A DNA stretch of 64,000 nucleotides from Secundilactobacillus hailunensis (lineage in GTDB: Bacteria; Bacillota; Bacilli; Lactobacillales; Lactobacillaceae). Position numbers and translations under genes: made by a program. Positions 1 through 64,000 of the stretch are shown piece by piece (the first letter of the stretch is position 1; each line of letters opens with the position of its first letter). Under the pieces are notes generated by a model. That model searched no databases. It saw only the letters and a list, made by a program, of their open reading frames with translations, and was not told where the DNA came from. Location of the stretch: assembly GCF_005405185.1 (NCBI RefSeq), contig NZ_BJDO01000008.1, forward strand, positions 1-64,000. Reading direction: 5' to 3'.

Positions 1-77
1 CTTTCCCAAAAGAAGCGCAATTGGAGGCTTGTTTACCGTGGAATTATGAACCTGATCAGCAATTAGTAACTGAATGA
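1..77 (+). CDS. C-terminal tail of an unidentified protein (partial)
   Basis: An open frame enters from the left edge in frame 3 and stops with TGA at 75-77, leaving about 24 residues ending PDQQLVTE. A strong T-tailed hairpin follows within 5 bases, which supports this as the true 3' end of a plus-strand gene. The fragment is too short to name a family; the acidic, aromatic tail gives no recognisable motif. Confidence 0.45.
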   Translation, partial: FPKEAQLEACLPWNYEPDQQLVTE

Positions 78-80
78 AAT

Positions 81-122
81 ACAAAAACGGACTAACTCAA
101 ATATGAGGAAGTCCGTTTTGTG
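81..122 (+). terminator. Rho-independent terminator after the partial left-edge gene
   Basis: AAAACGGACT and AGTCCGTTTT form a perfect arm pair around an A/T-rich loop, followed by TTTTGTG. It begins a few bases after the TGA at 77. Confidence 0.8.
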
Positions 123-183
123 TTTCAATACGTCCGGTTATAGTGTGCTTACGAATATTCAATACTAATTTAAGTAATCAAAA

Positions 184-229
184 AGGACTTGCGTAGTATT
201 CAAAATACCGTGCAAGCCCTCTTTTTAAC
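184..229 (-). terminator. Terminator of the DUF454-like gene
   Basis: Read on the minus strand, a hairpin with arms around GGGCTTGC and GCAAGTCC (with an inner GTATT/AATAC extension) is followed by CTTTTTG. It lies directly after the minus-strand stop at 233. Confidence 0.75.
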
Positions 230-232
230 CAT

Positions 233-463
233 TTAGCCAACCAACCATTTCGCTAGGGTTGGCTGATGCTTTCTTAACCATTCTGCAAGTCGCGTTTTGC
301 TCAGCCAGCGATGAAAGGCTGGTGAGATCTTTTTAAGGCTATAAATCATCAATATCAAAAATGGAATTCCAGGGATGATCGGTAGCACGAAGCCAATAAT
401 GGAGCCAATTAGCCCGGTGACCATTAACATTGACCAGAGTAGTTTTGTAAAAATTAATTGCAT
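233..463 (-). CDS. Small DUF454/YbaN-like membrane protein
   Basis: A 76-residue protein with two hydrophobic segments separated by the turn PIIPGIP, followed by a basic amphipathic tail (SPAFHRWLSKTRL). This pattern (G-x-VLP-x-x-P-x-x-PFL then S-P-x-x-HRWL) matches the DUF454/YbaN family of small inner-membrane proteins, whose role is unknown. The start is the ATG at 463 because AGAGGG lies 9-10 bases upstream; an in-frame ATG 18 codons earlier has no ribosome binding site and would add a lysine-rich extension. It is a single gene with its own terminator. The family call rests on motif resemblance only. Confidence 0.65.
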   Translation of the reverse strand: MQLIFTKLLWSMLMVTGLIGSIIGFVLPIIPGIPFLILMIYSLKKISPAFHRWLSKTRLAEWLRKHQPTLAKWLVG

Positions 464-554
464 GGTATCATCCCTCTTTGCTTTCTTAACTTTGATTTTA
501 AAATAGTATATCTGCAAATCTAAAAACTGGCAAGAGATACGACGTGGATTTACA

Positions 555-735
555 CAATGTTAACCTTTTTGTTACATTGCTGAAACGCGTGAGCCATGTC
601 AGATGACTGTGCATGAGAAAGCCCCACTCAAATCCCCAAGTTCAAGGACTCGTTAAGTTTACATTGCCGAAACGCGTTCACCACGGCAGATGGCTGTGTG
701 TAAGACAAAGACCACTAAACGCCGTGGTTCACGCT
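555..735. repeat. Two degenerate copies of the long-hairpin intergenic element
   Basis: Two related stretches begin TTACATTGC(T/C)GAAACGCGT (about 567 and 657) and continue with CAGATG(A/G)CTGTG and ATGAGA/GTAAGA. The first also holds AAATCCCCAAGTTCAAGGA, which resembles the apical loop of the intact elements near 63.6 kb. In the second, CCACGGC and GCCGTGG form an inverted repeat that may act as the terminator of the upstream minus-strand gene. The relationship to the intact family is an inference from short matching blocks in the same order. Confidence 0.45.
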
Positions 736-2436
736 CTATGAATTCCACAGCACATCCAACAGCTGTTTTGCACTTTCATTCAAACTGTCTTTACTCTTAT
801 CAGTACCAAGGTGGGTATAGATTTCACCCACATAAGTCCCCTTATCGAAGAAGTGCTTGAATACCTTATCGATAATTGGACGGGTTCGCTTCTCTTCTTG
901 CACTGGTCCGAATGGGTTAGCGAAGAAAGTGGTACTCATACCAACTTCATCAGTCGTCCCTAAAGCAAACCGCTTACCTTCAATGAAGGTTGCCTTGGCA
1001 TCCTCTTCGTTGTCGAATTGGTGGATACCGATATCTTTATCGTAATTATTAGCGTAGATCCACATATCAACGCCATGATGACCGACAACCCGGTTATACG
1101 TATCAGCTGGAATGATAACCCGGGCATTCTTCCGGTCTGGGTTTAAGTACACCCCACGGTCCATGTTATTGAAGGCCACGGCCGAACTTAAATCATCCAG
1201 TCGGACAAAGGCCCCAATTTCAGTTCCTTGCGCGTACAGATCACCATCACCAGTTAGGGTAAAGCTCCCCATATCATCAAAGATCGTTTCCTGGCTCAGA
1301 ATCTTATCATCGGCAATTTCCTGCAACGCTTCCAATGATTCTGACTTTCCGGCACCTGAATCACCGAAGAAGACCACGTTCTTATTCTTACCGTTAGAGA
1401 ACTTGATACGCACCATTGAACCGTGAATTGGCAGCCGATTTTCGTAGATCATGTGCAGATTATGCAACGTCAAGCACATCTTCTTCATATAGCCGAAGTA
1501 AGTCGTCTTGTCGTTGTATGGTACTTCACCAACCCAGATATCGTTTTCTTCATCGTGGTGGTAGTGGCAGACATCGCCTTCAGTTTTTGGCAGGCCAAAC
1601 AGTAAAATTTCATCTGGCTTGTGACCAGCAACGTCTTTTTCACTGGCAACTTCAAATAAGTTAGCCAATGAAATCCCACTAACAAAGTAATCACGCTGGA
1701 AATAAATATAAGCTAAACTTTCACCAATTTTGGCTGGGAAGCAATACCATTCATCACGCGCCCCATGAAACTTAGCAATTGGATTATCAGGTACCGCGGT
1801 GAAGGTCCCTTCACGCTTGTTGGAAGGCGTCTTCATCATCATTGGTGGCCGCAGCGATATCGTGTTCAGAAAACGAATTGGCTTCAAGGCTTCATAACCT
1901 TCTGGAATCGGCCAGTCAACAGACTGTGTCAGGATACATGCAGAAGTCCCAGCACTCACCTGACGATAAGTTTTATTAGGAGATCCCTGTAATTTTTCTT
2001 CAACAGTCCGGTAAGCTTCGATCACAACATCGTTGAACTTATTATCCATTTGCATGAAGTTCTTAGCAGTTGCTGCACTACCATGCTGGTTAACGACACC
2101 AATTCTCAAGTATGATCGATAATATGAATATAAGTCCTCAATACTGAATAGAATTTCTTCACGCTTATACGTATCAAAAGCATCAGGCCGATCAAGCAGC
2201 ACCGCCTTCAATGTATTGATATACGTTTTAGGATCAGCATCTTCAAAGTCACTGCGGTTACTTTCGGATGTATGTCGCCGATCCTCTAGGAACAGGCGAA
2301 CAACTTCTTCTGCTTCCTTACTGTTAATTAAAGTAAAGATATCAGTAACATACTTGCTCGTGTAATTAATTACCGCAACTTCTCGATCTGGATTCATATA
2401 TAACGCAGATGTTTCAACTTTTTCTGATTCAGTCAT
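736..2436 (-). CDS. PEPCK/HPr-kinase-like P-loop protein, function unassigned
   Basis: A 566-residue soluble protein. Near residues 358-365 is a Walker A loop, GDSGAGKSES, preceded by the hydrophobic strand NVVFF and followed about 25 residues later by the acidic motif FDDMG (about 387-390). This G-x-S-G-x-GKS plus DD arrangement resembles the nucleotide-binding fold shared by phosphoenolpyruvate carboxykinases and HPr kinases, and proteins of this size in lactobacilli are often labelled PEP carboxykinase. I cannot see the canonical ATP-PEPCK motifs, so substrate and reaction remain open. The start is the ATG at 2436, with AAGGAG 10 bases upstream; an earlier in-frame ATG lacks a binding site. 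It appears monocistronic, with a candidate promoter at 2485-2513. Confidence 0.6.
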   Translation of the reverse strand: MTESEKVETSALYMNPDREVAVINYTSKYVTDIFTLINSKEAEEVVRLFLEDRRHTSESNRSDFEDADPKTYINTLKAVLLDRPDAFDTYKREEILFSIEDLYSYYRSYLRIGVVNQHGSAATAKNFMQMDNKFNDVVIEAYRTVEEKLQGSPNKTYRQVSAGTSACILTQSVDWPIPEGYEALKPIRFLNTISLRPPMMMKTPSNKREGTFTAVPDNPIAKFHGARDEWYCFPAKIGESLAYIYFQRDYFVSGISLANLFEVASEKDVAGHKPDEILLFGLPKTEGDVCHYHHDEENDIWVGEVPYNDKTTYFGYMKKMCLTLHNLHMIYENRLPIHGSMVRIKFSNGKNKNVVFFGDSGAGKSESLEALQEIADDKILSQETIFDDMGSFTLTGDGDLYAQGTEIGAFVRLDDLSSAVAFNNMDRGVYLNPDRKNARVIIPADTYNRVVGHHGVDMWIYANNYDKDIGIHQFDNEEDAKATFIEGKRFALGTTDEVGMSTTFFANPFGPVQEEKRTRPIIDKVFKHFFDKGTYVGEIYTHLGTDKSKDSLNESAKQLLDVLWNS

Positions 2437-2484
2437 GTAGGTAATTCTCCTTCCAATCCAATGCAACTAATTTGCCATGGGTCT

Positions 2485-2513
2485 ATTGTAGCGTAAAAAG
2501 ACCCGAACGGAAA
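2485..2513 (-). promoter_or_regulatory. Candidate promoter of the PEPCK-like gene
   Basis: On the minus strand TTTCCG and TACAAT are separated by 17 bases, about 50 bases before the start codon. The -10 is good; the -35 is weak. Confidence 0.4.
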
Positions 2514-2643
2514 CAGAAAAATGAGAATTTAATAAAAGAGTCAAAATACCGTACGAATAGGCTTCCATTGCTTTTTAATATTTTAAAAATGAGAGAATTT
2601 TTTGAAATATTTAGAATTGAGTTTACCCCGTATCGGTTAAAGT

Positions 2644-4029
2644 TTAATCGTGATCAAGCCTTGCTTTCTTTTCCTTTAAACTTAGTGCTAAAATCAGCCC
2701 AATAATTTCAAGGATAAAGAAAGTGATGAACACAATGTGAAAATTACCTAAGGTCGCCGTGGCCACACCACCCAATGATAGCAGGATGGTCGCTACAGCA
2801 ACCCCCGTTGAACCGAGCAACTGACGCATCGTGGTAATGACCGCCGTTCCGTGAGAAATCTTCTCCTTAGGCAGCGCATCCGCTCCCAAAGTCGTCGCAG
2901 GCATCATCACAAAAGCATTGCCGCCTTCGATTAACATGGCAATCGGCATCATGGCCCACAGTGAGAATTTAGCAGGAATCAAAGCTAAGATGCCCCAGCC
3001 AATCAGAATCATCGTCATTCCGATCAGCAGAACCTTCTTAAAACCAATTTTATCAGCTAATTTACCCGTTAATGGATTTAAAATACTCAGGAAAACGGCA
3101 CCGGGAACTAACGCCATCCCAGAAATAAAGGGACTAACACCCAAAATAATTTGATAGTACAGTGGGAAAACAATCGTCACCACGATCAAAGCGATGTATG
3201 ACAATCCGGTTAACCAAACAGAAGCGTTGAATTGACCGACCGCAAAGACCCGTAGATCGAGTAACGGTTCTGGCAAATGTAATTGGCGATAAGCGAAGAA
3301 TAATAGCAAAAGAATACTAATGACTAAGATTGTTGTCGCAATTCCCCAGTTAACGCCTGATTGACCAACCAGATTGACCACGTACAAAACGCCAATAAAG
3401 CCAACTAGACTGATCACTGACAGCCAGTCAAGGTGTGAAGGTTCTTTTGGCATGACGTCAACAATCGCCCATAACGAAACCACGATCACGCAAGAAATGA
3501 CGATCATGAAGACAACGAATAAACCTTGCCAGCTCGTAAAGCGCAGCACGATCCCCGAAATAATGGGACCCACTGCTAAGGCTGACCCCATGACTAGTCC
3601 TGCTAGACCCATTGCACCACCGCGACTTTCACGCGGTGTAATGGTCAGCAATACCGTTTGATACGATGGAAACAAAATGCCGACACCGATTGCTTCCAGC
3701 GCCCGCCCTAACAGGACTAACGGAAAGTTTGGCGCCAAAATAATTAACAGTGTCCCCACGTCAAACATAATGAGTACGGATAAAAATAAGGACTTAAACC
3801 CAACATTGCTTAACAGCCAAGGACTCACCGGCATCATAATACACATAATTAACATGAACCCCGTTGTTAGCCATTGAACCGTTGAAGCCGAAATTGAAAA
3901 ATACCGCATCAGCGTTGGGTAGGCAGTTGACACTGCTGATTGACTGATGGACATTGTAAACGTCCCCAGCAAAAGCGTCGTTACGAACCATAGACGTGAG
4001 CGGCCAGATAGAGTAGTTGTTTGACTCAT
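2644..4029 (-). CDS. MFS multidrug exporter, DHA2 (EmrB/LmrB-like)
   Basis: A 461-residue polytopic membrane protein with about 12-14 hydrophobic segments. The N-terminal half carries the drug:H+ antiporter pattern of the DHA2 family: SAVSTAYPTLMRYFSIS then TVQWLTTGFML in the first two helices, and LGRALEAIGVGILFP plus a motif-C-like GLVMGSALAVGPIISG in helix 5. These proteins export amphipathic compounds using the proton gradient. The start is the ATG at 4029, with AGGGGG about 9 bases upstream; upstream in-frame codons would add a hydrophobic extension without a binding site. A second member of the same family lies at 24958-26430. No regulator or partner protein is adjacent, so the substrate cannot be guessed. 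Confidence 0.85.
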   Translation of the reverse strand: MSQTTTLSGRSRLWFVTTLLLGTFTMSISQSAVSTAYPTLMRYFSISASTVQWLTTGFMLIMCIMMPVSPWLLSNVGFKSLFLSVLIMFDVGTLLIILAPNFPLVLLGRALEAIGVGILFPSYQTVLLTITPRESRGGAMGLAGLVMGSALAVGPIISGIVLRFTSWQGLFVVFMIVISCVIVVSLWAIVDVMPKEPSHLDWLSVISLVGFIGVLYVVNLVGQSGVNWGIATTILVISILLLLFFAYRQLHLPEPLLDLRVFAVGQFNASVWLTGLSYIALIVVTIVFPLYYQIILGVSPFISGMALVPGAVFLSILNPLTGKLADKIGFKKVLLIGMTMILIGWGILALIPAKFSLWAMMPIAMLIEGGNAFVMMPATTLGADALPKEKISHGTAVITTMRQLLGSTGVAVATILLSLGGVATATLGNFHIVFITFFILEIIGLILALSLKEKKARLDHD

Positions 4030-4054
4030 CTTCAAATTCCCCCTTACTATCACA

Positions 4055-4083
4055 ATCATAATCGTAAATAAAATTAAAATCAA
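4055..4083 (-). promoter_or_regulatory. Promoter of the MFS exporter at 2644
   Basis: TTGATT and TATGAT are separated by exactly 17 bases on the minus strand, 26 bases before the start codon. Confidence 0.55.
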
Positions 4084-4172
4084 TTGTGCAAAACGGAGAT
4101 TAGGCGGTAGCATAGATTAAAAATCTGATTTCGTTTACTTTTAAGTCATGTTCACCTAACTGTATGGCAAAT

Positions 4173-4200
4173 AAAAAACACGGCCAACTTGACCGTGTTA
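4173..4200 (-). terminator. Terminator after the 56-residue ORF
   Basis: Minus-strand AACACGG and CCGTGTT flank a 9-base loop and are followed by TTTTTTAT; it begins right after the stop of the small gene at 4205. Confidence 0.8.
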
Positions 4201-4204
4201 AAAC

Positions 4205-4375
4205 TTAGCTCAGACTACTAATTGTACCGTCATCAATCGCTTTTTTGATTTTTTTGGCTTCATCCAACCGCGACTCCGTAATGTACTTCATCGTCACATC
4301 TTTATCTGATTCAGCCTGATTAAATTGCTCAGTTAAGAATTCTATTTGATCCTTTAAATATGAAATTAAGTCCAT
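4205..4375 (-). CDS. Small charged helical protein, 56 residues
   Basis: An ATG at 4375 opens a 56-codon frame (MDLISYLKDQIEFLTEQF..., ending DDGTISSLS) that stops with TAA immediately before a strong terminator. The protein is rich in K, E and D with leucines spaced for one or two amphipathic helices and no membrane segment. It lies 50 bases downstream of the zinc peptidase on the same strand, without a terminator between them, so co-transcription is likely. No family was recognised. The binding site (GGTGG-like) is only moderate, but position and terminator support a real gene. Confidence 0.6.
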   Translation of the reverse strand: MDLISYLKDQIEFLTEQFNQAESDKDVTMKYITESRLDEAKKIKKAIDDGTISSLS

Positions 4376-4424
4376 CTTTTCCACCAGCCTTTTCGTCTTC
4401 CCTATTATTATAAGTCAATCTTGC

Positions 4425-5132
4425 TTAATTGTCGTCACGATTTCCTCCGAAGAGAATGATTAGTCGCAACAGTTGTAAAAATGTCGCTAAAGCAGCCGCT
4501 ACATAAGTCAGTGCAGCCGCTGTTAACACCCGTCTAACCATCGGCACTTCATCCGCGGATAACAGGCCACCGTCACTTAAAATACGCAGTGCTCGATGAG
4601 AGGCGTTAAACTCCACCGGCAACGTCACTAGCTGAAACAACAGTGCCAGTGAAAACAACAGGATACCAAGATGAATCAACGTCTGATTCATCCCCATTAA
4701 TACCCCAACTAAAATCAGCGGAAAGGAAACCGTCGACCCGAGATTAGCGATCGGTACAATGGCCGTCCGTAATCTCATCGGCCAATAATTAGTGGCGTCT
4801 TGCACCGCGTGACCGCATTCATGAGCTGCTACCCCAACGGCGGCAACCGATGACGAATTGGCGGTCGATTCCGACAAATTCAGTGTCTTATTACCACCAT
4901 TATAATTATCAGTCAGGTCTCCAGCAATTGGGTGAACAGTCACGTCATTAATACCGGACTGCTGTAAAATATATTCCGCCGCGCTGGTTCCGGTGACGCC
5001 GCTTTGCGCGCGGTACCGATCATATTTAGCATAAGTCGACTTAACGTAGCCAGAAGCGGCCATTGACAGTAAAAGTCCAGCAATGACCAAGATGTACGTT
5101 GGATCAAAGAAGGCAAATATTGGTGATGTCAT
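4425..5132 (-). CDS. Membrane zinc metallopeptidase, YugP type
   Basis: A 235-residue membrane protein with an N-terminal helix, the zinc-protease motif HECGHAVQ (the HExGH form typical of the YugP/DUF prediction PF04298 group) near residue 105, and several C-terminal hydrophobic segments. The two histidines and glutamate would bind zinc and activate water; the natural substrate in these bacteria is not established. The start is the ATG at 5132 because AGGGGG lies 7-8 bases upstream; an earlier start would add 22 residues lacking a binding site. A 56-codon gene follows and may share the transcript. The divergent map gene lies beyond a repeat-filled 530 bp gap. Confidence 0.85.
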   Translation of the reverse strand: MTSPIFAFFDPTYILVIAGLLLSMAASGYVKSTYAKYDRYRAQSGVTGTSAAEYILQQSGINDVTVHPIAGDLTDNYNGGNKTLNLSESTANSSSVAAVGVAAHECGHAVQDATNYWPMRLRTAIVPIANLGSTVSFPLILVGVLMGMNQTLIHLGILLFSLALLFQLVTLPVEFNASHRALRILSDGGLLSADEVPMVRRVLTAAALTYVAAALATFLQLLRLIILFGGNRDDN

Positions 5133-5288
5133 TGAACTCCCCCTATCTATTGAGCAAGCTGTTAGAAATATTGTTTTAGTCTTATCGTTGCAGAACATTG
5201 TAGCAAGTTATTTGGGTGGGGACAATCTATTTAAGGAATGTTTAAGGATTGGGGGCTTCAATTTGTCACATGATCAATTTTACATCTC

Positions 5289-5462
5289 CTAAGCGGGGTT
5301 AAGCGGACTGGCCGTTATATGTAAGGTGAGATAACAATCTAAGCCCAGACCGGAATCCTGCTTTTCGCCTCCATTGCCTAATCAGGTTCAAGCGGGCTGG
5401 GAGTTATGTGTAAGGGTGGATGGCAATCTAAAATCAAGCCCGAACCACGCTTTTTCGTTTAC
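5289..5462. repeat. Two half copies of the long-hairpin element in tandem
   Basis: Two units each begin like the intact element (reverse orientation: GGTTCAAGCGGGCTGGGAGT or GGTTAAGCGGACTGG, then GTAAGG) but lose the complementary 3' half. They run directly into the intact copy at 5463-5590, giving a three-unit array with only the last unit able to fold completely. Confidence 0.65.
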
Positions 5463-5590
5463 ATAGCCTAATCGGGTTCAAGCGGGCTGGGAGTTGCATG
5501 TAAGGTAGGACAACAATATAAAACCAGACCCGGGTTTTACATTGTTGTCCTACCTTACACTCCACTCCCAAAACGCCCGCTTTCACACCT
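5463..5590 (-). repeat. Intact long-hairpin element (copy D) upstream of map
   Basis: Inner stem: 5500-5517 is perfectly complementary over 18 bases to 5541-5558 (GTAAGGTAGGACAACAAT and its complement). Outer stem: AGCGGGC (5481-5487) with GCCCGCT (5575-5581), and TGGGAGT (5488-5494) with ACTCCCA (5564-5570). Flanks TAGCCTAATCGGGTTCAAGC and GCTTTCACACCTT match the other copies. Relative to the 39.9 and 63.6 kb copies it is inverted, and its AAGGTGTGAAAG end points toward map. Confidence 0.8.
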
Positions 5591-5666
5591 TTGCTTTCAC
5601 ACCTTCGCATTTTGGTGTACCATTAACATTGTTGAAATAATATAAAGCATAAAGGAGCAGAAATTC

Positions 5667-6458
5667 TTGATTACTTTAAAATCAAAACGTGAAATTGATA
5701 TGATGCGTAAATCCGGTGCCGTTTTGGCTGGTGTTCACTTGGGTCTACGTAACATTATCAAGCCCGGTATTTCTAGCTGGGATATCGAAAAATTTGCTAA
5801 TGCCTACATTGAAGAACACCACGCCAAGGCCGAAGAAAAAGGCTTTGAAGGCTACAAATACGCCACCTGCGTCAGCGTTAACGATGAAGTTGCTCACGCC
5901 ATTCCCCGTAAGAACCTCCTACTTAAGAACGGTGACATTGTTGCCGTTGACATGGTGGTTAACTTGGATGGCTTCATGAGTGATTCTTGCTGGACCTACG
6001 CTGTCGGTACTATCAGCAAGGAAAAGCAGCATTTAATGGACGTTACCAAGAAGGCTTTATACCTTGGTATCGACCAAGCCGTTGTGGGTAACCGGATCGG
6101 TGATATTGGTTACGCCATTCAACACTACGTTGAAGATGAAAACCACATGGGCGATGTTCGTGAACTGATTGGCCATGGTATTGGACCGACCATGCACGAA
6201 GAACCAAACGTCCCTCACTACGGTGAACCAGGCAAGGGCCTGCGTTTACGTGCAGGTATGACCATTACCATCGAACCAATGGTCAACCTTGGTACTTGGG
6301 AGATTGCTTCCAAGACGGTTCCTGGCGATACTTGGGAATACTACGTTTCAGCTGATGGTACCCCTTCAGCTCAATACGAACATACCTTAGTCATCACCAA
6401 TGATGGTCCCAAGCTGTTAACGTCTCAAGACCCAGACTTGGATGCTAAGTATCTTTAA
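5667..6458 (+). CDS. map: Methionine aminopeptidase, type I
   Basis: A 263-residue enzyme that removes the N-terminal methionine from nascent proteins in the cytosol. The metal-binding and catalytic blocks are in order: CVSVNDEVAHAIP (His), VAVDMVV and SDSCWTYAVG (Asp pair), IGHGIGPTMHEEP (His) and ITIEPMV (Glu), followed by the final glutamate in QYEHTLVI. The length is close to the family norm of 250-265. The start is TTG at 5667, with AAAGGAG nine bases upstream; there is no better codon nearby. Codon use is strongly biased, as expected for an abundant protein. The gene is monocistronic and ends in a strong terminator. Confidence 0.95.
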   Translation: MITLKSKREIDMMRKSGAVLAGVHLGLRNIIKPGISSWDIEKFANAYIEEHHAKAEEKGFEGYKYATCVSVNDEVAHAIPRKNLLLKNGDIVAVDMVVNLDGFMSDSCWTYAVGTISKEKQHLMDVTKKALYLGIDQAVVGNRIGDIGYAIQHYVEDENHMGDVRELIGHGIGPTMHEEPNVPHYGEPGKGLRLRAGMTITIEPMVNLGTWEIASKTVPGDTWEYYVSADGTPSAQYEHTLVITNDGPKLLTSQDPDLDAKYL

Positions 6459-6470
6459 TATTAAATAATA

Positions 6471-6510
6471 AACGTCTCGCAGTCGAAGCCAGACTTGCGA
6501 GACGTTTTTT
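6471..6510 (+). terminator. Terminator of map
   Basis: AACGTCTCGCA and TTGCGAGACGTT pair across a short loop and are followed by TTTT. Confidence 0.9.
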
Positions 6511-6550
6511 GGTATGCTTAGGATATGAAATTCACACAGGAGGAACTATT

Positions 6551-7276
6551 ATGTCACTAACTAATCAGACACCAGAATCACAGGTCCAAGGTCTTTTTAA
6601 ACGAATCGCCGGTAATTATGATCAAATGAATAATCTAATTTCATTAGGCACCCACAAGCACTGGCGCAAAGTTGCCATGAATAAGCTGGCGATCAAGCCC
6701 GGCAGCTTTGTGCTTGATCTGTGCTGCGGAACTGGGGATTGGACCATTGCGTTAGCCAAAGCAGTTGGCCCATCCGGTCAAATCATCGGGTTAGATTTCA
6801 GTGCGGAGATGCTTGCAGTCGCTAAAAAGAAAGTCGCCGCAGCCGGTTTAAACGACCGTGTGACTTTAGTTCAGGGCGATGCCATGGCATTGCCTTACAG
6901 TGATGATCATTTTGATGTGGTCACCATCGGCTTTGGCTTACGCAACGTACCTGACGCCAACCAAGTGCTACGTGAAATGCACCGGGTCGTTTGTCCAGGA
7001 GGTCAAGTAGCCTCACTGGAAACGTCACAGCCGACCCAACCAATCGTCAAAATGGGCTGGAAAGTTTACTTCAAGCTGATCCCAATGATGGCCAAAATCG
7101 CCGTTCACGACTATCGCGACTATGCTTACCTGCAACGTACAGCAGCGGAATTTGTGAACGCTAAGCAATTAGCTCAAATGTATGATAACGCTGGCTTCAC
7201 TCACATTAACTATCAAACCTTTGACATGGGCGCAGCAGCTGTACACTTGGCTCGTAAAGCATACACTGAAAATTAA
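6551..7276 (+). CDS. menG: Demethylmenaquinone methyltransferase
   Basis: A 241-residue SAM-dependent methyltransferase of the UbiE/MenG family. The SAM-binding motif VLDLCCGTGDWTIALA lies near residues 56-71, followed by GLDFSAEMLAVA, and the UbiE signature ...FDVVTIGFGLRNVPD and L-E-T-S-Q-P are present. It catalyses the last step of menaquinone synthesis. The start is the ATG at 6551, 10 bases after AGGAGG; an upstream in-frame start overlaps the map terminator. Menaquinone would let the cell run a respiratory chain if heme is supplied; no other men genes are visible in this window. Confidence 0.92.
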   Translation: MSLTNQTPESQVQGLFKRIAGNYDQMNNLISLGTHKHWRKVAMNKLAIKPGSFVLDLCCGTGDWTIALAKAVGPSGQIIGLDFSAEMLAVAKKKVAAAGLNDRVTLVQGDAMALPYSDDHFDVVTIGFGLRNVPDANQVLREMHRVVCPGGQVASLETSQPTQPIVKMGWKVYFKLIPMMAKIAVHDYRDYAYLQRTAAEFVNAKQLAQMYDNAGFTHINYQTFDMGAAAVHLARKAYTEN

Positions 7277-7289
7277 TTACAGCTCAATC

Positions 7290-7922
7290 TTATTTAGCTA
7301 ACCAGCCATGGGTTGCCAGATTCATTTCCCGTTTACGCATACCAGAAACGTATGGATTACCTGCCACGTAATAGCGGTAAGGCGCATTAGTTTGACCGCC
7401 GCGTTTACTGACACCAATTCGCGCAGATGACTGAATTTGGGCTGGCACACGCTGATCCTGTAAATCAATTTTAAACGGACTGTCAGTGATCATCACGTTA
7501 TTCCAGCGCAGGTCATTAACGCCAAACGCTTGCATTAATTTACCGGGACCGTTAGTCAGTTCTGAACCAGCTTTCGGACGATTAGCCTGCATGATGTCTA
7601 AGCCAGCTTTGGGTTCAACACCCCGGATCAAGATTCCTTGCGGTTCGCCCTGATTTTGCGTTGCAATGTCAAACGCGTAGTACCCGCGGGACGTATAAAT
7701 ATAAACGTTTCCCGGAGCCCCGTACAAGGCGTCATTCGCCTTAGTCCGCCGACCTTGATAGGCATGGGCCGCGGAATCAGCTGCACCTAAATAGGCTTCT
7801 GCTTCCACGATGTAGCCACTGACCAAACCTTTGGGTGACTCATAACGCAATAATTTACCCAATAGATCACGGGTGATGTCGACCGTCGCACGGCCACTAA
7901 AAAAAGCTGCCATAGTTGTCAT
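7290..7922 (-). CDS. mpg: 3-methyladenine DNA glycosylase (AAG/MPG family)
   Basis: A 210-residue base-excision enzyme that removes alkylated purines from DNA. Family hallmarks are visible: DITRDLLGKLL, the active-site block YIVEAEAYLGAADSAAHAYQGRRTKAND (the catalytic Glu lies in VEAEAY), YGAPGNVYIYTSRGYYAFDIAT and LTNGPGKLMQAF. The length matches bacterial AAG proteins. I chose the ATG at 7922 because GGAG lies 8-9 bases before it; the ATG seven codons earlier has no binding site. It is convergent with menG, separated by only 13 bases and without an obvious terminator between them. Confidence 0.9.
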   Translation of the reverse strand: MTTMAAFFSGRATVDITRDLLGKLLRYESPKGLVSGYIVEAEAYLGAADSAAHAYQGRRTKANDALYGAPGNVYIYTSRGYYAFDIATQNQGEPQGILIRGVEPKAGLDIMQANRPKAGSELTNGPGKLMQAFGVNDLRWNNVMITDSPFKIDLQDQRVPAQIQSSARIGVSKRGGQTNAPYRYYVAGNPYVSGMRKREMNLATHGWLAK

Positions 7923-7979
7923 AATTTTTGCTCCTAACGTCATTTTGCTATATTGTCATTATAGAAGAGGTGATTAAAA

Positions 7980-8339
7980 ATGGCACTCAAAATTGAACGG
8001 ATTTACACAAAGCCCGCTGATATGGATGGTTACCGCCTCCTAGTGGACCGCTTATGGCCACGGGGAATCTCCAAAGAAAAAGCAGCCCTTGATGAGTGGT
8101 TTAAAACAATTGCCCCATCCAAGGAACTGCGTCAGTGGTTTGGTCATGATCCGGCTAAGTATGACGAGTTTAAAACCCGCTATCAAGCCGAGTTAGATGC
8201 CAACCCTGACCGCAGCCAATTTTTGAACTTGATCAAGTCCCAATTAGCTAAGGGCAATGTTATCATGCTCTATGGCGCTAAGGATGAAACCCATAACCAA
8301 GCTGTGGTATTGAAGGAATATATTGAAAACCAACTATAG
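7980..8339 (+). CDS. DUF488 family protein, YeaO type
   Basis: A 119-residue cytoplasmic protein with the YeaO/DUF488 signature: RIYTKPADMDGYRLLVDRLWPRGISKEKA at the N-terminus, then WFGHDPAKYDEFKTRY and a C-terminal MLYGAKDETHNQAVVLKEYI. The function of the family is unknown. The ATG at 7980 follows GAGGTG at normal spacing. Its promoter must lie in the short gap shared with the divergent mpg gene, and it ends in a bidirectional terminator shared with the convergent beta-PGM-like gene. Confidence 0.85.
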   Translation: MALKIERIYTKPADMDGYRLLVDRLWPRGISKEKAALDEWFKTIAPSKELRQWFGHDPAKYDEFKTRYQAELDANPDRSQFLNLIKSQLAKGNVIMLYGAKDETHNQAVVLKEYIENQL

Positions 8340-8342
8340 ATC

Positions 8343-8374
8343 AAAAAAGATCACTCTCATCAGCGATCTTTTTT
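8343..8374. terminator. Bidirectional terminator between DUF488 and the beta-PGM-like gene
   Basis: AAAAAAGATC and GATCTTTTTT pair around a 12-base loop, so both strands carry a T run. It overlaps the stop codon of the minus-strand gene by two bases. Confidence 0.8.
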
Positions 8375-9053
8375 AGTCTTGCTGTTCAATTTGCTGCTGA
8401 ATGCCTGCTAATGTCAGCTCCGCAGTATCCGCAAACTTAACATCCGCCGTGGCAATCTCAGTTGCTGCCCCTACCCCCACTGATAAAGCACCGGCACCAT
8501 TAACGGCAGTGAGCCCCGTTTTCGAATCCTCAATACCGATACAGTTGGTTGGCGATAGATTCAATAAACCGGCTGCTCGAACATAAATCTCTGGATCCGG
8601 TTTGTTATGGGTCAGTGTCGCTGGGTCAACGATCAGGGGAAAGTAGTCCGTCAACTGCATTTTTTTAATTTCCAGCGGCGCATTCACCGAAGCGGATGCC
8701 AGTACAATACCGTAATGCTGCGCCTTTAATTCATTTAGGAAATTAATGATTCCAGGCAAAACATCCGCCGGTGACAACTGCGAGATCAACTTAAGGTACA
8801 TTTGATTTTTATGATCTGCTAACGCCACCCGTTCAGCTGCCGTATACCGGTTCAGTTGCTGGCCAGCTTGTAAAATAGTTGTCACGGCGTCCTGCCGGTT
8901 CATTCCCAGTACCTGCTCAGTTAGTGATTGCGTCCAAGAAATGCCCAGTTCATCCGCTAATTGCTGCCAGGCCTGCAGGTGATACTGAGAAGAATCAGCG
9001 ATAACACCGTGCAGATCAAAAAGAACGCCGGCATATTGATTAAATTTAGCCAT
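8373..9053 (-). CDS. Beta-phosphoglucomutase-like HAD protein with altered catalytic motif
   Basis: A 226-residue HAD protein, collinear with Lactococcus beta-phosphoglucomutase (which interconverts beta-glucose 1- and 6-phosphate): YHLQAWQQLADELGI, the core ASASVNAP, the lysine motif HNKPDPEIY and GIEDSKTGL. The nucleophile motif, however, reads FDLHGVI: the nucleophile Asp13 is kept, but His15 replaces the second Asp that serves as general acid/base in this family. The codon is CAC where GAC is expected. It may be an inactive or altered-specificity paralogue. The ATG at 9053 is the only sensible start. It stands alone, not in a maltose operon. Confidence 0.75.
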   Translation of the reverse strand: MAKFNQYAGVLFDLHGVIADSSQYHLQAWQQLADELGISWTQSLTEQVLGMNRQDAVTTILQAGQQLNRYTAAERVALADHKNQMYLKLISQLSPADVLPGIINFLNELKAQHYGIVLASASVNAPLEIKKMQLTDYFPLIVDPATLTHNKPDPEIYVRAAGLLNLSPTNCIGIEDSKTGLTAVNGAGALSVGVGAATEIATADVKFADTAELTLAGIQQQIEQQD

Positions 9054-9136
9054 TTAAATAACCTCGATTATGGGACGATTGCCCTTTTATTTTACCTACA
9101 ATCCCGTATAATTAAAACCGTTATGGAGGGATACAC

Positions 9137-9799
9137 GTGTATCAAGACAACGGAAAACCAACTATTTTAGGCGATTGTATTTTACTTATTATCTCTATTA
9201 TAATCAATTCATTAGGAAACGCACTGACAGTTTCCCTTAACCTCGGCAGCGCGCTGTGGACCGCATCTGCTGTGAACATGGCCCATCTCTTCCACATGAA
9301 CCTCGGCAACATTCTGTTACTTGAAGGTGTCGCCGTTGTTCTCGTAAACGCCGCGTTATTACGTGAATTCGACTGGCACCGGATGCTGGGTAACTTCATC
9401 TTCATGGTGCCATTCAGCTACTTAGTCAGCGGCATCGCTCAGGCTTTAACGATTTTTCACATTCAGCAGCTTTCCTTAGTGCCATCGGTAATTTTAGATG
9501 TCATTGGTGTGATGATGATCGGCTGCGGCATTTCAATTTATCAGCGGATCAACTTAATTCTTCACCCCAATGATGATTTGATGCAGATCATTCGATTTAA
9601 ATACTTACATGGCAATGCAGTTTTAGCTTCTTTGGCTGCCTTCATTACCCCCATCACGATCATCATCATCTGCGTGCTTCTTCAGCATCACATATGGGCG
9701 GTGAATATCGGGACGGTGGTTGCCTTACTGTTCCAAGGCGCATTCATTGCGTTTAGTGATCGTTACGTCTTTAAAAAATTAAAGCATCAGCGTCTATAA
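9137..9799 (+). CDS. YczE/YitT-like integral membrane protein
   Basis: A 220-residue protein with about five hydrophobic segments (for example IISIIINSLGNALTV, NILLLEGVAVVLVNAALL, VILDVIGVMMIGCGISIY). The organisation, with N-terminal G-N-A-L-x-x-x-x-LGSALWTA and a central G-x-G-I-S-I-Y, resembles the YczE/YyaS family of uncharacterised membrane proteins. The GTG at 9137 follows GGAGGG with six bases between, so it is preferred over downstream ATG codons. It is monocistronic with a perfect terminator. Function is unknown. Confidence 0.65.
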   Translation: MYQDNGKPTILGDCILLIISIIINSLGNALTVSLNLGSALWTASAVNMAHLFHMNLGNILLLEGVAVVLVNAALLREFDWHRMLGNFIFMVPFSYLVSGIAQALTIFHIQQLSLVPSVILDVIGVMMIGCGISIYQRINLILHPNDDLMQIIRFKYLHGNAVLASLAAFITPITIIIICVLLQHHIWAVNIGTVVALLFQGAFIAFSDRYVFKKLKHQRL

Positions 9800-9803
9800 A
9801 CTC

Positions 9804-9842
9804 AAAAAGCTCGTTGCATTTCAATCATGCAACGAGCTTTTT
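9804..9842. terminator. Bidirectional terminator
   Basis: AAAAGCTCGTTGCAT and ATGCAACGAGCTTTT are perfect complements around a seven-base loop, between convergent genes. Confidence 0.92.
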
Positions 9843-9849
9843 AGTTCAA

Positions 9850-10275
9850 TTAGAACGAAAATTCATCCACAACTTCAAACGAGACGTTAGCGTTTTGCTT
9901 GATCATCTTGGCAACTGGGCAATAATTCTTAGCTTCGTCAACTAACGCCTGTGCCTGATCATGGTCAACACCCGTCATTAATACCTGAATCCGGACGATA
10001 AATTTATAACCCGTGTCATCCTTTAATTGATCCACACCCGTGTGAACCACACTGGTATGCGGTAAGTTGTGCTGCTTTTCAATGATTTCAATGGTGGCGT
10101 TAAAGCAGGTACTGACCGCTAACCCCACTAATTGTTCCGGATTCGTACCTGAACCCTTTAATAGTGAGCTGCTGACGCCCAGTGCTAGACCTTCATTACC
10201 ACGAATAAAGCTGACACCGCTTAAGCCTTTTTCATTTACTGCCTCTGTATGATACAACGATCCATTAATAGCCAT
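9850..10275 (-). CDS. OsmC/Ohr family peroxiredoxin
   Basis: A 141-residue protein of the OsmC/Ohr family, thiol peroxidases that reduce organic hydroperoxides. The two redox cysteines are present in their usual contexts: VGLAVSTCFNATIEII (about residue 53) and AKNYCPVAKMIKQN (about residue 119). The N-terminus (LYHTEAVNEKG) resembles Ohr. The ATG at 10275 follows GGGGGAT. It is a single gene. The Ohr versus OsmC distinction is not settled from motifs alone; no OhrR-type regulator is adjacent. Confidence 0.88.
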   Translation of the reverse strand: MAINGSLYHTEAVNEKGLSGVSFIRGNEGLALGVSSSLLKGSGTNPEQLVGLAVSTCFNATIEIIEKQHNLPHTSVVHTGVDQLKDDTGYKFIVRIQVLMTGVDHDQAQALVDEAKNYCPVAKMIKQNANVSFEVVDEFSF

Positions 10276-10419
10276 TATCTGGATCCCCCTTTTGTATTTT
10301 GTGCCTGTAGTGTAGCATGTATGGAAGCGATTCTAAAACATTTAGCTTGTTAATCTGACTGTTTTAGTTCCCCTAACTGCCACCCACTTAACCACCTAAT
10401 ACAAGGGGATAATCTGAGC

Positions 10420-11361
10420 TTAGAACTGTGGCTGATTAACGGCCCATTCTGGCTTTTGACCTGATAGTGCTTCATCGATCATTCTGGCAGCACCCATAGC
10501 CATATTTTGCGCCGCTTCAACTGTATTGGAACCCGTGTGCGGTGTCAAAAAGACGTTATCAAGTTTGTATAGCGGACTATCATCTGGCAGCGGTTCCTCA
10601 TCGAAAACGTCTAGGGCTGCACTGGCAATTTGATGGCTGCTTAGTGCGCTGATTAGTGCCTGTTCGTCAACTACAGACCCCCGCGCCAAATTGATCAATG
10701 AGGCACTCGGTTTCATCAATTTTAATTCTTTTTCACCAATTAAGTGCTCAGTCTGTTTAGTGGCAGCAATGTGCAGTGTCACGAAGTCTGATTGTCTTAA
10801 TAACGTCTCTAAATCAACGTATTCACCATACTTCGTGGGCCGTTTAGTGCGATTATAAAGCAACGTTTTGACGCCAAAACTACTTAGCATCTTGGCCACA
10901 GCCTGACCAATGTGACCGAAACCAACAATACCAACCGTTTTCCCTGCTAGTTCATGACCAAAAATCTGTCTAGCAGCCTGCTGCTGGCCTGAACGCATCA
11001 AAGTCGCCACTTTAAACGACTGCTTGGCCAGCAACATGATATCAGTAACCGCATTTTCAGCTACACTGACCGAATTGGCGCCTGGGGTATTAGTGACCCA
11101 AACCCCCTTGGTCGCCGCATAATCGGCATCGATGCTGTCATAGCCAACACCATAACGGGCTAAAACTTTTAGATTCGGCAACTTATCATATAAGGCATTT
11201 GAAAATGGTGCCACAAACATCATAATCCCCGCAACATCGGGTGCCGTTGCCAAAATGGCTGCTTCCGTTGGATCAGGTACAGTTAGAACTTCATAGCCCT
11301 TCTTAGTTAAATAATGGTCGGTTTGCTGGTCAGCAACCTGAGGTATAATTACTTTCTGCAT
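10420..11361 (-). CDS. D-isomer 2-hydroxyacid dehydrogenase (phosphoglycerate dehydrogenase-like)
   Basis: A 313-residue NAD-dependent dehydrogenase. The Rossmann motif VGIVGFGHIGQAVAKML is near residue 145. The catalytic trio of the family is seen in LINLARGSVVDEQAL (Arg), ALDVFDEEPLP (Glu) and LTPHTGSNTVEA (His). It lacks an ACT domain, unlike the serA product at 53597, so it is probably a paralogue acting on another 2-hydroxy- or 2-keto-acid. The start ATG at 11361 has a modest AAGGGA site. A perfect 12-base palindrome lies 31 bases upstream and could be an operator. Confidence 0.85.
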   Translation of the reverse strand: MQKVIIPQVADQQTDHYLTKKGYEVLTVPDPTEAAILATAPDVAGIMMFVAPFSNALYDKLPNLKVLARYGVGYDSIDADYAATKGVWVTNTPGANSVSVAENAVTDIMLLAKQSFKVATLMRSGQQQAARQIFGHELAGKTVGIVGFGHIGQAVAKMLSSFGVKTLLYNRTKRPTKYGEYVDLETLLRQSDFVTLHIAATKQTEHLIGEKELKLMKPSASLINLARGSVVDEQALISALSSHQIASAALDVFDEEPLPDDSPLYKLDNVFLTPHTGSNTVEAAQNMAMGAARMIDEALSGQKPEWAVNQPQF

Positions 11362-11391
11362 ATTAAAAATTCCCTTCTGTCTAAAGAGTTG

Positions 11392-11403
11392 TTAACGCGT
11401 TAA
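11392..11403. promoter_or_regulatory. Palindromic operator-like site TTAACGCGTTAA
   Basis: A perfect 12-base palindrome with a central CG, as in many LacI/GalR-family operators, lies just upstream of the binding site of the hydroxyacid dehydrogenase gene. Regulator identity is unknown. Confidence 0.35.
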
Positions 11404-11435
11404 ATTTTACCATGCTTTGCTTGAAAACACCCTTA

Positions 11436-12572
11436 TTAACCTAGGTCAGAGGTTGTCACTTTGTTGCGCCCGGTTTCTTTCGAACGGTATAGTCGCTGAT
11501 CAGCACGCTTGTACAAGTCTAAATAATTTTGATCCTCAGCGTCAATTTGATCTTGGCCCATCGAAATGGTGATCTGAAATTGTTCGCCTTGCTGAGTCGT
11601 AAATTTTAGTTCGCCAATTGCTTTACGAACATGATTAGCGACCGCATTAGCCGAATATTGCTGTGTCGTAACATCGAAAACCAAGATGGAAAATTCTTCA
11701 CCGCCAACCCGGTAAACCTCGGCATGACGACTAATTTTCGGCACTAGCCGTTTTAATTCAGCGGCCACTTCTCGAAGCGCGTGATTGCCTTCTAAGTGCC
11801 CATAACGATCATTAATCCATTTAAAATGATCAATATCAAACGTGTACAGCAAATACTGTGTTCCGTTTTCATGGTAATCGCGAAAGGCCTGATTCAGATC
11901 TTCGTTAAACACCCGAAAATTATAGAGCTGCGTGAGATTATCCTGCCTGGCTTCGTAGAGCAGCAGTGCGTGCCGCTGATTGCGTAGTTTTAGTTCATGG
12001 TAAATAAACCAAATCAGATAAAAAATGGCCAGGTTAGCAAAAATTTCCCATGGCCAGCCAACTTCAATACCGCGTAATGAAACCCAGTTAGCCCACATAA
12101 ACGGCGCGGCAAACAGCAAACAAAACGGATAGTACCGCAGTGGTCGATCGATGATCTGCCGGCCAAATTTTTCCGCAACCCGCATTAACACCAGCGTTAA
12201 AACGAAAGCATAGCCCCACCATACCAAGTTGGGCAACAGCCAGTACCAATTCAGCACAAGGAACGCTGTCACTGGAAATATTCCGCGACTTCTTTTAAAG
12301 AATAAGGCAATGATCAGTACCCCAATTTGAAATCCAAGATAACTCCAACCAAAGCCCTTTCGATTATGGGCTTCCATAATCCGAAACGTGGACGCTAGCT
12401 GAAAGAATCCCAGAAAGCCGATGGTAAGTAGAATCTGACAAACAGACCGAAAACGCTTCAAAAATTGAATTTGAAATTGGGTTCGCTGCAGCCAATCATA
12501 AAGTAATGCGAATCCCGTTAGCAATAACAGGTTGGTCACAAAGGTCATCCCACGAATAGCCCATATCAACAT
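11436..12572 (-). CDS. Membrane-anchored GGDEF-domain protein (putative diguanylate cyclase)
   Basis: A 378-residue protein: roughly residues 1-190 hold five or six hydrophobic helices, and residues 205-375 form a GGDEF domain. Active-site features are present: DNLTQLYNFRVFNED, FDIDHFKWINDRYGH (metal-binding Asp) and the signature RVGGEEF at about 289-294 (GGEEF is an active variant). The inhibitory RxxD site is degenerate (RHAE). If active it would convert two GTP into cyclic di-GMP at the membrane. No EAL or HD-GYP partner lies nearby. The ATG at 12572 follows AGGGGAG. Confidence 0.88.
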   Translation of the reverse strand: MLIWAIRGMTFVTNLLLLTGFALLYDWLQRTQFQIQFLKRFRSVCQILLTIGFLGFFQLASTFRIMEAHNRKGFGWSYLGFQIGVLIIALFFKRSRGIFPVTAFLVLNWYWLLPNLVWWGYAFVLTLVLMRVAEKFGRQIIDRPLRYYPFCLLFAAPFMWANWVSLRGIEVGWPWEIFANLAIFYLIWFIYHELKLRNQRHALLLYEARQDNLTQLYNFRVFNEDLNQAFRDYHENGTQYLLYTFDIDHFKWINDRYGHLEGNHALREVAAELKRLVPKISRHAEVYRVGGEEFSILVFDVTTQQYSANAVANHVRKAIGELKFTTQQGEQFQITISMGQDQIDAEDQNYLDLYKRADQRLYRSKETGRNKVTTSDLG

Positions 12573-12698
12573 GACAGCTGCTCCCCTTTCTCACTCAACT
12601 TTAAAGCAATCAGTGAGTTTCTCGCACAATTGGAATTCTGTAAAGTACTAGTTTTTGTTGTCAAACGCTTATACGCAGTAATCTTAAAATGCTATAAC

Positions 12699-12744
12699 TA
12701 AAAAAGTTCTGATAAAATTGCCTATCACAATTTTATCAGAACTT
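12699..12744 (-). terminator. Strong terminator of the BCCT transporter
   Basis: AAGTTCTGATAAAATTG is perfectly complementary to the sequence 7 bases further on (17 base pairs), and the minus strand continues into TTTTTT. Confidence 0.92.
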
Positions 12745-12758
12745 CTCTTTATTTTTAA

Positions 12759-14378
12759 TTAATTAGCTAATTGCGTTGGTGATAAGATCAACTTACCATG
12801 AATCGCTGATTTACGTTCCACAGTAACTGGTTGATGCGCCATATCCACATCGATAGCTTCCGATGCTGGTGTGAAGACCAATTCGTGGTCGTGCACAACT
12901 AGTCGACGAATCGACAGTAAAATCATTGCACACACAAATATCAACGGGAACCCAGCCATGACTGAAATCGTCTGAATAACTTTGAAACCACCCACTAAGA
13001 CCAGTGAGATGGCAAAGATCATGAAGACAACCACCCAAGACATCCGATTGAAGCGTGTTGGTTCGCGGTGCTTCAATGGAATGCTGGTAACCGATGACAG
13101 AATGTAAGCTGAACCAGAAATGGTCGTTGCTAAGAAGATGAAACATGACAAACAGTAAAGCAATGTCATGATCTGCTTCATTGGCAAAGTCCCAATCACA
13201 GTCGCAATAACGGCAGCTTGACCTTGAGTATTCAACATGTGGACCAAGTTGATGACCCCATTTTGTTGTAACCAAAGTGCGTAGCCACCCATGACAGCGT
13301 AGAACAGGGCACAGCCGGTAAAGCCGTACATTAACATTCCCATGAGCATCTGACGAATTGTTCTACCACGTGAGATCTTCGCAATGAATAATCCCATAAC
13401 GGGCATGTATGATAACCACCAGCCCCAGTAGAAGATCGTATCCTGCTGAGTGGCACTAGGATGCGTATTAGTTGCCATTGGGATGAACTTTTGAACTAAC
13501 ATACCTAGGCTTTGTGCTTCGTTACCAATAATGTAACGGGCAGGACCAAAGAATAAAATTAAAACCAGAAAACCGATGGCTAACCAAATATGCACCTGAC
13601 TTAAACGATCGATCCCACCGTTCAGGCCTTTAAAGACCGTGACGGCGAACAAACAGAATAAGACAACAAACAATGCTATTTCCAAGGGTAAACCGTACTT
13701 CAGGCCGGTTGCGCTTGAAAAGGCCTTAGCGGTGATTGGGACTTCCATCCCAATAGAAGAACCAACACCGCCAATAATCCCAATAACCACTAAGACGTTG
13801 ACCAAGCCCGCAAAGAATTTCTTAATTGATTGGTGCTTGTCGCCGTCTAACATACTGATCCCGTCGCTTAACTTTTGAACGGGCTGACCTTTACGGTATA
13901 ACAGGTAACCGATCAAAACAGCGGCTGGTGCAAACATCATCCAAGCCATTGGGCCCCAGTTAAACTGACCCATCATGGTAGCAGAGATGTAAGCAGCATG
14001 TGAATAAGCTTTAATGTGAAATGGCGGATTCTGAATTACCGTCAGCGGATCAGTAATGGATAACATCATGATGCTGGCATCGATTGCCGTTGCAAACACC
14101 ATCGCGCCCCACTTGAACCCACTGTACACCGGTTTGTCATCGGGTTTTCCAATTTTAATTTTCCCATATCGGCTAAATGCCAATCCGATTAAGAAGACAA
14201 AGTTGATGATATAAATACCAAGGTACATCCACCCTAACTTTAGGTTCATCCAACTCAATAAACTAGATAAGGGTGCTTGTAACCCTTTTCCACCTATCAT
14301 TAACACTAAAGTTGCCAGTAAGAATAATCCCACAGTTGGTACAAAGACCCACTTGTTGATTAACTTGCTTCTTAAAAT
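12759..14378 (-). CDS. BCCT-family betaine/choline transporter, probable ATT start
   Basis: A 539-residue, 12-helix transporter for betaine, carnitine or choline, used in osmoprotection. The BCCT core is clear: INKWVFVPT, FNWGPMAWMMFAPAAVLIGYLLYRKG, the substrate-site block FYWGWWLSYMPVMGLFIAKISRGRTIRQ, and the C-terminal hydrophobic repeats. The first ordinary start codon in frame, GTG at 14333, has no binding site and cuts into helix 1. Fifteen codons upstream, ATT at 14378 is preceded by AGGAGG with six bases between, and the added residues (RSKLINKWVFVPT) match the usual N-terminus. There is no ATG, GTG or TTG between the binding site and helix 1. A long leader of about 200 bases precedes it. 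Confidence 0.85.
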   Translation of the reverse strand: MLRSKLINKWVFVPTVGLFLLATLVLMIGGKGLQAPLSSLLSWMNLKLGWMYLGIYIINFVFLIGLAFSRYGKIKIGKPDDKPVYSGFKWGAMVFATAIDASIMMLSITDPLTVIQNPPFHIKAYSHAAYISATMMGQFNWGPMAWMMFAPAAVLIGYLLYRKGQPVQKLSDGISMLDGDKHQSIKKFFAGLVNVLVVIGIIGGVGSSIGMEVPITAKAFSSATGLKYGLPLEIALFVVLFCLFAVTVFKGLNGGIDRLSQVHIWLAIGFLVLILFFGPARYIIGNEAQSLGMLVQKFIPMATNTHPSATQQDTIFYWGWWLSYMPVMGLFIAKISRGRTIRQMLMGMLMYGFTGCALFYAVMGGYALWLQQNGVINLVHMLNTQGQAAVIATVIGTLPMKQIMTLLYCLSCFIFLATTISGSAYILSSVTSIPLKHREPTRFNRMSWVVVFMIFAISLVLVGGFKVIQTISVMAGFPLIFVCAMILLSIRRLVVHDHELVFTPASEAIDVDMAHQPVTVERKSAIHGKLILSPTQLAN

Positions 14379-14577
14379 AATATTCCTCCTCTAATAATTG
14401 TACATATTGGATGCAGAGTGTGGAACAAGCTAGAGGGTTGAACACGCTGCGACGATTTTAATACTTGCCGTTCACGCTGCAGTCTACCTTGGGAATACGT
14501 CTTGTCCATGTATCAATCAACCCTACTTTCAGAAAAATAACCGTTCTCGTTATTATTCCTACCGATAGATCCTGATC

Positions 14578-14607
14578 AAAATACCGCTATAACAGCGATA
14601 TCGTCAA
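14578..14607 (-). promoter_or_regulatory. Candidate promoter of the BCCT gene
   Basis: TTGACG and TATTTT lie 18 bases apart on the minus strand. The spacer contains a small dyad (CGCTGTTATAGCG), which could be an operator. The predicted leader is about 190 bases and holds no riboswitch that I recognise. Confidence 0.4.
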
Positions 14608-14696
14608 GCATCGTATTGAAACCACAATGAAATTGTAACCTTTCAACTCTGAAAGCACCCAACGTATTTTCATTCGGGTTGACAAATTAGAAAGCA

Positions 14697-14741
14697 CAAA
14701 AAGAGCTGCTGAGATCGTCTACGACCACCTGCAACAGCTCT
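14697..14741 (-). terminator. Terminator upstream of the BCCT promoter
   Basis: Minus-strand AGAGCTGTTG pairs with CAGCAGCTCT (one wobble) and TTTTTG follows. It lies between the acetyltransferase gene and the BCCT promoter, so it most likely ends the acetyltransferase transcript or an unseen small RNA. The rest of 14379-15022 is A/T-rich with no supported gene. Confidence 0.7.
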
Positions 14742-14944
14742 GCCTGCAACAAATTGCCAATTCCAATGTAACCCGATTGAATTTACATCATTATTATACA
14801 CGTTTGAATTAATAAGTAAAATCAGTCAAAATGATAAGAAAAATACCCATGCTATTGGCTTATACATAGGCTTTAGCGGAGTTATCCACAAGCTATATTC
14901 GCCGAATTCTCGGGATTTTTAGCAAAATAAATGAAAAATAAAAA

Positions 14945-14993
14945 CGATTTTTCAAAATAACGGTGTTTAAACCGCCTCTGAAAGATCGTTATT
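14945..14993 (-). terminator. Possible terminator of the maltose acetyltransferase
   Basis: Minus-strand AATAACG and CGTTATT enclose an inner CGGT/ACCG pair, with a T-rich tail (GAAAAATCGTTTTTA) after it. Confidence 0.45.
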
Positions 14994-15022
14994 TGCAGAA
15001 AATAGTTATCAATCGCTCATAT

Positions 15023-15592
15023 TTACTTGTCTGCGTGTTTTGGAACGGGTTTAATGACCCGCGCTGGGTTGCCAGCAATCACCACGTTATCCCCGAATGA
15101 TTTAGTTACCACGGAGCCAGCACCAACCACCACGTTATCACCTAACGTGACACCAGGCAGGATGATGACACCGCCGCCCATCCATACACTGTGGCCAATG
15201 GTGATAGGCGCACCTAATTCAACATCGGCATCCCGTCGTAAAACCGGGTCTAATGGATGAATTGGGGTATAGAAACCGCAGTTAGGGCCGATCCAAGCAT
15301 ACGGTCCAATGGTGATAGGACAGGTATCCAGCATGGTCACATCATAGTTGGCGTAAAAGTGATCGCCTAAATGAATGTTGAAGCCGTAGTCAAATTTGAA
15401 GCTGGTCTCAACGAAAAAGTTATCGCCAGTATCGGCAATTAACGCTTTGAACCGGTCATTACGGTTCTTATTGTCAGTAATATGATTAATTTCTTCTAGT
15501 TGCTGGCGCATATAGTCTCGTCGAGCAGTGAGTTCGCCATCGAGCTCATCGTACGGTTCGCCGGCAGTCATCTTTTCTCTTTCTGTAGCCAT
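15023..15592 (-). CDS. maa: Maltose/galactoside O-acetyltransferase
   Basis: A 189-residue left-handed beta-helix acetyltransferase. The N-terminal Mac domain reads MTAGEPYDELDGELTARR, and the hexapeptide repeats include FKFDYGFNIHLGDHFYANYDVTMLD, PYAWIGPNCGFYTPIHPLDP and GHSVWMGGGVIILPGVTLGDNVVVGAGSVVTK. The catalytic His is in the TPIHPLDP block. It moves acetyl from acetyl-CoA to a sugar 6-hydroxyl, usually regarded as detoxification of non-metabolised sugars. The ATG at 15592 has a good upstream GGAG. It is divergent from the DUF2179 protein gene. Confidence 0.9.
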   Translation of the reverse strand: MATEREKMTAGEPYDELDGELTARRDYMRQQLEEINHITDNKNRNDRFKALIADTGDNFFVETSFKFDYGFNIHLGDHFYANYDVTMLDTCPITIGPYAWIGPNCGFYTPIHPLDPVLRRDADVELGAPITIGHSVWMGGGVIILPGVTLGDNVVVGAGSVVTKSFGDNVVIAGNPARVIKPVPKHADK

Positions 15593-15722
15593 ACAAACAA
15601 CACTCCTTTGCTAAAAGCATATCACAGATTACAATTTTGAGTTAAATTGCTTTCATCATCTGCAATTTGCACTAAACTGTAGTAGTAGCATCATTTTAAA
15701 TTTTATAAAAGAGGCGATCTAT

Positions 15723-16295
15723 TTGAAACTTGCGCTAACTATTTTTGTTTTAAATGCCTGTTACATTACCTTAAACACCTTTCGAACAATGTTAGTTGTC
15801 CGCAGACAAAAACTATGGGCACCACTGCTAGCCGTTGTTGAAGAATTTGTTTACGTGATCGCACTGGCAATTGCGTTGAAGAACATCAATTCACCGGTCA
15901 ACGTCATTGCTTATACCGTTGGTTTTGGGATTGGGATTTACCTAGGTATCTTGATTGAAGATCACGTGGCGTTAGGCTACGTTAATTTCCAAGTCACCGT
16001 TAAAATCGATAATGACGATCCCAAGTATCAGCAAAATAAAAAATTACCAGAGGACCTGCGTAACAATGGTTACGGGGTCACGGAAACTTGGGGCTACGGC
16101 CGTGATGGCTCACGGTTGATTCTCAACATCTTAGCCCCCAGAAAAGCTGATCGCCGGTTAATGGATCTGATCCATCAATTGGCACCAGAAGCATTTGTCA
16201 TGGTCAACGAGCCCACGCAAATGTCTGGTGGCTTCTGGAGTAAGGAAGTTGAACGCCGCTTTAGAAAAGTAACTCATAAAGAAAAACAAAACTAA
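15723..16295 (+). CDS. UPF0316/DUF2179 membrane protein
   Basis: A 190-residue protein: two or three N-terminal membrane helices (residues 1-80; ITLNTFRTMLVVRRQK and EEFVYVIALAIAL, then GFGIGIYLGILIEDHVALG), followed by a soluble DUF2179-type domain. The sequence TFRTMLVVRR followed by a Glu-rich helix is the UPF0316 signature; the biochemical role is unknown. The TTG at 15723 follows GAGGCG at suitable spacing and there is no alternative ATG before the first helix. Its terminator overlaps the 3' end of the convergent RNase H gene. Confidence 0.8.
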   Translation: MKLALTIFVLNACYITLNTFRTMLVVRRQKLWAPLLAVVEEFVYVIALAIALKNINSPVNVIAYTVGFGIGIYLGILIEDHVALGYVNFQVTVKIDNDDPKYQQNKKLPEDLRNNGYGVTETWGYGRDGSRLILNILAPRKADRRLMDLIHQLAPEAFVMVNEPTQMSGGFWSKEVERRFRKVTHKEKQN

Positions 16296-16307
16296 ACCTG
16301 ACACGAT

Positions 16308-16358
16308 AAGCACTGGGCTATGGATTTTTGAATAAATCCAGTTGTTCCAGTGCTTTTT
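16308..16358 (+). terminator. Composite terminator overlapping the end of rnhA
   Basis: AAGCACTGG (16308-16316) pairs with CCAGTGCTT (16347-16355), with an inner TGGATTT/AAATCCA hairpin, then TTTTT. It serves the plus-strand gene but lies inside the last codons of the minus-strand gene. Confidence 0.7.
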
Positions 16359-17172
16359 GAATGTCTGAAACTGACTGATTGACCTTTTTTTGCTGTTGCG
16401 GTGCTGGTTTAGCAACGGGCTTCTTAGTTGATGTTGCGAGCTTGGCTTTAGGCTTAGTCGATCTAACCGGTTTGGACTTAACTTGATGCCCTACAGTTGG
16501 CCGACCAGCCTTAACCATCTCATCCATCGTTTGATTCAACAAATGATCAACAAAAATATTACCCTGATTATCTGCGTGCCCCTTCGTCCAAACGAGCGAC
16601 AGTTTCGGAAATCTTGGCAATAGTGAGCTGACTTGCCGCCAAAGTTCAGCGTTCATCAGTTCACCGCCAGAGCGTCGCCACCCACGTCGCTGCCAGCCCT
16701 TTAGCCAGCCCTTGTTAATCGCATCCAGTACATACTTGGAATCCAGCACCAGCGTGATATCAGCTGTCTGCTGACCTTGTTCGATCAAGGCTGCTAACGC
16801 TTTGATCAGGGCCATGATCTCCATTCGGTTATTGGTAGCCCCCCACTCGCCAGCGGAATCGCTGAGAACCATATCAGATAACTCTAGCCGGTACGCCCAG
16901 GCAGCCGGATCGGTAGTCTTCACGTGGCCACCCTTAACGTTACCGTGATTACGTGTACCGCCATCCGTATAGCCAATAATCAGGTCATCATGAGTAACAG
17001 GCTTTTTCGCCGTGGCACCACTCATGAATTGCTGAGCTTCTAATTCCGTCTTAAATCCCTTATATTCAGCACCAGAAAAGCCCGAAACTTCTTTTTGCGC
17101 TTCTGGCCAGCTGGTATAAATACCGGGATGCTGACCCTTTCGTACTGCGTAATATTTACCCAAAAACGTCAT
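16318..17172 (-). CDS. rnhA: Ribonuclease HI with N-terminal hybrid-binding domain
   Basis: A 284-residue enzyme that degrades RNA in RNA:DNA hybrids. Residues 3-50 form the caulimovirus-type hybrid-binding domain (KYYAVRKGQHPGIYTSWPEAQ... with FKTELEAQQFM). Residues about 65-215 form the RNase H fold with the catalytic DEDD residues in IIGYTDGG, NNRMEIMA, LVLDSKYVLDAI and GNIFVDHL; the KGW-x-x-GWxRR handle is present. A lysine- and proline-rich tail follows (TKPKAKLATSTKKPVAKPAP), ending in a short acidic helix. The ATG at 17172 is the natural N-terminus of the hybrid-binding domain, but the binding site is weak. Confidence 0.9.
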   Translation of the reverse strand: MTFLGKYYAVRKGQHPGIYTSWPEAQKEVSGFSGAEYKGFKTELEAQQFMSGATAKKPVTHDDLIIGYTDGGTRNHGNVKGGHVKTTDPAAWAYRLELSDMVLSDSAGEWGATNNRMEIMALIKALAALIEQGQQTADITLVLDSKYVLDAINKGWLKGWQRRGWRRSGGELMNAELWRQVSSLLPRFPKLSLVWTKGHADNQGNIFVDHLLNQTMDEMVKAGRPTVGHQVKSKPVRSTKPKAKLATSTKKPVAKPAPQQQKKVNQSVSDIQKALEQLDLFKNP

Positions 17173-17361
17173 CTGCTATCCATTTAAAGATTATTAAAGT
17201 TTAATAAATTCCTATTACAATTCCCACTTTACGATTGTCAATTATACTAATTCTGTGAAAATTATGCTAAAGTTATTAGTGTAAGCACTTTATAGAAAAT
17301 CGACGTTCATTTATGAACTTTGCCATTATTAACCAGTTGTTCAAGAGGAGGAATAACTCTG

Positions 17362-17817
17362 ATGTCTGAAATTCACGCGCAGCTCATCAACATTAAACAA
17401 GCTCACGCTTTGTTGAAAGAACAACATAGTCAAGCCAACGAATTTTTTCCTGAACTGACACTTACTGGCCAATATATCCTACCAGATTATCGGCTGACTC
17501 GTAAACGGGAAGCATTTAAAATTCGGAAACATACTTTTTTAAAGAAACATTTCAAATCCTACGTTGCCTTTGATTCTGAAAATGGTCAAACCCTTTGGAT
17601 GCATAACTTTTCAAGTTTAACCCAAGCGTTATTCTGGTTGCAAACTGGGCTCAAACCCGGCGATACTGATAGCCAGTTTTCCTTTAAGGAATGGCATGAA
17701 AACCACGCTGAGGAAATTGAAGGTTATAAAGAACAGCTTCGGGCCCTACACAAGGAAGCAGTCACCAAAAAGAAGGCTTCCGAATCCCGTGCCCACAAAC
17801 CAAAGAAACACGCTTAG
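17362..17817 (+). CDS. Unrecognised basic cytoplasmic protein, 151 residues
   Basis: No family was recognised. The ATG at 17362 follows GAGGAGG with ten bases between. The protein has no membrane segment; it is rich in aromatic and basic residues (DYRLTRKREAFKIRKHTFLKKHFKSY), has a central FSSLTQALFWLQTGLKPGDTDS stretch, and ends in a highly basic tail (KKKASESRAHKPKKHA) that could bind nucleic acid. It is monocistronic with its own terminator and divergent from rnhA across 190 bases. The codon pattern is like that of neighbouring genes, so horizontal transfer is not suggested. Confidence 0.7.
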   Translation: MSEIHAQLINIKQAHALLKEQHSQANEFFPELTLTGQYILPDYRLTRKREAFKIRKHTFLKKHFKSYVAFDSENGQTLWMHNFSSLTQALFWLQTGLKPGDTDSQFSFKEWHENHAEEIEGYKEQLRALHKEAVTKKKASESRAHKPKKHA

Positions 17818-17824
17818 TCTGATG

Positions 17825-17851
17825 AGTTCTGAAATTACTCAGAACTTTTTA
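17825..17851 (+). terminator. Terminator of the 151-residue gene
   Basis: AGTTCTGA and TCAGAACT pair around a 6-base loop, then TTTTT. Confidence 0.85.
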
Positions 17852-17900
17852 TTTTATTTCTATTTTGCGTGTGACAGTCAGGATTCCTAAAATAGTTATT

Positions 17901-17950
17901 AAAATCCCTTAGTACAGCTAATCAAACATTGCTGCGCTAAGGGATTTTTT
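17901..17950. terminator. Terminator between convergent genes, serving codA
   Basis: AAAATCCCTTAG and CTAAGGGATTTT pair across a 24-base loop that can itself fold; T tracts are present on both strands. Confidence 0.75.
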
Positions 17951-17973
17951 GTGATCACATTTAATGATTTGCT

Positions 17974-19212
17974 TTAACCAAAGTAAGTTTTAACTTCTTG
18001 AGGCTGCGTCTTAACGGTGACGACACCATGATGAATCGCGTACAAAACTTCCGCCCGTTCATTAAGAGCATCGTAGAAGTTATCGCGGTTCAAAATAATG
18101 CAGTTTGCCTGTTTACCAACTTCAATGCCGTAGTGGTCCAAAACGTGCATCGCACGGGCACCGTTTTGCGTCACGTACTTATACGAATTCATAATCTGGT
18201 CATAGCCCATAGTCTGCGCTACGTGAAGACCAAGGTGCAGTGGATCTAACATGTTGCCGTCGCCCATTGGATACCAAGGATCCTTGATATCATCTTCACC
18301 AAAGGCAACGTTGATGCCATCCTCGGTCAATTCCTTAACCCGGGTCATCCCCCGACGCTTAGGATAAGTATCGAACCGGCCACCCAAGAAGGTGTTGACT
18401 AATGGATTGGCGATCATGTTGATACCGGACATCTTCAACAACCGGAACAACTTGTACGCATAGGCGTCATTGTATGAACCCATGGCAGTGGTGTGGCTCG
18501 CAGTCACTTTGTCGCGCATCCCGGTTTCATAGGCTAAGGTTGCTAAGGTTTCAAGACCCCGCGCTGCTGGGTCATCAATTTCATCACAGTGAACATCGAT
18601 CAATTTATCGTATTTTTCAGCCAAATCACTGACAAAATGCAGTGATTCCACGCCGTATTCACGATTGAATTCAAAATGCGGGATTCCACCAATGACGTCG
18701 ACACCCATTTCAGCCGCTTTGGTCATTAATTCTTTACCGTGTGGGAAGGACAAAATCCCTTCTTGCGGAAAGGCTACAATCTGCAGTTCAATAAAGTCTT
18801 TTACTTCGTCACGAACTTCCAGCAGCGCTTTTAACGCCGTCAAGTCAGGATCAGTCACATCCACGTGTGAACGCACGAACTGAGTCCCATGACTTGCCTG
18901 CTTCTTTAAGGTCTGAATAGCGCGCTTTTTAACGTCTTCAACGGTCAGCTTCTTCTTGCGTTCCGACCAGATTCGAATCCCATCAAACAACGTCCCAGAT
19001 TGATTCCATTCCGGGTCCCCTGCTGTTAAGGTGGCATCCAAATGGACGTGGGGGTCAACAAATGGTGGCAATAACAGCTTACCACAGCCATCAATCAAGC
19101 CTTCGCTCTCTTTGGGCGTAATGTGGTTGGCAATTTCAACAAACTTGCCGTCTTCAATGCGAACGTCTTTCAGGGTCTCACTATTCTCAATCGACACTTG
19201 CTGTATTAACAT
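17974..19212 (-). CDS. codA: Cytosine deaminase
   Basis: A 412-residue amidohydrolase converting cytosine to uracil and ammonia for pyrimidine salvage. Metal and catalytic motifs are in order: DPHVHLDATLTAG (HxH), LIDVHCDEIDD (His and Glu), TASHTTAMGSY (His) and the CodA-type block FGEDDIKDPWYPMGDGNMLDPLHLGLHV, in which E. coli CodA has FGHDDVFDPWYP. The position equivalent to that His is Glu here, while the following Asp is kept, so substrate preference could differ. The ATG at 19212 follows a GAGGTAGGAG site. It is divergent from ktrB, with no cytosine permease adjacent. Confidence 0.85.
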   Translation of the reverse strand: MLIQQVSIENSETLKDVRIEDGKFVEIANHITPKESEGLIDGCGKLLLPPFVDPHVHLDATLTAGDPEWNQSGTLFDGIRIWSERKKKLTVEDVKKRAIQTLKKQASHGTQFVRSHVDVTDPDLTALKALLEVRDEVKDFIELQIVAFPQEGILSFPHGKELMTKAAEMGVDVIGGIPHFEFNREYGVESLHFVSDLAEKYDKLIDVHCDEIDDPAARGLETLATLAYETGMRDKVTASHTTAMGSYNDAYAYKLFRLLKMSGINMIANPLVNTFLGGRFDTYPKRRGMTRVKELTEDGINVAFGEDDIKDPWYPMGDGNMLDPLHLGLHVAQTMGYDQIMNSYKYVTQNGARAMHVLDHYGIEVGKQANCIILNRDNFYDALNERAEVLYAIHHGVVTVKTQPQEVKTYFG

Positions 19213-19354
19213 CTTCTCCTACCTCCAGCAGTTTTAATTAATCATTACTATCAAATTATAACACGAGAGCTACCTTACATAGACCGTGTTGTTCGTTTTA
19301 ACACAAACTATTTTAAGGATGATTCTGCTAATCTAGCTTTCTGACCATATAACT

Positions 19355-19382
19355 TTTAAACCGGCATGATTTTCGCTATAGT
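19355..19382 (+). promoter_or_regulatory. Candidate promoter of ktrB-ktrA
   Basis: TTTAAA and TATAGT are 16 bases apart, with the start codon 32 bases further on. The leader is too short for a c-di-AMP riboswitch. Confidence 0.45.
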
Positions 19383-19414
19383 GAAACTAACAGAAACTGG
19401 AAGGAGGGTCAGCT

Positions 19415-20758
19415 ATGTCAATCCCTCAAAAACAACATCTGTCACTGCCCAAAATACTCACCCTGGGCTTTTTGATCATCATTTTAATTGGCACATTGCT
19501 ACTTAGTCTGCCAATTGCCACACGGGGTACGCACACGACCTCGGTAATGGACGCCTTCTTTACCGCTACCAGTGCCACCTGCGTTACCGGCCTCACGCTG
19601 GTCAGCACTGCGTTTCACTGGACCCTTTTTGGTCAAACAGTGATTTTATTTCTGATGGAAATTGGCGGTTTGGGCTTCATGACCTTCACCGTCATGCTGT
19701 TCTTATTCATGCGTCGCCAAATGAAGCTCTCAACACGGCTATTAGCACAGGAATCGCTCAACCTCGATAATCTCTCACAGCTCAGTGTAATCAAATTAAT
19801 CTTATTACTCTCATTAATTATTCAATTAGTAGGTGCTGGGCTGCTACTGATCGATTTTTACCCACGCTACGGCTGGGCTAAGGGCATCTGGTTCAGCCTT
19901 TTTCACGCCGTTTCAGCCTTCTGTAATGCCGGTTTCGACTTATTCGGCAACAGTTTAGAAAACTTCACGAATGATCCTTATGTTTTGAGTATCATGGCGA
20001 TTCTCATCATTGCCGGCTCATTCGGTTTTCTGGTCTGGCAGGACCTCTTGCTCTATCCCAAACGGCGGCGGTTATCGCTGCATACCAAACTAGCACTGGG
20101 AACCGGGACCGTCATCACCTTAATCTCAATCGTCGTGTACCTGCTCAGCGAAAATAACCTGCAAGTCCTGAGTCAGCACGTTTCGTACGGTCATCGGCTC
20201 ATGAACACCCTTTTCATGGCCATCACGCCGCGGACTGCCGGATTAACTACGTTGCCCTACCAGCATCTGTCCCTTGCCAGTATTGCCTTTACCATGATCT
20301 TAATGTTCATTGGTGGCACCCCCGGGTCAACTGCCGGTGGTGTGAAAACGACAACTATTGGTCTGCTCACCATTCAAAGTATTGCGACTCTGCGCGGTAA
20401 GCAAGACGCCACCTTTGGCCATCGCCGCTTCACGCAAGATAATATTTTCCGGGCACTGACCCTGATCTTTGTCGCACTGACCATCCTAGCAGCGGCCACA
20501 CTGATTCTTTGCGCCACCCAGCCGCTACCTAAAAATGATGGTCTGCAGTCGGTCACCTTTGAAGTCCTGGCAGCCTTTGGGACCACCGGTATCTCATTAG
20601 GATTAACGCCGCATTTAAACGTCCTGGGCAAGTTGATCATCATGTTTTTAATGTTCATTGGCCGGGTCGGTATTTACACCGTGATGTTCTCGATTTTAAA
20701 CGCCAACCGTAAGCAACCGAAATATCGTTATCCAGAGGAGAGTGTTCTAATTGGTTAA
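19415..20758 (+). CDS. ktrB: Potassium uptake channel subunit KtrB
   Basis: A 447-residue membrane protein of the TrkH/KtrB superfamily, which carries K+ inward. Four pore loops are visible through their conserved glycines: TSATCVTGLTLV, AVSAFCNAGFDLF, MAITPRTAGLTT and AFGTTGISLGLT, which form the selectivity filter. GGTPGSTAGGVKTTT follows the third loop as in KtrB proteins. The ATG at 19415 follows AGGAGGG. The stop overlaps the start of ktrA by eight bases, so the two subunits are translationally coupled. Confidence 0.93.
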   Translation: MSIPQKQHLSLPKILTLGFLIIILIGTLLLSLPIATRGTHTTSVMDAFFTATSATCVTGLTLVSTAFHWTLFGQTVILFLMEIGGLGFMTFTVMLFLFMRRQMKLSTRLLAQESLNLDNLSQLSVIKLILLLSLIIQLVGAGLLLIDFYPRYGWAKGIWFSLFHAVSAFCNAGFDLFGNSLENFTNDPYVLSIMAILIIAGSFGFLVWQDLLLYPKRRRLSLHTKLALGTGTVITLISIVVYLLSENNLQVLSQHVSYGHRLMNTLFMAITPRTAGLTTLPYQHLSLASIAFTMILMFIGGTPGSTAGGVKTTTIGLLTIQSIATLRGKQDATFGHRRFTQDNIFRALTLIFVALTILAAATLILCATQPLPKNDGLQSVTFEVLAAFGTTGISLGLTPHLNVLGKLIIMFLMFIGRVGIYTVMFSILNANRKQPKYRYPEESVLIG

Positions 20759-21437
20759 ACATAAACGTGAAAATTACGCCGTGATCGGTCTGGGACAATT
20801 TGGCAGTGCTATCTGCCAGTCCCTTGTTGAAGCGGGTCAGGAAGTGCTGGCCATTGATATTAGTGAAGAAAAGGTTAACGAGTTCACTAACATCGTGACC
20901 CGGGCGGTGATTGCCGATGCTCAGGACGAAGATACCATGAAAGAACTGGAGCTGGGCAGTTTCGACCATGTGTTTATTTCCATCGGTCAAAATATTCAGG
21001 CTAGTATCATGGCCACCCTGCTGGTCAAAGAACTGGGTGCCAAAGACGTCATCTGCAAAGCTGAAAACGAAAACCACGCACGGGTCTTAGAGAAGATCGG
21101 CGCCGACCAAATCGTCCGGCCAGAACGTGATATGGCCCGGCGAATCGTCTTCCATCAGCTGCAACCCAACATCGTGAATTATTTAATGTTAAATGACCAA
21201 GTCACCATGGCGGAAGTTAAGGTCGATAACCCGGCTTTCGTGGGCAAATCGCTCAACGAATTAGCCGTGCGTAATAAGTATCATATTAATATCATCGCCA
21301 TTAAAACGGACGGCAAGGTCAATCTCTCGCCAAACGCTGACGATAAGCTCCGGCAAAATGACTTAATTTCAGTTGTGGGTTACACCACTGATGTGAACCA
21401 GTTTAATGAGGATGCACAGGCTTCATCTCAGGCGTAA
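20751..21437 (+). CDS. ktrA: Potassium uptake regulatory subunit KtrA (RCK protein)
   Basis: A 228-residue cytoplasmic gating ring protein for KtrB. The RCK_N nucleotide-binding motif VIGLGQFGSAICQSLVEAGQEVLAID is at residues 9-34, with a second block HVFISIGQNIQASIMATLLVKELG. RCK_C begins near residue 140; in several Firmicutes this domain binds c-di-AMP, which may apply here but is not shown by the sequence. The start is TTG at 20751, with GAGGAG upstream inside the end of ktrB. A terminator follows directly. Confidence 0.93.
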   Translation: MVKHKRENYAVIGLGQFGSAICQSLVEAGQEVLAIDISEEKVNEFTNIVTRAVIADAQDEDTMKELELGSFDHVFISIGQNIQASIMATLLVKELGAKDVICKAENENHARVLEKIGADQIVRPERDMARRIVFHQLQPNIVNYLMLNDQVTMAEVKVDNPAFVGKSLNELAVRNKYHINIIAIKTDGKVNLSPNADDKLRQNDLISVVGYTTDVNQFNEDAQASSQA

Positions 21438-21450
21438 CTTTCCAACACTG

Positions 21451-21485
21451 GAGAGCTGATTGATTCAAGTCAGTCAGCTCTTTTT
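21451..21485 (+). terminator. Terminator of ktrB-ktrA
   Basis: GAGAGCTGATTGA pairs with TCAGTCAGCTC (one wobble), then TTTTT. Confidence 0.85.
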
Positions 21486-21491
21486 AGTAAT

Positions 21492-21519
21492 AAAAAAAGA
21501 GCCTCGCTCGCGCTCAGCC
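21492..21519 (-). terminator. Probable terminator of the SMR gene pair
   Basis: A short GC-rich hairpin (GAGC...GCTC within GAGCGCGAGCGAGGCTC) immediately after the stop at 21520 is followed by TTTTTTT on the minus strand. Confidence 0.55.
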
Positions 21520-21897
21520 CTAAACCTTCATCTTTTCTTCTACCTGCAGCGATTCATAGTCAATTTCTTCTTCAGCTTCACCAGACCAGTTCAAGGCCAC
21601 GATGCCGACCACGATCAGTCCCAGGCCCAAAACCTCGCCAATGGAAAACGATTCGTGAAACATGATTACGTCAAGTGCTGCGGTTAAAACTGTTCCAGCT
21701 CCTGACCATAGTCCATAGGCAACACTCAGCGGCACCACTTGCATGGCGTACGACAGGCTGTAGAGCATGATCAAGAAAACAGCAATGCTCAAAAAAGTCC
21801 ATGAAAATTGTGTAAATCCCTTGGACAGCTTTAACGACATGGTCCCAATAATTTCTGTGACAATCGCAATTCCAAGCGCTACATAGTATTTAAACAT
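21520..21897 (-). CDS. SMR-family exporter, subunit 2 of a pair
   Basis: A 125-residue four-helix transporter. The essential membrane glutamate is in ALGIAIVTEIIGTMSLKLS, and AYGLWSGAGTVLTA is the conserved helix-3 region. An acidic and basic tail (GEAEEEIDYESLQVEEKMKV), longer than usual for SMR proteins, follows helix 4. It lies 11 bases after a second SMR gene, an arrangement typical of heterodimeric pairs such as EbrAB or YkkCD. Substrates may be quaternary ammonium compounds or guanidinium; the sequence does not decide. Confidence 0.88.
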   Translation of the reverse strand: MFKYYVALGIAIVTEIIGTMSLKLSKGFTQFSWTFLSIAVFLIMLYSLSYAMQVVPLSVAYGLWSGAGTVLTAALDVIMFHESFSIGEVLGLGLIVVGIVALNWSGEAEEEIDYESLQVEEKMKV

Positions 21898-21908
21898 CCG
21901 CTATCACC

Positions 21909-22226
21909 TCACAGTATATTTAACATCACCGTTCCGAGAATGATACAGGCGACACCGACGATTTTCGAGCGGTTGACCTGCTCTTGGAAGAAAATAATCC
22001 CAATAATGGTTGTAAAAAGGGTCCCAATAGCGCCCCATAACGCATAAGCGACACCCAAATCTAACCACCGCAGTGATTTGGAGAACAAAAACAGGGTAAT
22101 GGAATACCCAATAACTAATAGCAGTGTTGGCAGTAGCCGATGAAACCCATCGGACTCCTTCAATAATGAACTGCTAATAATCTCAAAGATAATTGCCGCG
22201 AATAAAAACCCGTACCCCAATAACAA
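21909..22226 (-). CDS. SMR-family exporter, subunit 1 of a pair
   Basis: A 105-residue four-helix protein with the conserved Glu in FAAIIFEIISSSLLKESDGF and the helix-3 motif AYALWGAIGTLFTT. It has fewer charged tail residues than its partner, consistent with opposite membrane orientation in a heterodimer. The start is TTG at 22226; the binding site (GGGATGATG) is moderate. I looked upstream for a guanidine-I (ykkC) riboswitch and saw none in the 80 bases available before the next gene. Confidence 0.85.
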   Translation of the reverse strand: MLLGYGFLFAAIIFEIISSSLLKESDGFHRLLPTLLLVIGYSITLFLFSKSLRWLDLGVAYALWGAIGTLFTTIIGIIFFQEQVNRSKIVGVACIILGTVMLNIL

Positions 22227-22302
22227 GTCATCATCCCGTTTCTATAAGCTTAATTAACTTTAATTGTAACGCTAATTTTATCAATTGGGGTAGTTTCTAG
22301 TA

Positions 22303-22479
22303 CTACCACCGTGAGGGATTCCACGTTCGCCCATCCAGTTCATCTTGGGCCAGTTGGATTCGTCGTTGCTGTTCTTCGCTCAGTTCTGCCAACGCCAAAT
22401 ACAGCGCGCGTTCTTTAACTTGCGGCGTTTTAGCAGCTAACGCAAATAGCTGCTGGGCCGCCCAGGTTTGTTCTGCCAT
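22303..22479 (-). CDS. Small helical protein, 58 residues, coupled to the oxidoreductase
   Basis: ATG at 22479 overlaps the TAA of the preceding oxidoreductase gene (TAATG), so translation is coupled. The 58-residue product (MAEQTWAAQQLFALAAKTPQ..., ending RTWNPSRW) is a charged alanine- and glutamine-rich helix without membrane segment or known domain. It ends 77 bases before the SMR pair, which may be read from the same transcript. Its function is unknown; it may stabilise or act with the flavodoxin-like protein. Confidence 0.65.
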   Translation of the reverse strand: MAEQTWAAQQLFALAAKTPQVKERALYLALAELSEEQQRRIQLAQDELDGRTWNPSRW

Positions 22480-23168
22480 TAGTTATCCTCCATATCCTGA
22501 ACCATTTTCAGGTTCGCCTGCAGATCCGTTAACGTTGCCTGATCATTTTTTAATTGTTCGAGTATCAAAGTCAGTTGCTGTTGCTTATCGGTGGAAACGG
22601 TTGGTATCAATTTGGCCAAACGAGCTGTTAACCAATTGGTCCGGTCATCAAAGTGCCCCAGCTGTGCCTGAGTCAGGTAGCGCTGATAATTCACTAGTAA
22701 TTTGGTCTTTTCATCATCCGTCTGATAGCTAAATTGATCGATCACAAACGTTGGCAAAAACGTCATTTGTAATTTATGCGCCAATGCTTGAAACGGTGTC
22801 AGGATCTGGGAAAGACTAAAGTTCTCACTGCCACCAGCAGTAAATTGACGTGCTGGTGAGCCCAAACTCACTGCGATTCCCAGTTCTTTACCCACTAGAC
22901 TTCCCATGGCGTCAGGATAAGCAAAGCGCCGCGTCAGCACTTGATCCAGCCAATTCTTCAAGATAGCCGGTGCGCTGTACCAGTACAGCGGAAACTGCAG
23001 CACAATTCGGTTCGCCTGGTTAATCAATGCCTGTTCTTCAGCAACGTTCAAATCAAACGTGCTGAGCGGATGCCAAGTAACATCTGGTAAAGCAGCCGCT
23101 TCCTTTAAGAATTGCTGGGTACTGGAATCTTGAATCTGTGGATGCCCTACAACGACTAAAGTTTCGAT
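22479..23168 (-). CDS. Flavodoxin-fold NAD(P)H oxidoreductase, probable ATC start
   Basis: Translating upstream of the first ordinary start (about 23051) gives a complete flavodoxin-like N-terminus, ETLVVVGHPQIQDSSTQQFLKEA, typical of the KefF/YwrO/MdaB family of FMN quinone reductases. The only codons between an in-frame TGA and this sequence are ATT GGG GGC GAT TTT ATC; ATC at 23168 sits seven bases after GGGGG. I therefore predict a 229-residue protein starting at ATC. The core motif QFPLYWYSAPAILKNWLDQVL is intact, as is the FMN-site ALGSPARQFTAGG-type block. A start further downstream would remove the phosphate-binding loop. Confidence 0.75.
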   Translation of the reverse strand: METLVVVGHPQIQDSSTQQFLKEAAALPDVTWHPLSTFDLNVAEEQALINQANRIVLQFPLYWYSAPAILKNWLDQVLTRRFAYPDAMGSLVGKELGIAVSLGSPARQFTAGGSENFSLSQILTPFQALAHKLQMTFLPTFVIDQFSYQTDDEKTKLLVNYQRYLTQAQLGHFDDRTNWLTARLAKLIPTVSTDKQQQLTLILEQLKNDQATLTDLQANLKMVQDMEDN

Positions 23169-23281
23169 AAAATCGCCCCCAATTCACATCATCTCAATAC
23201 TTCCAATTAAGCTCATCTTATCACACCCATTACTACCCGGTATCGCTAAAGCTCATATGAGTGATTATGCGCCATAACTAC

Positions 23282-23321
23282 AAAACGGTTTTGAGAGTAG
23301 GCTGTCTCAAAACCGTTTTTT
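23282..23321 (+). terminator. Orphan plus-strand terminator
   Basis: AAAACGGTTTTGAGA pairs perfectly with TCTCAAAACCGTTTT, then TT and GCAG. It could end a small RNA or be a relic of a lost gene. Confidence 0.7.
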
Positions 23322-23485
23322 GCAGTGTCTTATAGGGAGAGTACAGTAGCGACCGGACTACTGTGAATAGCGCCAGGATTTATAAGCCGCGGTGACAGCT
23401 ACACCTTTACTATTCAAGGTTAGTTTAGCGCTCGTCTGTAATAAATAGTTGTCATTTGTGTATTGGTTACGTAAAGATTGAAAAC

Positions 23486-23519
23486 ACAAAAAAACCACTG
23501 ATCGCAATGATCAGTGGTT
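23486..23519 (-). terminator. Terminator of the cold-shock gene
   Basis: Minus-strand AACCACTGATC and GATCAGTGGTT flank a 5-base loop and are followed by TTTTTTTG. Confidence 0.9.
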
Positions 23520-23537
23520 CCGTTGAGCTTAATTAAA

Positions 23538-23738
23538 TTAAGCAACAGTAACGTTAGCAGCTTGTGGGCCACGGTCGCCGTCTTCAACGTCTAAAGTTAC
23601 ATGTTGACCTTCTTCAAGGGTCTTGAAACCGTCAGCATTGATAGCTGAGAAATGTACGAATACATCTGAGCCGTTTTCAAGAGTGATAAAACCGTAACCT
23701 TTGTCAGCGTTGAACCATTTAACAGTACCTTGTTCCAT
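23538..23738 (-). CDS. cspA: Cold-shock protein, CspA family
   Basis: A 66-residue single-strand nucleic-acid-binding beta-barrel. RNP1 reads KGYGFITL and RNP2 reads VFVHFSAI; the N-terminus [14 protein letters not shown] is canonical. The start at 23738 follows GGAGG; ten extra upstream codons in frame have no binding site. Codons are highly biased, as expected of an abundant chaperone of RNA. The long A/T-rich leader upstream is typical of csp transcripts. Confidence 0.95.
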
Positions 23739-24047
23739 TAGAATGAAACCTCCATGCGCTATGCGCAAATAAATTTTGCATTTGAAACTTTTGAATAAGG
23801 AGCCATTCTAAAAAGAACGTTGTACCTTAATCCCGAAGCATAAATACATTACCAATACTATAACAGGTAATTTTGAGAAGTGCAACAACAAACTCCCACG
23901 AAGCAAAACTTTATTTTAAATGAGGCCTATCGCTCCAACTATAGGCAATACTTGCTACCAAGCCCTTTTAGTACTGCTAATCAGCACCATTCGGCCGTTG
24001 AACCATACTCATTTAATTATTTTTAGCTTAGTAATTAGTTATCAATT
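23739..24047. other. Intergenic region upstream of cspA
   Basis: About 300 bases containing the cspA 5' untranslated region and promoter zone. No supported gene, repeat or riboswitch was seen. Confidence 0.4.
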
Positions 24048-24365
24048 TTAGCGAATCAATAGTTCAATCGTGTCTTTTTGAGGCGCAAAATTCAGCCCCA
24101 CTACATGTTCCTTCAAAATCTTAGAATACTCGTCTAGTACGTCATCCGGCAACGGTGTGGTGTCTCCCAATTCGGCTAAAACATCATCGGGAGAGTCCAC
24201 TTTTTGCATATCAATAAATAACCGCATATTACCCACCGTATCACGTAACAGATCAGTTAATAGACTATTTGGCTTGCCCTCCAGATCCGTGACAACAAGC
24301 TGTGCCCCATCAACGCCATGATGGTTGATCGTGATCATCTTTAATATATCAAAAACGTTATCCAT
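24048..24365 (-). CDS. Unrecognised acidic protein, 105 residues
   Basis: The ATG at 24365 follows GGGGGAGC. The 105-residue product has no membrane segments; it is acidic, with an N-terminal MDNVFDILKMITINHHGVDGAQ, a middle DLEGKPNSLLTDLLRDT and a Pro/Asp-rich DTTPLPDDVLDEYSKILKE. No family was recognised. It lies between cspA and the DUF4811 gene as a single cistron, with no terminator that I can define. Confidence 0.6.
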   Translation of the reverse strand: MDNVFDILKMITINHHGVDGAQLVVTDLEGKPNSLLTDLLRDTVGNMRLFIDMQKVDSPDDVLAELGDTTPLPDDVLDEYSKILKEHVVGLNFAPQKDTIELLIR

Positions 24366-24450
24366 GTTCCGCTCCCCCAATTTGTATTTTACATTGTGCT
24401 TATTATACACGATGTTGCTAGGCTGTGAAAGCTAATCCAACTCAGGAATA

Positions 24451-24954
24451 TTACCTGGTCGAAATCAGTTTCCATCCCGGCTTTAAACTAAAGTGCCACT
24501 GGGTCATGACGTACTCGTGGTTTTGAACGCCAGCACTAAATAGCAACCGCAGTTCTTCACTTTTATAAACGCGGTAGGTCTTAGTGACTTTCAGTTCATT
24601 GCGGCTAGCATTGCGAGTTACCTGAACCGGTCCCTGAGTCGGATCTGTTCGCTGTAATCTGTGTTCAAGGGGATTGGTTTTATAGAGGTACACTCGCTCA
24701 TTTTGCGTCCCGATTGGATGATACAGCAAAACCGGCTTCTTAGCAGTTATACTAGACGTTAACGGATAGACATGCTGAACCGTCACCTTTCTCATGCCCC
24801 AATACTGACTATAATTTAAAATCATCAGTGCAATACTGCCAACAGTTAGGATCAGCCCAATGGTCACCCAAACCGTCTTGTTAAAGCCACTAGAGATAAA
24901 GATCATACTACCGGCAAAGAGTAACGCACCAATAAATAACGTGATTGCAATCAT
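24451..24954 (-). CDS. DUF4811-type membrane protein
   Basis: A 167-residue protein with two N-terminal helices (IAITLFIGALLFAGSMIFI and TVWVTIGLILTVGSIALMIL), then an exposed domain with many basic and Thr residues. Proteins of this organisation next to an EmrB-like exporter are known in lactobacilli as DUF4811. Its ATG at 24954 is three bases after the exporter stop, and its AAGGAGG is within the exporter's last codons, so expression is coupled. It is likely an accessory subunit; this is inferred from context. Confidence 0.7.
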   Translation of the reverse strand: MIAITLFIGALLFAGSMIFISSGFNKTVWVTIGLILTVGSIALMILNYSQYWGMRKVTVQHVYPLTSSITAKKPVLLYHPIGTQNERVYLYKTNPLEHRLQRTDPTQGPVQVTRNASRNELKVTKTYRVYKSEELRLLFSAGVQNHEYVMTQWHFSLKPGWKLISTR

Positions 24955-24957
24955 CTA

Positions 24958-26430
24958 TTATGCCACCTCCTTGTGTCGTTTCAAGAAGAAGGTCATTACA
25001 AACCCCACCAGCGCAAATAAAGTTGCAATAGCAAAGGCGTACCGAAAGCCCACCACATTTGCGTGCAAGGCTAATTTACGGAATAGAATCGGCGTTGCTT
25101 TGGCTACTTCGTGACCAGGAACGTGGTTTTTCGTGACGTTAGACATGACAGAGACTAAAACGGCAGTCCCCATAGAGGCAAAGACCTGCCGTGCTGTGTT
25201 GTTCACAACCGTCCCATCACTGATCAAGTTCAGTGGTAAGGCGTTCATCCCAGTTGTAGTCACTGGCATCATGACCATTGAAATTCCCAGCATCCGCACC
25301 GCATAGAGGCACACGATGTCGATCACCGGCGTGGTTGCCGTGATTGGAATAAAGGAACCCGTTGTGACCATCAATAAAAACATCCCGGCCATGGCCATGT
25401 TGCGGCCACCCATTCGGTCAAATATCCGCCCGGTAATCGGGTTCATTAACCCAATAACGATGGCGCCCGGTAACAGGGTCAGCCCAGATGCTAACGGCGT
25501 CTCACCCCGAATAGTTTGTAAGTATAATGGCAAAATCAAAGTAAACCCGTTCATGGACATAAACGACACCGCGACTAGTGCTGCCGAAAGTGTGAACTCT
25601 CGGTGGCTAAAGACTTTCAGTTGCAGCAACGGATTGCTGATCTTCACTGACCGCCAAATAAATACACCTACTACGATTACGCCCACCGTCAGCGTGACGT
25701 AAACGATTGGATCCGTCCACTGATAATTACCAACTGACGAAAATGCAAATAGCATGGAACCAAACCCGATCATCGACAGCAAAACTGAAAGCCAATCGAT
25801 GGGTGCTTTTTTAGTGGGTAATACTTTACGTAACGTAAAGAGTCCCATGATCACGACCACTAATGAAATTGGCAGAATAGATAAAAACAACATCCGCCAA
25901 GAATAATGCATCAAGATCCAGCCCGAAAGTGTCGGCCCAATGGCGGGTGCTAAGCCAATGACCATACCGGCCGTTCCCATAGCAGCTCCCCGTTGAGATG
26001 GCGGAAAAATGGACGTCATGATGGTTTGGTAAACTGGCGCGGTAATGCCGACACCAGTTCCTTGAATCAACCGGCCAATTAAAATCATCCAAAAATCCTG
26101 GGCAAAGTAACACAGAATGGTCCCAATTGAAAAAATGATAATCGCAGCTAAGTAAAGTTTCCCCGAATCAAATCGCTGGAGGAAAAAGCCGGTAATCGGA
26201 ATCGTGATCCCCATCATCAGCATAAATCCGGTGGTCAGCCATTGAACAGTATTGGCCGAAATACTAAACGACTTCATTAAGGTTGGAAAAGCCGTGGTCA
26301 GCATCGTCGAGGTCAAAAAGGTGCTAAACGTGCCCACCAGCATCGTGAACACTAATGCTATTCGGTTGTACGGTCGCCCATTTTGATCAACGGGCTGTGC
26401 TGACGTATGTCCATTTCCAGACAATAACAT
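24958..26430 (-). CDS. MFS multidrug exporter, DHA2 (LmrB/EmrB-like)
   Basis: A 490-residue protein with about 14 hydrophobic segments. It carries the family patterns TMLTTAFPTLMKSFSIS and TVQWLTTGFMLMMG in helices 1-2, IGRLIQGTGVGITAPVYQT and the antiporter motif GMVIGLAPAIGPTLSG in helices 4-5. It exports drugs or cholate-like compounds using protons; the substrate is not evident. The ATG at 26430 is chosen over the GTG one codon earlier. It is followed by its DUF4811 partner and preceded by the mutY terminator. Confidence 0.88.
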   Translation of the reverse strand: MLLSGNGHTSAQPVDQNGRPYNRIALVFTMLVGTFSTFLTSTMLTTAFPTLMKSFSISANTVQWLTTGFMLMMGITIPITGFFLQRFDSGKLYLAAIIIFSIGTILCYFAQDFWMILIGRLIQGTGVGITAPVYQTIMTSIFPPSQRGAAMGTAGMVIGLAPAIGPTLSGWILMHYSWRMLFLSILPISLVVVIMGLFTLRKVLPTKKAPIDWLSVLLSMIGFGSMLFAFSSVGNYQWTDPIVYVTLTVGVIVVGVFIWRSVKISNPLLQLKVFSHREFTLSAALVAVSFMSMNGFTLILPLYLQTIRGETPLASGLTLLPGAIVIGLMNPITGRIFDRMGGRNMAMAGMFLLMVTTGSFIPITATTPVIDIVCLYAVRMLGISMVMMPVTTTGMNALPLNLISDGTVVNNTARQVFASMGTAVLVSVMSNVTKNHVPGHEVAKATPILFRKLALHANVVGFRYAFAIATLFALVGFVMTFFLKRHKEVA

Positions 26431-26452
26431 CACTTTCTTTCTAATTTATTTT

Positions 26453-26495
26453 ACAAAAAACCGGATAGCGCTAATCATTTACCTTAGCGTATCCG
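26453..26495 (-). terminator. Terminator of mutY, containing its stop codon
   Basis: Minus-strand CGGATACGCTAA pairs with TTAGCGCTATCCG (one mismatch) and TTTTTT follows. The first arm includes the mutY stop codon at 26484-26486. Confidence 0.8.
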
Positions 26496-27593
26496 TGTGA
26501 ATAATTTCGCTTGTACTTTTGGTAACGCAATTTTTTGTAACGCTTCTATCGATAACCATTTTCCTGGAAAAAAGCTCAGATCAGTATTCGCTGGTAAATC
26601 AGCGCTCAGCAACGAGATCACCCACTGGCGGTGAGTGAAGGTGTGCTTCACCGGTTTACCACCAATTGGCACCACGTGAACGGTCAGGCCAAAGTCTTGT
26701 TTGACCAGCCGTTCCAGTAACGTCAGTCGTTCTTCATCCGTCACTAGTTCTGGCGTCTCACTCAACGCTAACACGTCATCTTCGGCAATCAGTGGAAAGG
26801 TCCAAAAGTTCGCCAGTAAGCCATCACTTGGCCGTTTTTGCATTAAGAACTGATCACCGTGGCGAATCACCAGACCGTAGTAGGCAACTTTAACGGGTCG
26901 CGGCTTCTTGGACTTTACGGGATACTGCTCTTCAACACCATCTAAATAAGCCTGATCAAATTTTTTGACCGGCGAATGCGCGGAATCCGGATTCTTAGCC
27001 ATCATATAACTGGCGCCCAGATCCATCACTGCTTGATTAAAATCGCCCGGTCGATCCGGTGAAATAATGCGCCCGATGATCTGCTCAAAGACGGGACGCG
27101 TTTGCGGCTTAGCAATGTCTAAATCAATTTCCAGCAAGCGGGCAAATACCCGAAATGCGTTACCGTCCACCGCTGGAACCGGTTCATTAAACGCAATACT
27201 GGCAATGGCTCCGGCCGTGTACGGGCCAATTCCGGCCAGCTCACGTAATCCCTCAGCCGTTTGCGGCCACTGACCAGCACGTTCATATACAATTTGTTTG
27301 GCAGCTTTTTGTAAATTACGGGCACGGGAATAGTAACCCAGACCCTCCCAAGCCTTCATCAGCTGTGCTTCAGGGGCATCAGCTAACGCGTTAACCGTTG
27401 GAAACTGGGCCATAAACCGTTCGTAGTAAGGAATGACCGTGTTCACCTGGGTCTGTTGCAGCATAATTTCTGATACCCAGACGTGATACGGATCGTGGTC
27501 GTGGCGCCACGGCAGATCCCGGCCGTGAGCGTCATACCAGTCCAGCAGCGTTTTACGAAAAGCGCGAATTTGAGTTTGCGACCATTCAATCAT
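26484..27593 (-). CDS. mutY: Adenine DNA glycosylase MutY, lacking the Fe-S cysteines
   Basis: A 369-residue repair enzyme that removes adenine opposite 8-oxoguanine. The N-terminal domain carries SEIMLQQTQVNTVIPYYERF (catalytic Glu), the helix-hairpin-helix LAGIGPYTAGAIASIAFN and the catalytic AVDGNAFRVFARL (Asp). The C-terminal Nudix-like domain begins near VKVAYYGLVIRHGDQFLMQKRP. In the place of the usual four-cysteine [4Fe-4S] loop the sequence is MDLGASYMMAKNPDSAHSPVKKFDQA, with no cysteine. Cluster-free MutY proteins are known in some lactobacilli and protists. The gene starts four bases after the MerR gene stop, so the two form an operon. Confidence 0.93.
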   Translation of the reverse strand: MIEWSQTQIRAFRKTLLDWYDAHGRDLPWRHDHDPYHVWVSEIMLQQTQVNTVIPYYERFMAQFPTVNALADAPEAQLMKAWEGLGYYSRARNLQKAAKQIVYERAGQWPQTAEGLRELAGIGPYTAGAIASIAFNEPVPAVDGNAFRVFARLLEIDLDIAKPQTRPVFEQIIGRIISPDRPGDFNQAVMDLGASYMMAKNPDSAHSPVKKFDQAYLDGVEEQYPVKSKKPRPVKVAYYGLVIRHGDQFLMQKRPSDGLLANFWTFPLIAEDDVLALSETPELVTDEERLTLLERLVKQDFGLTVHVVPIGGKPVKHTFTHRQWVISLLSADLPANTDLSFFPGKWLSIEALQKIALPKVQAKLFTRIR

Positions 27594-27597
27594 TTCA

Positions 27598-28410
27598 TCA
27601 TTCCTTTACTTCTGCTAACAGTCGAACCACCTGCTGTGCGGGATCAGCCGTCTGCCAGCTGCTAATTACAGGTTCTTCGTAAAAATGAGTGCCTAAAGCA
27701 AAATGGTGCTGCTTAGCATACTCACGCAGGTGGTTGAAACCTTCAATTAATGGGATATTCAAATGGTGATATTCAATCACAACGTGACCGCCTAACTGCG
27801 TCATGTCAGCTTTAACCTTGCTGTCCGCCGTTAGCGGTGTATACAAAGCCGTAACTAGCTCAGTGTGACCTGCTTCGATTGCGTGTCGTGGATGAACCCG
27901 GCCAATGGCTAAGTTAATGGGTGGCGTGTCCAAGACTGACAGCACGTGGCTGATCTGTTGCTGGACCTGTTCGCCAGTCACTTCCGTTTCTTCCGGAAAA
28001 GTAGTGGTCAATAGATTAATGGGCGACCGGTCAACCACCGTTACGGCTTCGGGAATCGCCTGGCGCGCAGTTTCCTGGTTGCTGATCTCTTGAGAAATCT
28101 GCTGCCGTGCCGTGCTGAGTTGGTTAAGCTGCTGATCAATTAATTGCTGCTGATATTTCAGCATACCAAGGTGATCATTGCCACTGGTCTGCAACGTGGC
28201 CTTAGTTTGATTGAGATCATTCTCTAATCCAACGGTGGCCTGCAGCGATAGCCACTGGTTAACCTGTGTTAAATTATATAACCGGTGCCCGTTTTTATCC
28301 CGGTTAGCTGGCTTGAATAAGCCCAGCTCATCAAACCGGTTTAACAGGTGCCGATCAATTTTTAAGAGCTGGGCAAATTGTCCTGCTGAAAGTTGTTGCC
28401 CTTCTATCAA
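27598..28410 (-). CDS. MerR-family regulator with GyrI-like effector domain
   Basis: A 270-residue regulator. Residues 6-70 hold a MerR winged helix (LSAGQFAQLLKIDRHLLNRFDELGLFKPANRDKNGHRLY), followed by a coiled-coil helix rich in Gln and Leu (residues 75-120) and a GyrI-like ligand-binding domain. Such proteins often sense hydrophobic compounds and activate exporter genes. The start is TTG at 28410, with GAGGTG seven bases upstream. It is divergent from the OppA-like gene across 93 bases and co-directional with mutY. Confidence 0.82.
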   Translation of the reverse strand: MIEGQQLSAGQFAQLLKIDRHLLNRFDELGLFKPANRDKNGHRLYNLTQVNQWLSLQATVGLENDLNQTKATLQTSGNDHLGMLKYQQQLIDQQLNQLSTARQQISQEISNQETARQAIPEAVTVVDRSPINLLTTTFPEETEVTGEQVQQQISHVLSVLDTPPINLAIGRVHPRHAIEAGHTELVTALYTPLTADSKVKADMTQLGGHVVIEYHHLNIPLIEGFNHLREYAKQHHFALGTHFYEEPVISSWQTADPAQQVVRLLAEVKE

Positions 28411-28440
28411 TGTTATTCACCTCGTAAGTATTTATCGTGC

Positions 28441-28469
28441 TTGACGCTATAAAATTGAGTTATTATTAT
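28441..28469 (+). promoter_or_regulatory. Promoter of the OppA-like gene
   Basis: TTGACG and TATTAT are 17 bases apart. Two direct copies of GAGTTATTA (about 28457 and 28475) lie across and after the -10 and may be a regulator site. Confidence 0.55.
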
Positions 28470-28503
28470 CGAAATAGAGTTATTAAATTGAGAGGATTCC
28501 GTT

Positions 28504-30165
28504 ATGAAAGTAAAATTAAAACTAATTGCGATGCTCGCAGCAGCCCTTTTTCTAGGTGGCTGTCAGCAAAACCTGTCGAATTCCAAACACGTTTCCGACA
28601 GCAAAGGCGTCATGTCGCAAAATCAAAACGTCACCGTGGTTGAACAGACGCGCTTAAGCACCGTTGACATCTCAAAGGTCAACAGTTTTAACAAACTGCG
28701 CAGTTCAACGGAGGGTCTGTTTCGCTTAGGTAAAAACGGCCGTGTCAATCCCGGTCTCGCCCAATCTTACCGCATCAGTAAGAACACGAAAACCTATACC
28801 TTTAAACTGCGCAAGAATGCCCGCTGGAGTAATGGTCAGCCCATCACGGCAGCCGATTTCGTCTATTCATGGCAACGTAGCGTTAAACCGCAGACCCGCT
28901 CCGTCAACGCTAATTTATTTGCCGGCATCAAAAACGCGGATCAGATCAGAAAAGGTGAACTACCAGTAACTGACCTGGGCGTCAAAGCCCTCTCCAGCCG
29001 TGAACTGCAAGTAACGTTAGACCACCCCATGGTTTACTTTGAGACCCTTTTAGCCTACCCGTTATTTGCACCGCAGCATCAAGTCACGGTGCAACGGTAC
29101 GGCGCTCACTATGGTGCTAGCGCTAATCAGCAGATCTACAGCGGTCCCTTTAAACTCGTTAAGTGGCACGCTAATAGCGCCACGCGAACACTGGAGCCCA
29201 ATCCATATTACTGGGACAAGGACCACGTCTATTTAAAGCGCTTAACCATTGTGACTGCCAAATCACCAGCCCAAGATCTAAAAGCCTATCGTACTGGTAA
29301 AGTTGCCGAGATTCAGCTGATTGGTCGCCAGATCCCGGAAAATAAAAATAACCGGGACTACGTTGTCCGGCCGTTTTCCTTGATGCGGATAATCGCATAT
29401 AATTTTACCACACACAACCTTACTAATAGGAAGCTCATTAATAATCGTAACGCACGGCTAGCAATTTCGCACGCAATTAGTCGTCGCAAACTGATTAATA
29501 ATGCCTTGCAAAACGCCTCTCTGCCACCCAAGGGATTTGTTACTGCTGGTCTGAGTAAGAACAATCTTAATCATTCTGACTTTGCTAACCAGCAGGAAGC
29601 ATCCGGCTATGTCAAAGGTAATTCACGGTTAGCTGCTAAAGAATGGGCTGCAGCCAAGCGCCAAGCGCACGTGTCATCAGCAACGCTAACCCTGGCTACG
29701 TCAAACGACGCCATCAGCGTACGAGTCGGCAACAACCTTAAATCTCAGCTGGAACACCAGTTGAAAGGCTTGACCGTGCGAGTGGTTTCGCCGGATCCAA
29801 CTCACTTAAACGACCGCGTGCGTGCTGGTCAGTTTGACCTGCTGCTGACCGGCTGGGGCGCTGACTATCCTGATCCGCTGTCGTTTTTACAGATAATGAC
29901 CAGTAACAGCCGTCATAACTACGGCCACTGGCATAACGCCGCGTATGATCGTCAAGTTGCCACCATCAGCAATAATCAGAGCACAGATAACCAACTACGC
30001 TGGGAACAGATGCTGGCTGCTGAAAAACGGCTCACTGAACAGCAGGGTGTAACACCCCTGTACCAGCAAGCTGATAGCTTCTTAACCAATCCGAAGCTCA
30101 ACGGCGTGGTTCATAATATCAGCGGTGTCGTTGAGGATTATAAGAGTGCTTATTGGGTTAAATAG
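28504..30165 (+). CDS. Oligopeptide-binding lipoprotein, OppA-like (orphan)
   Basis: A 553-residue extracytoplasmic binding protein of peptide ABC transporters. The signal peptide ends in the lipobox LFLGG-Cys20, so it would be tethered to the membrane by lipid. Family motifs include LRKNARWSNGQPITAADFVYSWQR, the block SGPFKLVKWH, and a C-terminal LLLTGWGADYPDPLSFL. No opp permease or ATPase genes flank it, so it must deliver to a complex encoded elsewhere, or act in signalling. The ATG at 28504 follows GAGAGG. It may be controlled by the divergent MerR protein. Confidence 0.9.
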   Translation: MKVKLKLIAMLAAALFLGGCQQNLSNSKHVSDSKGVMSQNQNVTVVEQTRLSTVDISKVNSFNKLRSSTEGLFRLGKNGRVNPGLAQSYRISKNTKTYTFKLRKNARWSNGQPITAADFVYSWQRSVKPQTRSVNANLFAGIKNADQIRKGELPVTDLGVKALSSRELQVTLDHPMVYFETLLAYPLFAPQHQVTVQRYGAHYGASANQQIYSGPFKLVKWHANSATRTLEPNPYYWDKDHVYLKRLTIVTAKSPAQDLKAYRTGKVAEIQLIGRQIPENKNNRDYVVRPFSLMRIIAYNFTTHNLTNRKLINNRNARLAISHAISRRKLINNALQNASLPPKGFVTAGLSKNNLNHSDFANQQEASGYVKGNSRLAAKEWAAAKRQAHVSSATLTLATSNDAISVRVGNNLKSQLEHQLKGLTVRVVSPDPTHLNDRVRAGQFDLLLTGWGADYPDPLSFLQIMTSNSRHNYGHWHNAAYDRQVATISNNQSTDNQLRWEQMLAAEKRLTEQQGVTPLYQQADSFLTNPKLNGVVHNISGVVEDYKSAYWVK

Positions 30166-30173
30166 ATGTAGTT

Positions 30174-30213
30174 AAAAGACCGATTTCAGTTTGATTACTG
30201 AAATCGGTCTTTT
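30174..30213. terminator. Bidirectional terminator between oppA-like and recQ
   Basis: AAAAGACCGATTTCAG and CTGAAATCGGTCTTTT are perfect complements around an 8-base loop. Confidence 0.92.
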
Positions 30214-30216
30214 GAT

Positions 30217-32001
30217 CTATTCAACAGTTACATTGTCGTTATCCGAACCGGCTTCACTAGCCGTTTTGATTTCCGTTAAAAAGGCCCCGCCATACTTCTG
30301 GAGCTTACTTTCACCCACCCCACTGACGGTCAGCATCTCTTCATCGGTTTGCGGCATCACGGCACACATATCATGCAGCGTCTTGTCTGAAAAGATCACG
30401 AACGGCGGAACGCCCTGTTTCTTCGCAAAATCACGACGTAACCCACGCAACCGCTCAAACAACCCGTCATTTTCGGGTAAGACATGAGTTGCCTTGATGG
30501 CAACTTTGCGATAGACCTTTTGCTGGCCCTTTAAAACTTCAACTCCCAAATCACTGATCTTAAGCACTGGATATTGACCGCCGACTGATAAGAGGTAGCC
30601 AGCTGCAGTCAAAAAATCGATCAGTTCAGCAACCGACTTTTGTGACGATTGCTTCATCAGCCCATAAGTGGATAACTCGTTAAAATGCAGCTGTTTGACC
30701 CGTGCCACACTTGAACCCGTTAGAACCTGCGCCACTAGAATTTTACCGAAGTTTTCGTTCATCCGCTTCACGCAGGACAGCACCTTTTGAGTATCAACGG
30801 TAATGTCTTGTTCCTTGCGGTCATCCAAACAGTTTGAACAGCGGCCGCACTTCTCGCCCTTTTCGCCAAAGTACTGCAGAATATAACTCTGGAGACATTC
30901 TTGAGTGTTCGCGTATTGCGACATGGCTTGCAGTTTATCATATTCACGCTGCTTACCAGCATCGTCACGGTCAGATTGGTCGATCAAGAAATGCTGAATC
31001 TGCACGTCTGACAGCCGGAACAGTAAAATAGCTTCACTGGGAAGGCCATCACGACCGGCACGACCAGCTTCTTGATAATACGACTCAATACTGCCAGGAA
31101 CCTGTGCGTGGATCACAAACCGGACGTTAGATTTATCGATTCCCATCCCAAAAGCATTGGTCGCTACCATGACGGGCACCCGGTCGTAGAGGAAGTCTTC
31201 CTGATTTTCCCGGCGAACCTCCTTGGGCAGTCCACCATGATACATCGTCGCGTCAATGTGTTTTTTATTTAATAACTTCGTTAAGTGCTCAACTTCTTTA
31301 CGGGTACTAGCGTAAACAATGCCAGATTGACCAGCATTTTGTTTTAAATAATCCACCAAGTACTTATCGTTATCCTGATGTTTGATCACCTTAAACGCTA
31401 AATTAGGACGTGAAAAACCCGTCTTAACTTCATCCTGTAAACTTAACCGCTGCATAATATCCTGTGCCACGATTGGCGTTGCGGTCGCCGTCAGCGCAAT
31501 AATGGTTGGTTGACTAGGCAACTGCTGAATCGTTTGGGCTAGATTCAAGTAGCTGGGCCGGAAATCATGCCCCCACTGCGAGATACAGTGGGCTTCATCG
31601 ATGGCCACCAAATCAATCGGTAATTCTGCCAGCCGGTTTAAATAACCCGAATCCAGCCGTTCCGGTGACACGTAGAGTAGTTTTACCTCACCATTGGCAG
31701 CCTGGTTGAACCGCGCATTGATTTCGTCATAATCCAGCGAGCTGTTGATAAAGGTGGCTGCGATGCCATTTTCTGTCAGTGCATCAACTTGGTCTTTCAT
31801 CAGTGAGATCAAGGGTGAGACCACCAGTGTGACACCGTCTAGCATCAACGCTGGAATCTGATAACACAGTGATTTTCCGCCACCGGTTGGCATGATTGCC
31901 AGCACATTTTGGTGGTTCAAAACGTCATTGATGGCTTCTTCTTGCCCCGTCCGGAAGCTATCATAGCCGAACTGCGATTTTAAAATGGTCTGCGGCTTCA
32001 T
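30217..32001 (-). CDS. recQ: ATP-dependent DNA helicase RecQ
   Basis: A 594-residue 3'-5' DNA helicase for recombination and fork repair. Helicase motifs appear in order: GYDSFRTGQEEAI (motif 0), MPTGGGKSLCYQIPAL (I), VVSPLISLMKDQV (Ia), AIDEAHCISQWGHDFRP (II), ALTATATP (III), GIVYASTRKEVEHL (IV) and QEAGRAGRDG (VI). The RQC zinc cysteines are in ECLQSYILQYFGE and EKCGRCSNC, and an HRDC domain ends the protein (FERLRGLRRDFAKKQGVPPFVIFSDKTLHDM). The ATG at 32001 follows AAAGGA. It is a single gene. Confidence 0.95.
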   Translation of the reverse strand: MKPQTILKSQFGYDSFRTGQEEAINDVLNHQNVLAIMPTGGGKSLCYQIPALMLDGVTLVVSPLISLMKDQVDALTENGIAATFINSSLDYDEINARFNQAANGEVKLLYVSPERLDSGYLNRLAELPIDLVAIDEAHCISQWGHDFRPSYLNLAQTIQQLPSQPTIIALTATATPIVAQDIMQRLSLQDEVKTGFSRPNLAFKVIKHQDNDKYLVDYLKQNAGQSGIVYASTRKEVEHLTKLLNKKHIDATMYHGGLPKEVRRENQEDFLYDRVPVMVATNAFGMGIDKSNVRFVIHAQVPGSIESYYQEAGRAGRDGLPSEAILLFRLSDVQIQHFLIDQSDRDDAGKQREYDKLQAMSQYANTQECLQSYILQYFGEKGEKCGRCSNCLDDRKEQDITVDTQKVLSCVKRMNENFGKILVAQVLTGSSVARVKQLHFNELSTYGLMKQSSQKSVAELIDFLTAAGYLLSVGGQYPVLKISDLGVEVLKGQQKVYRKVAIKATHVLPENDGLFERLRGLRRDFAKKQGVPPFVIFSDKTLHDMCAVMPQTDEEMLTVSGVGESKLQKYGGAFLTEIKTASEAGSDNDNVTVE

Positions 32002-32101
32002 GGATTTCAGTTCCTTTCAAAATAATCTTCTTCCAGTTTAACAGAATTTGGACCCTAGTGTTAATTACGCTAATCAGAGAAGCCCAATTTTTACGGGGAT
32101 T

Positions 32102-32140
32102 AAAAAACCGCCAGGCCCTGTATACAGCAGGGCCTAACGG
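32102..32140 (-). terminator. Terminator of the lysine operon
   Basis: Minus-strand AGGCCCTG and CAGGGCCT pair inside flanking CCG/CGG matches and are followed by TTTTTTAA. It lies 17 bases after the asd stop and ends the seven-gene operon. Confidence 0.88.
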
Positions 32141-32156
32141 TAAACATCTTAGTAAT

Positions 32157-33248
32157 TTATTTAGCAGTCAAATAGCCCTGTGCCTTCAATAATTCAGCAC
32201 ATTCAACGGCACCACCAGCGGCACCACGGGCAGTATTGTGAGACAGGCCCACGAATTTCCAATCAAAGATCTTGTCTTCGCGCAGTCGACCAATTGAAAC
32301 ACCCATGCCGTGCTCATAGTTCACATCAAGGCGCACTTGCGGCCGGTCATCTTCGGTCATGTAGCGAATGAAGTGCTTAGGTGCGCTAGGCAGGCCCAAG
32401 CGTTGCGGTTCGCCAGAATAGCTTTCCAAAGCATCGATCAGATCCTGCTTCGATGGGTTTTGACGGAAGTTAACGAAAGCGGCCGCTGTATGCCCGTACA
32501 AGACTGGCACCCGGATACATTGTGAAGAAATCACCGTGTCATCAGCTGGGACAATCGCCTTTTTGTCATCATCGACGTGGCCCCAGATCTTTAGTGGTTC
32601 GCCTTCAGACTTGGCTTCTTCACCGGCAATGTAAGGAATCACGTTGCCCTTCATTTCTGGCCAATCCTTAAAGGTCTTACCCGCACCAGAAATAGCTTGG
32701 TAAGTGGTGGCAATCACTTGAGTAGGTTCAAATTGACGCCAAGCAGAAAGAGCTGGCGTGTAACTTTGAATCGAACAGTTCGGCTTAACGGCGATAAAGC
32801 CACGAGTAGTCCCCAAACGGGCCTTTTGATATTTGATCACATCCGTATGCTGCGGATTAACTTCGGGAATTACCATTGGCACATCCGGTGTCCAGCGGTG
32901 AGCGCTGTTGTTGGAAACAACTGGTGTTTCAGCCTTAGCGTAGGCTTCTTCCAAAGCACGGGTGTCGGCTTTATCTAACTTGATTGCACTGAAGACAAAG
33001 TCAACTTGTGAAGCAATCTCATCGACTTTAGCAGCATCTTGCACCACCATATCCTTAACTTGGTCCGGAATATCGCCTTCCATCTTCCAGCGACCCTTAA
33101 CAGCCTCAGCGTACGTTTTACCGGCACTATGGGCACTGGCAGCTAATAACTCGATTTCAAACCAGGGGTGATCAGCCAGAATCTTAATAAACCGCTGACC
33201 GACCATACCCGTTGCACCAATGATTCCTACTCGTAGTTTCTCACTCAT
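32157..33248 (-). CDS. asd: Aspartate-semialdehyde dehydrogenase
   Basis: A 363-residue NADPH enzyme reducing aspartyl phosphate to the semialdehyde, the second step toward lysine. It has the Rossmann start LRVGIIGATGMVGQRFIKIL and the active-site cysteine in VKPNCSIQSYTP, the form typical of the archaeal/fungal branch (about 350-365 residues), rather than the shorter E. coli-type enzyme. The ATG at 33248 follows GAGGTA; a 12-codon upstream extension has no binding site. It is the last gene of the riboswitch-controlled operon, 88 bases after patA. Confidence 0.92.
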   Translation of the reverse strand: MSEKLRVGIIGATGMVGQRFIKILADHPWFEIELLAASAHSAGKTYAEAVKGRWKMEGDIPDQVKDMVVQDAAKVDEIASQVDFVFSAIKLDKADTRALEEAYAKAETPVVSNNSAHRWTPDVPMVIPEVNPQHTDVIKYQKARLGTTRGFIAVKPNCSIQSYTPALSAWRQFEPTQVIATTYQAISGAGKTFKDWPEMKGNVIPYIAGEEAKSEGEPLKIWGHVDDDKKAIVPADDTVISSQCIRVPVLYGHTAAAFVNFRQNPSKQDLIDALESYSGEPQRLGLPSAPKHFIRYMTEDDRPQVRLDVNYEHGMGVSIGRLREDKIFDWKFVGLSHNTARGAAGGAVECAELLKAQGYLTAK

Positions 33249-33336
33249 CAAAAATACCTCGTTTTCATCACACATAGTTTTCAAATCAGAATTTAATAAC
33301 TAGCATTAAACTGTATTTTGCACAATTAGTCAAGTG

Positions 33337-34521
33337 CTAAGCCTTATTGGCGACGAACGCCTTCATCCGTTTCATGGCTTCCGCAATATCATCATCAGAG
33401 GCCGCGTAAGAAAAGCGGATGTAGCCTTCACCACCGGCACCAAACGCACTGCCGGGGACGCCACCGACCTTGCCTTGTTCGGCTAGATCATAGGCAAACT
33501 TCACGTCATCTTGACCGTAACTGGCCGGAATCTTGACGAAGGCGTAGAACGCGCCAGATGGGGTGGCCATTGACAGGCCCATCTCATCCATCGACTTTTG
33601 GACAAAGTCACGCCGCTTTTGATAAATCTTACGCATGGCAACTGGGTCTTGCAGTCCATTATGCAACGCTTCTGCCGCAGCAGCCTGTGCTGGATTCGAC
33701 GTTGAAGTCACCATAAAGGCGTGCATCTTGGTGGCATTAGCAATTAGTTCAGCTGGTCCAGCCAGATAACCCATGCGATAACCGGTCATGGCGTGCGACT
33801 TAGATAGCCCGTTAACCAAAATGGTCCGTTCTGGAATCACGTTAGCAATGGAATAGTGCTCAACCCCATAGGTCAGTTCACTGTAGATCTCATCGGCAAT
33901 CACAAACAAATGGTGGTCCGCAATCACTTTAGCTAACCCTTCGATCATTGATTTCGGATACTCAACTCCGGTTGGGTTGCAAGGATAGTTCAGCAAAACA
34001 GCCTTTACTGAATCGCCCTCTTCGTCCAAAACTTTTTCCAGCCGCTCTGGTGTCAACACAAAGTCGCTGTTAGAAGTGTCAACTTGAACGGTCGTGGCGC
34101 CCGCAATCGTCACCAGTGGAAAGTACAGGGCAAATGCCGGTGTCGGAATGACCACCTTATCACCAGGATTTAAAATCGTGAACAGTGAAGCGCAAATGGC
34201 TTCAGTAGCACCCACCGTGGCAATGATCTCAGTTTTCGGATCGTAATCCAGGCCTTGGGATGCCATCAAGTAATGATGAATACCCTCCCGCAAATACATG
34301 GTTCCCTTTTGCGGCGAATAGTGGGAGTCGTTATCCTGAATACTCTTGATAGCGGCTGCCTTCACGTGTTCTGGCACGTTCATGTCCGGTTCACCTAGCG
34401 TTAACTTGATGATGCCTGGAATGGATGAGAACTTTTGGTCAACTTCCCGAATACCGGAAGGACCGACTTGATTCAATCGTTGATTGACTTGCTGGGTTAA
34501 ATCACTGGCTAATTGCGGCAA
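33337..34521 (-). CDS. patA: N-acetyl-LL-diaminopimelate aminotransferase (class I PLP)
   Basis: A 394-residue fold-type I aminotransferase. PLP contacts are visible: TLGEPDMNVP, ATVGATEAI, LNYPCNPTGVEY, VIADEIYSELTYG and the Schiff-base lysine in LVNGLSKSHAMTGYRMGYLAGP. Its position between dapB and asd in a complete acetyl-DAP operon assigns the role of transaminating N-acetyl-2-amino-6-oxopimelate. The start is TTG at 34521, with GGAG seven bases upstream. It is clearly related to the aminotransferase at 62120, which lies in a different context. Confidence 0.88.
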   Translation of the reverse strand: MPQLASDLTQQVNQRLNQVGPSGIREVDQKFSSIPGIIKLTLGEPDMNVPEHVKAAAIKSIQDNDSHYSPQKGTMYLREGIHHYLMASQGLDYDPKTEIIATVGATEAICASLFTILNPGDKVVIPTPAFALYFPLVTIAGATTVQVDTSNSDFVLTPERLEKVLDEEGDSVKAVLLNYPCNPTGVEYPKSMIEGLAKVIADHHLFVIADEIYSELTYGVEHYSIANVIPERTILVNGLSKSHAMTGYRMGYLAGPAELIANATKMHAFMVTSTSNPAQAAAAEALHNGLQDPVAMRKIYQKRRDFVQKSMDEMGLSMATPSGAFYAFVKIPASYGQDDVKFAYDLAEQGKVGGVPGSAFGAGGEGYIRFSYAASDDDIAEAMKRMKAFVANKA

Positions 34522-34576
34522 AATATCACTCCATTTTTAATTTAAATTAATATTTGATAATAAAATTATAAAACAA

Positions 34577-35356
34577 TTAAAGCAGATTTTCGAGCCCAAC
34601 CACTAATTCTTTTAAATCCAGCACGTGGTCCATGGCCACTTTGACCCCCGTCATGAAGGATTGCCGGTCAAATGAATCTTGGCGGATCGTCAAGGCTTCA
34701 CCGGGACCGCCAAAAAGTACCTGTTCATGGGCAACGTAACCGGGTAAGCGCACCGCATGGATGTGAATCCCATGGTAGTCGCCACCGCGGACACCTGACA
34801 AACTCTCGGTTTCGTCAGGATTGCCCTGTTCATGTTCGGGCCGGACTTCATCGATCAATTTTGCGGTACTCAAAGCCGTTCCAGAAGGCGCATCCGCTTT
34901 GTTGTCATGGTGCATTTCAATGATTTCTACGTCTGGGAAGTACTTAGCAGCTTCCTTGGCAAACTTCATTAACAGTACGGCAGACATGCCGAAGTTCGGT
35001 GCGATCAAACCGCCAAGATGTTTAGCAGAAGCTAGGTCTTGCAGTTCACTGACCTGATCATCCGTTAAACCAGTCGTCCCAATAACGGGATGGATCCCGT
35101 GTTCAATCGCAAATTTAGTGTTGGCATACACTGCGCTGGGTAACGTAAAATCGATCCAGATGTCAGCATCGGTTTGAATCTCGTTCAAATCGCCATAAAT
35201 GGCAACCCCGGCTGGCAGATCGTAATCCTCGGGATCTTTAGAAGTAATCCCTACGGCCAGACCAGCGACGAGTTCATAGCCGTCACTTTCCTGAACTAAC
35301 CGAACTGCTTTTTGACCCATTGCACCGGTAAAACCGGCAATTAAAACTTTTGTCAT
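34577..35356 (-). CDS. dapB: 4-hydroxy-tetrahydrodipicolinate reductase
   Basis: A 259-residue enzyme for the NAD(P)H-dependent reduction to tetrahydrodipicolinate. It begins [18 protein letters not shown] (dinucleotide fold), and the family signature [19 protein letters not shown] carries the catalytic His and Lys. [20 protein letters not shown] and GTTGL are also typical. The ATG at 35356 follows GGAGAA. It is 18 bases after dapA in the lysine operon. Confidence 0.95.
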
Positions 35357-35374
35357 TTTAAAATATTCTCCGTT

Positions 35375-36283
35375 CTACTTCACTGATTGACTTAATAATG
35401 CATCCGCGTCCATGCCTAATGCAACCGCTAATTGACGGCTTTCGTCAGCATTGAGTGATTGAATTGGCAGACGGCAGCCGCCCACATTGTAACCCTGAGC
35501 ATTCAACACTGCCTTAACGGGTGATGGTGACGGGAACATGAAACAAGCTGCCATCTTTGGTGTCAATTGGCGCTTGAGGCCACCAGCCTTGGTTAAGTCT
35601 CCAGCGTAAAGAGCATCGTACATGGCGCGAATCTGATCACCATACAGGTGAGACGCAACGGAAATCACACCGGCACCGCCAACGACACGAGCGGACAAGG
35701 CTTGCGCATCTTCACCGCTATAAACGTAAAAGTCGTCTGGGGTGTGTTCAACTAGAAATTCAATGTCGTCAATTGAAGTACACTGCTTAACCCCAATAAT
35801 GTTTGGATTCTGAGACAGGGTAACGACGGTATCGTTAGCCATGGTAACACCGGTCCGGCCAGGAATGTTGTAGATAATAATTGGCTTTTCAGCAGCGTCT
35901 GCAACCGCCGTAAAATGGGCGATCATGCCCCGCTGACTCGGCTTGTTGTAATAAGGGACGACGACTAATTCATAATCGACCCCGGAAATTTCGCTGACCT
36001 CCTTAGTAAGGGCTACGGTTTCGCGGGTGTTATTGCTGCCAGTACCAGCAATTACTGGTACCCGGCCACCAATAATTTGACCAAAGCGGGTGTACAGGTC
36101 GATCTTTTCATCATGGGTCAAGGTTGGTGTTTCACCAGTGGTGCCGCCGATAACAAAGCCCTTGCTGCCAGTATCAATCAAGTGATTAGTCAACTTCTCT
36201 AAAGCATCGTAGTTGATCTGATCATTTTCATCAAATGGGGTGATGATTGCCGTCATTAAATCTACGTTTTCTAGTGTTGTCAT
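35375..36283 (-). CDS. dapA: 4-hydroxy-tetrahydrodipicolinate synthase
   Basis: A 302-residue TIM-barrel aldolase condensing pyruvate with aspartate semialdehyde. Signatures: [14 protein letters not shown], the catalytic tyrosine block [12 protein letters not shown] and the Schiff-base lysine in [19 protein letters not shown] is conserved as well. The ATG at 36283 follows AAAGGAG. Feedback by lysine cannot be judged from sequence. It is the fourth gene of the operon. Confidence 0.95.
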
Positions 36284-36322
36284 GATAACGTCTCCTTTTA
36301 GTCTCGTACGGATTATCGTTAA

Positions 36323-37474
36323 TTATTCGGCCATTCTGGCTGTCATAAACCCAGTGATTGCCTGGGCCCCGGCTTCAATGGAAGCTTCTTTTGGGTTCAA
36401 CGTGGCTGAGTGCAGCTGTGAGTCATCTTCAACGCCTAACCAAAACATGGTGCCAGGGATCTTCGATAACAGGTAACCAAAATCTTCTCCTGTCATGGCC
36501 GGTTCAGTTTCCACAAAGTTTACGTCTGGATTGTGTTTCATATAGGCAATGAAGCGTTTGGTTAATTCCGGGTTGTTTTCAACCGGTAAATAGCCGCCCT
36601 GATTCAGGCCAACGGTGACTTTGGCATTAAAGCTTCTGGCAACGCCTTCACCAACGTCTTTCAGGCGCTGGTCAATGCGTTTAATCATGACCTGTGTCAA
36701 GCCGCGAATCGTGCCTTCAATGTGGGCGTGGCCGGCAATCACGTTGCGGATCGTGCCGGCCTCCATCTTGCCCAGGGTGATCACGCCGCCTTCAATGGGA
36801 TCAATACTTCGAGAAATAATCGTTTGCACTTGTTCAATTAACGCAGCTGCTGCGACCACCATATCATTGGCATCTTGGGGATAAGCAGCGTGACCGCCCT
36901 TCCCTTCCAGGTCAATGTTCACTTCAGTGGTCCCAGCAAATAAGGTACCCATTCGACAGCCGATTGCACCGGCTGGTAAATCGGGATTGTCGTGCAATCC
37001 GTAAAATTCATCCGGTCGCCATTGACCTTTAAACACGCCTAGTTCATAGGCTAATTTACCGCCATTTTCACTTTCTTCCGCTGGCTGGAAGAAGAAGATC
37101 ATGTTATCAGTTGGCTGATGTTCAGCGAAGTAGCTCAGGACGCCCAAGGCCACCGTCATGTGAATATCATGACCACAGGCGTGCATCACACCAGGATGCT
37201 TAGACGCAAACGGTAAACCAGTGGCTTCCGTAACCGGTAAGGCATCAATGTCGGTGCGATAACCCAGTGTCCGTTTTGGTGCGCTGCCTGCAATTCTAAC
37301 CATGATGGCAGTAGGCAGATCCGGAATCTTTTTAATTTCCAAATACGTCTGGTCAAAACCGGCAATCACTTTTTCCAGATAGGCTGACGTCTGAACTTCA
37401 TTTAATGCTAGTTCAGGGATCTGGTGCAGATGCCGGCGAATCTTAATCAGTGACGCTTCCGTTAAAACTGCCAT
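36323..37474 (-). CDS. N-acetyldiaminopimelate deacetylase (M20D)
   Basis: A 383-residue zinc amidohydrolase of the M20D family. Metal-site motifs: GVMHACGHDIHMTVALG, FFQPAEESENGGK, YGLHDNPDLPAGAIG and the C-terminal TGEDFGYLLSKIPGTMFWLG. Its place in the operon assigns it as the enzyme releasing LL-DAP from its N-acetyl form, rather than as a general aminoacylase. The ATG at 37474 lies four bases after the dapD stop; its binding site is inside the dapD end, so translation is coupled. Confidence 0.9.
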   Translation of the reverse strand: MAVLTEASLIKIRRHLHQIPELALNEVQTSAYLEKVIAGFDQTYLEIKKIPDLPTAIMVRIAGSAPKRTLGYRTDIDALPVTEATGLPFASKHPGVMHACGHDIHMTVALGVLSYFAEHQPTDNMIFFFQPAEESENGGKLAYELGVFKGQWRPDEFYGLHDNPDLPAGAIGCRMGTLFAGTTEVNIDLEGKGGHAAYPQDANDMVVAAAALIEQVQTIISRSIDPIEGGVITLGKMEAGTIRNVIAGHAHIEGTIRGLTQVMIKRIDQRLKDVGEGVARSFNAKVTVGLNQGGYLPVENNPELTKRFIAYMKHNPDVNFVETEPAMTGEDFGYLLSKIPGTMFWLGVEDDSQLHSATLNPKEASIEAGAQAITGFMTARMAE

Positions 37475-37478
37475 CTCA

Positions 37479-38189
37479 TCACAACTTTCTTAGATCGTCT
37501 TCAAGGCCGGTCTTGGATTCGGTTTTCTCATCAACGTTTTTAATGAATTTAGCAGGGACGCCGGCAACCATGGTATGCGGCGCCACGTCCTTAGTCACGA
37601 TGGCGCCAGCTGCCACAACGGCACCTTCACCCACGTGAACGCCTTCAATCACCACAGCGTTGGCACCAATCAACACGTTATCGTCAACGCGGACCGGTTG
37701 CGCAGAGGCGGGTTCCACCACTCCTGCTAACACGGTACCGGCACCAATGTGGGAATGCTTTCCAACGATAGCTCGGCCACCAAGGACTGCACCCATGTCG
37801 ATCATGGTATCAGCGCCAATTTCAGCACCGATGTTGATGGTGGCACCCATCATGATGACCGCGTTATCACCGATCAAAACTTGATCACGAATGATAGCAC
37901 CGGGTTCGATGCGAGCGTTGACGTCTTTCATATCTAATAGTGGGACAGCTGAATTACGGGTTTGGTTTTCAATTTCAGTATCCGTAATTTCGATTTGGTG
38001 CTGGTCGAGAAACCCTTTAACATCGGCCCAGTCACCAAACAGCACCCCAGTCTTAGTTTCAATGAAAGCTTTAATGCTATCTGGCACCGTTAAATTGGAT
38101 AAATCACCTTTGATATAAACCTTAACGGGCGTCTTCTTGGGCGCATTGCCGATATAATCAATAATTTGCTGTGCATCTAACTTTGCCAT
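37479..38189 (-). CDS. dapD: Tetrahydrodipicolinate N-acetyltransferase
   Basis: A 236-residue hexapeptide-repeat acetyltransferase (also called DapH). It marks the acetyl branch of lysine synthesis. The left-handed helix is evident in [34 protein letters not shown] and [21 protein letters not shown], and the C-terminus includes [31 protein letters not shown]. The ATG at 38189 follows GAGGAA. It is located between lysA and the deacetylase. Confidence 0.94.
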
Positions 38190-38236
38190 GTTATTTCCTC
38201 GTCTCTCTTAGATTATTTATAATAGGTAGTTTTTAT

Positions 38237-39553
38237 TTAAAATGTTTTGGGTAGTGGTTGATCCAACCGCGTCAGATCAGCGTACGTTTCCCGTTTAACC
38301 ACCAGCGTGGACTCACCATTTTCGACAAAGACCACTGCCGGCCGTGGATTGCGGTTATAGTTGGAAGCCATTGAATACCCGTAAGCCCCAGTATCCAGAA
38401 CGGCAAGTACGTCGCCTGGCTTGCTGGCTGGTAAAGCCTGCTTATCAATCAAGATATCACCGGACTCACAATACTTACCAGCAACATGCACCGTTTCAGT
38501 TGGCAGTGCGTTAGGCTGATCAACTAACACGGCTTCGTACTCGGCTTGATAAAGCGCTGGGCGAATGTTATCGCCCATGCCGCCGTCAACGGTCAAATAT
38601 GAGGTCAAGCCAGGAACGTCCTTCCGCGAACCAACGGTATAGAGATTGTAACCGGCAGGACCGGCAATTGAACGACCAGGTTCGATCCAAACGGCTGGCA
38701 TGTCTAAATTCTGATCCGCGGCGCTTTGCTTGATGGTCTTAACGATGGCATCAACGAAATCTTCCGGTGCCAACGGGTGATCATCCTTGGTGTAGCGAAT
38801 GCCAAAGCCACCGCCGACGTTGATCACTTCTGGCTGATAATGATACTGATTGTGCCAGTTGGCGGCAATCTCAACTAATTTCTTAGCAGCCATTTGGAAA
38901 CCCTTCAGTTCAAAAATTTGTGAACCAATGTGGGCGTGAATCCCTAACATATTCATCCGATCATTGGCCAATACTTCTTGCAGTGCTTCATCAGCTTGAC
39001 CTGACTTAAGATCAAAACCAAACTTGCTATCTTCTTGACCGGTAGAAATGTACTCATGGGTGTGGGCTGAAATGCCTGGCGTAATTCTCAGCATCACTGC
39101 TGAAGTTGCGTCCTGTTCTTTAAGGACCTGATCCAATAATTCAATTTCATGGAAGTTATCCAAAACGATAACGCCAACCTTGTTTTTAACTGCCATTGCC
39201 AATTCTTCCCGGGATTTATTATTCCCGTGAAAGCTGACCCGTGACATTGGGAAATGAGCTTGACTGGCGGTGTAAAGTTCACCACCGGAAACCACGTCAA
39301 TGTGGCCTTGCTCTTGGTCGATCACCTGAAACATGGCAATCGTCGCAAATGCTTTGCTGGCATAACTGACCGCGTAATCAACGCCATTGGCTTCAAAAAC
39401 GGATTTAAACCGGCGAATCTGGTCACGAATTTTGGAGACATCGTAGACCGCTAATGGTGTTTGGTACTTGGCTGCTAATTGGTCGGCGTCGACCCCGCCA
39501 ATGGTTAAATGCCCTGCTTCATTAATCTGCTCGTTCGTCAATTGCTCGCTCAT
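38237..39553 (-). CDS. lysA: Diaminopimelate decarboxylase
   Basis: A 438-residue PLP enzyme making lysine from meso-DAP, the last step. Motifs include YASKAFATIAM (Schiff-base Lys), SFHGNNKSREEL, GIHAHIGSQIF, NVGGGFGIRY and the C-terminal GKYCESGDIL (catalytic Cys) and DTGAYGYSMASNYN. The ATG at 39553 follows GGAGG with seven bases between. It is the first gene of the operon, directly after the lysine riboswitch. No epimerase gene is in this operon; dapF lies on the other strand at 41636. Confidence 0.95.
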   Translation of the reverse strand: MSEQLTNEQINEAGHLTIGGVDADQLAAKYQTPLAVYDVSKIRDQIRRFKSVFEANGVDYAVSYASKAFATIAMFQVIDQEQGHIDVVSGGELYTASQAHFPMSRVSFHGNNKSREELAMAVKNKVGVIVLDNFHEIELLDQVLKEQDATSAVMLRITPGISAHTHEYISTGQEDSKFGFDLKSGQADEALQEVLANDRMNMLGIHAHIGSQIFELKGFQMAAKKLVEIAANWHNQYHYQPEVINVGGGFGIRYTKDDHPLAPEDFVDAIVKTIKQSAADQNLDMPAVWIEPGRSIAGPAGYNLYTVGSRKDVPGLTSYLTVDGGMGDNIRPALYQAEYEAVLVDQPNALPTETVHVAGKYCESGDILIDKQALPASKPGDVLAVLDTGAYGYSMASNYNRNPRPAVVFVENGESTLVVKRETYADLTRLDQPLPKTF

Positions 39554-39586
39554 ATTATGTCCTCCGATGGTTAGTTATGGTTGTAC

Positions 39587-39626
39587 GAAAAGGAGCCCTT
39601 TTGTTTACGCTAAACAAAAGGACTCC
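39587..39626 (-). terminator. Riboswitch-controlled terminator before lysA
   Basis: A perfect CCTTTTGTTTA/TAAACAAAAGG core with a 3-base loop, GGAG/CTCC at the base, and a U tract on the minus strand. Confidence 0.92.
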
Positions 39627-39836
39627 AAGTTTAATGACAAATTCATTATGGACTCATTTTCGATAGCGCTCCGCAGACGTTATATATCTGCGACAGTCCG
39701 TGATTTATTGGATCGCGTCCCAGCTAACTGACTGCTGTAACAGTGCAGCGCTTCGGCAACGTCCCTGTTAGGTCCGCCTCTTCGTCATTACAGTGACTAA
39801 GCGAACTGACTGGTGTCGGTTGCAACCTCTTCGATT
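39587..39836 (-). promoter_or_regulatory. Lysine riboswitch (L-box) with terminator
   Basis: Read on the minus strand, the leader shows conserved L-box blocks in order: AGAGGTTGC, GAGGCGGACC with AGGG, GCCGAAG, AGCTGGGACGC, GGACTGTCGC and finally GGAGCGCTATCG closing P1. The expression platform at 39587-39626 is a terminator (GGAG-CCTTTTGTTTA and complement, then TTTT). With lysine bound, transcription stops before lysA; without it the full operon is expressed. The aptamer occupies about 39661-39836. Confidence 0.95.
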
Positions 39837-39843
39837 TAATCAA

Positions 39844-39872
39844 ATTCTATAATTGTTTTCACAGATAGTCAA
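39844..39872 (-). promoter_or_regulatory. Promoter of the lysine operon
   Basis: TTGACT and TAGAAT are separated by 17 bases on the minus strand. The predicted start of transcription is within a few bases of the riboswitch 5' end. Confidence 0.75.
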
Positions 39873-39887
39873 GGGGTTTTTAAAAAG

Positions 39888-40016
39888 CAAGGTGTGAAAG
39901 CAGGCGGTTAGAGAGCGGTGTGTAAGGTGACGTGAGCAAAAATCCCGGGCTTGGATTTATGTTCACGTCGCCTTACATGCAGCTCTCTGCCTGCTTGAAC
40001 CCAGTTAGGCTATATA
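39888..40016 (+). repeat. Intact long-hairpin element (copy A) between lysA and aspartokinase
   Basis: Outer stem: CAGGC (39901-39905) with GCCTG (39989-39993), and AGAGAGC with GCTCTCT (39982-39988). Inner stem: 39922-39935 with 39963-39976 (14 pairs, one wobble). Apical part: AAATCC and GGATTT around CGGGCTT. Left flank AAGGTGTGAAAG, right flank TTGAACCCAGTTAGGCTA. The left flank lies about 16 bases from the -35 of the lysine operon. Confidence 0.85.
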
Positions 40017-40102
40017 TCCTAACCCCTCTCACCAAAATCTCAAAAAAACTTTTCTCCTACATAATCACCCCGAAATCTCCCACTTTTCCACCCCCGAAAA
40101 AG

Positions 40103-40130
40103 TTGCCAAAGAAAAATAAAATGTTAGAAT
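40103..40130 (+). promoter_or_regulatory. Promoter of the aspartokinase gene
   Basis: TTGCCA and TAGAAT are 16 bases apart, with an A-rich spacer, 57 bases before the start codon. Confidence 0.55.
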
Positions 40131-40186
40131 TCAATGTAATTATTAACCGTTTCTGATAAAAATCAGGCGGACAAGGAGTGTTGGAT

Positions 40187-41551
40187 GTGAAAGTCGTTAA
40201 GTTTGGTGGCAGTTCGTTAGCTGACGGACCCCAATTTGAAAAAGTGATCTCAATTATGAAGGCCGATTCGCAGCGTCGGGTGATTATCACCTCGGCGCCA
40301 GGAAAACGTCATGATGGTGATATTAAAGTCACCGATCTGCTCATTAAGTATGCAGAATTAACGATTAAACATGCAGATACCAGTGAGATATTTAAGCGGA
40401 TTTTTGCGCGCTATCAGTCAATTGGTAACTACTTTCATTTAGATGAAAAAGCCTTAGCCCCAATCAAGCAGGCGCTACGTAAATTACCAACCACGAAATA
40501 CCCAGACAATGAGTATCTGATGGCCGCCTTTAAGGCTCATGGCGAGCGCCTCAACGCCCGGTTGATGGCTGCGGTGATGAACCATGTGGGCATCACCGCC
40601 CACTTTGTCGACCCTAAAGTTGCGGGGATCATTGTTAGCGGTGAGCCTAACAACGCGACGGTGCTGCCAGAGACCTATGAAAATTTAGCTCAGCTTCCCG
40701 TTGATAATTCAGTCCTGGTATTCCCTGGATTCTTCGGTTTTACACCCAAAGGCCAGATTGCCACTTTCTCACGGGGTGGTTCTGATATCACCGGTGCGAT
40801 TGTCGCTAGGGGCTTACACGCTGATCTGTACGAAAACTTTACCGATGTCAATGCCATTTACGCTGCTAACCCCAAGCTGGTCGATCACCCCGTTGCCATT
40901 CCGCGAATGACTTACCGGGAGATGCGGGAACTTTCATATGCTGGGTTCTCAGTCTTTCACGATGAAGCCATTATTCCGGCCATTCAGGGTCAGATTCCCA
41001 TTAATGTTAAAAATACCAATCGGCCAAATTTACCAGGTACCCTGATCGTACCTGAAAAAGATTTCCAGCCCACGCAAACCATTACTGGCGTTGCTAGTTC
41101 CACTAGATTTGCCGCCCTCTACATTCACCGTTACCTGTTGAACAAGGAAGTGGGTTTTACGCTAAAATTGCTGCAGGTCTTTAAGAAGTACAACGTTTCT
41201 TACGAACATATGCCTTCTGGGATCGATGACCTGACCGTGATTTTCGACCGCACCCAATTTGACGAAGATACCGTTCATAATATGTGCCATGATATCCGTG
41301 AGGTGCTCAAACCAGACACGCTGGAATGGATCGATGATTATGCCATTATCATGGTCGTTGGTGAAGGCATGCGTGACAAAGTTGGCGTTATTGAACAGAT
41401 TATCCGGCCACTGGTTCAGCACAATATTGGCGTCCACATGATCAACCAAGGGGCGTCGCGGATTTCAATTATGCTGGGGACGCGCCGTGCGGATGCTGAA
41501 GAAGCCGTCAAGAGTATTTACGACGCCTTCTTTAGCCCTGATCCAGTTTGA
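40187..41551 (+). CDS. lysC: Aspartokinase
   Basis: A 454-residue kinase phosphorylating aspartate, the committed step. The N-terminus MKVVKFGGSSLADG is the aspartokinase signature; SRGGSDITGAIVARGLHADLYENFTDVNAIYAANPK carries the substrate site. Two ACT-type domains follow from about residue 310 (VGFTLKLLQVFKKYNVSYEHM and VGVIEQIIRPLVQHNIGVHMI), the usual site of allosteric control. The GTG at 40187 is preferred because AAGGAG lies eight bases before it. It is not preceded by its own riboswitch. It pairs with dapF downstream; symbol is by pathway context. Confidence 0.92.
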   Translation: MKVVKFGGSSLADGPQFEKVISIMKADSQRRVIITSAPGKRHDGDIKVTDLLIKYAELTIKHADTSEIFKRIFARYQSIGNYFHLDEKALAPIKQALRKLPTTKYPDNEYLMAAFKAHGERLNARLMAAVMNHVGITAHFVDPKVAGIIVSGEPNNATVLPETYENLAQLPVDNSVLVFPGFFGFTPKGQIATFSRGGSDITGAIVARGLHADLYENFTDVNAIYAANPKLVDHPVAIPRMTYREMRELSYAGFSVFHDEAIIPAIQGQIPINVKNTNRPNLPGTLIVPEKDFQPTQTITGVASSTRFAALYIHRYLLNKEVGFTLKLLQVFKKYNVSYEHMPSGIDDLTVIFDRTQFDEDTVHNMCHDIREVLKPDTLEWIDDYAIIMVVGEGMRDKVGVIEQIIRPLVQHNIGVHMINQGASRISIMLGTRRADAEEAVKSIYDAFFSPDPV

Positions 41552-41635
41552 ATTTAAGTTAAAAGCGAGACTTTTTCGTCAAAGACTGATAGAATGACAT
41601 CACAATTATTGCCAACGATAAGGAGTAAAAAAACT

Positions 41636-42646
41636 ATGGTGCAATTACGTAAAGTACACGGATCTGAAAACCACTTTTTCTTACTGGATCAAACGACCTT
41701 GGACCAACCGTTAAATGACGGAGAATTATCAGCCTTAGCCCAGCAAGTCACCAATCCCCAAACGGGTATTTTAGACGGTGCTGACGGCCTGTTAGTTGTT
41801 AATTCGTCGACTCACGCCAATGTTTTAGGGCAAATGCGCGTCATCAACGCTGATGGCAGCGAAGCTTCAATGTGCGGCAATGGTCTGCGAACGGTGTCCC
41901 GGTATTTAGCTGAAAAACACCACACGAATCAGTTCAAAGTTGAGACCCTCACCGCTGATCTGCAAGTAAGCCGTCAAAACGATCTGGCACCGGATGTTCC
42001 AGCATTTAGCGTGGAGATCTCACCAGTCCGGTTCAAACCGGCTGACTTCCCGTTTACTAACTTAGGTGACGGGGCGTTGATCGACCAGCCAGTCCCAGCC
42101 TTTGCTGCCGGGTTGAACTTTACGGCAATTGCCGTTCCTAATCCCCACCTCATCAGTTTTGTGGACGAAGACACCATGAATAGCGACCTTCTTGGCAAAT
42201 TGGGTGCTCACTTAAACGGTCACAATGATTATTTCCCAGATGGTGTTAACGTCAGCTTTGCACAGATCCTGGGTAAAAATCAGCTCTTCGTTCGAACTTA
42301 TGAACGAGGGGTCGGCTTCACGAACGCTTGTGGGACGGGTATGTCAGCAACTAGTCTGGCCTTTGCCATGGTTCACCCTCACCTTGGTCAATTTGATCAC
42401 ACCATCACGGTTTATAACCCCGGTGGCATGGTCAAAACCAAGGTTCATCAAGCAGCCGACCGCTACTGGATCGATCTCATTGGTAACGCTACGCAGACCC
42501 ACCTCATTGAAGTTGATGAAGCGCAACTGCACGGTGCAAACGTGACGACACAAACGGCAACCATCAAACCAACGACGGAAGAAGCTGCTTACCTCAAATT
42601 TGTTGATCAACTACCAAAAGTTTCGGCGATTGCCGTTAAAAAGTAA
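41636..42646 (+). CDS. dapF: Diaminopimelate epimerase
   Basis: A 336-residue cofactor-free racemase converting LL- to meso-DAP, for both lysine and peptidoglycan. The two catalytic cysteines are seen in EASMCGNGLRTVSRYL and FTNACGTGMSATSLAFA, and the N-terminal HGSENHFFLLD matches the family. It is longer than the 275-residue E. coli enzyme, which is common in lactobacilli. The ATG at 41636 follows AAGGAG by eleven bases. It is 84 bases after aspartokinase, and no terminator lies between, so co-transcription is likely. Confidence 0.94.
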   Translation: MVQLRKVHGSENHFFLLDQTTLDQPLNDGELSALAQQVTNPQTGILDGADGLLVVNSSTHANVLGQMRVINADGSEASMCGNGLRTVSRYLAEKHHTNQFKVETLTADLQVSRQNDLAPDVPAFSVEISPVRFKPADFPFTNLGDGALIDQPVPAFAAGLNFTAIAVPNPHLISFVDEDTMNSDLLGKLGAHLNGHNDYFPDGVNVSFAQILGKNQLFVRTYERGVGFTNACGTGMSATSLAFAMVHPHLGQFDHTITVYNPGGMVKTKVHQAADRYWIDLIGNATQTHLIEVDEAQLHGANVTTQTATIKPTTEEAAYLKFVDQLPKVSAIAVKK

Positions 42647-42661
42647 ACTGTATATGTATAC

Positions 42662-42714
42662 AAAAATAGTGCATATTCTCAACCAATTGACGGTTGTTAA
42701 TATGCGCTATTTTT
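42662..42714. terminator. Bidirectional terminator after dapF
   Basis: AAAAATAGTGCATATT pairs with AATATGCGCTATTTTT, with an inner CAACC/GGTTG pairing. Confidence 0.88.
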
Positions 42715-42722
42715 GATTATTT

Positions 42723-43031
42723 TCAGTTGAGTTTGGTACGTGCTAATTGAATCAGATCATCGCTGACAAACTCACTGGTAAACCGCTGCATTGGTGTAAT
42801 CGCATGGCGATTCTTATACGCCACCGGTTTGGTTGCAATCACGGCTACCGTGAGGTGATTTTCAGTCAAGAAGACCTGACCGATCTTTTTCAATTTGCCC
42901 TTCGTGTGCCGGCCAGTCCGCCAAGAATGAAGCTGAAATGCGGACTCATCACGAATCACGTATTGCCCGCTATCGTCCTGTTCGACTGGTACACCAATAT
43001 ATTCTTCAACTGGGTACTTTGGTTTTGCCAT
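42723..43031 (-). CDS. Unrecognised protein, 102 residues, behind lplA
   Basis: A 102-residue soluble protein beginning MAKPKYPVEEYIGVPVEQDD and containing LTVAVIATKPVAYKNRHAIT. It is basic in the middle, with no membrane segment or known domain. The ATG at 43031 lies seven bases after the lplA stop, so it is the second gene of that operon. The role may be linked to lipoate metabolism, but nothing in the sequence shows this. Confidence 0.65.
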   Translation of the reverse strand: MAKPKYPVEEYIGVPVEQDDSGQYVIRDESAFQLHSWRTGRHTKGKLKKIGQVFLTENHLTVAVIATKPVAYKNRHAITPMQRFTSEFVSDDLIQLARTKLN

Positions 43032-43038
43032 TATTCAC

Positions 43039-44079
43039 CTACTGTTTTTCAATGATCAATTCATCAATTAATTTATCAATATCCGCGTCATTTAGTACTT
43101 TGCGTAACCAGCGTTTGTTAAGCCGCTTGCGCAGGTCGATCTTATCTAACGTGACACCCGTTAACTGTGCTTCTAATTTGCGCGCCAGTTTATCATCTAA
43201 TAGATCGCCATAGATCGCAACTTTCGTAATGCGCTGATCTTTTACCATCAGATTCAAGATCAAAGTGCCACCATCAAATTGCTTGAAGCGACAGCGGTTA
43301 AAGCCCGGATTAGCACCGAAGTTCCAATCATCCGTCTGGTACTGTTCAGCCAGCCGTTCATCGATGATCTGCCAGTCATGGTCGGTCAAATGATACGTTT
43401 CAATATCTTCTAACCGCTCAACGTGAAACAGCTTGAGCAGTAACTGCGTCTTGAACTGCTCGCTAGTCAGCTGCTGATATTTAGGTGCTAAATGAGTTTT
43501 AATATTTTCAATGTCACTACGGTTTGACTTGACCCATTTGCCGTTGATATGCGTTTCAACTGGCTTGAGGGCCTGACTGGCTGCCATCAGATTCATATCA
43601 AACATCAGCGTCCCGCCAGCCGCGTAAGCATCCCCTGACTTCACCATCGTCATACCAGTAAACTTATGGTCGTTCACCACCAGGTCTGAGTTGCCGCGCA
43701 ACTGCGCATCCGTGGCGCCTAATTCGTGCAGGGCGTCCAAAATTGGCTGGGCGAAAACCGCATAATTGCCCCACTCAGCGTCATCATCGGTGTCACCCAC
43801 CACAATGTTTTCAAAAATTAAGTTCCCCATATCATGGTAAACGGAACCGCCACCGGACGTCCGCCGAACTAACGCAATGTTATTCTCTGCTAAATAAGGG
43901 ACGTTGACCTCCGCAAACACGTTTTGATTCACACCAACAATGACCGATGGCTCGTTAATGTACATAATCAACCCATGTCCCGGTAATTTAAGGTCGTTGA
44001 TCAAATAATTATCCAGTGACTGGTTTACGATAGGATCATAGACCGGTTTACCGTCCCGACTTGTATCGATTAAAAACAT
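43039..44079 (-). CDS. lplA: Lipoate-protein ligase A
   Basis: A 346-residue enzyme attaching lipoate to lipoyl domains through lipoyl-AMP. The N-terminal half has the LplA signature RRTSGGGSVYHDMGNLIFENIV, preceded by NEPSVIVGVNQNVFAEVN, and the adenylate site lysine in DHKFTGMTMVKSGD. The C-terminal accessory domain (NPGFNRCRFKQFDGGTLILNLMVKDQRI) is present, so it is a full-length ligase. The ATG at 44079 follows AAGGAG. A probable substrate, a GcvH-like protein, is encoded divergently 143 bases away. Confidence 0.92.
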   Translation of the reverse strand: MFLIDTSRDGKPVYDPIVNQSLDNYLINDLKLPGHGLIMYINEPSVIVGVNQNVFAEVNVPYLAENNIALVRRTSGGGSVYHDMGNLIFENIVVGDTDDDAEWGNYAVFAQPILDALHELGATDAQLRGNSDLVVNDHKFTGMTMVKSGDAYAAGGTLMFDMNLMAASQALKPVETHINGKWVKSNRSDIENIKTHLAPKYQQLTSEQFKTQLLLKLFHVERLEDIETYHLTDHDWQIIDERLAEQYQTDDWNFGANPGFNRCRFKQFDGGTLILNLMVKDQRITKVAIYGDLLDDKLARKLEAQLTGVTLDKIDLRKRLNKRWLRKVLNDADIDKLIDELIIEKQ

Positions 44080-44221
44080 ATGTCCACTCCTTTTCTGTAA
44101 GTTGTTACATCCATTTTACTTTTTTTCGGTCATTGATACCAGCCCAATGTAAAACGCTTTCTTTCTGTCACCAAGCTCGGTATACTAATTGTATGGTAGA
44201 AACAAAAGGGAGTGGACGATT

Positions 44222-44593
44222 ATGGCATTTTGGACAAAATTAATTAGCAGCATCAAACGCTTATTTGGCGGTAAAACCACCCAGTTTGAACCCCAGGAAA
44301 AAGACGGGGTCTGGTATCAGAAAACTAAGCCCGGTGTAGTTCGCATTGGGATTGCTGATCAAGCCTATGAAGACCTCGGTGATATCACCTTTATGGACTT
44401 CTCATCACCGGACAATCAGTTAGATCAAGATGATGATCTGCTTGAGATGGAAGGCGCCAAAGCGGTGGAAACATTACAGTCACCCATTAAAGGCACCATT
44501 ATTGCCAGAAATAATGAGCTTTTAAAGCAAAGTGATCAGCTTGCCAAACATTCAACTCAGGATAACTGGATAGTTGATGTTAAAATCGCCTAA
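44222..44593 (+). CDS. GcvH-like lipoyl-carrier protein
   Basis: A 123-residue protein. From residue about 38 it follows the glycine cleavage H protein: VVRIGIADQAYEDLGDITFMDF, then the lipoyl-lysine hairpin LLEMEGAKAVETLQSPIKGTI (Lys80), and a C-terminal DNWIVDVKI. The N-terminal 25 residues (SSIKRLFGGK) are basic and not typical of GcvH. No gcvP or gcvT genes are present here. The divergent lipoate ligase suggests it is a lipoylation substrate, possibly a lipoate relay or redox carrier. The ATG at 44222 follows GGGAG. Confidence 0.82.
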   Translation: MAFWTKLISSIKRLFGGKTTQFEPQEKDGVWYQKTKPGVVRIGIADQAYEDLGDITFMDFSSPDNQLDQDDDLLEMEGAKAVETLQSPIKGTIIARNNELLKQSDQLAKHSTQDNWIVDVKIA

Positions 44594-44606
44594 TTAGACC
44601 AAACAA

Positions 44607-44655
44607 AAAAAGAACGTGATCAGCAGTTAAAATTAACTGTCATCACGTTCTTTTC
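44607..44655. terminator. Bidirectional terminator
   Basis: AAAGAACGTGAT pairs with ATCACGTTCTTT, with an inner CAGTT/AACTG pairing. Confidence 0.88.
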
Positions 44656-44689
44656 ATTTACATTTGGCAATAGCCAAAGCCGTTTTTAA

Positions 44690-44836
44690 TTAGTTTTGGT
44701 TTTCAAGCTTTTCAGCAGCTTCGTCAATGGTAGCGAAACCAGACTTGCCACTCTTAGCCTTTGGGTGCTTAGCACGGTCTTCCTCTGCCTTTTCGATCAA
44801 TGCCTTACGTTGTTCTTTGCTTAACTTGTTAGCCAT
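44690..44836 (-). CDS. Small highly charged protein, 48 residues
   Basis: The ATG at 44836 follows GGGAGC and opens 48 codons (MANKLSKEQRKALIEKAEED..., ending AEKLENQN). The product is rich in K, E and A, with no hydrophobic segment, in the style of small stress- or ribosome-associated proteins. Codons are strongly biased, as in abundant proteins. No family was recognised. A perfect 7+7 inverted repeat lies 38 bases upstream. Confidence 0.65.
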   Translation of the reverse strand: MANKLSKEQRKALIEKAEEDRAKHPKAKSGKSGFATIDEAAEKLENQN

Positions 44837-44873
44837 TTAAATCGCGCTCCCTTTATTTGTCTTAGCTTAATTG

Positions 44874-44889
44874 GTTAGGACTTCCTAAC
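44874..44889. promoter_or_regulatory. Inverted repeat upstream of the 48-residue gene
   Basis: GTTAGGA and TCCTAAC, two bases apart, form a perfect dyad 38 bases before the start codon, where a repressor could act. Confidence 0.35.
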
Positions 44890-44985
44890 TACTTTATGTT
44901 AGCACTAATGGGAGAGTTTGTTAAATATTGAACCTGTTTGGGAATTGATTTAACAGTCCCTTAAACATTATAAAAAATCACTTAA

Positions 44986-45005
44986 TATAATTGTGAGCGA
45001 ATAAC
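44986..45005 (+). promoter_or_regulatory. Promoter -10 with lac-operator-like sequence
   Basis: TATAAT at 44986-44991 overlaps AATTGTGAGCGAATAAC, which differs from the left half of the E. coli lac operator by one base over 17. It precedes the 76-residue gene. The -35 is poor. Confidence 0.35.
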
Positions 45006-45056
45006 TTAACACACAGAAATAAAGGACTACAATGTATGTGTTAGGAGGAATTCAAT

Positions 45057-45287
45057 ATGGCAGAAGATGTAGATAAAACTTTATTCTTAGATTACAACAT
45101 GAGTGACGCTTTTGACTGGAGCAAAGACGAAATGCCAGTCCGCGACGCCATTTGGGATTACCTCATGGAGCACAACAATCACGACACCATGAAGACTGAA
45201 GAACAAATGAAGCCATTCATGACTGAGTCTGAAGCTGACATTCGTAAGTTTGTTGAAGACAACTTGAAGACTGCGGATGCTAAGTAA
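45057..45287 (+). CDS. Small acidic protein, 76 residues
   Basis: The ATG at 45057 follows AGGAGG at ideal spacing. The 76-residue protein (MAEDVDKTLFLDYN...) is rich in Asp, Glu and Met, with a central DAIWDYLMEHNNHD and a C-terminal helix EADIRKFVEDNLK. Very strong codon bias and a perfect binding site point to high expression. No family was recognised. It is monocistronic. Confidence 0.75.
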   Translation: MAEDVDKTLFLDYNMSDAFDWSKDEMPVRDAIWDYLMEHNNHDTMKTEEQMKPFMTESEADIRKFVEDNLKTADAK

Positions 45288-45311
45288 TTTATCATTAGCA
45301 AATCATTTTTA

Positions 45312-45356
45312 AAATAAGGGTGATTCACCGATCAACGGTGGACCGCCCTTATTTTT
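45312..45356 (+). terminator. Terminator of the 76-residue gene
   Basis: AAATAAGGG pairs with CCCTTATTT, an inner CACCG pairs with CGGTG, and a T run follows. Confidence 0.88.
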
Positions 45357-45514
45357 GTATAGTTAGTAAATTACAAGATTGTACACAATATAAATAATAG
45401 CACGCCTACTATTTTCTAATAAAAACGAATAAATCATTTGATTTTGACTAGCTTTATTCGGAAATATAGTTTAAAATCAATTCAAATCTAGTAAGTTTGG
45501 TTGTGCCAATCGTC

Positions 45515-45556
45515 ATTATGCAGAAAAAACTTTTGTATATTCATTTTTCTGCATAA
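45515..45556. repeat. Perfect 14-base inverted repeat upstream of carA
   Basis: ATTATGCAGAAAAA and TTTTTCTGCATAAT are separated by 14 bases. No T run follows, so it is not a simple terminator. The rest of the gap (45357-45756) is A/T-rich; CGAATAAA/TTTATTCG near 45430-45470 is another dyad. No open frame is supported. Confidence 0.6.
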
Positions 45557-45756
45557 TATGGTTTAGCTGACCGTTTGCTGATTTTTCCATTGTTTGTTGT
45601 AAATCTTTTTGTATAAGGGTTTAGCTCGAAGATCATCACCGATACGATTAGCATAAACACCGGCTATAAAGTTACATTTTGTCTCTATAAGTATTCATAT
45701 AAAGATAAAATAACTTATATTTAACTAAAAATAGCCATTTTTATGTATAAAGTGTC

Positions 45757-45785
45757 TTGACAATTTCTCGAAAAAATCTTATCTT
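45757..45785 (+). promoter_or_regulatory. Promoter of carAB
   Basis: TTGACA and TATCTT with a 17-base spacer. The leader is only about 50 bases, so no attenuator or PyrR-type leader fits; control by an upstream-binding regulator such as ArgR is more likely. Confidence 0.7.
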
Positions 45786-45841
45786 ATACAAAAAGCAATT
45801 AACTCCGTCCTGCGAGGCGGCAATTGAGGAGGTTATCAGAC

Positions 45842-46912
45842 ATGAAAAAATATTTAACGCTAGAAAACGGAGATCAATTTGTTGGTACTGCCGTTGGCGA
45901 CTTAACGAAAGAAATTAAGGGTGAACTCGTTTTCACCACCAGTATGGTCGGTTACCAAGAAACCTTAACTGATCCTTCGTACACGAATCAGATCATCACC
46001 TTTACCTACCCATTAATCGGTAACTATGGCCTTTCGCTGCACGCGAATCAGTCGCCATCGGTTGCCGCATCAGCCGTTGTTATGCAAGAAATTGCGACGA
46101 CGGTTTTTCATTATCAAAGTGTCATGACACTAGACGAATTTTTGAAGAAATCTGGTGTGCCAGGCATTGCCGGTATCGACACCCGTGAATTAACGAAGAT
46201 CATTCGAACCCACGGGACAATGAAGGCCAGCCTCACTAATCAACCACTGGCAAAGAGCAGTTTTAACCAGGCCAAGTCAGTGGATATGATCGTTAAGTCC
46301 GCCACTTTCGCCCACTCAACGGACGAAGATCCGGACCACGTTGTCCTGGTTGATTTTGGGGTAAAAGCCAACATTGTTAAATCACTGGAAAACTTCGGTG
46401 CTAACGTCACGGTGGTCACGCCGGAAGCTAATTTTGATACCATCGCCGCTTTACATCCCGATGGCATCCTGCTCTCCAATGGCCCAGGTGATCCGGAAGA
46501 CTATTCAGACTTCCTGCCGGTTATCAGACAGTTGCAAGACCACTACCCGCTATTCGGGATTTGTTTAGGCCATCAGCTGTTAGCCCTGGCCAACGGTGCC
46601 CGGACTTATAAAATGGTCTTTGGCCACCGGGGTATCAACCACCCCGTCAAGAACCTATTGACCAATGAAGTGGTGATCACCTCGCAAAACCACGGTTACG
46701 CCGTGGACATTGATTCAGTATCTGATACACCCCTTGAAGTTACCGCCATTGAGATCAATGACAAAACCTGCGAAGGGCTTCGCTATCCTGGAAAACCGGT
46801 CTTTTCAGTCCAGTATCATCCAGAGGCCGCACCGGGGCCCCACGAAGCGACGCGCTTATTCAGCAAGTTTATTGACCTTATGAAGACGAACGGGGGAGTA
46901 CAGCATGCCTAA
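45842..46912 (+). CDS. carA: Carbamoyl-phosphate synthase small subunit
   Basis: A 356-residue glutamine amidotransferase subunit supplying ammonia for carbamoyl phosphate. The C-terminal class I domain has [15 protein letters not shown] (nucleophile Cys) and [14 protein letters not shown] (His and Glu); [18 protein letters not shown] is in the N-terminal domain. The ATG at 45842 follows GAGGAGG. The eight-base overlap with carB indicates coupled synthesis. No pyr or arg genes flank it, so arginine- versus pyrimidine-specific use is unclear. Confidence 0.95.
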
Positions 46913-49900
46913 AAGAACAGATTTAAATAAAATTGTGATTATCGGCTCAGGTCCAATCGTTATCGGCCAAGCTGCGGAATTCGATTACGCCGGCAGCCAA
47001 GCCTGCTTAAGCTTAAAAGAAGAAGGTTACGAAACCGTTCTGATCAATTCCAATCCAGCCACGATCATGACTGACGATGAAATTGCGGATAAGGTTTACT
47101 TGGAACCTTTGACCTTAGATTCCGTCACCGCTATTTTAAAAAAGGAAAGACCAGATGCCATCTTACCGACCCTAGGTGGTCAAACCGGACTTAACCTCGC
47201 CGTTGAGTTGGCTAAAAAGGGAACTTTAGCCGATCTTGGTATTGAGTTACTGGGGACTAACCTCCACACGATCAATCAAGCTGAAGACCGGGAAGCCTTT
47301 AAGGACCTGATGAAAGAACTCAAGCAGCCGATCCCGTCTTCGAAGACGGTTTATGACCTCCAAACCGGGTTAGACTTCGCCAATGAGATCGGTTATCCGG
47401 TCATCATCCGGCCAGCCTATACCCTTGGCGGTACTGGCGGTGGCTTCGCCCATAACGATACAGAAATGCGGACGGTGCTCAATCGGGGTCTAACGATGTC
47501 ACCGGAAACCGAGTGTCTAGTTGAAAAGTCGATTGCCGGGTATAAAGAAATTGAATTTGAAGTCATGCGCGACCACAATGGTTCTTCGATCATTGTAGCT
47601 GGCATGGAAAACTTCGATCCAGTGGGCGTTCATACTGGCGATTCAGTAGTATTCACCCCAACGCAAACGCTGACCGACAAAGAGTATCAGCGCCTGCGTG
47701 ATGCGTCATTGACAATCGTTGACGCCCTTAAAATCGAAGGTGGCTGCAACGTTCAATTAGCTCAGGACCCTTATAGTGAGCACTACGACGTCATCGAAGT
47801 TAATCCACGGGTCAGCCGTTCTTCGGCACTGGCCTCAAAAGCCACCGGTTACCCAATTGCTAAAATTGCCGCTAAGATCGCCGTGGGTCTTAACCTCGAC
47901 GAAATCATCAACCCAATTACTCAAACCACTTACGCCATGTTTGAACCGGCTTTGGACTACGTAGTTGCTAAGATTCCCCGCTTTGCCTTTGACAAGTTTT
48001 ACCATGCTGACCGGAAATTAGGCACGCAAATGAAGGCCACCGGTGAAGTCATGGCCATTGGCAGCAACATTGAGGAATCTCTGTTAAAAGCCGTTCAATC
48101 ACTGGAACTGGATACCCAAATGCAGGCTACTCTGTTACCAGATGATGCCAAGGGTAAATCCTTGGATGAGCTATTAGACAAGATCAAAACACCAACGGAT
48201 ACCCGCCTATTTGAGATCTTTGCTGCCATCACCAAGGGTGCAACCATCGAGCAGCTCCACGATGCTACCAAGATTGATGAATTCTTCTTATCAAAAATGA
48301 TCAATATCATCGCGATGCAAAAGGAACTAACGACTGGCATGTTAACTGCTGAAACGGTTCTTAAAGCACAAAAGCTAGGCTTTGATGACAAGATGATCAA
48401 GACGGTCACCAACGTTTCCGACCAGGAGTTAGCCAAGCTGCACAGTATGGCTGATCAGCACCTCGTCTACAAAATGGTGGATACCTGCGCGGCCGAATTT
48501 GAAAGCTTCACCCCCTACTTCTATAGTACGGTGGGCACTGAAAACGAAAGCAAGCCACTGGGGAACAGCGTCATCGTCCTTGGTGCTGGTCCCATTCGGA
48601 TCGGCCAAGGGGTTGAATTTGATTACACCACTGTTCACTCGGTTAAAGCCCTGCAGGCTGCCGGCTACAACGCAATCATCATCAACAATAATCCCGAGAC
48701 GGTTTCCACCGATTTCTCAATTTCTGATAAACTGTACTTCGAACCGCTCACCATTGATTCGGTAATGAACATCATTAATTTGGAAAAGCCACTGGGCGTG
48801 ATCGTTCAATTCGGTGGTCAAACGGCTATTAATCTAACCCAGCAGTTAACGGATCATGGCGTTAAGATTCTGGGAACCAACATGACTGGCATTGAACAAA
48901 CTGAAAACCGGCACGACTTTGAAAACCTACTGATCGATCAAGGCATTGCACATCCAGCTGGTGATACCGCTACTGATATTCCAGACGCCCATGCAATCGC
49001 CAATAAGCTCAGTTATCCTGTCTTAGTTCGGCCAAGCTTTGTTTTAGGCGGTAAGGGAATGGCCATCGTGCATGATCAGTCTGAACTCGATGACTACCTG
49101 ATTCCAGCCCTCAAGCACAGCCACGGCGAACCGATTTTAATCGATAAGTACATCAAGGGTACCGAATGTGAAGTCGATATTCTAAGTGACGGTAAGCAAG
49201 TCTTTATTCCAGGCATCATGGAACACTTGGAAGGTGCCGGTGTGCACTCCGGTGATTCAATCGCCATGTACCCGCCGCAGACATTGACTGATTCACAGAA
49301 GGCTAAGATCATTCAAATCGCCACTAAGATCGGTAAATCAGTTCACTGCATCGGCATGATGAACATCCAGTTCATCACTGCCGACCAGATCTACGTCATC
49401 GAAGTGAACCCCCGGGCTTCACGGACCGTGCCGTTCATGAGTAAGATCACGCATATGCACCTTGCCCAATTAGCCACTCAGCTGATCATCGGCAAGTCGC
49501 TGGCCGACATTAATCTGCAGCCAGGACTGTATCCGGAACCAGATAGTGTTTACGTTAAAGCACCGGTCTTCTCCTTCGCCAAATTACCGGGTGCCCCAAC
49601 GGCACTCAGTCCAGAAATGAAGTCTACCGGTGAAGATCTCGGTCATGGTAAGACACTGGCCGAAGCGCTGCACAAAGCGTTCTTCGATAGCTATCATTTC
49701 GATAGTGATACTACTGGCCCAATTCTGGTTACCCCACATGATGCTGAGAACACCGACCTCATGGCAGCCCTAGACGCTGGCGGTTATCCGCACCAGGTCT
49801 ATCAACTGGATCAAAAATGGCCGAAGGACCTGGCTTTCGTCCTCGCTACTGAAGATGAAAGTGACGTTGCCAAGCAACTGACAGCCAAGGCTCTAAGCCA

Positions 49901-49979
49901 TCAAGTGACTCTGTTTACAGCTTCGGATACCGTTGCTGCCTTAGTGAAACACGTATCTAGTGCCAAGCAAGCTGGTTAA
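46905..49979 (+). CDS. carB: Carbamoyl-phosphate synthase large subunit
   Basis: A 1024-residue synthetase with two homologous ATP-grasp halves: [22 protein letters not shown] and [15 protein letters not shown] in the first, [22 protein letters not shown] and [12 protein letters not shown] in the second. The C-terminal MGS-like allosteric region is short and divergent (about 95 residues from residue 930, against about 135 in E. coli), so control by UMP or ornithine may be altered. This length is found in arginine-type enzymes of lactobacilli. A perfect terminator follows. Confidence 0.95.
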
Positions 49980-49995
49980 GCTTTAAACTATTATC

Positions 49996-50033
49996 AAAAA
50001 CACCTTCAGCAAACACTTGCTGAAGGTGTTTTT
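49996..50033 (+). terminator. Terminator of carAB
   Basis: AAAAACACCTTCAGCAA and its perfect complement around a 4-base loop. Confidence 0.93.
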
Positions 50034-50128
50034 GTGCGTTCAGGAGATTTAAAAGTAAGTAGCCAGCGTTTCACTGAAACCGCTTACTTTCTAATTGACA
50101 CTGACTCTTTAACCTGCGATGATTAAGT

Positions 50129-50142
50129 TGTAAACGTTTAGA
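50129..50142 (+). promoter_or_regulatory. Candidate cre (CcpA) site
   Basis: TGTAAACGTTTAGA matches the cre consensus at 13 of 14 positions. It lies 36 bases before the regulator gene at 50178. Confidence 0.4.
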
Positions 50143-50177
50143 ATTGTAACCAATGCTCATCTAGGGAGGGATTGACA

Positions 50178-50807
50178 ATGATTAAAGATCAAGATCCGCA
50201 AACCATAAAAAGACGCACTCATCTAACACTTTTATTAATTGTTCACGCACCGAAACACGTTCCGTTAACCGAACTGGCAACCACACTGGGTGCTGAAAGC
50301 GACACCGTTCGGCACGATTTAAACTGGGTTTCAGACTTTTTAGCACACTATAACTTAGTCGTGGATCTCTCTGTTGATCAGCAAGTCGCCGTTTACGGCC
50401 AGGAGAATTATTTATTCCGCGCCGCCTTAGACCTCTTAAAGACACTCTCAAAACCCAATCAACTGGTCACTAGTTTCCCAATTACAGATCAAAAATTAGA
50501 GACGCAATTAAAAGACCAGCTAGCAGCACTAGTAAAAACTACCCCGTTAGATAGCACGGCACAGCAGTCGATCTACGATTATCTGTGGACGTTAGCGATG
50601 CGGTACCGTTATGGCGTCGTCAATCGGCTAGGATTAGCCGAACTCTTTACGCCGGGTCAGTTGGCTTTAATTGCCAATGAAAAAGTGATTCATCCGTGGT
50701 CACAGCAAACGGTTGAAATCATCGAAAACGACCTGCCAGCTAAAAATGATCTGCCACTAGCGGAAGAGTATCTCTTAACGATGCGGGTCTGGCTTTACGC
50801 TAACTAA
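50178..50807 (+). CDS. HTH regulator resembling the N-terminal part of BglG/Mga/PRD proteins
   Basis: A 209-residue protein. Residues about 10-80 hold a helix-turn-helix (VPLTELATTLGAESDTVRHDLNWVSDFLAHYNL) and the second winged helix pattern DQQVAVYGQENYLFRAALDLL typical of PRD/Mga regulators. The rest could be one degenerate PRD, but no conserved PRD histidine is obvious and no PTS EIIB/EIIA domain follows, so it is much shorter than LicR-type regulators. The ATG at 50178 follows GGGAGGG. A cre-like site suggests sugar-related control. Target genes are unknown. Confidence 0.6.
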   Translation: MIKDQDPQTIKRRTHLTLLLIVHAPKHVPLTELATTLGAESDTVRHDLNWVSDFLAHYNLVVDLSVDQQVAVYGQENYLFRAALDLLKTLSKPNQLVTSFPITDQKLETQLKDQLAALVKTTPLDSTAQQSIYDYLWTLAMRYRYGVVNRLGLAELFTPGQLALIANEKVIHPWSQQTVEIIENDLPAKNDLPLAEEYLLTMRVWLYAN

Positions 50808-50920
50808 CAACTATTAACTATCCCTACGTTTCGGTCAACCTGATCGAGGTGTTTTCTTTTGCTGTCACTCCGGCTATAATGAAACCACTGTTTTGATTTT
50901 AAAATTCCCGGAGGCAACTT

Positions 50921-51406
50921 ATGCTTACATTTCAACCCGCTAAACCCAATCAACTTGATGCCATTATGACCATTGAGAACCAGGGCTTCACCCCTGACGA
51001 GGCCGCTACTAAGCCCAGTATGGCCGAACGGATCGACCGTATTAGTGACACTTTTATTGTCGCTTCACAAGATCAGCAGGTCTTAGGTTACGTGGTTGGT
51101 CCCGCCTCAGATGAACGTTACCTCAGCGATAATCTGTATGATCATCTAACAGCCAATAATCCAGCTGATCGTTACCAGACCGTTTTAAGTTTGGCAGTAG
51201 CAAAAGACGCCCGTGACCAACACATCGGCAGTCAGTTACTCGCTGAATTAGCCAAGGTCGCCCGTGCACAAAACCGCACGACCATCACCCTCACCTGTCT
51301 CAAAAAATTAGTGCCGTTTTACGAACGTAACGGTTACGTCAACGAAGGCGTTTCGGACTCCGCCCACGCTGGCGAGACTTGGTATAACATGGTCAAAACA
51401 CTCTAA
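50921..51406 (+). CDS. GNAT-family N-acetyltransferase
   Basis: A 161-residue acetyl-CoA-dependent transferase. The acetyl-CoA loop is in LSLAVAKDARDQHIGSQLLAELAKVAR (motif A), with FYERNGYVNEGVSDSAHAGETWYNM as motif B, typical of the RimI/aralkylamine acetyltransferase group. The substrate is unknown. The ATG at 50921 follows GGAGG. It is single, with a terminator shared with the convergent phosphatase. Confidence 0.85.
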   Translation: MLTFQPAKPNQLDAIMTIENQGFTPDEAATKPSMAERIDRISDTFIVASQDQQVLGYVVGPASDERYLSDNLYDHLTANNPADRYQTVLSLAVAKDARDQHIGSQLLAELAKVARAQNRTTITLTCLKKLVPFYERNGYVNEGVSDSAHAGETWYNMVKTL

Positions 51407-51411
51407 TACAC

Positions 51412-51460
51412 AAATAACCGGCTAATTAGTCAATTGAGACTAGTCAGCCGGTTATTTTTA
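51412..51460. terminator. Bidirectional terminator
   Basis: AATAACCGGCT pairs with AGCCGGTTATT, with an inner AGTC/GACT pairing; T runs on both sides. Confidence 0.88.
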
Positions 51461-51463
51461 GTT

Positions 51464-52075
51464 TTAGTACAACCGGTTATAAAACCACATATAGTACCGA
51501 CCATCGATCAGACTAATTTTAGTGACACTGGTATTGTCTGGTTCCGGCAACGTCATAGGATCTTGGGGCTGCAGGGCTGCTAAAGCCGCCGCCTTAACCG
51601 TAAACCCATGCGTCACCACGATGTACTTACCGTCCTTAGCTTGACTGGCATAGTCCGTCATAAAGTCGGTAACTCGCTGGACCACGTGCTCAAACGTTTC
51701 TCCATCAGTCGCATACTTGGTATAATTTGGTAAAACATCGTTCAAAACGGGATCAAAAACATCCGCATACTGCGCTTGCAGCTCCCGATTCTTTAAGCCG
51801 TCCCATTTGCCATAGGAAATTTCCAGCAACCGTGAATCGGTCTTAGTAGGTAACGCTGCCGTGGCGTTCAAAATGGCTGCCGTGTCCTGCGTCCGTTGCA
51901 ATGGACTGACGATCAATCGATCAGCGAACTGAATGTCGAAGTGGTCGTGTAAATGCTGCGCCTGTTTTTTCCCGGTCTCATTTAGCAGCGTGATATCCGA
52001 GATCATCGTTCCCTGCTTCAATCCCAGCGCATTCCCCTCAGTCTGACCGTGGCGAATAAAATAAAATTCAGTCAT
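51464..52075 (-). CDS. Histidine phosphatase family protein
   Basis: A 203-residue phosphoglycerate-mutase-like phosphatase. The catalytic RHG motif is in FYFIRHGQTEGNALGLKQG; the second histidine in IVVTHGFTVKAA. VSPLQRTQDTAAIL and EISYGKWDG complete the pattern. The substrate is not predictable. The ATG at 52075 is the natural N-terminus; an upstream extension of 23 codons lacks a binding site. It is divergent from the serC leader. It could conceivably supply phosphoserine phosphatase activity in the absence of serB nearby, but that is speculation from location. Confidence 0.85.
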   Translation of the reverse strand: MTEFYFIRHGQTEGNALGLKQGTMISDITLLNETGKKQAQHLHDHFDIQFADRLIVSPLQRTQDTAAILNATAALPTKTDSRLLEISYGKWDGLKNRELQAQYADVFDPVLNDVLPNYTKYATDGETFEHVVQRVTDFMTDYASQAKDGKYIVVTHGFTVKAAALAALQPQDPMTLPEPDNTSVTKISLIDGRYYMWFYNRLY

Positions 52076-52247
52076 GCAGTTTGCCTCATTTCTTGATGTT
52101 TGATAGTTAATAATCGTTGCTTTTATAGTATCAATTTTCCTCATACAATTCCAATTTAAAATTATTTTGACAGGCCTTAAAGTTTTCCCTTATATGATAT
52201 AAACCGTTTTCATCACCAGAATATAGCCCATCAGTTATCAAATTGAC

Positions 52248-52276
52248 GTTGACAATTATCACCGCGTCTGTTAAAT
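52248..52276 (+). promoter_or_regulatory. Promoter of the serC-serA operon
   Basis: TTGACA and TTAAAT are 17 bases apart. The predicted start (about 52283) is just before the leader-peptide binding site. Confidence 0.7.
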
Positions 52277-52304
52277 TCTAATTAAAGAAATGGAGGCCAC
52301 TGAT

Positions 52305-52367
52305 ATGAACAAGCAACAAAACATGCAAACAGTATCATCCTCCTGGTCTACAGTCACACCTGTGTAG
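52305..52367 (+). CDS. Serine leader peptide of the serC-serA attenuator
   Basis: An ATG at 52305, eight bases after GGAGG (52292-52296), opens a 20-codon ORF ending at TAG 52365-52367. It reads MNKQQNMQTV, then SSSWS (TCA TCC TCC TGG TCT at 52335-52349), then TVTPV. Four of five consecutive codons are serine, which is what a serine-sensing leader needs; serine is the product of the operon that follows. The ORF lies 10-20 bases after the predicted start of transcription and overlaps the first pairing segment of the attenuator. Confidence 0.85.
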   Translation: MNKQQNMQTVSSSWSTVTPV

Positions 52368-52479
52368 ACCGCTTTAATGTATCCTAATTGGTCTCCCACA
52401 GATGAAGTTTAAAATTCAACTGTGAGGCCACTATACCTGTAATCAATCACCCTCACAGTGCCTACTGTGAGGATTTTTT
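52345..52479 (+). promoter_or_regulatory. Six-segment transcription attenuator before serC
   Basis: Segments: A 52345-52352 (GGTCTACA), B 52361-52370 (TGTGTAGACC), C 52390-52401 (GGTCTCCCACAG), D 52419-52429 (ACTGTGAGGCC), E 52451-52459 (CCTCACAGT), F 52464-52472 (ACTGTGAGG). A:B (8 pairs), C:D (10 pairs with a CC bulge) and E:F (9 pairs, then TTTTTT: the terminator) can coexist. B:C (9 pairs) and D:E (9 perfect pairs) form the alternative, which disrupts the terminator. Stalling at Ser codons masks A, giving B:C and D:E and read-through. Reaching the stop codon masks B, giving C:D and E:F. Confidence 0.88.
52451..52479 (+). terminator. Attenuator terminator before serC
   Basis: CCTCACAGT and ACTGTGAGG pair around GCCT; ATTTTTT follows. 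It ends 29 bases before the serC start codon. Confidence 0.9.
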
Positions 52480-52508
52480 AATTTCTAAATTATTTGGAGG
52501 AATATCTC

Positions 52509-53585
52509 ATGACAGTTTATAATTTTGCCGCTGGTCCAGCCACCTTACCAGACCAAGTCATCACCCAAATTCAAGACGAACTCCCATCTCTACGGGGAAC
52601 CGGAATGAGCATTATGGAAATCTCTCACCGTTCCGCCCTGTTTGATGACATCATCAACACCGCCCAACAGGATCTTCGTGATCTCATGAGTATTCCCGAT
52701 GATTATGAAGTCCTGTTCTTCCAGGGTGGCGGTACCGGTCAGTTCGCTGCTGTCCCCATGAATTTAGCCACTAAGCATCACCGAATTGCCTTACTGGACA
52801 GTGGCCACTGGGCCGCTAAAGCCGGCGCAGAAGCCAAAAATCTAGGCTATCAAGTAGATACGCTGGCGTCAACTAAGGCCACCCATTATGACCGGCTGCC
52901 AGCGCGTACCTCAACTTTACCAACCGATACCTACGATTATTTGCACATCTGTACCAATAACACCATTGAAGGCACCGCGTACCACGATTTGCCGCAGACT
53001 AACGGCACACCGCTAGTTGGTGATATGTCTTCTAACATCATGGCCCAGCACTATAACGTTAGCGACTTCGACCTTATTTTCGCCGGGGTTCAAAAGAACT
53101 TGGGTCCTGCCGGCGTCACGCTGGTTATCGTGAAAAAATCACTGATCAAAAAAGTGGACCATATTCCAAGCGTGTTTAACTATCAGCTGTTCGCCAAAAA
53201 GAACTCTATGCCAAACACCCCACCCGTCTTTAACATCTACGCCACTGGTTTAACGTTAAAGTGGTTAAAAAAGATCGGCGGTATTGAAGCTATGGAGGCT
53301 TTAAACAAGAAAAAATCCAGCTTGCTGTACGACTTTTTGGATCAGTCAAAACTATTCAACAACCCAGTCAAGCACGTTGATCGGTCACTGACCAATGTAC
53401 CGTTTATGACTGGCGATTCGAAAATTGATCAAGCAGCCATCGATGACCTGACAGCACATGGTTTATTGAATCTCAAGGGCCATCGCAGCGTTGGCGGTCT
53501 GCGTGCCAGCCTCTACAACGCCATGCCATTTGAAGGCGTTCAGGCGCTGGTCAATGAACTGTATCACTTCGAAAAGAACTTATAG
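52509..53585 (+). CDS. serC: Phosphoserine aminotransferase
   Basis: A 358-residue PLP enzyme converting 3-phosphohydroxypyruvate and glutamate to phosphoserine. It begins VYNFAAGPATLP, the SerC signature; EISHRS, FFQGGGTGQFA, and the PLP lysine region FAGVQKNLGPAGVTLVIV follow. The C-terminal HRSVGGLRASLYNAMPFEGV is also diagnostic. The ATG at 52509 follows GGAGG (52496-52500). It is the first structural gene after the attenuator; serA follows 11 bases later. Confidence 0.95.
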   Translation: MTVYNFAAGPATLPDQVITQIQDELPSLRGTGMSIMEISHRSALFDDIINTAQQDLRDLMSIPDDYEVLFFQGGGTGQFAAVPMNLATKHHRIALLDSGHWAAKAGAEAKNLGYQVDTLASTKATHYDRLPARTSTLPTDTYDYLHICTNNTIEGTAYHDLPQTNGTPLVGDMSSNIMAQHYNVSDFDLIFAGVQKNLGPAGVTLVIVKKSLIKKVDHIPSVFNYQLFAKKNSMPNTPPVFNIYATGLTLKWLKKIGGIEAMEALNKKKSSLLYDFLDQSKLFNNPVKHVDRSLTNVPFMTGDSKIDQAAIDDLTAHGLLNLKGHRSVGGLRASLYNAMPFEGVQALVNELYHFEKNL

Positions 53586-53596
53586 GAGGTATCACT

Positions 53597-54760
53597 ATGT
53601 ATCAAGTTAAAACGTACAACGCAATTGTGCAGGCGGGCTTTGACCGGTTTACCGATCAATACCAGATCAATCAGACCGATGATGCCGATGCTTACCTGAT
53701 CCGATCAGTAAACCTTCACGAGCAGGAACTGCCCCAAAACTTAAAGGTCATCGTTCGCGCGGGGGCCGGGTTCAACAACGTGCCCATCGATAAGGCAACA
53801 GCCAACGGCACCGCTGTTTTCACCACTCCCGGCAGTAACGCCAACGCGGTCAAGGAACTGATGGTGGCCATGCTGATCGCCGCTTCACGGAACTTATTTG
53901 CTGCCGCTGATTACGCTGCTCATAATAGCGGTGCTGATATCTCCAAGCGGACTGAACATGACAAGACCAAATTCAACGGCCAGGAACTGTTAGGCAAAAC
54001 GTTGGCCGTCATTGGGGTTGGCCACGTCGGCTCGTTAGTTGCCAATGCTGCCAGTCAGCTGGGCATGAAAGTTATTGCCTACGACCCGTACTTGTCATCG
54101 GATGCCGCATGGCGAATTTCAACCGACATTCATCGTGCCAAAACGTTAGCCACGGCGCTGAAGAAAGCCGACTACGTTACGATCCACGTGCCCAAAAATG
54201 AAGAAACCACCGGCATGATCGGTGCTAAAGCTTTTGCTGCCATGAAAGACGGCGTCACAGTCTTCAATTTTGCTCGTGGTGGTATCGTGAATAACACTGA
54301 GATGCTGAAAGCTTTAGATAGTGGCCATGCCAAGGGCTACTATACTGATTTTGGCAGCGATGAGATTCTTAATCGTAAAGATGTCATCATTACCCCCCAC
54401 ATTGGCGGTTCTACTGGTGAAGCCGAAACCAACGGTGCCGTTCAGGGTGCTGAAACCATCATGAACTACCTAGAAACCGGTAACGTGCAAAACAGCGTTA
54501 ACCTGCCTAATTTGCAGGCACCGTTTGGCACTCCTTACCGCATCACCGTGATGCACCAAAACATTCCTAACATGGTCGGTCAAATTGCCACTATCCTGGC
54601 AAATGCCAACATTAACATTGAAAATATGAGCAACGCGGCGAAGGATAAAGTCGCCTACACCATTATTGATGTGAAGCATCTTCAAAAACAAGATACCAAA
54701 ATTATCGACCAGTTAAACGCCATTCAGGCGGTTTACCGCGCCCGTTTGATTAGAAAATAA
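53597..54760 (+). CDS. serA: D-3-phosphoglycerate dehydrogenase with ACT domain
   Basis: A 387-residue enzyme catalysing the first step of serine synthesis. The Rossmann motif LAVIGVGHVGSLVANAA is near residue 135, and FNFARGGIVNNTEM (Arg), TDFGSDEILN (the usual catalytic Glu position) and ITPHIGGSTGEAE (His) form the active site. Residues about 310-387 are an ACT domain (YRITVMHQNIPNMVGQIATILANANINIENM), the usual serine-binding feedback site. The ATG at 53597 follows AGGAGG. Enzyme-level feedback and the attenuator would both respond to serine. Confidence 0.94.
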   Translation: MYQVKTYNAIVQAGFDRFTDQYQINQTDDADAYLIRSVNLHEQELPQNLKVIVRAGAGFNNVPIDKATANGTAVFTTPGSNANAVKELMVAMLIAASRNLFAAADYAAHNSGADISKRTEHDKTKFNGQELLGKTLAVIGVGHVGSLVANAASQLGMKVIAYDPYLSSDAAWRISTDIHRAKTLATALKKADYVTIHVPKNEETTGMIGAKAFAAMKDGVTVFNFARGGIVNNTEMLKALDSGHAKGYYTDFGSDEILNRKDVIITPHIGGSTGEAETNGAVQGAETIMNYLETGNVQNSVNLPNLQAPFGTPYRITVMHQNIPNMVGQIATILANANINIENMSNAAKDKVAYTIIDVKHLQKQDTKIIDQLNAIQAVYRARLIRK

Positions 54761-54772
54761 GGATTACTAATT

Positions 54773-54814
54773 AAAAAACTGTTCCTAAGATAATGATCTC
54801 GGGAACAGTTTTTT
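54773..54814 (+). terminator. First terminator after serA
   Basis: AAAAAACTGTTCC and GGGAACAGTTTTTT pair across a 15-base loop. Confidence 0.88.
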
Positions 54815-54829
54815 GATTGACCATAAATA

Positions 54830-54860
54830 AAAAACAGTCACGCTAAGATGACTGTTTTTT
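54830..54860. terminator. Second, tandem terminator after serA
   Basis: AAAAACAGTCA and TGACTGTTTTTT pair across an 8-base loop, 15 bases after the first hairpin. Confidence 0.8.
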
Positions 54861-55489
54861 GCAAGTCCCACTAATTGGCTTTAGTAAAGGCTCATGCTGC
54901 TTATAAAAACTTTACTGTTGTCAGGGAACGCGAAGTAAAGCCTTGTAATGTGCGGTAATCATCATCACGATCCTTATATTCGCGATGATTCATTATCGTG
55001 GGTGTTGCTAGTGCTTAAATGATTCGTCGTCACCAAACACTTTTATCTATCGCTGCAGCCTATCGCAGTGCCCCCGCACTTCGACAGATACAACTTCATT
55101 ACTGAACGTGTACCGTTAAGAGAAATTGCTGGCTCAGCAGTTAAAGCCAAATCAACATTCTCTCCAATATTGATCTGCTCTGTTGAAAATCGCTCCCAAA
55201 ACCAATCATTTGTTCAATAACAATACATTAACTAAGTAATGTTTAACCCTTGTATTAAAATTTCTCAACTATTTCTAGACCTTTCAGCCGTGGAAAAACT
55301 TAATCAAGAGCACCTTTAATACAAAGAATATTATGGCTTGAAACCGCGGTAAATACAATACTTCACGCCTCCCACTTTTTTTTAGTTTTTTAAAAAAAGT
55401 GGCGAAATGAATTAAGTTGGAAAACTGTTTAATCATCGCAAAGGGACTATAATAAGGTATAATTTAGGGTGGAATAGTAATCGAGAAAA
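54861..55489. other. Long intergenic region before the Mga-like regulator
   Basis: This 630-base gap holds no supported gene. I see a dyad CACGAT/ATCGTG near 54965-55000, a perfect inverted repeat with long A and T tracts at 55372-55402, and two overlapping TATAAT sequences (55448-55453 and 55458-55463) serving as the likely promoter of the regulator gene. Confidence 0.5.
55372..55402 (+). promoter_or_regulatory. A/T-tract inverted repeat, candidate operator (copy 1)
   Basis: CCACTTTTTTT and AAAAAAAGTGG enclose TAGTTTTTT-type spacer bases. A closely similar sequence in the same orientation relative to its gene is at 60131-60160, upstream of the other operon of this locus. Confidence 0.5.
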
Positions 55490-57031
55490 ATGATTGGAAT
55501 GTCTGCCATGGATTACACGTTTTTACTATCGAAAAATGATCACATCTGTTTCGATATTTTATCCCGTTTCACTCAACAAGCTGATCAAACTCTCAACAAA
55601 GAAGAGTTAGCTCAGTCATTATCGTTGACGACTTATCAATTGAATAAATACTTTGAAACCATGAATACCGATTTGGCTTCAATTGCCGAAGAGACCCCCT
55701 GTTATCTAGATGAACCGAATAAAGGGATGTGGCAAGCGTTTGGGCTGAATTCTTACTTACTGCAAAAAGTGACCTTGCTTTATTTGAACCGTGCACCGCT
55801 TTTTACGGCTTTGGAATACCAGTTCTTCTATAATAACTTGTACACTAAAAAAGAATACGTAACTGCTAATTATATGAGCAGCTCCGTCTTCTATCGATCA
55901 TTGGATTCGCTAAATGACACCTTAACGAAACACAACTTCTTTCAAGCCAGCAGTTTGTATGCCAGTAAGGAGTTTACAATTCGGCTGCATTTATTTCAGC
56001 TTTACTATACGTTATATAATGGGGTGTCCGAACCGTTCGAACCGCTTAACCCGTTGGTTGACGATATGGTTAAAACGATTCAAACCGGTTTACCCGACGA
56101 ATTGAACCCCACGCAGGAAACCAAATTATCAACTTTCCTGCGTATCTGGTTACTGCGGATGCTTGATTCTAATCCGATTGACACTGATCAACAGCTTCAG
56201 ATCAAGCCAACAGCATCCAGTCAGGCGATGATGCAGCAGCTTCAAATTTTGCTAGCAGATCAGTTGAACCTCACCACAGAGGAATTCAATTACCTCTATA
56301 GTTTCTTAATTGCCCAAGGCTATCTCGGCTTTGACAAAATGCGTGAACTCGCCGCTAACATTCCAGCGGTTGATGAATTGACCGCTCAATTTATGGATGA
56401 GATGAAAAGCACTAACGTTTTGCTGACCACCCACCTAGTTGACGATCGTCAGCTAGAAGATAGTTTACTCAGTATTCATTTTCAGTTCACGACGTTTTAC
56501 ATTGAGCCCACGACGTTTATCAGCCCTGATCAAGTTCAGTTTTTTGCCGAACTCTACCCAGCATTTGACGTCGCTGTATCACATAGTATTACCAAGCTAC
56601 AGCGCCGTGAGGACCTGCATTTGACTCAAAAAATGGCTGTTAACTTATACTTCAGCTATATGTTCGCATTGATCAATGCGGTCCCGGCCGAACTAATGCG
56701 CGATCAGGTCCACATTTGCGTTGACTTTTCTCAGGGCAATTTATATACCAATTATGTTATTCAATCGCTTAGTGCCTTCAACCACGCGCACATCATTATC
56801 GATGCCCACCTCACGGCCGATACCGACATTTACATCTCCGATTTTCATTCGAAGAAAGTCAGTCAGACCCAAGTGATCTGGCAAGATCCACCAACACCAG
56901 TTGACTGGTCGAACCTCGCGGATTTGATTCTAGACGCTAAACGCCAAAAATTACCAAGTTTATTTCCAAATCAAGATGCAACACAGAAAGGAAGTGGCGT
57001 AAATGAAATTCAGCAGGACAGCGAAAAATAA
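55490..57031 (+). CDS. Mga-like transcriptional regulator
   Basis: A 513-residue cytoplasmic protein. Residues 25-65 form a helix-turn-helix (TLNKEELAQSLSLTTYQLNKYFETMNTDL), followed by a second winged-helix-like region (TANYMSSSVFYRSLDSLNDTLTKHNFF) and a long helical body as in Mga/AtxA-type regulators of surface proteins. It ends with KFNHAHIIIDAH-like EIIB-type strands (YISDFHSKKVSQTQVIW). The ATG at 55490 has no strong binding site; ATGs at codons 4 and 7 are alternatives. Its end overlaps the surface-protein gene by 29 bases, implying coupling and a local target. Confidence 0.7.
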   Translation: MIGMSAMDYTFLLSKNDHICFDILSRFTQQADQTLNKEELAQSLSLTTYQLNKYFETMNTDLASIAEETPCYLDEPNKGMWQAFGLNSYLLQKVTLLYLNRAPLFTALEYQFFYNNLYTKKEYVTANYMSSSVFYRSLDSLNDTLTKHNFFQASSLYASKEFTIRLHLFQLYYTLYNGVSEPFEPLNPLVDDMVKTIQTGLPDELNPTQETKLSTFLRIWLLRMLDSNPIDTDQQLQIKPTASSQAMMQQLQILLADQLNLTTEEFNYLYSFLIAQGYLGFDKMRELAANIPAVDELTAQFMDEMKSTNVLLTTHLVDDRQLEDSLLSIHFQFTTFYIEPTTFISPDQVQFFAELYPAFDVAVSHSITKLQRREDLHLTQKMAVNLYFSYMFALINAVPAELMRDQVHICVDFSQGNLYTNYVIQSLSAFNHAHIIIDAHLTADTDIYISDFHSKKVSQTQVIWQDPPTPVDWSNLADLILDAKRQKLPSLFPNQDATQKGSGVNEIQQDSEK

Positions 57032-59093
57032 ATGGCTAGCAGCCTGTCTTTTTTCAGTCACCGTATTAGCTGGCTTTCAGTTACAGCACGTGGATGCTCA
57101 CGCCGAACAGCCACAACAGCAAACACAGAATACCGGCAACAGCGCACCCACTAACGGTTCAGTTTCTGGCGTAGTGACTGGTTCTTTTGGAAATCAACCA
57201 GGCCATACTGTGACGCTGCAATCTGCCAGTTCAACAGCCACTTCCACAGCAACGCAAACTGATACTAATCAACCAGCGCCATCACCTCAGGTTCCAACAG
57301 CACCTCAAACGCCGTCACCTGAAACACCAACAGTGCCTAATAATGGTACGGCAACGCCCAATTCAGGACCTACTTCACCGACTCAGGGAAATACCACTAA
57401 TCAGCCTGCACAGACTTCTGAACCAGCGGGAACCACCGGAACTCCAACTTCAAATCAGGGTTCCACCACAAGTAACACTAATGATAGTCAGCTGGGGCAG
57501 TTAAAAGTTAACGCCATCGATGGTGTTACCAATACTAATATTGCTGGTGATACCTATACCGGTGAATATCAAGGAACTACGGGGTCACCAATTAAGGACA
57601 AGTCTGCCCTAGTCACTCCAATTCCAGGATATTCCTACGTTGGTAACGTTGATAAAGAGATTCCAGACAACTTTGTTAAAGATCCGCAAACTGCTAATTT
57701 AACCTATATGCCACTTTCACCAATCGTGGTTCATTACGTTGATACAGCGGATCCAAGCAACGTACTCTGGACATACTCACTGCCAACCAACATGGCAACC
57801 AAGGGGCAAGTTTACGATACAGACGATAGTCAGCTGCAATTTACTGGTTATATCTTTGACCATGATAGTGGTAATACCACGGGCAATATTGATCAGACGG
57901 TGAAATCACTCACCGATTCTAATCCGATCGTCGTCAATTACTACTACCGACCCGAATCAGGTCAAGCTGGAACTGTGAATACCACTAACTGGATCGTGAC
58001 ATCTGAAACTAATCCAATTGGTTTAACTGGTGAATACAGCTTCAGTCTCTACCTCAAACGCGATCAGTCAGCCCCGATTAAAGTCGGCAGTTATGACATT
58101 GGTCAGGCTGGATCAGGTCACACTACTGTTACGGGTAGTGGCTCAACGCTCACGACTGGTACCACCAATACAAGTGGCTCAAATAACAGCGGTACCTCAA
58201 CGACCACTTCAACCACTACTTTAATTACTACTGAAACAACGGATACTACTGTTGGGACAACGGGTAACACCGTGACAACAACGGTAACTGGTAATGCCAG
58301 TTCACTTACTACGCCGATCTTAACGCCGCTCAGTCCAGTTTCAGCACCAACTGCAACGGTCAATATTGTGACTGAAACCGGCAAACCGCTTAGTCAGCTT
58401 ACTGTCAGTGGCAAGTTAGGTGCCAATGTTCGCACGCAGATCCAGCAACGACTTAACGGTCTGCGCCAAAATGGCTACGTGATTTTAAGCAATGACGTTA
58501 AGGGCAATACAACTTTGAATCAGACTAATCCGGTCATGACCATCAAAGTCAGTCACCCTGATCGTCAAGCTAATCCGTTCAAACACAATACTATGCCGAT
58601 TGTCGCTCAACTTGGTAATGCTTCTCAATCAGTAAACGCTGCTGCTAAATCAGCAAACGTTACTGCTCAGTCAATGAAGAGTCTTTTCCAAACTGCTGCT
58701 CAAGCTTCAAGCACAACTAACACAGTCACTGATCATCAAAATGCAACGAATCAGACTTCGATCGATCAACTTTCAAACGGTCAGAGTTCAAACGATCAAG
58801 CCACGCAAAGTTCGACTAATCAAAATTCTGATAGCAGTAACAGCAATAGTGGTCAAACTGATCAGAATATGAACCAGCAAAACCAAAAGATTACTCAAAA
58901 TACTGCTACCAGCCAAGCCACTTCAAAAGACGCCGAAGGGAATAGCCAGGTGCACCGTGATGCGGTGGCCAATAACGGTCAGTCATTCGGGCATGCTGCT
59001 GCTAATAACGGCAGTGGCGGTCACTCAGTTTCTGGGTTGGCTGCTTACTTCATTAGTCTTTCTGGAAAAATCAATCTTGGCTCAAGAGGATAG
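57003..59093 (+). CDS. Large secreted Ser/Thr-rich protein with MucBP-like domains, no LPXTG
   Basis: A 696-residue secreted protein. The signal peptide (KNKWLAACLFSVTVLAGFQL) is cleaved near AHA (about residue 34). A Thr/Pro/Gln-rich linker (35-160) is followed by MucBP-like strands (LGQLKVNAIDGVTNTNIAGD and SPIVVHYVDTADPSNVLW, each with a typical NPIVVNYYY end), a Ser/Thr-rich stretch (365-425) and an Asn/Gln-rich C-terminus. The protein stops at GKINLGSRG, with no LPXTG, hydrophobic anchor or positive tail, in any frame. Mucin or mannan binding is inferred from the domain. The ATG at 57003 follows AAAGGA. Confidence 0.75.
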   Translation: MKFSRTAKNKWLAACLFSVTVLAGFQLQHVDAHAEQPQQQTQNTGNSAPTNGSVSGVVTGSFGNQPGHTVTLQSASSTATSTATQTDTNQPAPSPQVPTAPQTPSPETPTVPNNGTATPNSGPTSPTQGNTTNQPAQTSEPAGTTGTPTSNQGSTTSNTNDSQLGQLKVNAIDGVTNTNIAGDTYTGEYQGTTGSPIKDKSALVTPIPGYSYVGNVDKEIPDNFVKDPQTANLTYMPLSPIVVHYVDTADPSNVLWTYSLPTNMATKGQVYDTDDSQLQFTGYIFDHDSGNTTGNIDQTVKSLTDSNPIVVNYYYRPESGQAGTVNTTNWIVTSETNPIGLTGEYSFSLYLKRDQSAPIKVGSYDIGQAGSGHTTVTGSGSTLTTGTTNTSGSNNSGTSTTTSTTTLITTETTDTTVGTTGNTVTTTVTGNASSLTTPILTPLSPVSAPTATVNIVTETGKPLSQLTVSGKLGANVRTQIQQRLNGLRQNGYVILSNDVKGNTTLNQTNPVMTIKVSHPDRQANPFKHNTMPIVAQLGNASQSVNAAAKSANVTAQSMKSLFQTAAQASSTTNTVTDHQNATNQTSIDQLSNGQSSNDQATQSSTNQNSDSSNSNSGQTDQNMNQQNQKITQNTATSQATSKDAEGNSQVHRDAVANNGQSFGHAAANNGSGGHSVSGLAAYFISLSGKINLGSRG

Positions 59094-59178
59094 TCATAAA
59101 CGATTCATTTCTGAAAATCCATCTGAAATGAATCATTTTGTAGTTTGCTTTTTTAACCGCATAAATAATAATAACCAT

Positions 59179-59224
59179 AAAAAACTGATTACTAATCGAG
59201 AATTCGATTGGTAATCAGTTTTTT
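59179..59224. terminator. Bidirectional terminator
   Basis: AAAAAACTGATTAC pairs with GTAATCAGTTTTTT, with inner AATCG/CGATT. Confidence 0.9.
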
Positions 59225-59250
59225 ATTATCTATTCACAATTGTTATTGAT

Positions 59251-59733
59251 TCACTTAACACTTTGAACCAGCGCTTCACCTAAATTATTTTCAACGGCTT
59301 CTTGACGTGCTGTCACCGCCTCATTGAACGTGTCGAAGCTACGGTTCAATACGTACTGCCCACGGATCATTAGCCGGGCGATCCAGTGCTGTGACCGTTT
59401 ATCAAAGGAGACGCCGGCAACGCCCGACTTGTTGGTCTTGCGTTTTTTCATAATAGCAACCACACTGGCACCATTGACTTGCTGCAGATTGTTGACGTCC
59501 CCACGATTAGCAATCAGCTGCTCGTTGGTCCGCATAGCCTCCCTGCCACGTTCGCGCCGAATACAGCCACAGCTTCGCGTATTCCCCTTACGTAATAAGT
59601 AGCCATCAACAACGACTTCTTGGCCACAATCGCACTGACATTGCCACAAGGCATTGCCATTCTTAGCTTTCCCTGCAAAACCGATCACGGTCAATCGGCC
59701 GAACCGTTGATTAATTAAATTGATGCGCTTCAT
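59251..59733 (-). CDS. AP2-domain protein with N-terminal zinc-binding motif
   Basis: A 160-residue basic protein. Residues 30-58 carry paired cysteines (CQCDCGQEVVV... and SCGC) suited to a zinc knuckle. Residues 100-150 (NKSGVAGVSFDKRSQHWIARLMIRGQYVLNRSFDTFNEAVTARQEA) match the AP2 DNA-binding fold, familiar from HNH homing endonucleases and phage-related proteins. No HNH nuclease residues are seen, so it may be a DNA-binding regulator or a relic. The start codon is inside the upstream gene (overlap 23 bases), so they are co-translated. Confidence 0.75.
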   Translation of the reverse strand: MKRINLINQRFGRLTVIGFAGKAKNGNALWQCQCDCGQEVVVDGYLLRKGNTRSCGCIRRERGREAMRTNEQLIANRGDVNNLQQVNGASVVAIMKKRKTNKSGVAGVSFDKRSQHWIARLMIRGQYVLNRSFDTFNEAVTARQEAVENNLGEALVQSVK

Positions 59734-60037
59734 TTGAATCCCCCACTTGTTGTGCTGACGTCATCTTCGTCAGTTTAGTCTCTGATTTTAATGCTGATTT
59801 TTTGACCCGCGGATGCCGAGCACGAAAGCGATCAAGTCCAAATAGTCCCAATAGGCAAATCAGTAGCCCAACGCCAATAAAAACGGCTTCGGTCAAATCC
59901 TGACGATTAACTTTGCTCAAAAAATGGCTAGTAGCTGCGTACGCTAATTGCGGAAATTGATCTATTTCCAAAAGAACTGCCGCTGTGACCACGCCACAAA
60001 GAGATCCCAATTTAACTAAATGATGTTGTGCTTTCAT
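59711..60037 (-). CDS. Small membrane protein, 108 residues
   Basis: A 108-residue protein with an N-terminal signal/anchor-like helix (LVKLGSLCGVVTAAVLLEI) and a second helix near residues 50-68 (AVFIGVGLLICLLGLFGL), then a basic, Ser/Thr-rich cytoplasmic tail. No family was recognised. The ATG at 60037 follows AAGGAGG. With the overlapping AP2-type gene it forms an operon that is convergent with the surface-protein gene. Confidence 0.65.
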   Translation of the reverse strand: MKAQHHLVKLGSLCGVVTAAVLLEIDQFPQLAYAATSHFLSKVNRQDLTEAVFIGVGLLICLLGLFGLDRFRARHPRVKKSALKSETKLTKMTSAQQVGDSNEAHQFN

Positions 60038-60130
60038 TTCACTCGGCCTCCTTCTAAAAAGATGTACATCTAAGTATTAGTATCAGCCTGAAACCGCTTA
60101 AATTCAACGCTTTTCGGCCGTTTCTGTCTG

Positions 60131-60160
60131 CCACTTTTTTTAAAAAAATTAAAAAAAAAG
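60131..60160 (-). promoter_or_regulatory. A/T-tract candidate operator (copy 2)
   Basis: Minus strand reads a T9 run, AA, T7, A7 and GTGG; copy 1 at 55372 reads T8, AG, T6, A7 and GTGG in the same orientation toward its gene. The two copies flank the whole locus. Confidence 0.5.
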
Positions 60161-60178
60161 ATAATCCAACCGGGTCAG

Positions 60179-60225
60179 CAAAACAAGCCTGATTCTCAGT
60201 CAAAAAACAGCTGAAAATCAGGCTT
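60179..60225 (-). terminator. Terminator of the esterase gene
   Basis: Minus-strand CAAGCCTGATT and AATCAGGCTTG pair, with inner CAG/CTG; TTTTG follows. Confidence 0.75.
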
Positions 60226-60246
60226 GTTAGCTTACTCTAGATACTT

Positions 60247-60996
60247 CTAAATTGGCATATTCTTTTCAAGGAAGCGACTAATATCAGCCGTCAACTGACG
60301 TCCCTGGGGGCTGAAGGTCATGACGTGGGGCGCGTTTGGATAGTGTTTGAGCGTCACCTGAGCCGTTGCATCCAAATAATCAGCCAACCGCTGACCAATG
60401 TCGCGTTCAAGTAGCTCATCCGCATCCGCTTGGGCAATAAAAACCGGCTTCGTTAACCCAGCCAGCTCATCATGAATGGGTTTAGTGTACGTGCCAATGC
60501 TGGCCAGCATAGCATTAATATGCTGGGTTAGATACTGCATTCTGGCCGTTACCTCACTAGCGGGTAACGCTAATTTTTGATACCACTGCCGGCATTCAGC
60601 CAAAAAGCGGTCAGCTACTCCGCTGGTATCTACCGAAAACAGCGGTGTATCAATGGTGCCACCGGTGATAACGTCGTTAAACTGAGTTAGGGCTTTCATG
60701 GCAAACAGCCCTCCTAGCGACTCCCCAAAAACGGCGATGTACTGGTGGCCATCAGTCCTTAACTGCTGAATGGCAGCAACCGTATCTTGCCACCACTGAT
60801 CCGGATTGCCCGTTTTGAAGATCTGCTGCGGATCAGCCGTGCCGTGCCCCGTAAACATGGGACCTAACACGGTGTAACCCTGTTTCTGCAGACCGCGTCC
60901 CAGTGCCCGTACATCATTAGGCGTACCCGAAAACGTGTGCAGCAGTAATACGGCCGGTTCCCCAGCTTGAAAATAAAACGCTTGTGGCAGATCCAT
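60247..60996 (-). CDS. Carboxylesterase / alpha-beta hydrolase
   Basis: A 249-residue serine hydrolase like Geobacillus Est30. The oxyanion motif is VLLLHTFSGTPNDVRALG, the nucleophile is in VFGESLGGLFAMK (G-x-S-x-G), and Asp and His of the triad lie in FIAQADADELL and HYPNAPHVMTF. It hydrolyses short-chain esters; no secretion signal. The ATG at 60996 is chosen because AGGGTGG lies nine bases upstream; an in-frame GTG four codons earlier overlaps the binding site. Confidence 0.88.
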   Translation of the reverse strand: MDLPQAFYFQAGEPAVLLLHTFSGTPNDVRALGRGLQKQGYTVLGPMFTGHGTADPQQIFKTGNPDQWWQDTVAAIQQLRTDGHQYIAVFGESLGGLFAMKALTQFNDVITGGTIDTPLFSVDTSGVADRFLAECRQWYQKLALPASEVTARMQYLTQHINAMLASIGTYTKPIHDELAGLTKPVFIAQADADELLERDIGQRLADYLDATAQVTLKHYPNAPHVMTFSPQGRQLTADISRFLEKNMPI

Positions 60997-61047
60997 TTTA
61001 AACACCACCCTTAGTCTCTTTTGATAACTATTTTACAGCATTACAGA

Positions 61048-61083
61048 TAAAAAATCGCACTGCAGACTTTCACAGCGCGATTC
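61048..61083 (-). terminator. Terminator of the aminotransferase-dehydrogenase operon
   Basis: Minus-strand ATCGCGCTG and CAGTGCGAT pair around a 10-base loop, then TTTTTT. Confidence 0.85.
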
Positions 61084-61093
61084 AAGTTTAAAC

Positions 61094-62089
61094 TTATTCC
61101 GTTACTTGATGACGGCTGGTGCCACCATTTACGATGGTCAAAACGTCGTCTAAGGCGATTTCTACCATGTTAGCCACCGCAGCATCGGTATAGAACCCCA
61201 CGTGAGGACTGACGCTGACGTTTGGCATCTTGAGTAACTTTTCCAATGGCGGATTATCTAACTGTTTGTTGGACCAGTCTTGACTAAAGATCTGGCTGTC
61301 ACCTTCGATCGTATCGATCCCGGCACCGGCAATTTCACCGCTCTCCAGAGCATCTACCAGGTCATCGGCAACGACCACTGGACCACGGGAAGCGTTAATG
61401 AAGAACGCTGATGGCTTCATCATTTTAAAGACGTGCTTGTCGATCATGTGATGGGTTTCATCCGTTAATGGTGTGTGCATGGTCACAATATCGGCGGTCT
61501 TGTAGACCGTTTCGTGATCCGTATAGGTCAAGGTATCACCTAATTCTGGCCGGTGAATCGGGTCGGCAGCAATCACCGTAGAACCTAACGCTTTAAAAAT
61601 CCGGGCAACAGCACTACCAATTTTACCAGCACCAATAATGCCGATCGTCAAATTATGAATTTCATTGGCTTCGATGCCATCCCAAGTAAAGTCATGATGG
61701 GCTTCACGAGCTTGTGCGATACCTAAATGCCGAACTAACCGCATTACGTGCGCCAGTACCAGTTCACTGACTGAACGTGGTGAATAAGCCGGCACGTTAG
61801 TTACAACCAAGTGATTTTTAGCAGCTTCTTTCAGATCAACAATTTCATAACCCGTGATCCGTAACGTCAGCTGCTTAATACCAAACTCATGCAGCTGCTG
61901 GTAAATTTTTGGTGAATCCACTGGAATATGCTGCTGAATCACGATACCATCATAGCCCTTAGCTAACCCGACCGTTTTTTCAGTTAACGGAACATCGTTA
62001 GTATCAACTTGGACATCGGGATGGGCCTTCATCCAATCCTTAACAGCAACTAACTCATCTTCACGTGCATGATATAACAAAAACTTCAA
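61094..62089 (-). CDS. D-2-hydroxyacid dehydrogenase (D-lactate/hydroxyisocaproate type)
   Basis: A 331-residue NADH enzyme reducing 2-keto acids to D-2-hydroxy acids. TNVPAYSPRSVSEL is the D-LDH/HicDH signature; the Rossmann motif is IGIIGAGKIGSAVARIFKALG; catalytic residues are in INASRGPVVV (Arg), AGIDTIEGD (Glu) and VSPHVGFYTDAA (His). The position usually LRNVGVDN reads LRITGYEI, a difference close to the substrate pocket. The partnership with an aminotransferase and an aromatic leader suggests phenylpyruvate or hydroxyphenylpyruvate as substrate. I prefer TTG at 62089 (AAGGA seven bases before) to the GTG one codon earlier. Confidence 0.88.
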   Translation of the reverse strand: MKFLLYHAREDELVAVKDWMKAHPDVQVDTNDVPLTEKTVGLAKGYDGIVIQQHIPVDSPKIYQQLHEFGIKQLTLRITGYEIVDLKEAAKNHLVVTNVPAYSPRSVSELVLAHVMRLVRHLGIAQAREAHHDFTWDGIEANEIHNLTIGIIGAGKIGSAVARIFKALGSTVIAADPIHRPELGDTLTYTDHETVYKTADIVTMHTPLTDETHHMIDKHVFKMMKPSAFFINASRGPVVVADDLVDALESGEIAGAGIDTIEGDSQIFSQDWSNKQLDNPPLEKLLKMPNVSVSPHVGFYTDAAVANMVEIALDDVLTIVNGGTSRHQVTE

Positions 62090-62119
62090 CACAGGTTCCT
62101 TCTTCCTCGTTCATTTTAA

Positions 62120-63289
62120 TTAATGTGCATCAACAAATTTTTGAATCCGTGACACAGCCTTCTTTAAATCTTCGGTGCTGGCCGCGTAACTAATGCGAAC
62201 ATAACCTTCACCACCGGCACCAAATGAAGCACCAGGAATAACGGCTACTTTAGCTTCCTTAGCTAACTCGTAACAAAAGGCAACGCTATCTTGATTCAGG
62301 TTGGCTGGAATCTTAGCGAACAAGTAGAACGCGCCTTTAGGACTAGCACATTCAAACCCAGCTTCCTTTAACCCAGCTAACAATAGATCACGGCGCTGCT
62401 GATAGATTTTCCGCATGGCAACCCCATCGTCTGGACCATTTTTGAAGGCTTCTTCCGCGGCAGCCTGCGCGTTAGCCGTGGCCGACGTAATGGCGAACTG
62501 GTGAACTTTACCAATTTCTGTAATCACGTCAACGGGCCCGCATACCAGACCAATCCGCCAGCCGGTCATGGCGTGTGACTTGGACACGCCGTTTAACAGG
62601 ATAGTCTGCTCTGGCAATAGCTCACCCATGGAGACGTGACGTTCACCGTAAGTCAGTTCGGAATAAATTTCATCACTTAAAACAAAGATATCATACTGTT
62701 TTATGACATCCGCAATTGCCTGCAGATCTGACCGACTGTAAGTAACTCCGGTTGGGTTAGATGGGAAGTTCAAAACTACGGCCTTCACCGTGTCCTTGTT
62801 GGCTTCAATGGTTGCTTGTAATTTTTCAGGCGAGAGAATAAAACCATTATCGGAAGTATCTAGGAAAATGGGCTTAGCACCGTTCAGCAGTGTATCCGGA
62901 ATGTACAGTGGAAAAATCGGTGTGGGGATAATAACCGTATCGCCAGGATTCAACATGGCAGTCAATGATGAAAAAATCCCCTCGGTAGCACCAGTCGTGA
63001 CTAAAATCTGTGTTTCCGGATCGTAGGTCACGTTATATTTATCATGCAAGAATTTCGATGCTGCTTTACGGAGACCATCTGTCCCACGGGAATCCGTGTA
63101 ATGGCTTTCGTTATTTTCAATACTACGGATAGCAGCCTGCTTCACATGATCAGGCGTATTGAAATCTGGTTCACCGATGGTCAATTTCACCATATCGGGA
63201 ATCTGAGAAATTTCTTGGTTAAACTTCAAAATCGATGATGGCTGAATCTGCTTTAGTTCGTGTTTCATACTTTCTGACAATCGACTCAT
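62120..63289 (-). CDS. Class I aminotransferase, probably aromatic (AraT-like)
   Basis: A 389-residue PLP aminotransferase. Motifs: KLTIGEPDFNTPDHV, VTTGATEGIFSSL, LNFPSNPTGVTYSRSDL, FVLSDEIYSELTYG and the Schiff-base lysine in LNGVSKSHAMTGWRIGLVCGP. It resembles the patA product at 33337 along its length, but is followed by a D-2-hydroxyacid dehydrogenase and preceded by a leader peptide coding YYFWFFQY. I infer the transamination of Phe/Tyr/Trp or their keto acids. The ATG at 63289 follows AAGGAG by nine bases. Confidence 0.85.
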   Translation of the reverse strand: MSRLSESMKHELKQIQPSSILKFNQEISQIPDMVKLTIGEPDFNTPDHVKQAAIRSIENNESHYTDSRGTDGLRKAASKFLHDKYNVTYDPETQILVTTGATEGIFSSLTAMLNPGDTVIIPTPIFPLYIPDTLLNGAKPIFLDTSDNGFILSPEKLQATIEANKDTVKAVVLNFPSNPTGVTYSRSDLQAIADVIKQYDIFVLSDEIYSELTYGERHVSMGELLPEQTILLNGVSKSHAMTGWRIGLVCGPVDVITEIGKVHQFAITSATANAQAAAEEAFKNGPDDGVAMRKIYQQRRDLLLAGLKEAGFECASPKGAFYLFAKIPANLNQDSVAFCYELAKEAKVAVIPGASFGAGGEGYVRISYAASTEDLKKAVSRIQKFVDAH

Positions 63290-63314
63290 AGCACACACTC
63301 CTTATAATATAGAT

Positions 63315-63346
63315 AAAAAGGCCCGTACAGTTTCTCACTGCACGGG
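63315..63346 (-). terminator. Attenuator terminator before the aminotransferase gene
   Basis: Minus-strand CCCGTGCAGT and ACTGTACGGG (one wobble) around GAGAA, then CCTTTTTA. Confidence 0.88.
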
Positions 63347-63435
63347 TCTCAAGGTTTATCCCCACACAGTCAGAATCTGATCTGTGTGGTCTTTAGCATT
63401 CAATCACAAAATGCTTTTGGCTCTTCACAGATCAG
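63315..63435 (-). promoter_or_regulatory. Aromatic-amino-acid attenuator before the aminotransferase gene
   Basis: Minus strand, in order of transcription: A 63435-63426 (CTGATCTGTG, includes the leader stop), C 63389-63377 (CCACACAGATCAG), D 63373-63361 (CTGACTGTGTGGG), E 63346-63337 (CCCGTGCAGT), F 63331-63322 (ACTGTACGGG), U5 tract. A:C is 10 perfect pairs; C:D is 12 pairs with a bulged A; D:E is 10 pairs including three wobbles; E:F is the terminator. A ribosome ending at the stop masks A, so C:D and E:F form. A ribosome stalled on Tyr/Phe/Trp codons frees A, so A:C and D:E form and transcription continues. Confidence 0.82.
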
Positions 63436-63494
63436 TACTGGAAAAACCAAAAGTAATATCGACTATTCAGTTGAGCAATTCTAATCATTTGCAT
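63432..63494 (-). CDS. Aromatic leader peptide
   Basis: ATG at 63494, nine bases after GAGAGG (63504-63509), opens a 20-codon ORF ending with TGA at 63432-63434. After MQMIRIAQLNSR it reads YYFWFFQY (codons at 63458-63435): Tyr, Tyr, Phe, Trp, Phe, Phe, Gln, Tyr. Seven of the last eight residues are aromatic, which is extremely unlikely by chance and matches the substrate class expected of the aminotransferase downstream. The stop overlaps attenuator segment A. A hairpin CTTTTGG/CCAAAAG (63453-63447 with 63420-63414) may hold A when the leader is not translated. Confidence 0.85.
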   Translation of the reverse strand: MQMIRIAQLNSRYYFWFFQY

Positions 63495-63527
63495 AATGAT
63501 GCGCCTCTCAGAATAGATGTTAGTTTT

Positions 63528-63556
63528 ATCATAGCATTTTAATGTAAGGTGCACAA
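63528..63556 (-). promoter_or_regulatory. Promoter of the aminotransferase operon
   Basis: TTGTGC and TATGAT are separated by 17 bases on the minus strand, 34 bases before the leader-peptide start. Confidence 0.65.
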
Positions 63557-63559
63557 ATC

Positions 63560-63683
63560 AAGGTGCGGAGGCAGGCGGTTAGAGAGCGACGTGTAAGACA
63601 GTAATGGTGAAAATCCCGAACTTGGATTTTGGCCATTACTGTCTTACATATAGCTCTCTGCCTGCTGGAGCCCGATTAGGCTA
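63560..63683 (+). repeat. Intact long-hairpin element (copy B)
   Basis: Outer stem CAGGC (63572-63576) with GCCTG (63660-63664) and AGAGAGC with GCTCTCT (63653-63659). Inner stem GTAAGACAGTAATGG (63593-63607) with its perfect complement at 63633-63647. Apical AAAATCC/GGATTTT. Its AAGGTGCGGAGG end is four bases from the -35 of the aminotransferase operon. Confidence 0.88.
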
Positions 63684-63806
63684 AGATGCGAAGACAGGCG
63701 CTTAAAGAGCGTAGTGGAAGCCAACTAAGGCAAAAATCCTGGGCTTGGATTTATGCCTTAGTTGGCTTCCATGCAGCTCTTTGCCTGTCTGAGCTCAATT
63801 CGGCTA
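63684..63806 (+). repeat. Intact long-hairpin element (copy C), tandem to copy B
   Basis: Outer stem ACAGGC (63694-63699) with GCCTGT (63783-63788) and AAAGAGC (63704-63710) with GCTCTTT (63776-63782). Inner stem TGGAAGCCAACTAAGGCA (63714-63731) with its perfect 18-base complement at 63754-63771. Apical AAATCC/GGATTT. Both outer and inner stems differ from copy B, but with matching changes on both arms. Confidence 0.88.
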
Positions 63807-63814
63807 TGTAAAAT

Positions 63815-63844
63815 AAAAAAGCCACCGCCCAATCAGACGATGAC
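63815..63844 (-). terminator. Terminator of the right-edge gene
   Basis: Minus-strand GTCATCG pairs with CGGTGGC (two wobbles) around a 10-base loop, then TTTTTT. Confidence 0.7.
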
Positions 63845-63860
63845 TCTTAAATTCATAATT

Positions 63861-64000
63861 TTATTGAGCTTGCACATAACTCTTATTAGCAGTCATGTAA
63901 CTACCGTCAGAAAGCTGGATCCGGTAAGTTCCACCATGTGAACGGGCAATTGATTTTGCAGTCACAATGGTATTGTATTTCAAACTACCAGTTTTACCAG
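63861..64000 (-). CDS. C-terminal fragment of a cell-surface protein (partial)
   Basis: The open frame enters from the right edge and ends with TAA at 63861-63863. The visible 46 residues read GKTGSLKYNTIVTAKSIARS, then GGTYRIQLSDGSYMTANKSYVQ, similar to the repeated C-terminal domain of lactobacillus surface proteins (DUF5776/SLAP-like: x-YR-x-x-x-DG-x-Y-x-TANKxYV). The protein would be exported and wall-associated, with the rest outside the window. Confidence 0.65.
   Translation of the reverse strand, partial: GKTGSLKYNTIVTAKSIARSHGGTYRIQLSDGSYMTANKSYVQAQ

Follow-up and report, generated by a model that had tools for sequence, protein, structure and literature searches.

A putative aromatic leader-peptide attenuator upstream of an aminotransferase–dehydrogenase operon in Secundilactobacillus hailunensis, and related leaders across Lactobacillales

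The operon and its leader RNA

Near the end of a 64,000-nucleotide stretch of the Secundilactobacillus hailunensis genome (the whole of which we call the window), the minus strand encodes a class I aminotransferase followed by a D-2-hydroxyacid dehydrogenase, identities that an earlier note on this DNA had proposed and that domain matches now confirm (Table 1). The aminotransferase is 99% identical to its S. silagei counterpart; its solved relative is 4my5, a putative amino acid aminotransferase, and those of the dehydrogenase (4xkj, 2yq4 and 1dxy) are D-lactate or D-2-hydroxyacid dehydrogenases. We infer that the aminotransferase acts on aromatic amino acids. A second aminotransferase in the window (33337-34521, minus strand) is 51% identical to the first.

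Upstream of the operon lies a short, conserved ORF with a start codon and a putative ribosome-binding site, which would encode the leader peptide MQMIRIAQLNSRYYFWFFQY. As the earlier note had it, seven of the eight residues at the C-terminal end of this peptide, YYFWFFQY, are aromatic; among the 81,922 stop-free eight-residue stretches in the six frames of the window, no other has at least seven aromatics. Farther upstream, a TGCTATGAT box resembles by eye an extended -10 element, and the -10 region is conserved; a consensus scan of the window called no promoter on the minus strand, the -10 and -35 candidates picked by eye included. Repeat-like stretches with inverted halves can also be seen by eye upstream of the leader (about 63560-63800) and, in two other loci (L009 and L010), between attenuator and gene. 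Elsewhere in the window, Rfam models match a lysine riboswitch (39656-39838) and a cspA thermoregulator (23489-23783), both on the minus strand. The earlier note had compared the leader with a serine attenuator, for which a simple filter for leader ORFs with single-amino-acid runs returned nothing convincing.

The leader RNA has a predicted folding energy of -74.1 kcal/mol, whereas shuffled versions average -46.0 (z -6.8), and none of 200 shuffles did as well. Its helices are mutually exclusive and end in an intrinsic terminator. Two helices lie over the leader ORF or its start: P0 joins the ribosome-binding region to the QLNS codons, and P1 is formed by CTTTTGG with CCAAAAG. The 5′ arm of P1 consists of the last base of the Tyr14 codon plus the Phe15 and Trp16 codons. 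Beyond it, the chain of segments A to F described in the earlier note was recovered link by link: segment A, over the stop codon, is a perfect complement of C (10 pairs, duplex -16.7 kcal/mol), C:D forms the expected 12-pair hairpin, with one bulge (-17.3 kcal/mol), D pairs with E through 10 pairs, some of them G-U (duplex -15.8 kcal/mol), and the E:F hairpin (-19.3 kcal/mol) is followed by CCTTTTT and is the sole terminator-like site from a consensus scan.

Table 1. Positions in the window of the operon, the leader ORF and the elements of the leader RNA
Feature	Position	Strand	Basis
D-2-hydroxyacid dehydrogenase	61094..62092	-	PF00389, PF02826
Class I aminotransferase	62120..63289	-	PF00155; best NCBIfam PRK07309, 559.6 bits, cut-off 576
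U tract of terminator	63315..63319	-	sequence; consensus scan
Segment F ACTGTACGGG, terminator 3′ arm	63322..63331	-	terminator scan, alignment
Segment E CCCGTGCAGT, terminator 5′ arm	63337..63346	-	terminator scan, alignment
Segment D CTGACTGTGTGGG	63361..63373	-	
Segment C CCACACAGATCAG	63377..63389	-	
Small hairpin GCATTTTGTGATTGAATGC, -3.7 kcal/mol	63396..63414	-	
P1 3′ arm CCAAAAG	63414..63420	-	covariation
Segment A CTGATCTGTG, overlaps stop codon	63426..63435	-	sequence; A:C counts
Leader peptide ORF, stop codon included	63432..63494	-	sequence; conserved in relatives
Codons 13-20, YYFWFFQY	63435..63458	-	
P1 5′ arm CTTTTGG	63447..63453	-	covariation
P0 3′ arm, inside QLNS codons	63463..63475	-	fold
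Shine-Dalgarno-like GAGAGG of leader ORF	63504..63509	-	sequence
P0 5′ arm, over ribosome-binding region	63507..63518	-	fold
Possible -10 TATGAT, TGC before it	63528..63533	-	by eye; region conserved, 21-row alignment
Possible -35 TTGTGC, poor match	63551..63556	-	by eye

Orthologous leaders and the predicted effect of ribosome position

A scan of named genomes fetched 23 aminotransferase loci, 20 of which have an aromatic leader upstream of the gene; these come from Secundilactobacillus, Paucilactobacillus, Lentilactobacillus, Pediococcus parvulus, two Lacticaseibacillus species and a metagenome-assembled Lactobacillaceae. Two of the other three (L020 and L021) are paralogues of 48-49% identity without a leader, and the third, from S. 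silagei (L001), starts at a contig edge with no leader in view. The earlier note had staked its proposal on conservation of the aromatic run, and in these relatives the run is kept.

Covariation is seen in P1, C:D and E:F. In an alignment of 21 sequences, 96.2% of the cells of P1 plus C:D are paired and 6 pairs changed on both sides, a number reached by 5 of 500 shuffles. The paired fraction is likewise 96.2% for A:C, where 8 cells changed on both sides (0 of 500 shuffles); counted as pairs, just 2 did so (27/500) and there are 6 further pair types (119/500), and for that reason we call the A:C covariation modest. The CTATTC:GAATAG core of P0 is 90.1% paired in the same 21 sequences, with covariation not beyond that of the shuffles. 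Among 11 Secundilactobacillus sequences, E:F is 99.1% paired, with 2 pairs changed on both sides (9/500 shuffles), and D:E is 97.2% paired, with no pair changed on both sides. The sequences are related and not independent, so the corresponding P values are nominal.

We then folded the RNA 3′ of a ribosome mask up to the terminator loop, counting pairing of E with upstream sequence as antitermination. For the window leader, the computed value is 0.51 with the ribosome at codon 4, as it is with no ribosome, 0.21-0.31 at codons 5-11, 0.59 at codon 12, 0.79 at codons 13-17, 0.54 at codon 18 and 0.21 from codon 19 to the stop codon. The peak covers Y13, Y14, F15, W16 and F17, a geometry that fits the earlier suggestion that Phe, Tyr and Trp are integrated in a single signal.

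Judged from these sequence features, the window leader is very likely a ribosome-mediated transcription attenuator that senses a shortage of charged Phe, Tyr and Trp tRNAs. A leading ribosome stalled on codons 13-17 would cover the 5′ arm of P1 and leave A free to pair with C; D, released by that pairing, would then pair with E, and the resulting D:E helix would block the E:F terminator and allow transcription of the aminotransferase and dehydrogenase genes. When aromatics are plentiful, a ribosome at the stop codon would instead cover A, C:D and E:F would form, and transcription would stop, presumably by termination at E:F. With no ribosome, P1 would hold part of A, giving the intermediate prediction. 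The leader is expected to respond to aromatic amino acids, and probably to sense all three.

Related leaders in the order Lactobacillales

A covariance model built on the leader core (R1), with a match threshold of E 0.01 or better, has matches at 87 places in Lactobacillaceae, spread over 82 of the 397 genomes and 14 of the 40 genera searched. In a draw from the order it matches 30 of 395 genomes, 17 of these in four other families, and in a draw from the class, under strict filters, only the S. hailunensis genome itself of 398; the strict filters used in these large searches make the family counts lower bounds. We read all 104 places (87 plus 17). All but one have an aromatic-rich leader with at least four aromatics in six residues, the exception (L090) having the degenerate run AFSFAF. 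The S. hailunensis genome has a second copy (L121), a weak match (E 0.31) that we read by hand, in which MNLKMKALNRQLNRFSYYWSM stands before aroE; a further match in that genome (L122, E 8.1, no leader) was left out of all tallies. Four aminotransferase leaders missed by the motif filter and read by hand (L112, L115, L116 and L118) stand outside the 99 unique leaders considered below.

The window leader has its run of aromatic codons, and behind the leaders of the family are aromatic genes: the gene is visible for 97 of the 99 unique leaders and belongs to a small set of aromatic genes or genes for proteins that co-occur with them. The aminotransferase group accounts for 58 leaders, 57 of them seen and one (L035, whose gene is out of view at a contig end) counted by likeness to the window. 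Behind the others are a TrpX-like ABC transporter (8), an unannotated protein of about 185 residues (8, with DAHP synthase next in six), transketolase followed by AroE and DAHP synthase (7), AroE (7), a PF13303 membrane protein (6), DAHP synthase (3) and the dehydrogenase (1); the last leader (L132) also has its gene out of view at a contig end, and we placed it beside L133 and L136, whose leaders resemble it. Functions were tested in representatives and assigned to the remainder by similarity clusters. Those matched in representatives were AroE, transketolase, DAHP synthase, AroB, AroA, chorismate synthase and PF13303; the TrpX-like protein scored 332 bits against a cut-off of 390. In the stretches read for 21 aminotransferase loci among the weaker matches, 16 have the dehydrogenase gene and 15 a PF13303 gene.

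Two further features of these operons caught our attention. A conserved protein of about 185 residues beginning MIIHTLGP.. is encoded between leader and DAHP synthase gene in L125, L128, L133, L135, L136, L137 and L139, and the L128 copy has zero Pfam or NCBIfam matches. Transketolase leads the aromatic operon in L075, L078, L082, L088, L089, L093 and L097 (L075 tested, the others by similarity), where it presumably supplies erythrose 4-phosphate.

The presence of Trp in the six-residue core differs between these groups: it is found in 52 of 58 aminotransferase leaders and in all 14 transketolase or AroE leaders, and in none of the 8 transporter leaders or the 8 YYFSFF leaders (seven before the unannotated protein, plus L132). 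At the RNA level, all seven pairs of P1 are kept in 87 of the 99 unique leaders, versus 29% for shuffled arms; the 12 others include five leaders with no anchor codon set (L080, L087, L090, L091 and L104). The exact P1 sets are CTTTTGG/CCAAAAG, CTATTGG/CCAATAG, CTTTAGC/GCTAAAG and CTTCTGG/CCAGAAG, and the 3′ arm, which is outside the ORF, tracks the codon changes, as in CTTTAGC, where the Trp codon has changed to Ser and the partner is GCTAAAG. In a motif survey of the unique leaders, the A motif was located in 44. It starts 11-13 bases past the Trp codon in 43 of these, the remaining one being a false match, whereas the stop codon lies 3, 4 or 6 codons past Trp. This constant Trp-to-A spacing despite a varying stop is as predicted if a stalled ribosome acts as the ruler.

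The folding test was extended to 121 leaders, of which L015, L063, L064 and L087 had no automatically found terminator; counting identical sequences once left 96, and these are related, so that the trials are not independent. Computed antitermination for the stall exceeds that for the stop by over 0.1 in 54 of the 96, the reverse is true of 4 (L098, L102, L105 and L134), and 38 show neither, among them the second S. hailunensis copy; of 768 shuffles, 25% favour the stall and 19% the stop. When the stall value is averaged over four codons of the run, 54 leaders favour the stall and 5 the stop; on that measure 37 leaders have low values both ahead of the run and at the stop codon, the reverse profile occurring once. 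Sequestration of D before E is made was uninformative (24 of 86 for, 10 against, median 0.01; shuffles 14% and 19%).

Some leaders, for example L075 before transketolase and L081 before AroE, have two extra segments between the stop codon and C, which we picked by eye in these two only. The duplexes 1:2, 2:3, 3:C and C:D have energies of -19.0, -17.1, -10.5 and -19.2 in L075 and of -16.2, -14.4, -11.5 and -14.6 in L081. Adding two segments to the chain leaves its polarity unchanged.

The leader and terminator of L035, presumably from S. silagei, run into sequence beginning GGTTCT, and upstream of the aminotransferase gene in S. silagei L001 lies the end of a repeated element (L001:1-140), 118 bases of which have 7 matches in that genome, two of them at the edges of contig C1. 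TCTTTTAT is common to the L035 and L001 junctions, as an 8-base target duplication would be; a plasmid search with the L001 element end gave no match. Such an insertion would part the operon from its attenuator, and the window has none.

Known systems, alternatives and wider reading

Control of amino-acid genes in low-GC Gram-positive bacteria is usually attributed to T-boxes and proteins, and few leader-peptide attenuators are known from them. T-box leaders also control a terminator and respond to tRNA charging, but the T-box model RF00230 has no match in the window, none in the leader at E 10 and none in contig C8; elsewhere in the same genome there are 40 T-box candidates, 11 of them above the cut-off. 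Against Rfam as a whole, the window leader has no match at gathering score and six chance-level matches below it. In layout it resembles the enterobacterial his, trp and pheA attenuators, in which a leader peptide with many residues of the amino acid under control is combined with alternative helices and an intrinsic terminator, and the long chain is as in his. The likeness is one of layout, and the present family differs in having three aromatics in one run, in belonging to Lactobacillales and in a chain length that varies between members.

Closer in taxonomy, the leucine-rich attenuator peptide of Staphylococcus aureus ilv-leu has mutant support, and B. subtilis has a T-box in the same place, according to PMC5794164; from that description this is leader-peptide attenuation in a Firmicute too, but for branched-chain amino acids. 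In 2010, PMC2965389 presented leader peptides as new to Firmicutes in connection with the histidine genes of bacilli; that system too is a predicted one, but it concerns histidine and hisZ/hisS* genes. As described in PMC8632094, uORFC-13-1, a predicted uORF attenuator found in 24 sequences with at least one Phe codon, precedes aroF in Acholeplasma, and like some of our leaders it stands before a DAHP synthase gene. In the open-access literature that we searched, we found no report of an aromatic leader attenuator in Lactobacillales. The mechanism is of a known kind; novelty seems to lie in the family, in the regulon it serves and in its variable chain.

A different reading of the leader, which we consider unlikely, is that it encodes an arrest peptide whose nascent chain (QLN...YYFWFF) halts the ribosome when a free aromatic amino acid is abundant. 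TnaC stops the ribosome in this way in response to free Trp, and an aminotransferase and a D-hydroxyacid dehydrogenase can form a catabolic pair, so that a partly catabolic operon would be induced by excess. The folding result is compatible with a stall of any origin within the run, and a loose QLN-like pattern occurs in 89 of the 99 unique leaders, more than codon counting alone needs, although P0 may account for part of that conservation. The same leader family, however, precedes biosynthetic operons of the shikimate pathway, where induction by excess makes little sense, and in several branches the Trp position is occupied by Ser, Arg, Gly, Leu or Tyr.

Attenuation, our preferred reading, also has to be weighed against the annotation of one branch as "Enterococcus sRNA 2410", which implies that the leader RNA acts mainly in trans as a small RNA. 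The corresponding Rfam entry, RF02863, has no match in the window; above the gathering threshold it matches 3 of 20 scanned loci (L102, L106 and L130), all leaders of the TrpX-like ABC transporter, and PMC5593968 describes the 195-nt E. faecium RNA as a discrete transcript, detected by RNA-seq and visible on Northern blots as two transcripts. Two enterococcal transcriptome papers (PMC3166299 and PMC7724050) yielded nothing on this RNA. Although the entry is described as an sRNA, its structure line takes in P1 and its match in L130 starts within the leader ORF; the elements contain a leader ORF and alternative helices and stand directly before aromatic genes in the same direction, and we regard a mainly trans-acting role as very improbable. 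Since one branch of the family matches its Rfam entry, sRNA 2410 is probably the terminated leader of such an attenuator. Least credible of all is a plain partial terminator next to a chance ORF. E:F is strong by itself, but the alternative helices are conserved and covary, and conservation of the peptide argues against a chance ORF.

Taking the attenuator reading together with the genes behind the leaders, we think it fairly probable that the aromatic leader-peptide attenuators of Lactobacillales form one homologous family, which controls a regulon for aromatic amino acids across the order. That regulon would comprise the shikimate operons (some of them led by transketolase), the aminotransferase/D-hydroxyacid dehydrogenase operon, the PF13303 protein and the TrpX-like transporter. 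The orphan PF13303 membrane protein would be a transporter for aromatics or aryl-keto acids, and the TrpX-like ABC transporter would carry Phe or Tyr, because its leaders have no Trp codon. On the same joint reading, the helix chain can grow by two segments with its polarity kept, the Trp codon would be kept or lost with the pathway served, and the annotated Enterococcus sRNA would be a terminated leader of the family.

A genome with 40 T-box candidates appears to use leader peptides for its aromatic genes, and the attenuator family reaches five families of the order. The aminotransferase/dehydrogenase pair may make aryl-lactic acids in fermented foods. If the joint reading is true, the leaders would label the specificity of unassigned transporters and explain one annotated small RNA, and the family would be a naturally occurring set of attenuators, some with short and others with long helix chains, on which the rules of alternative folding could be tested.
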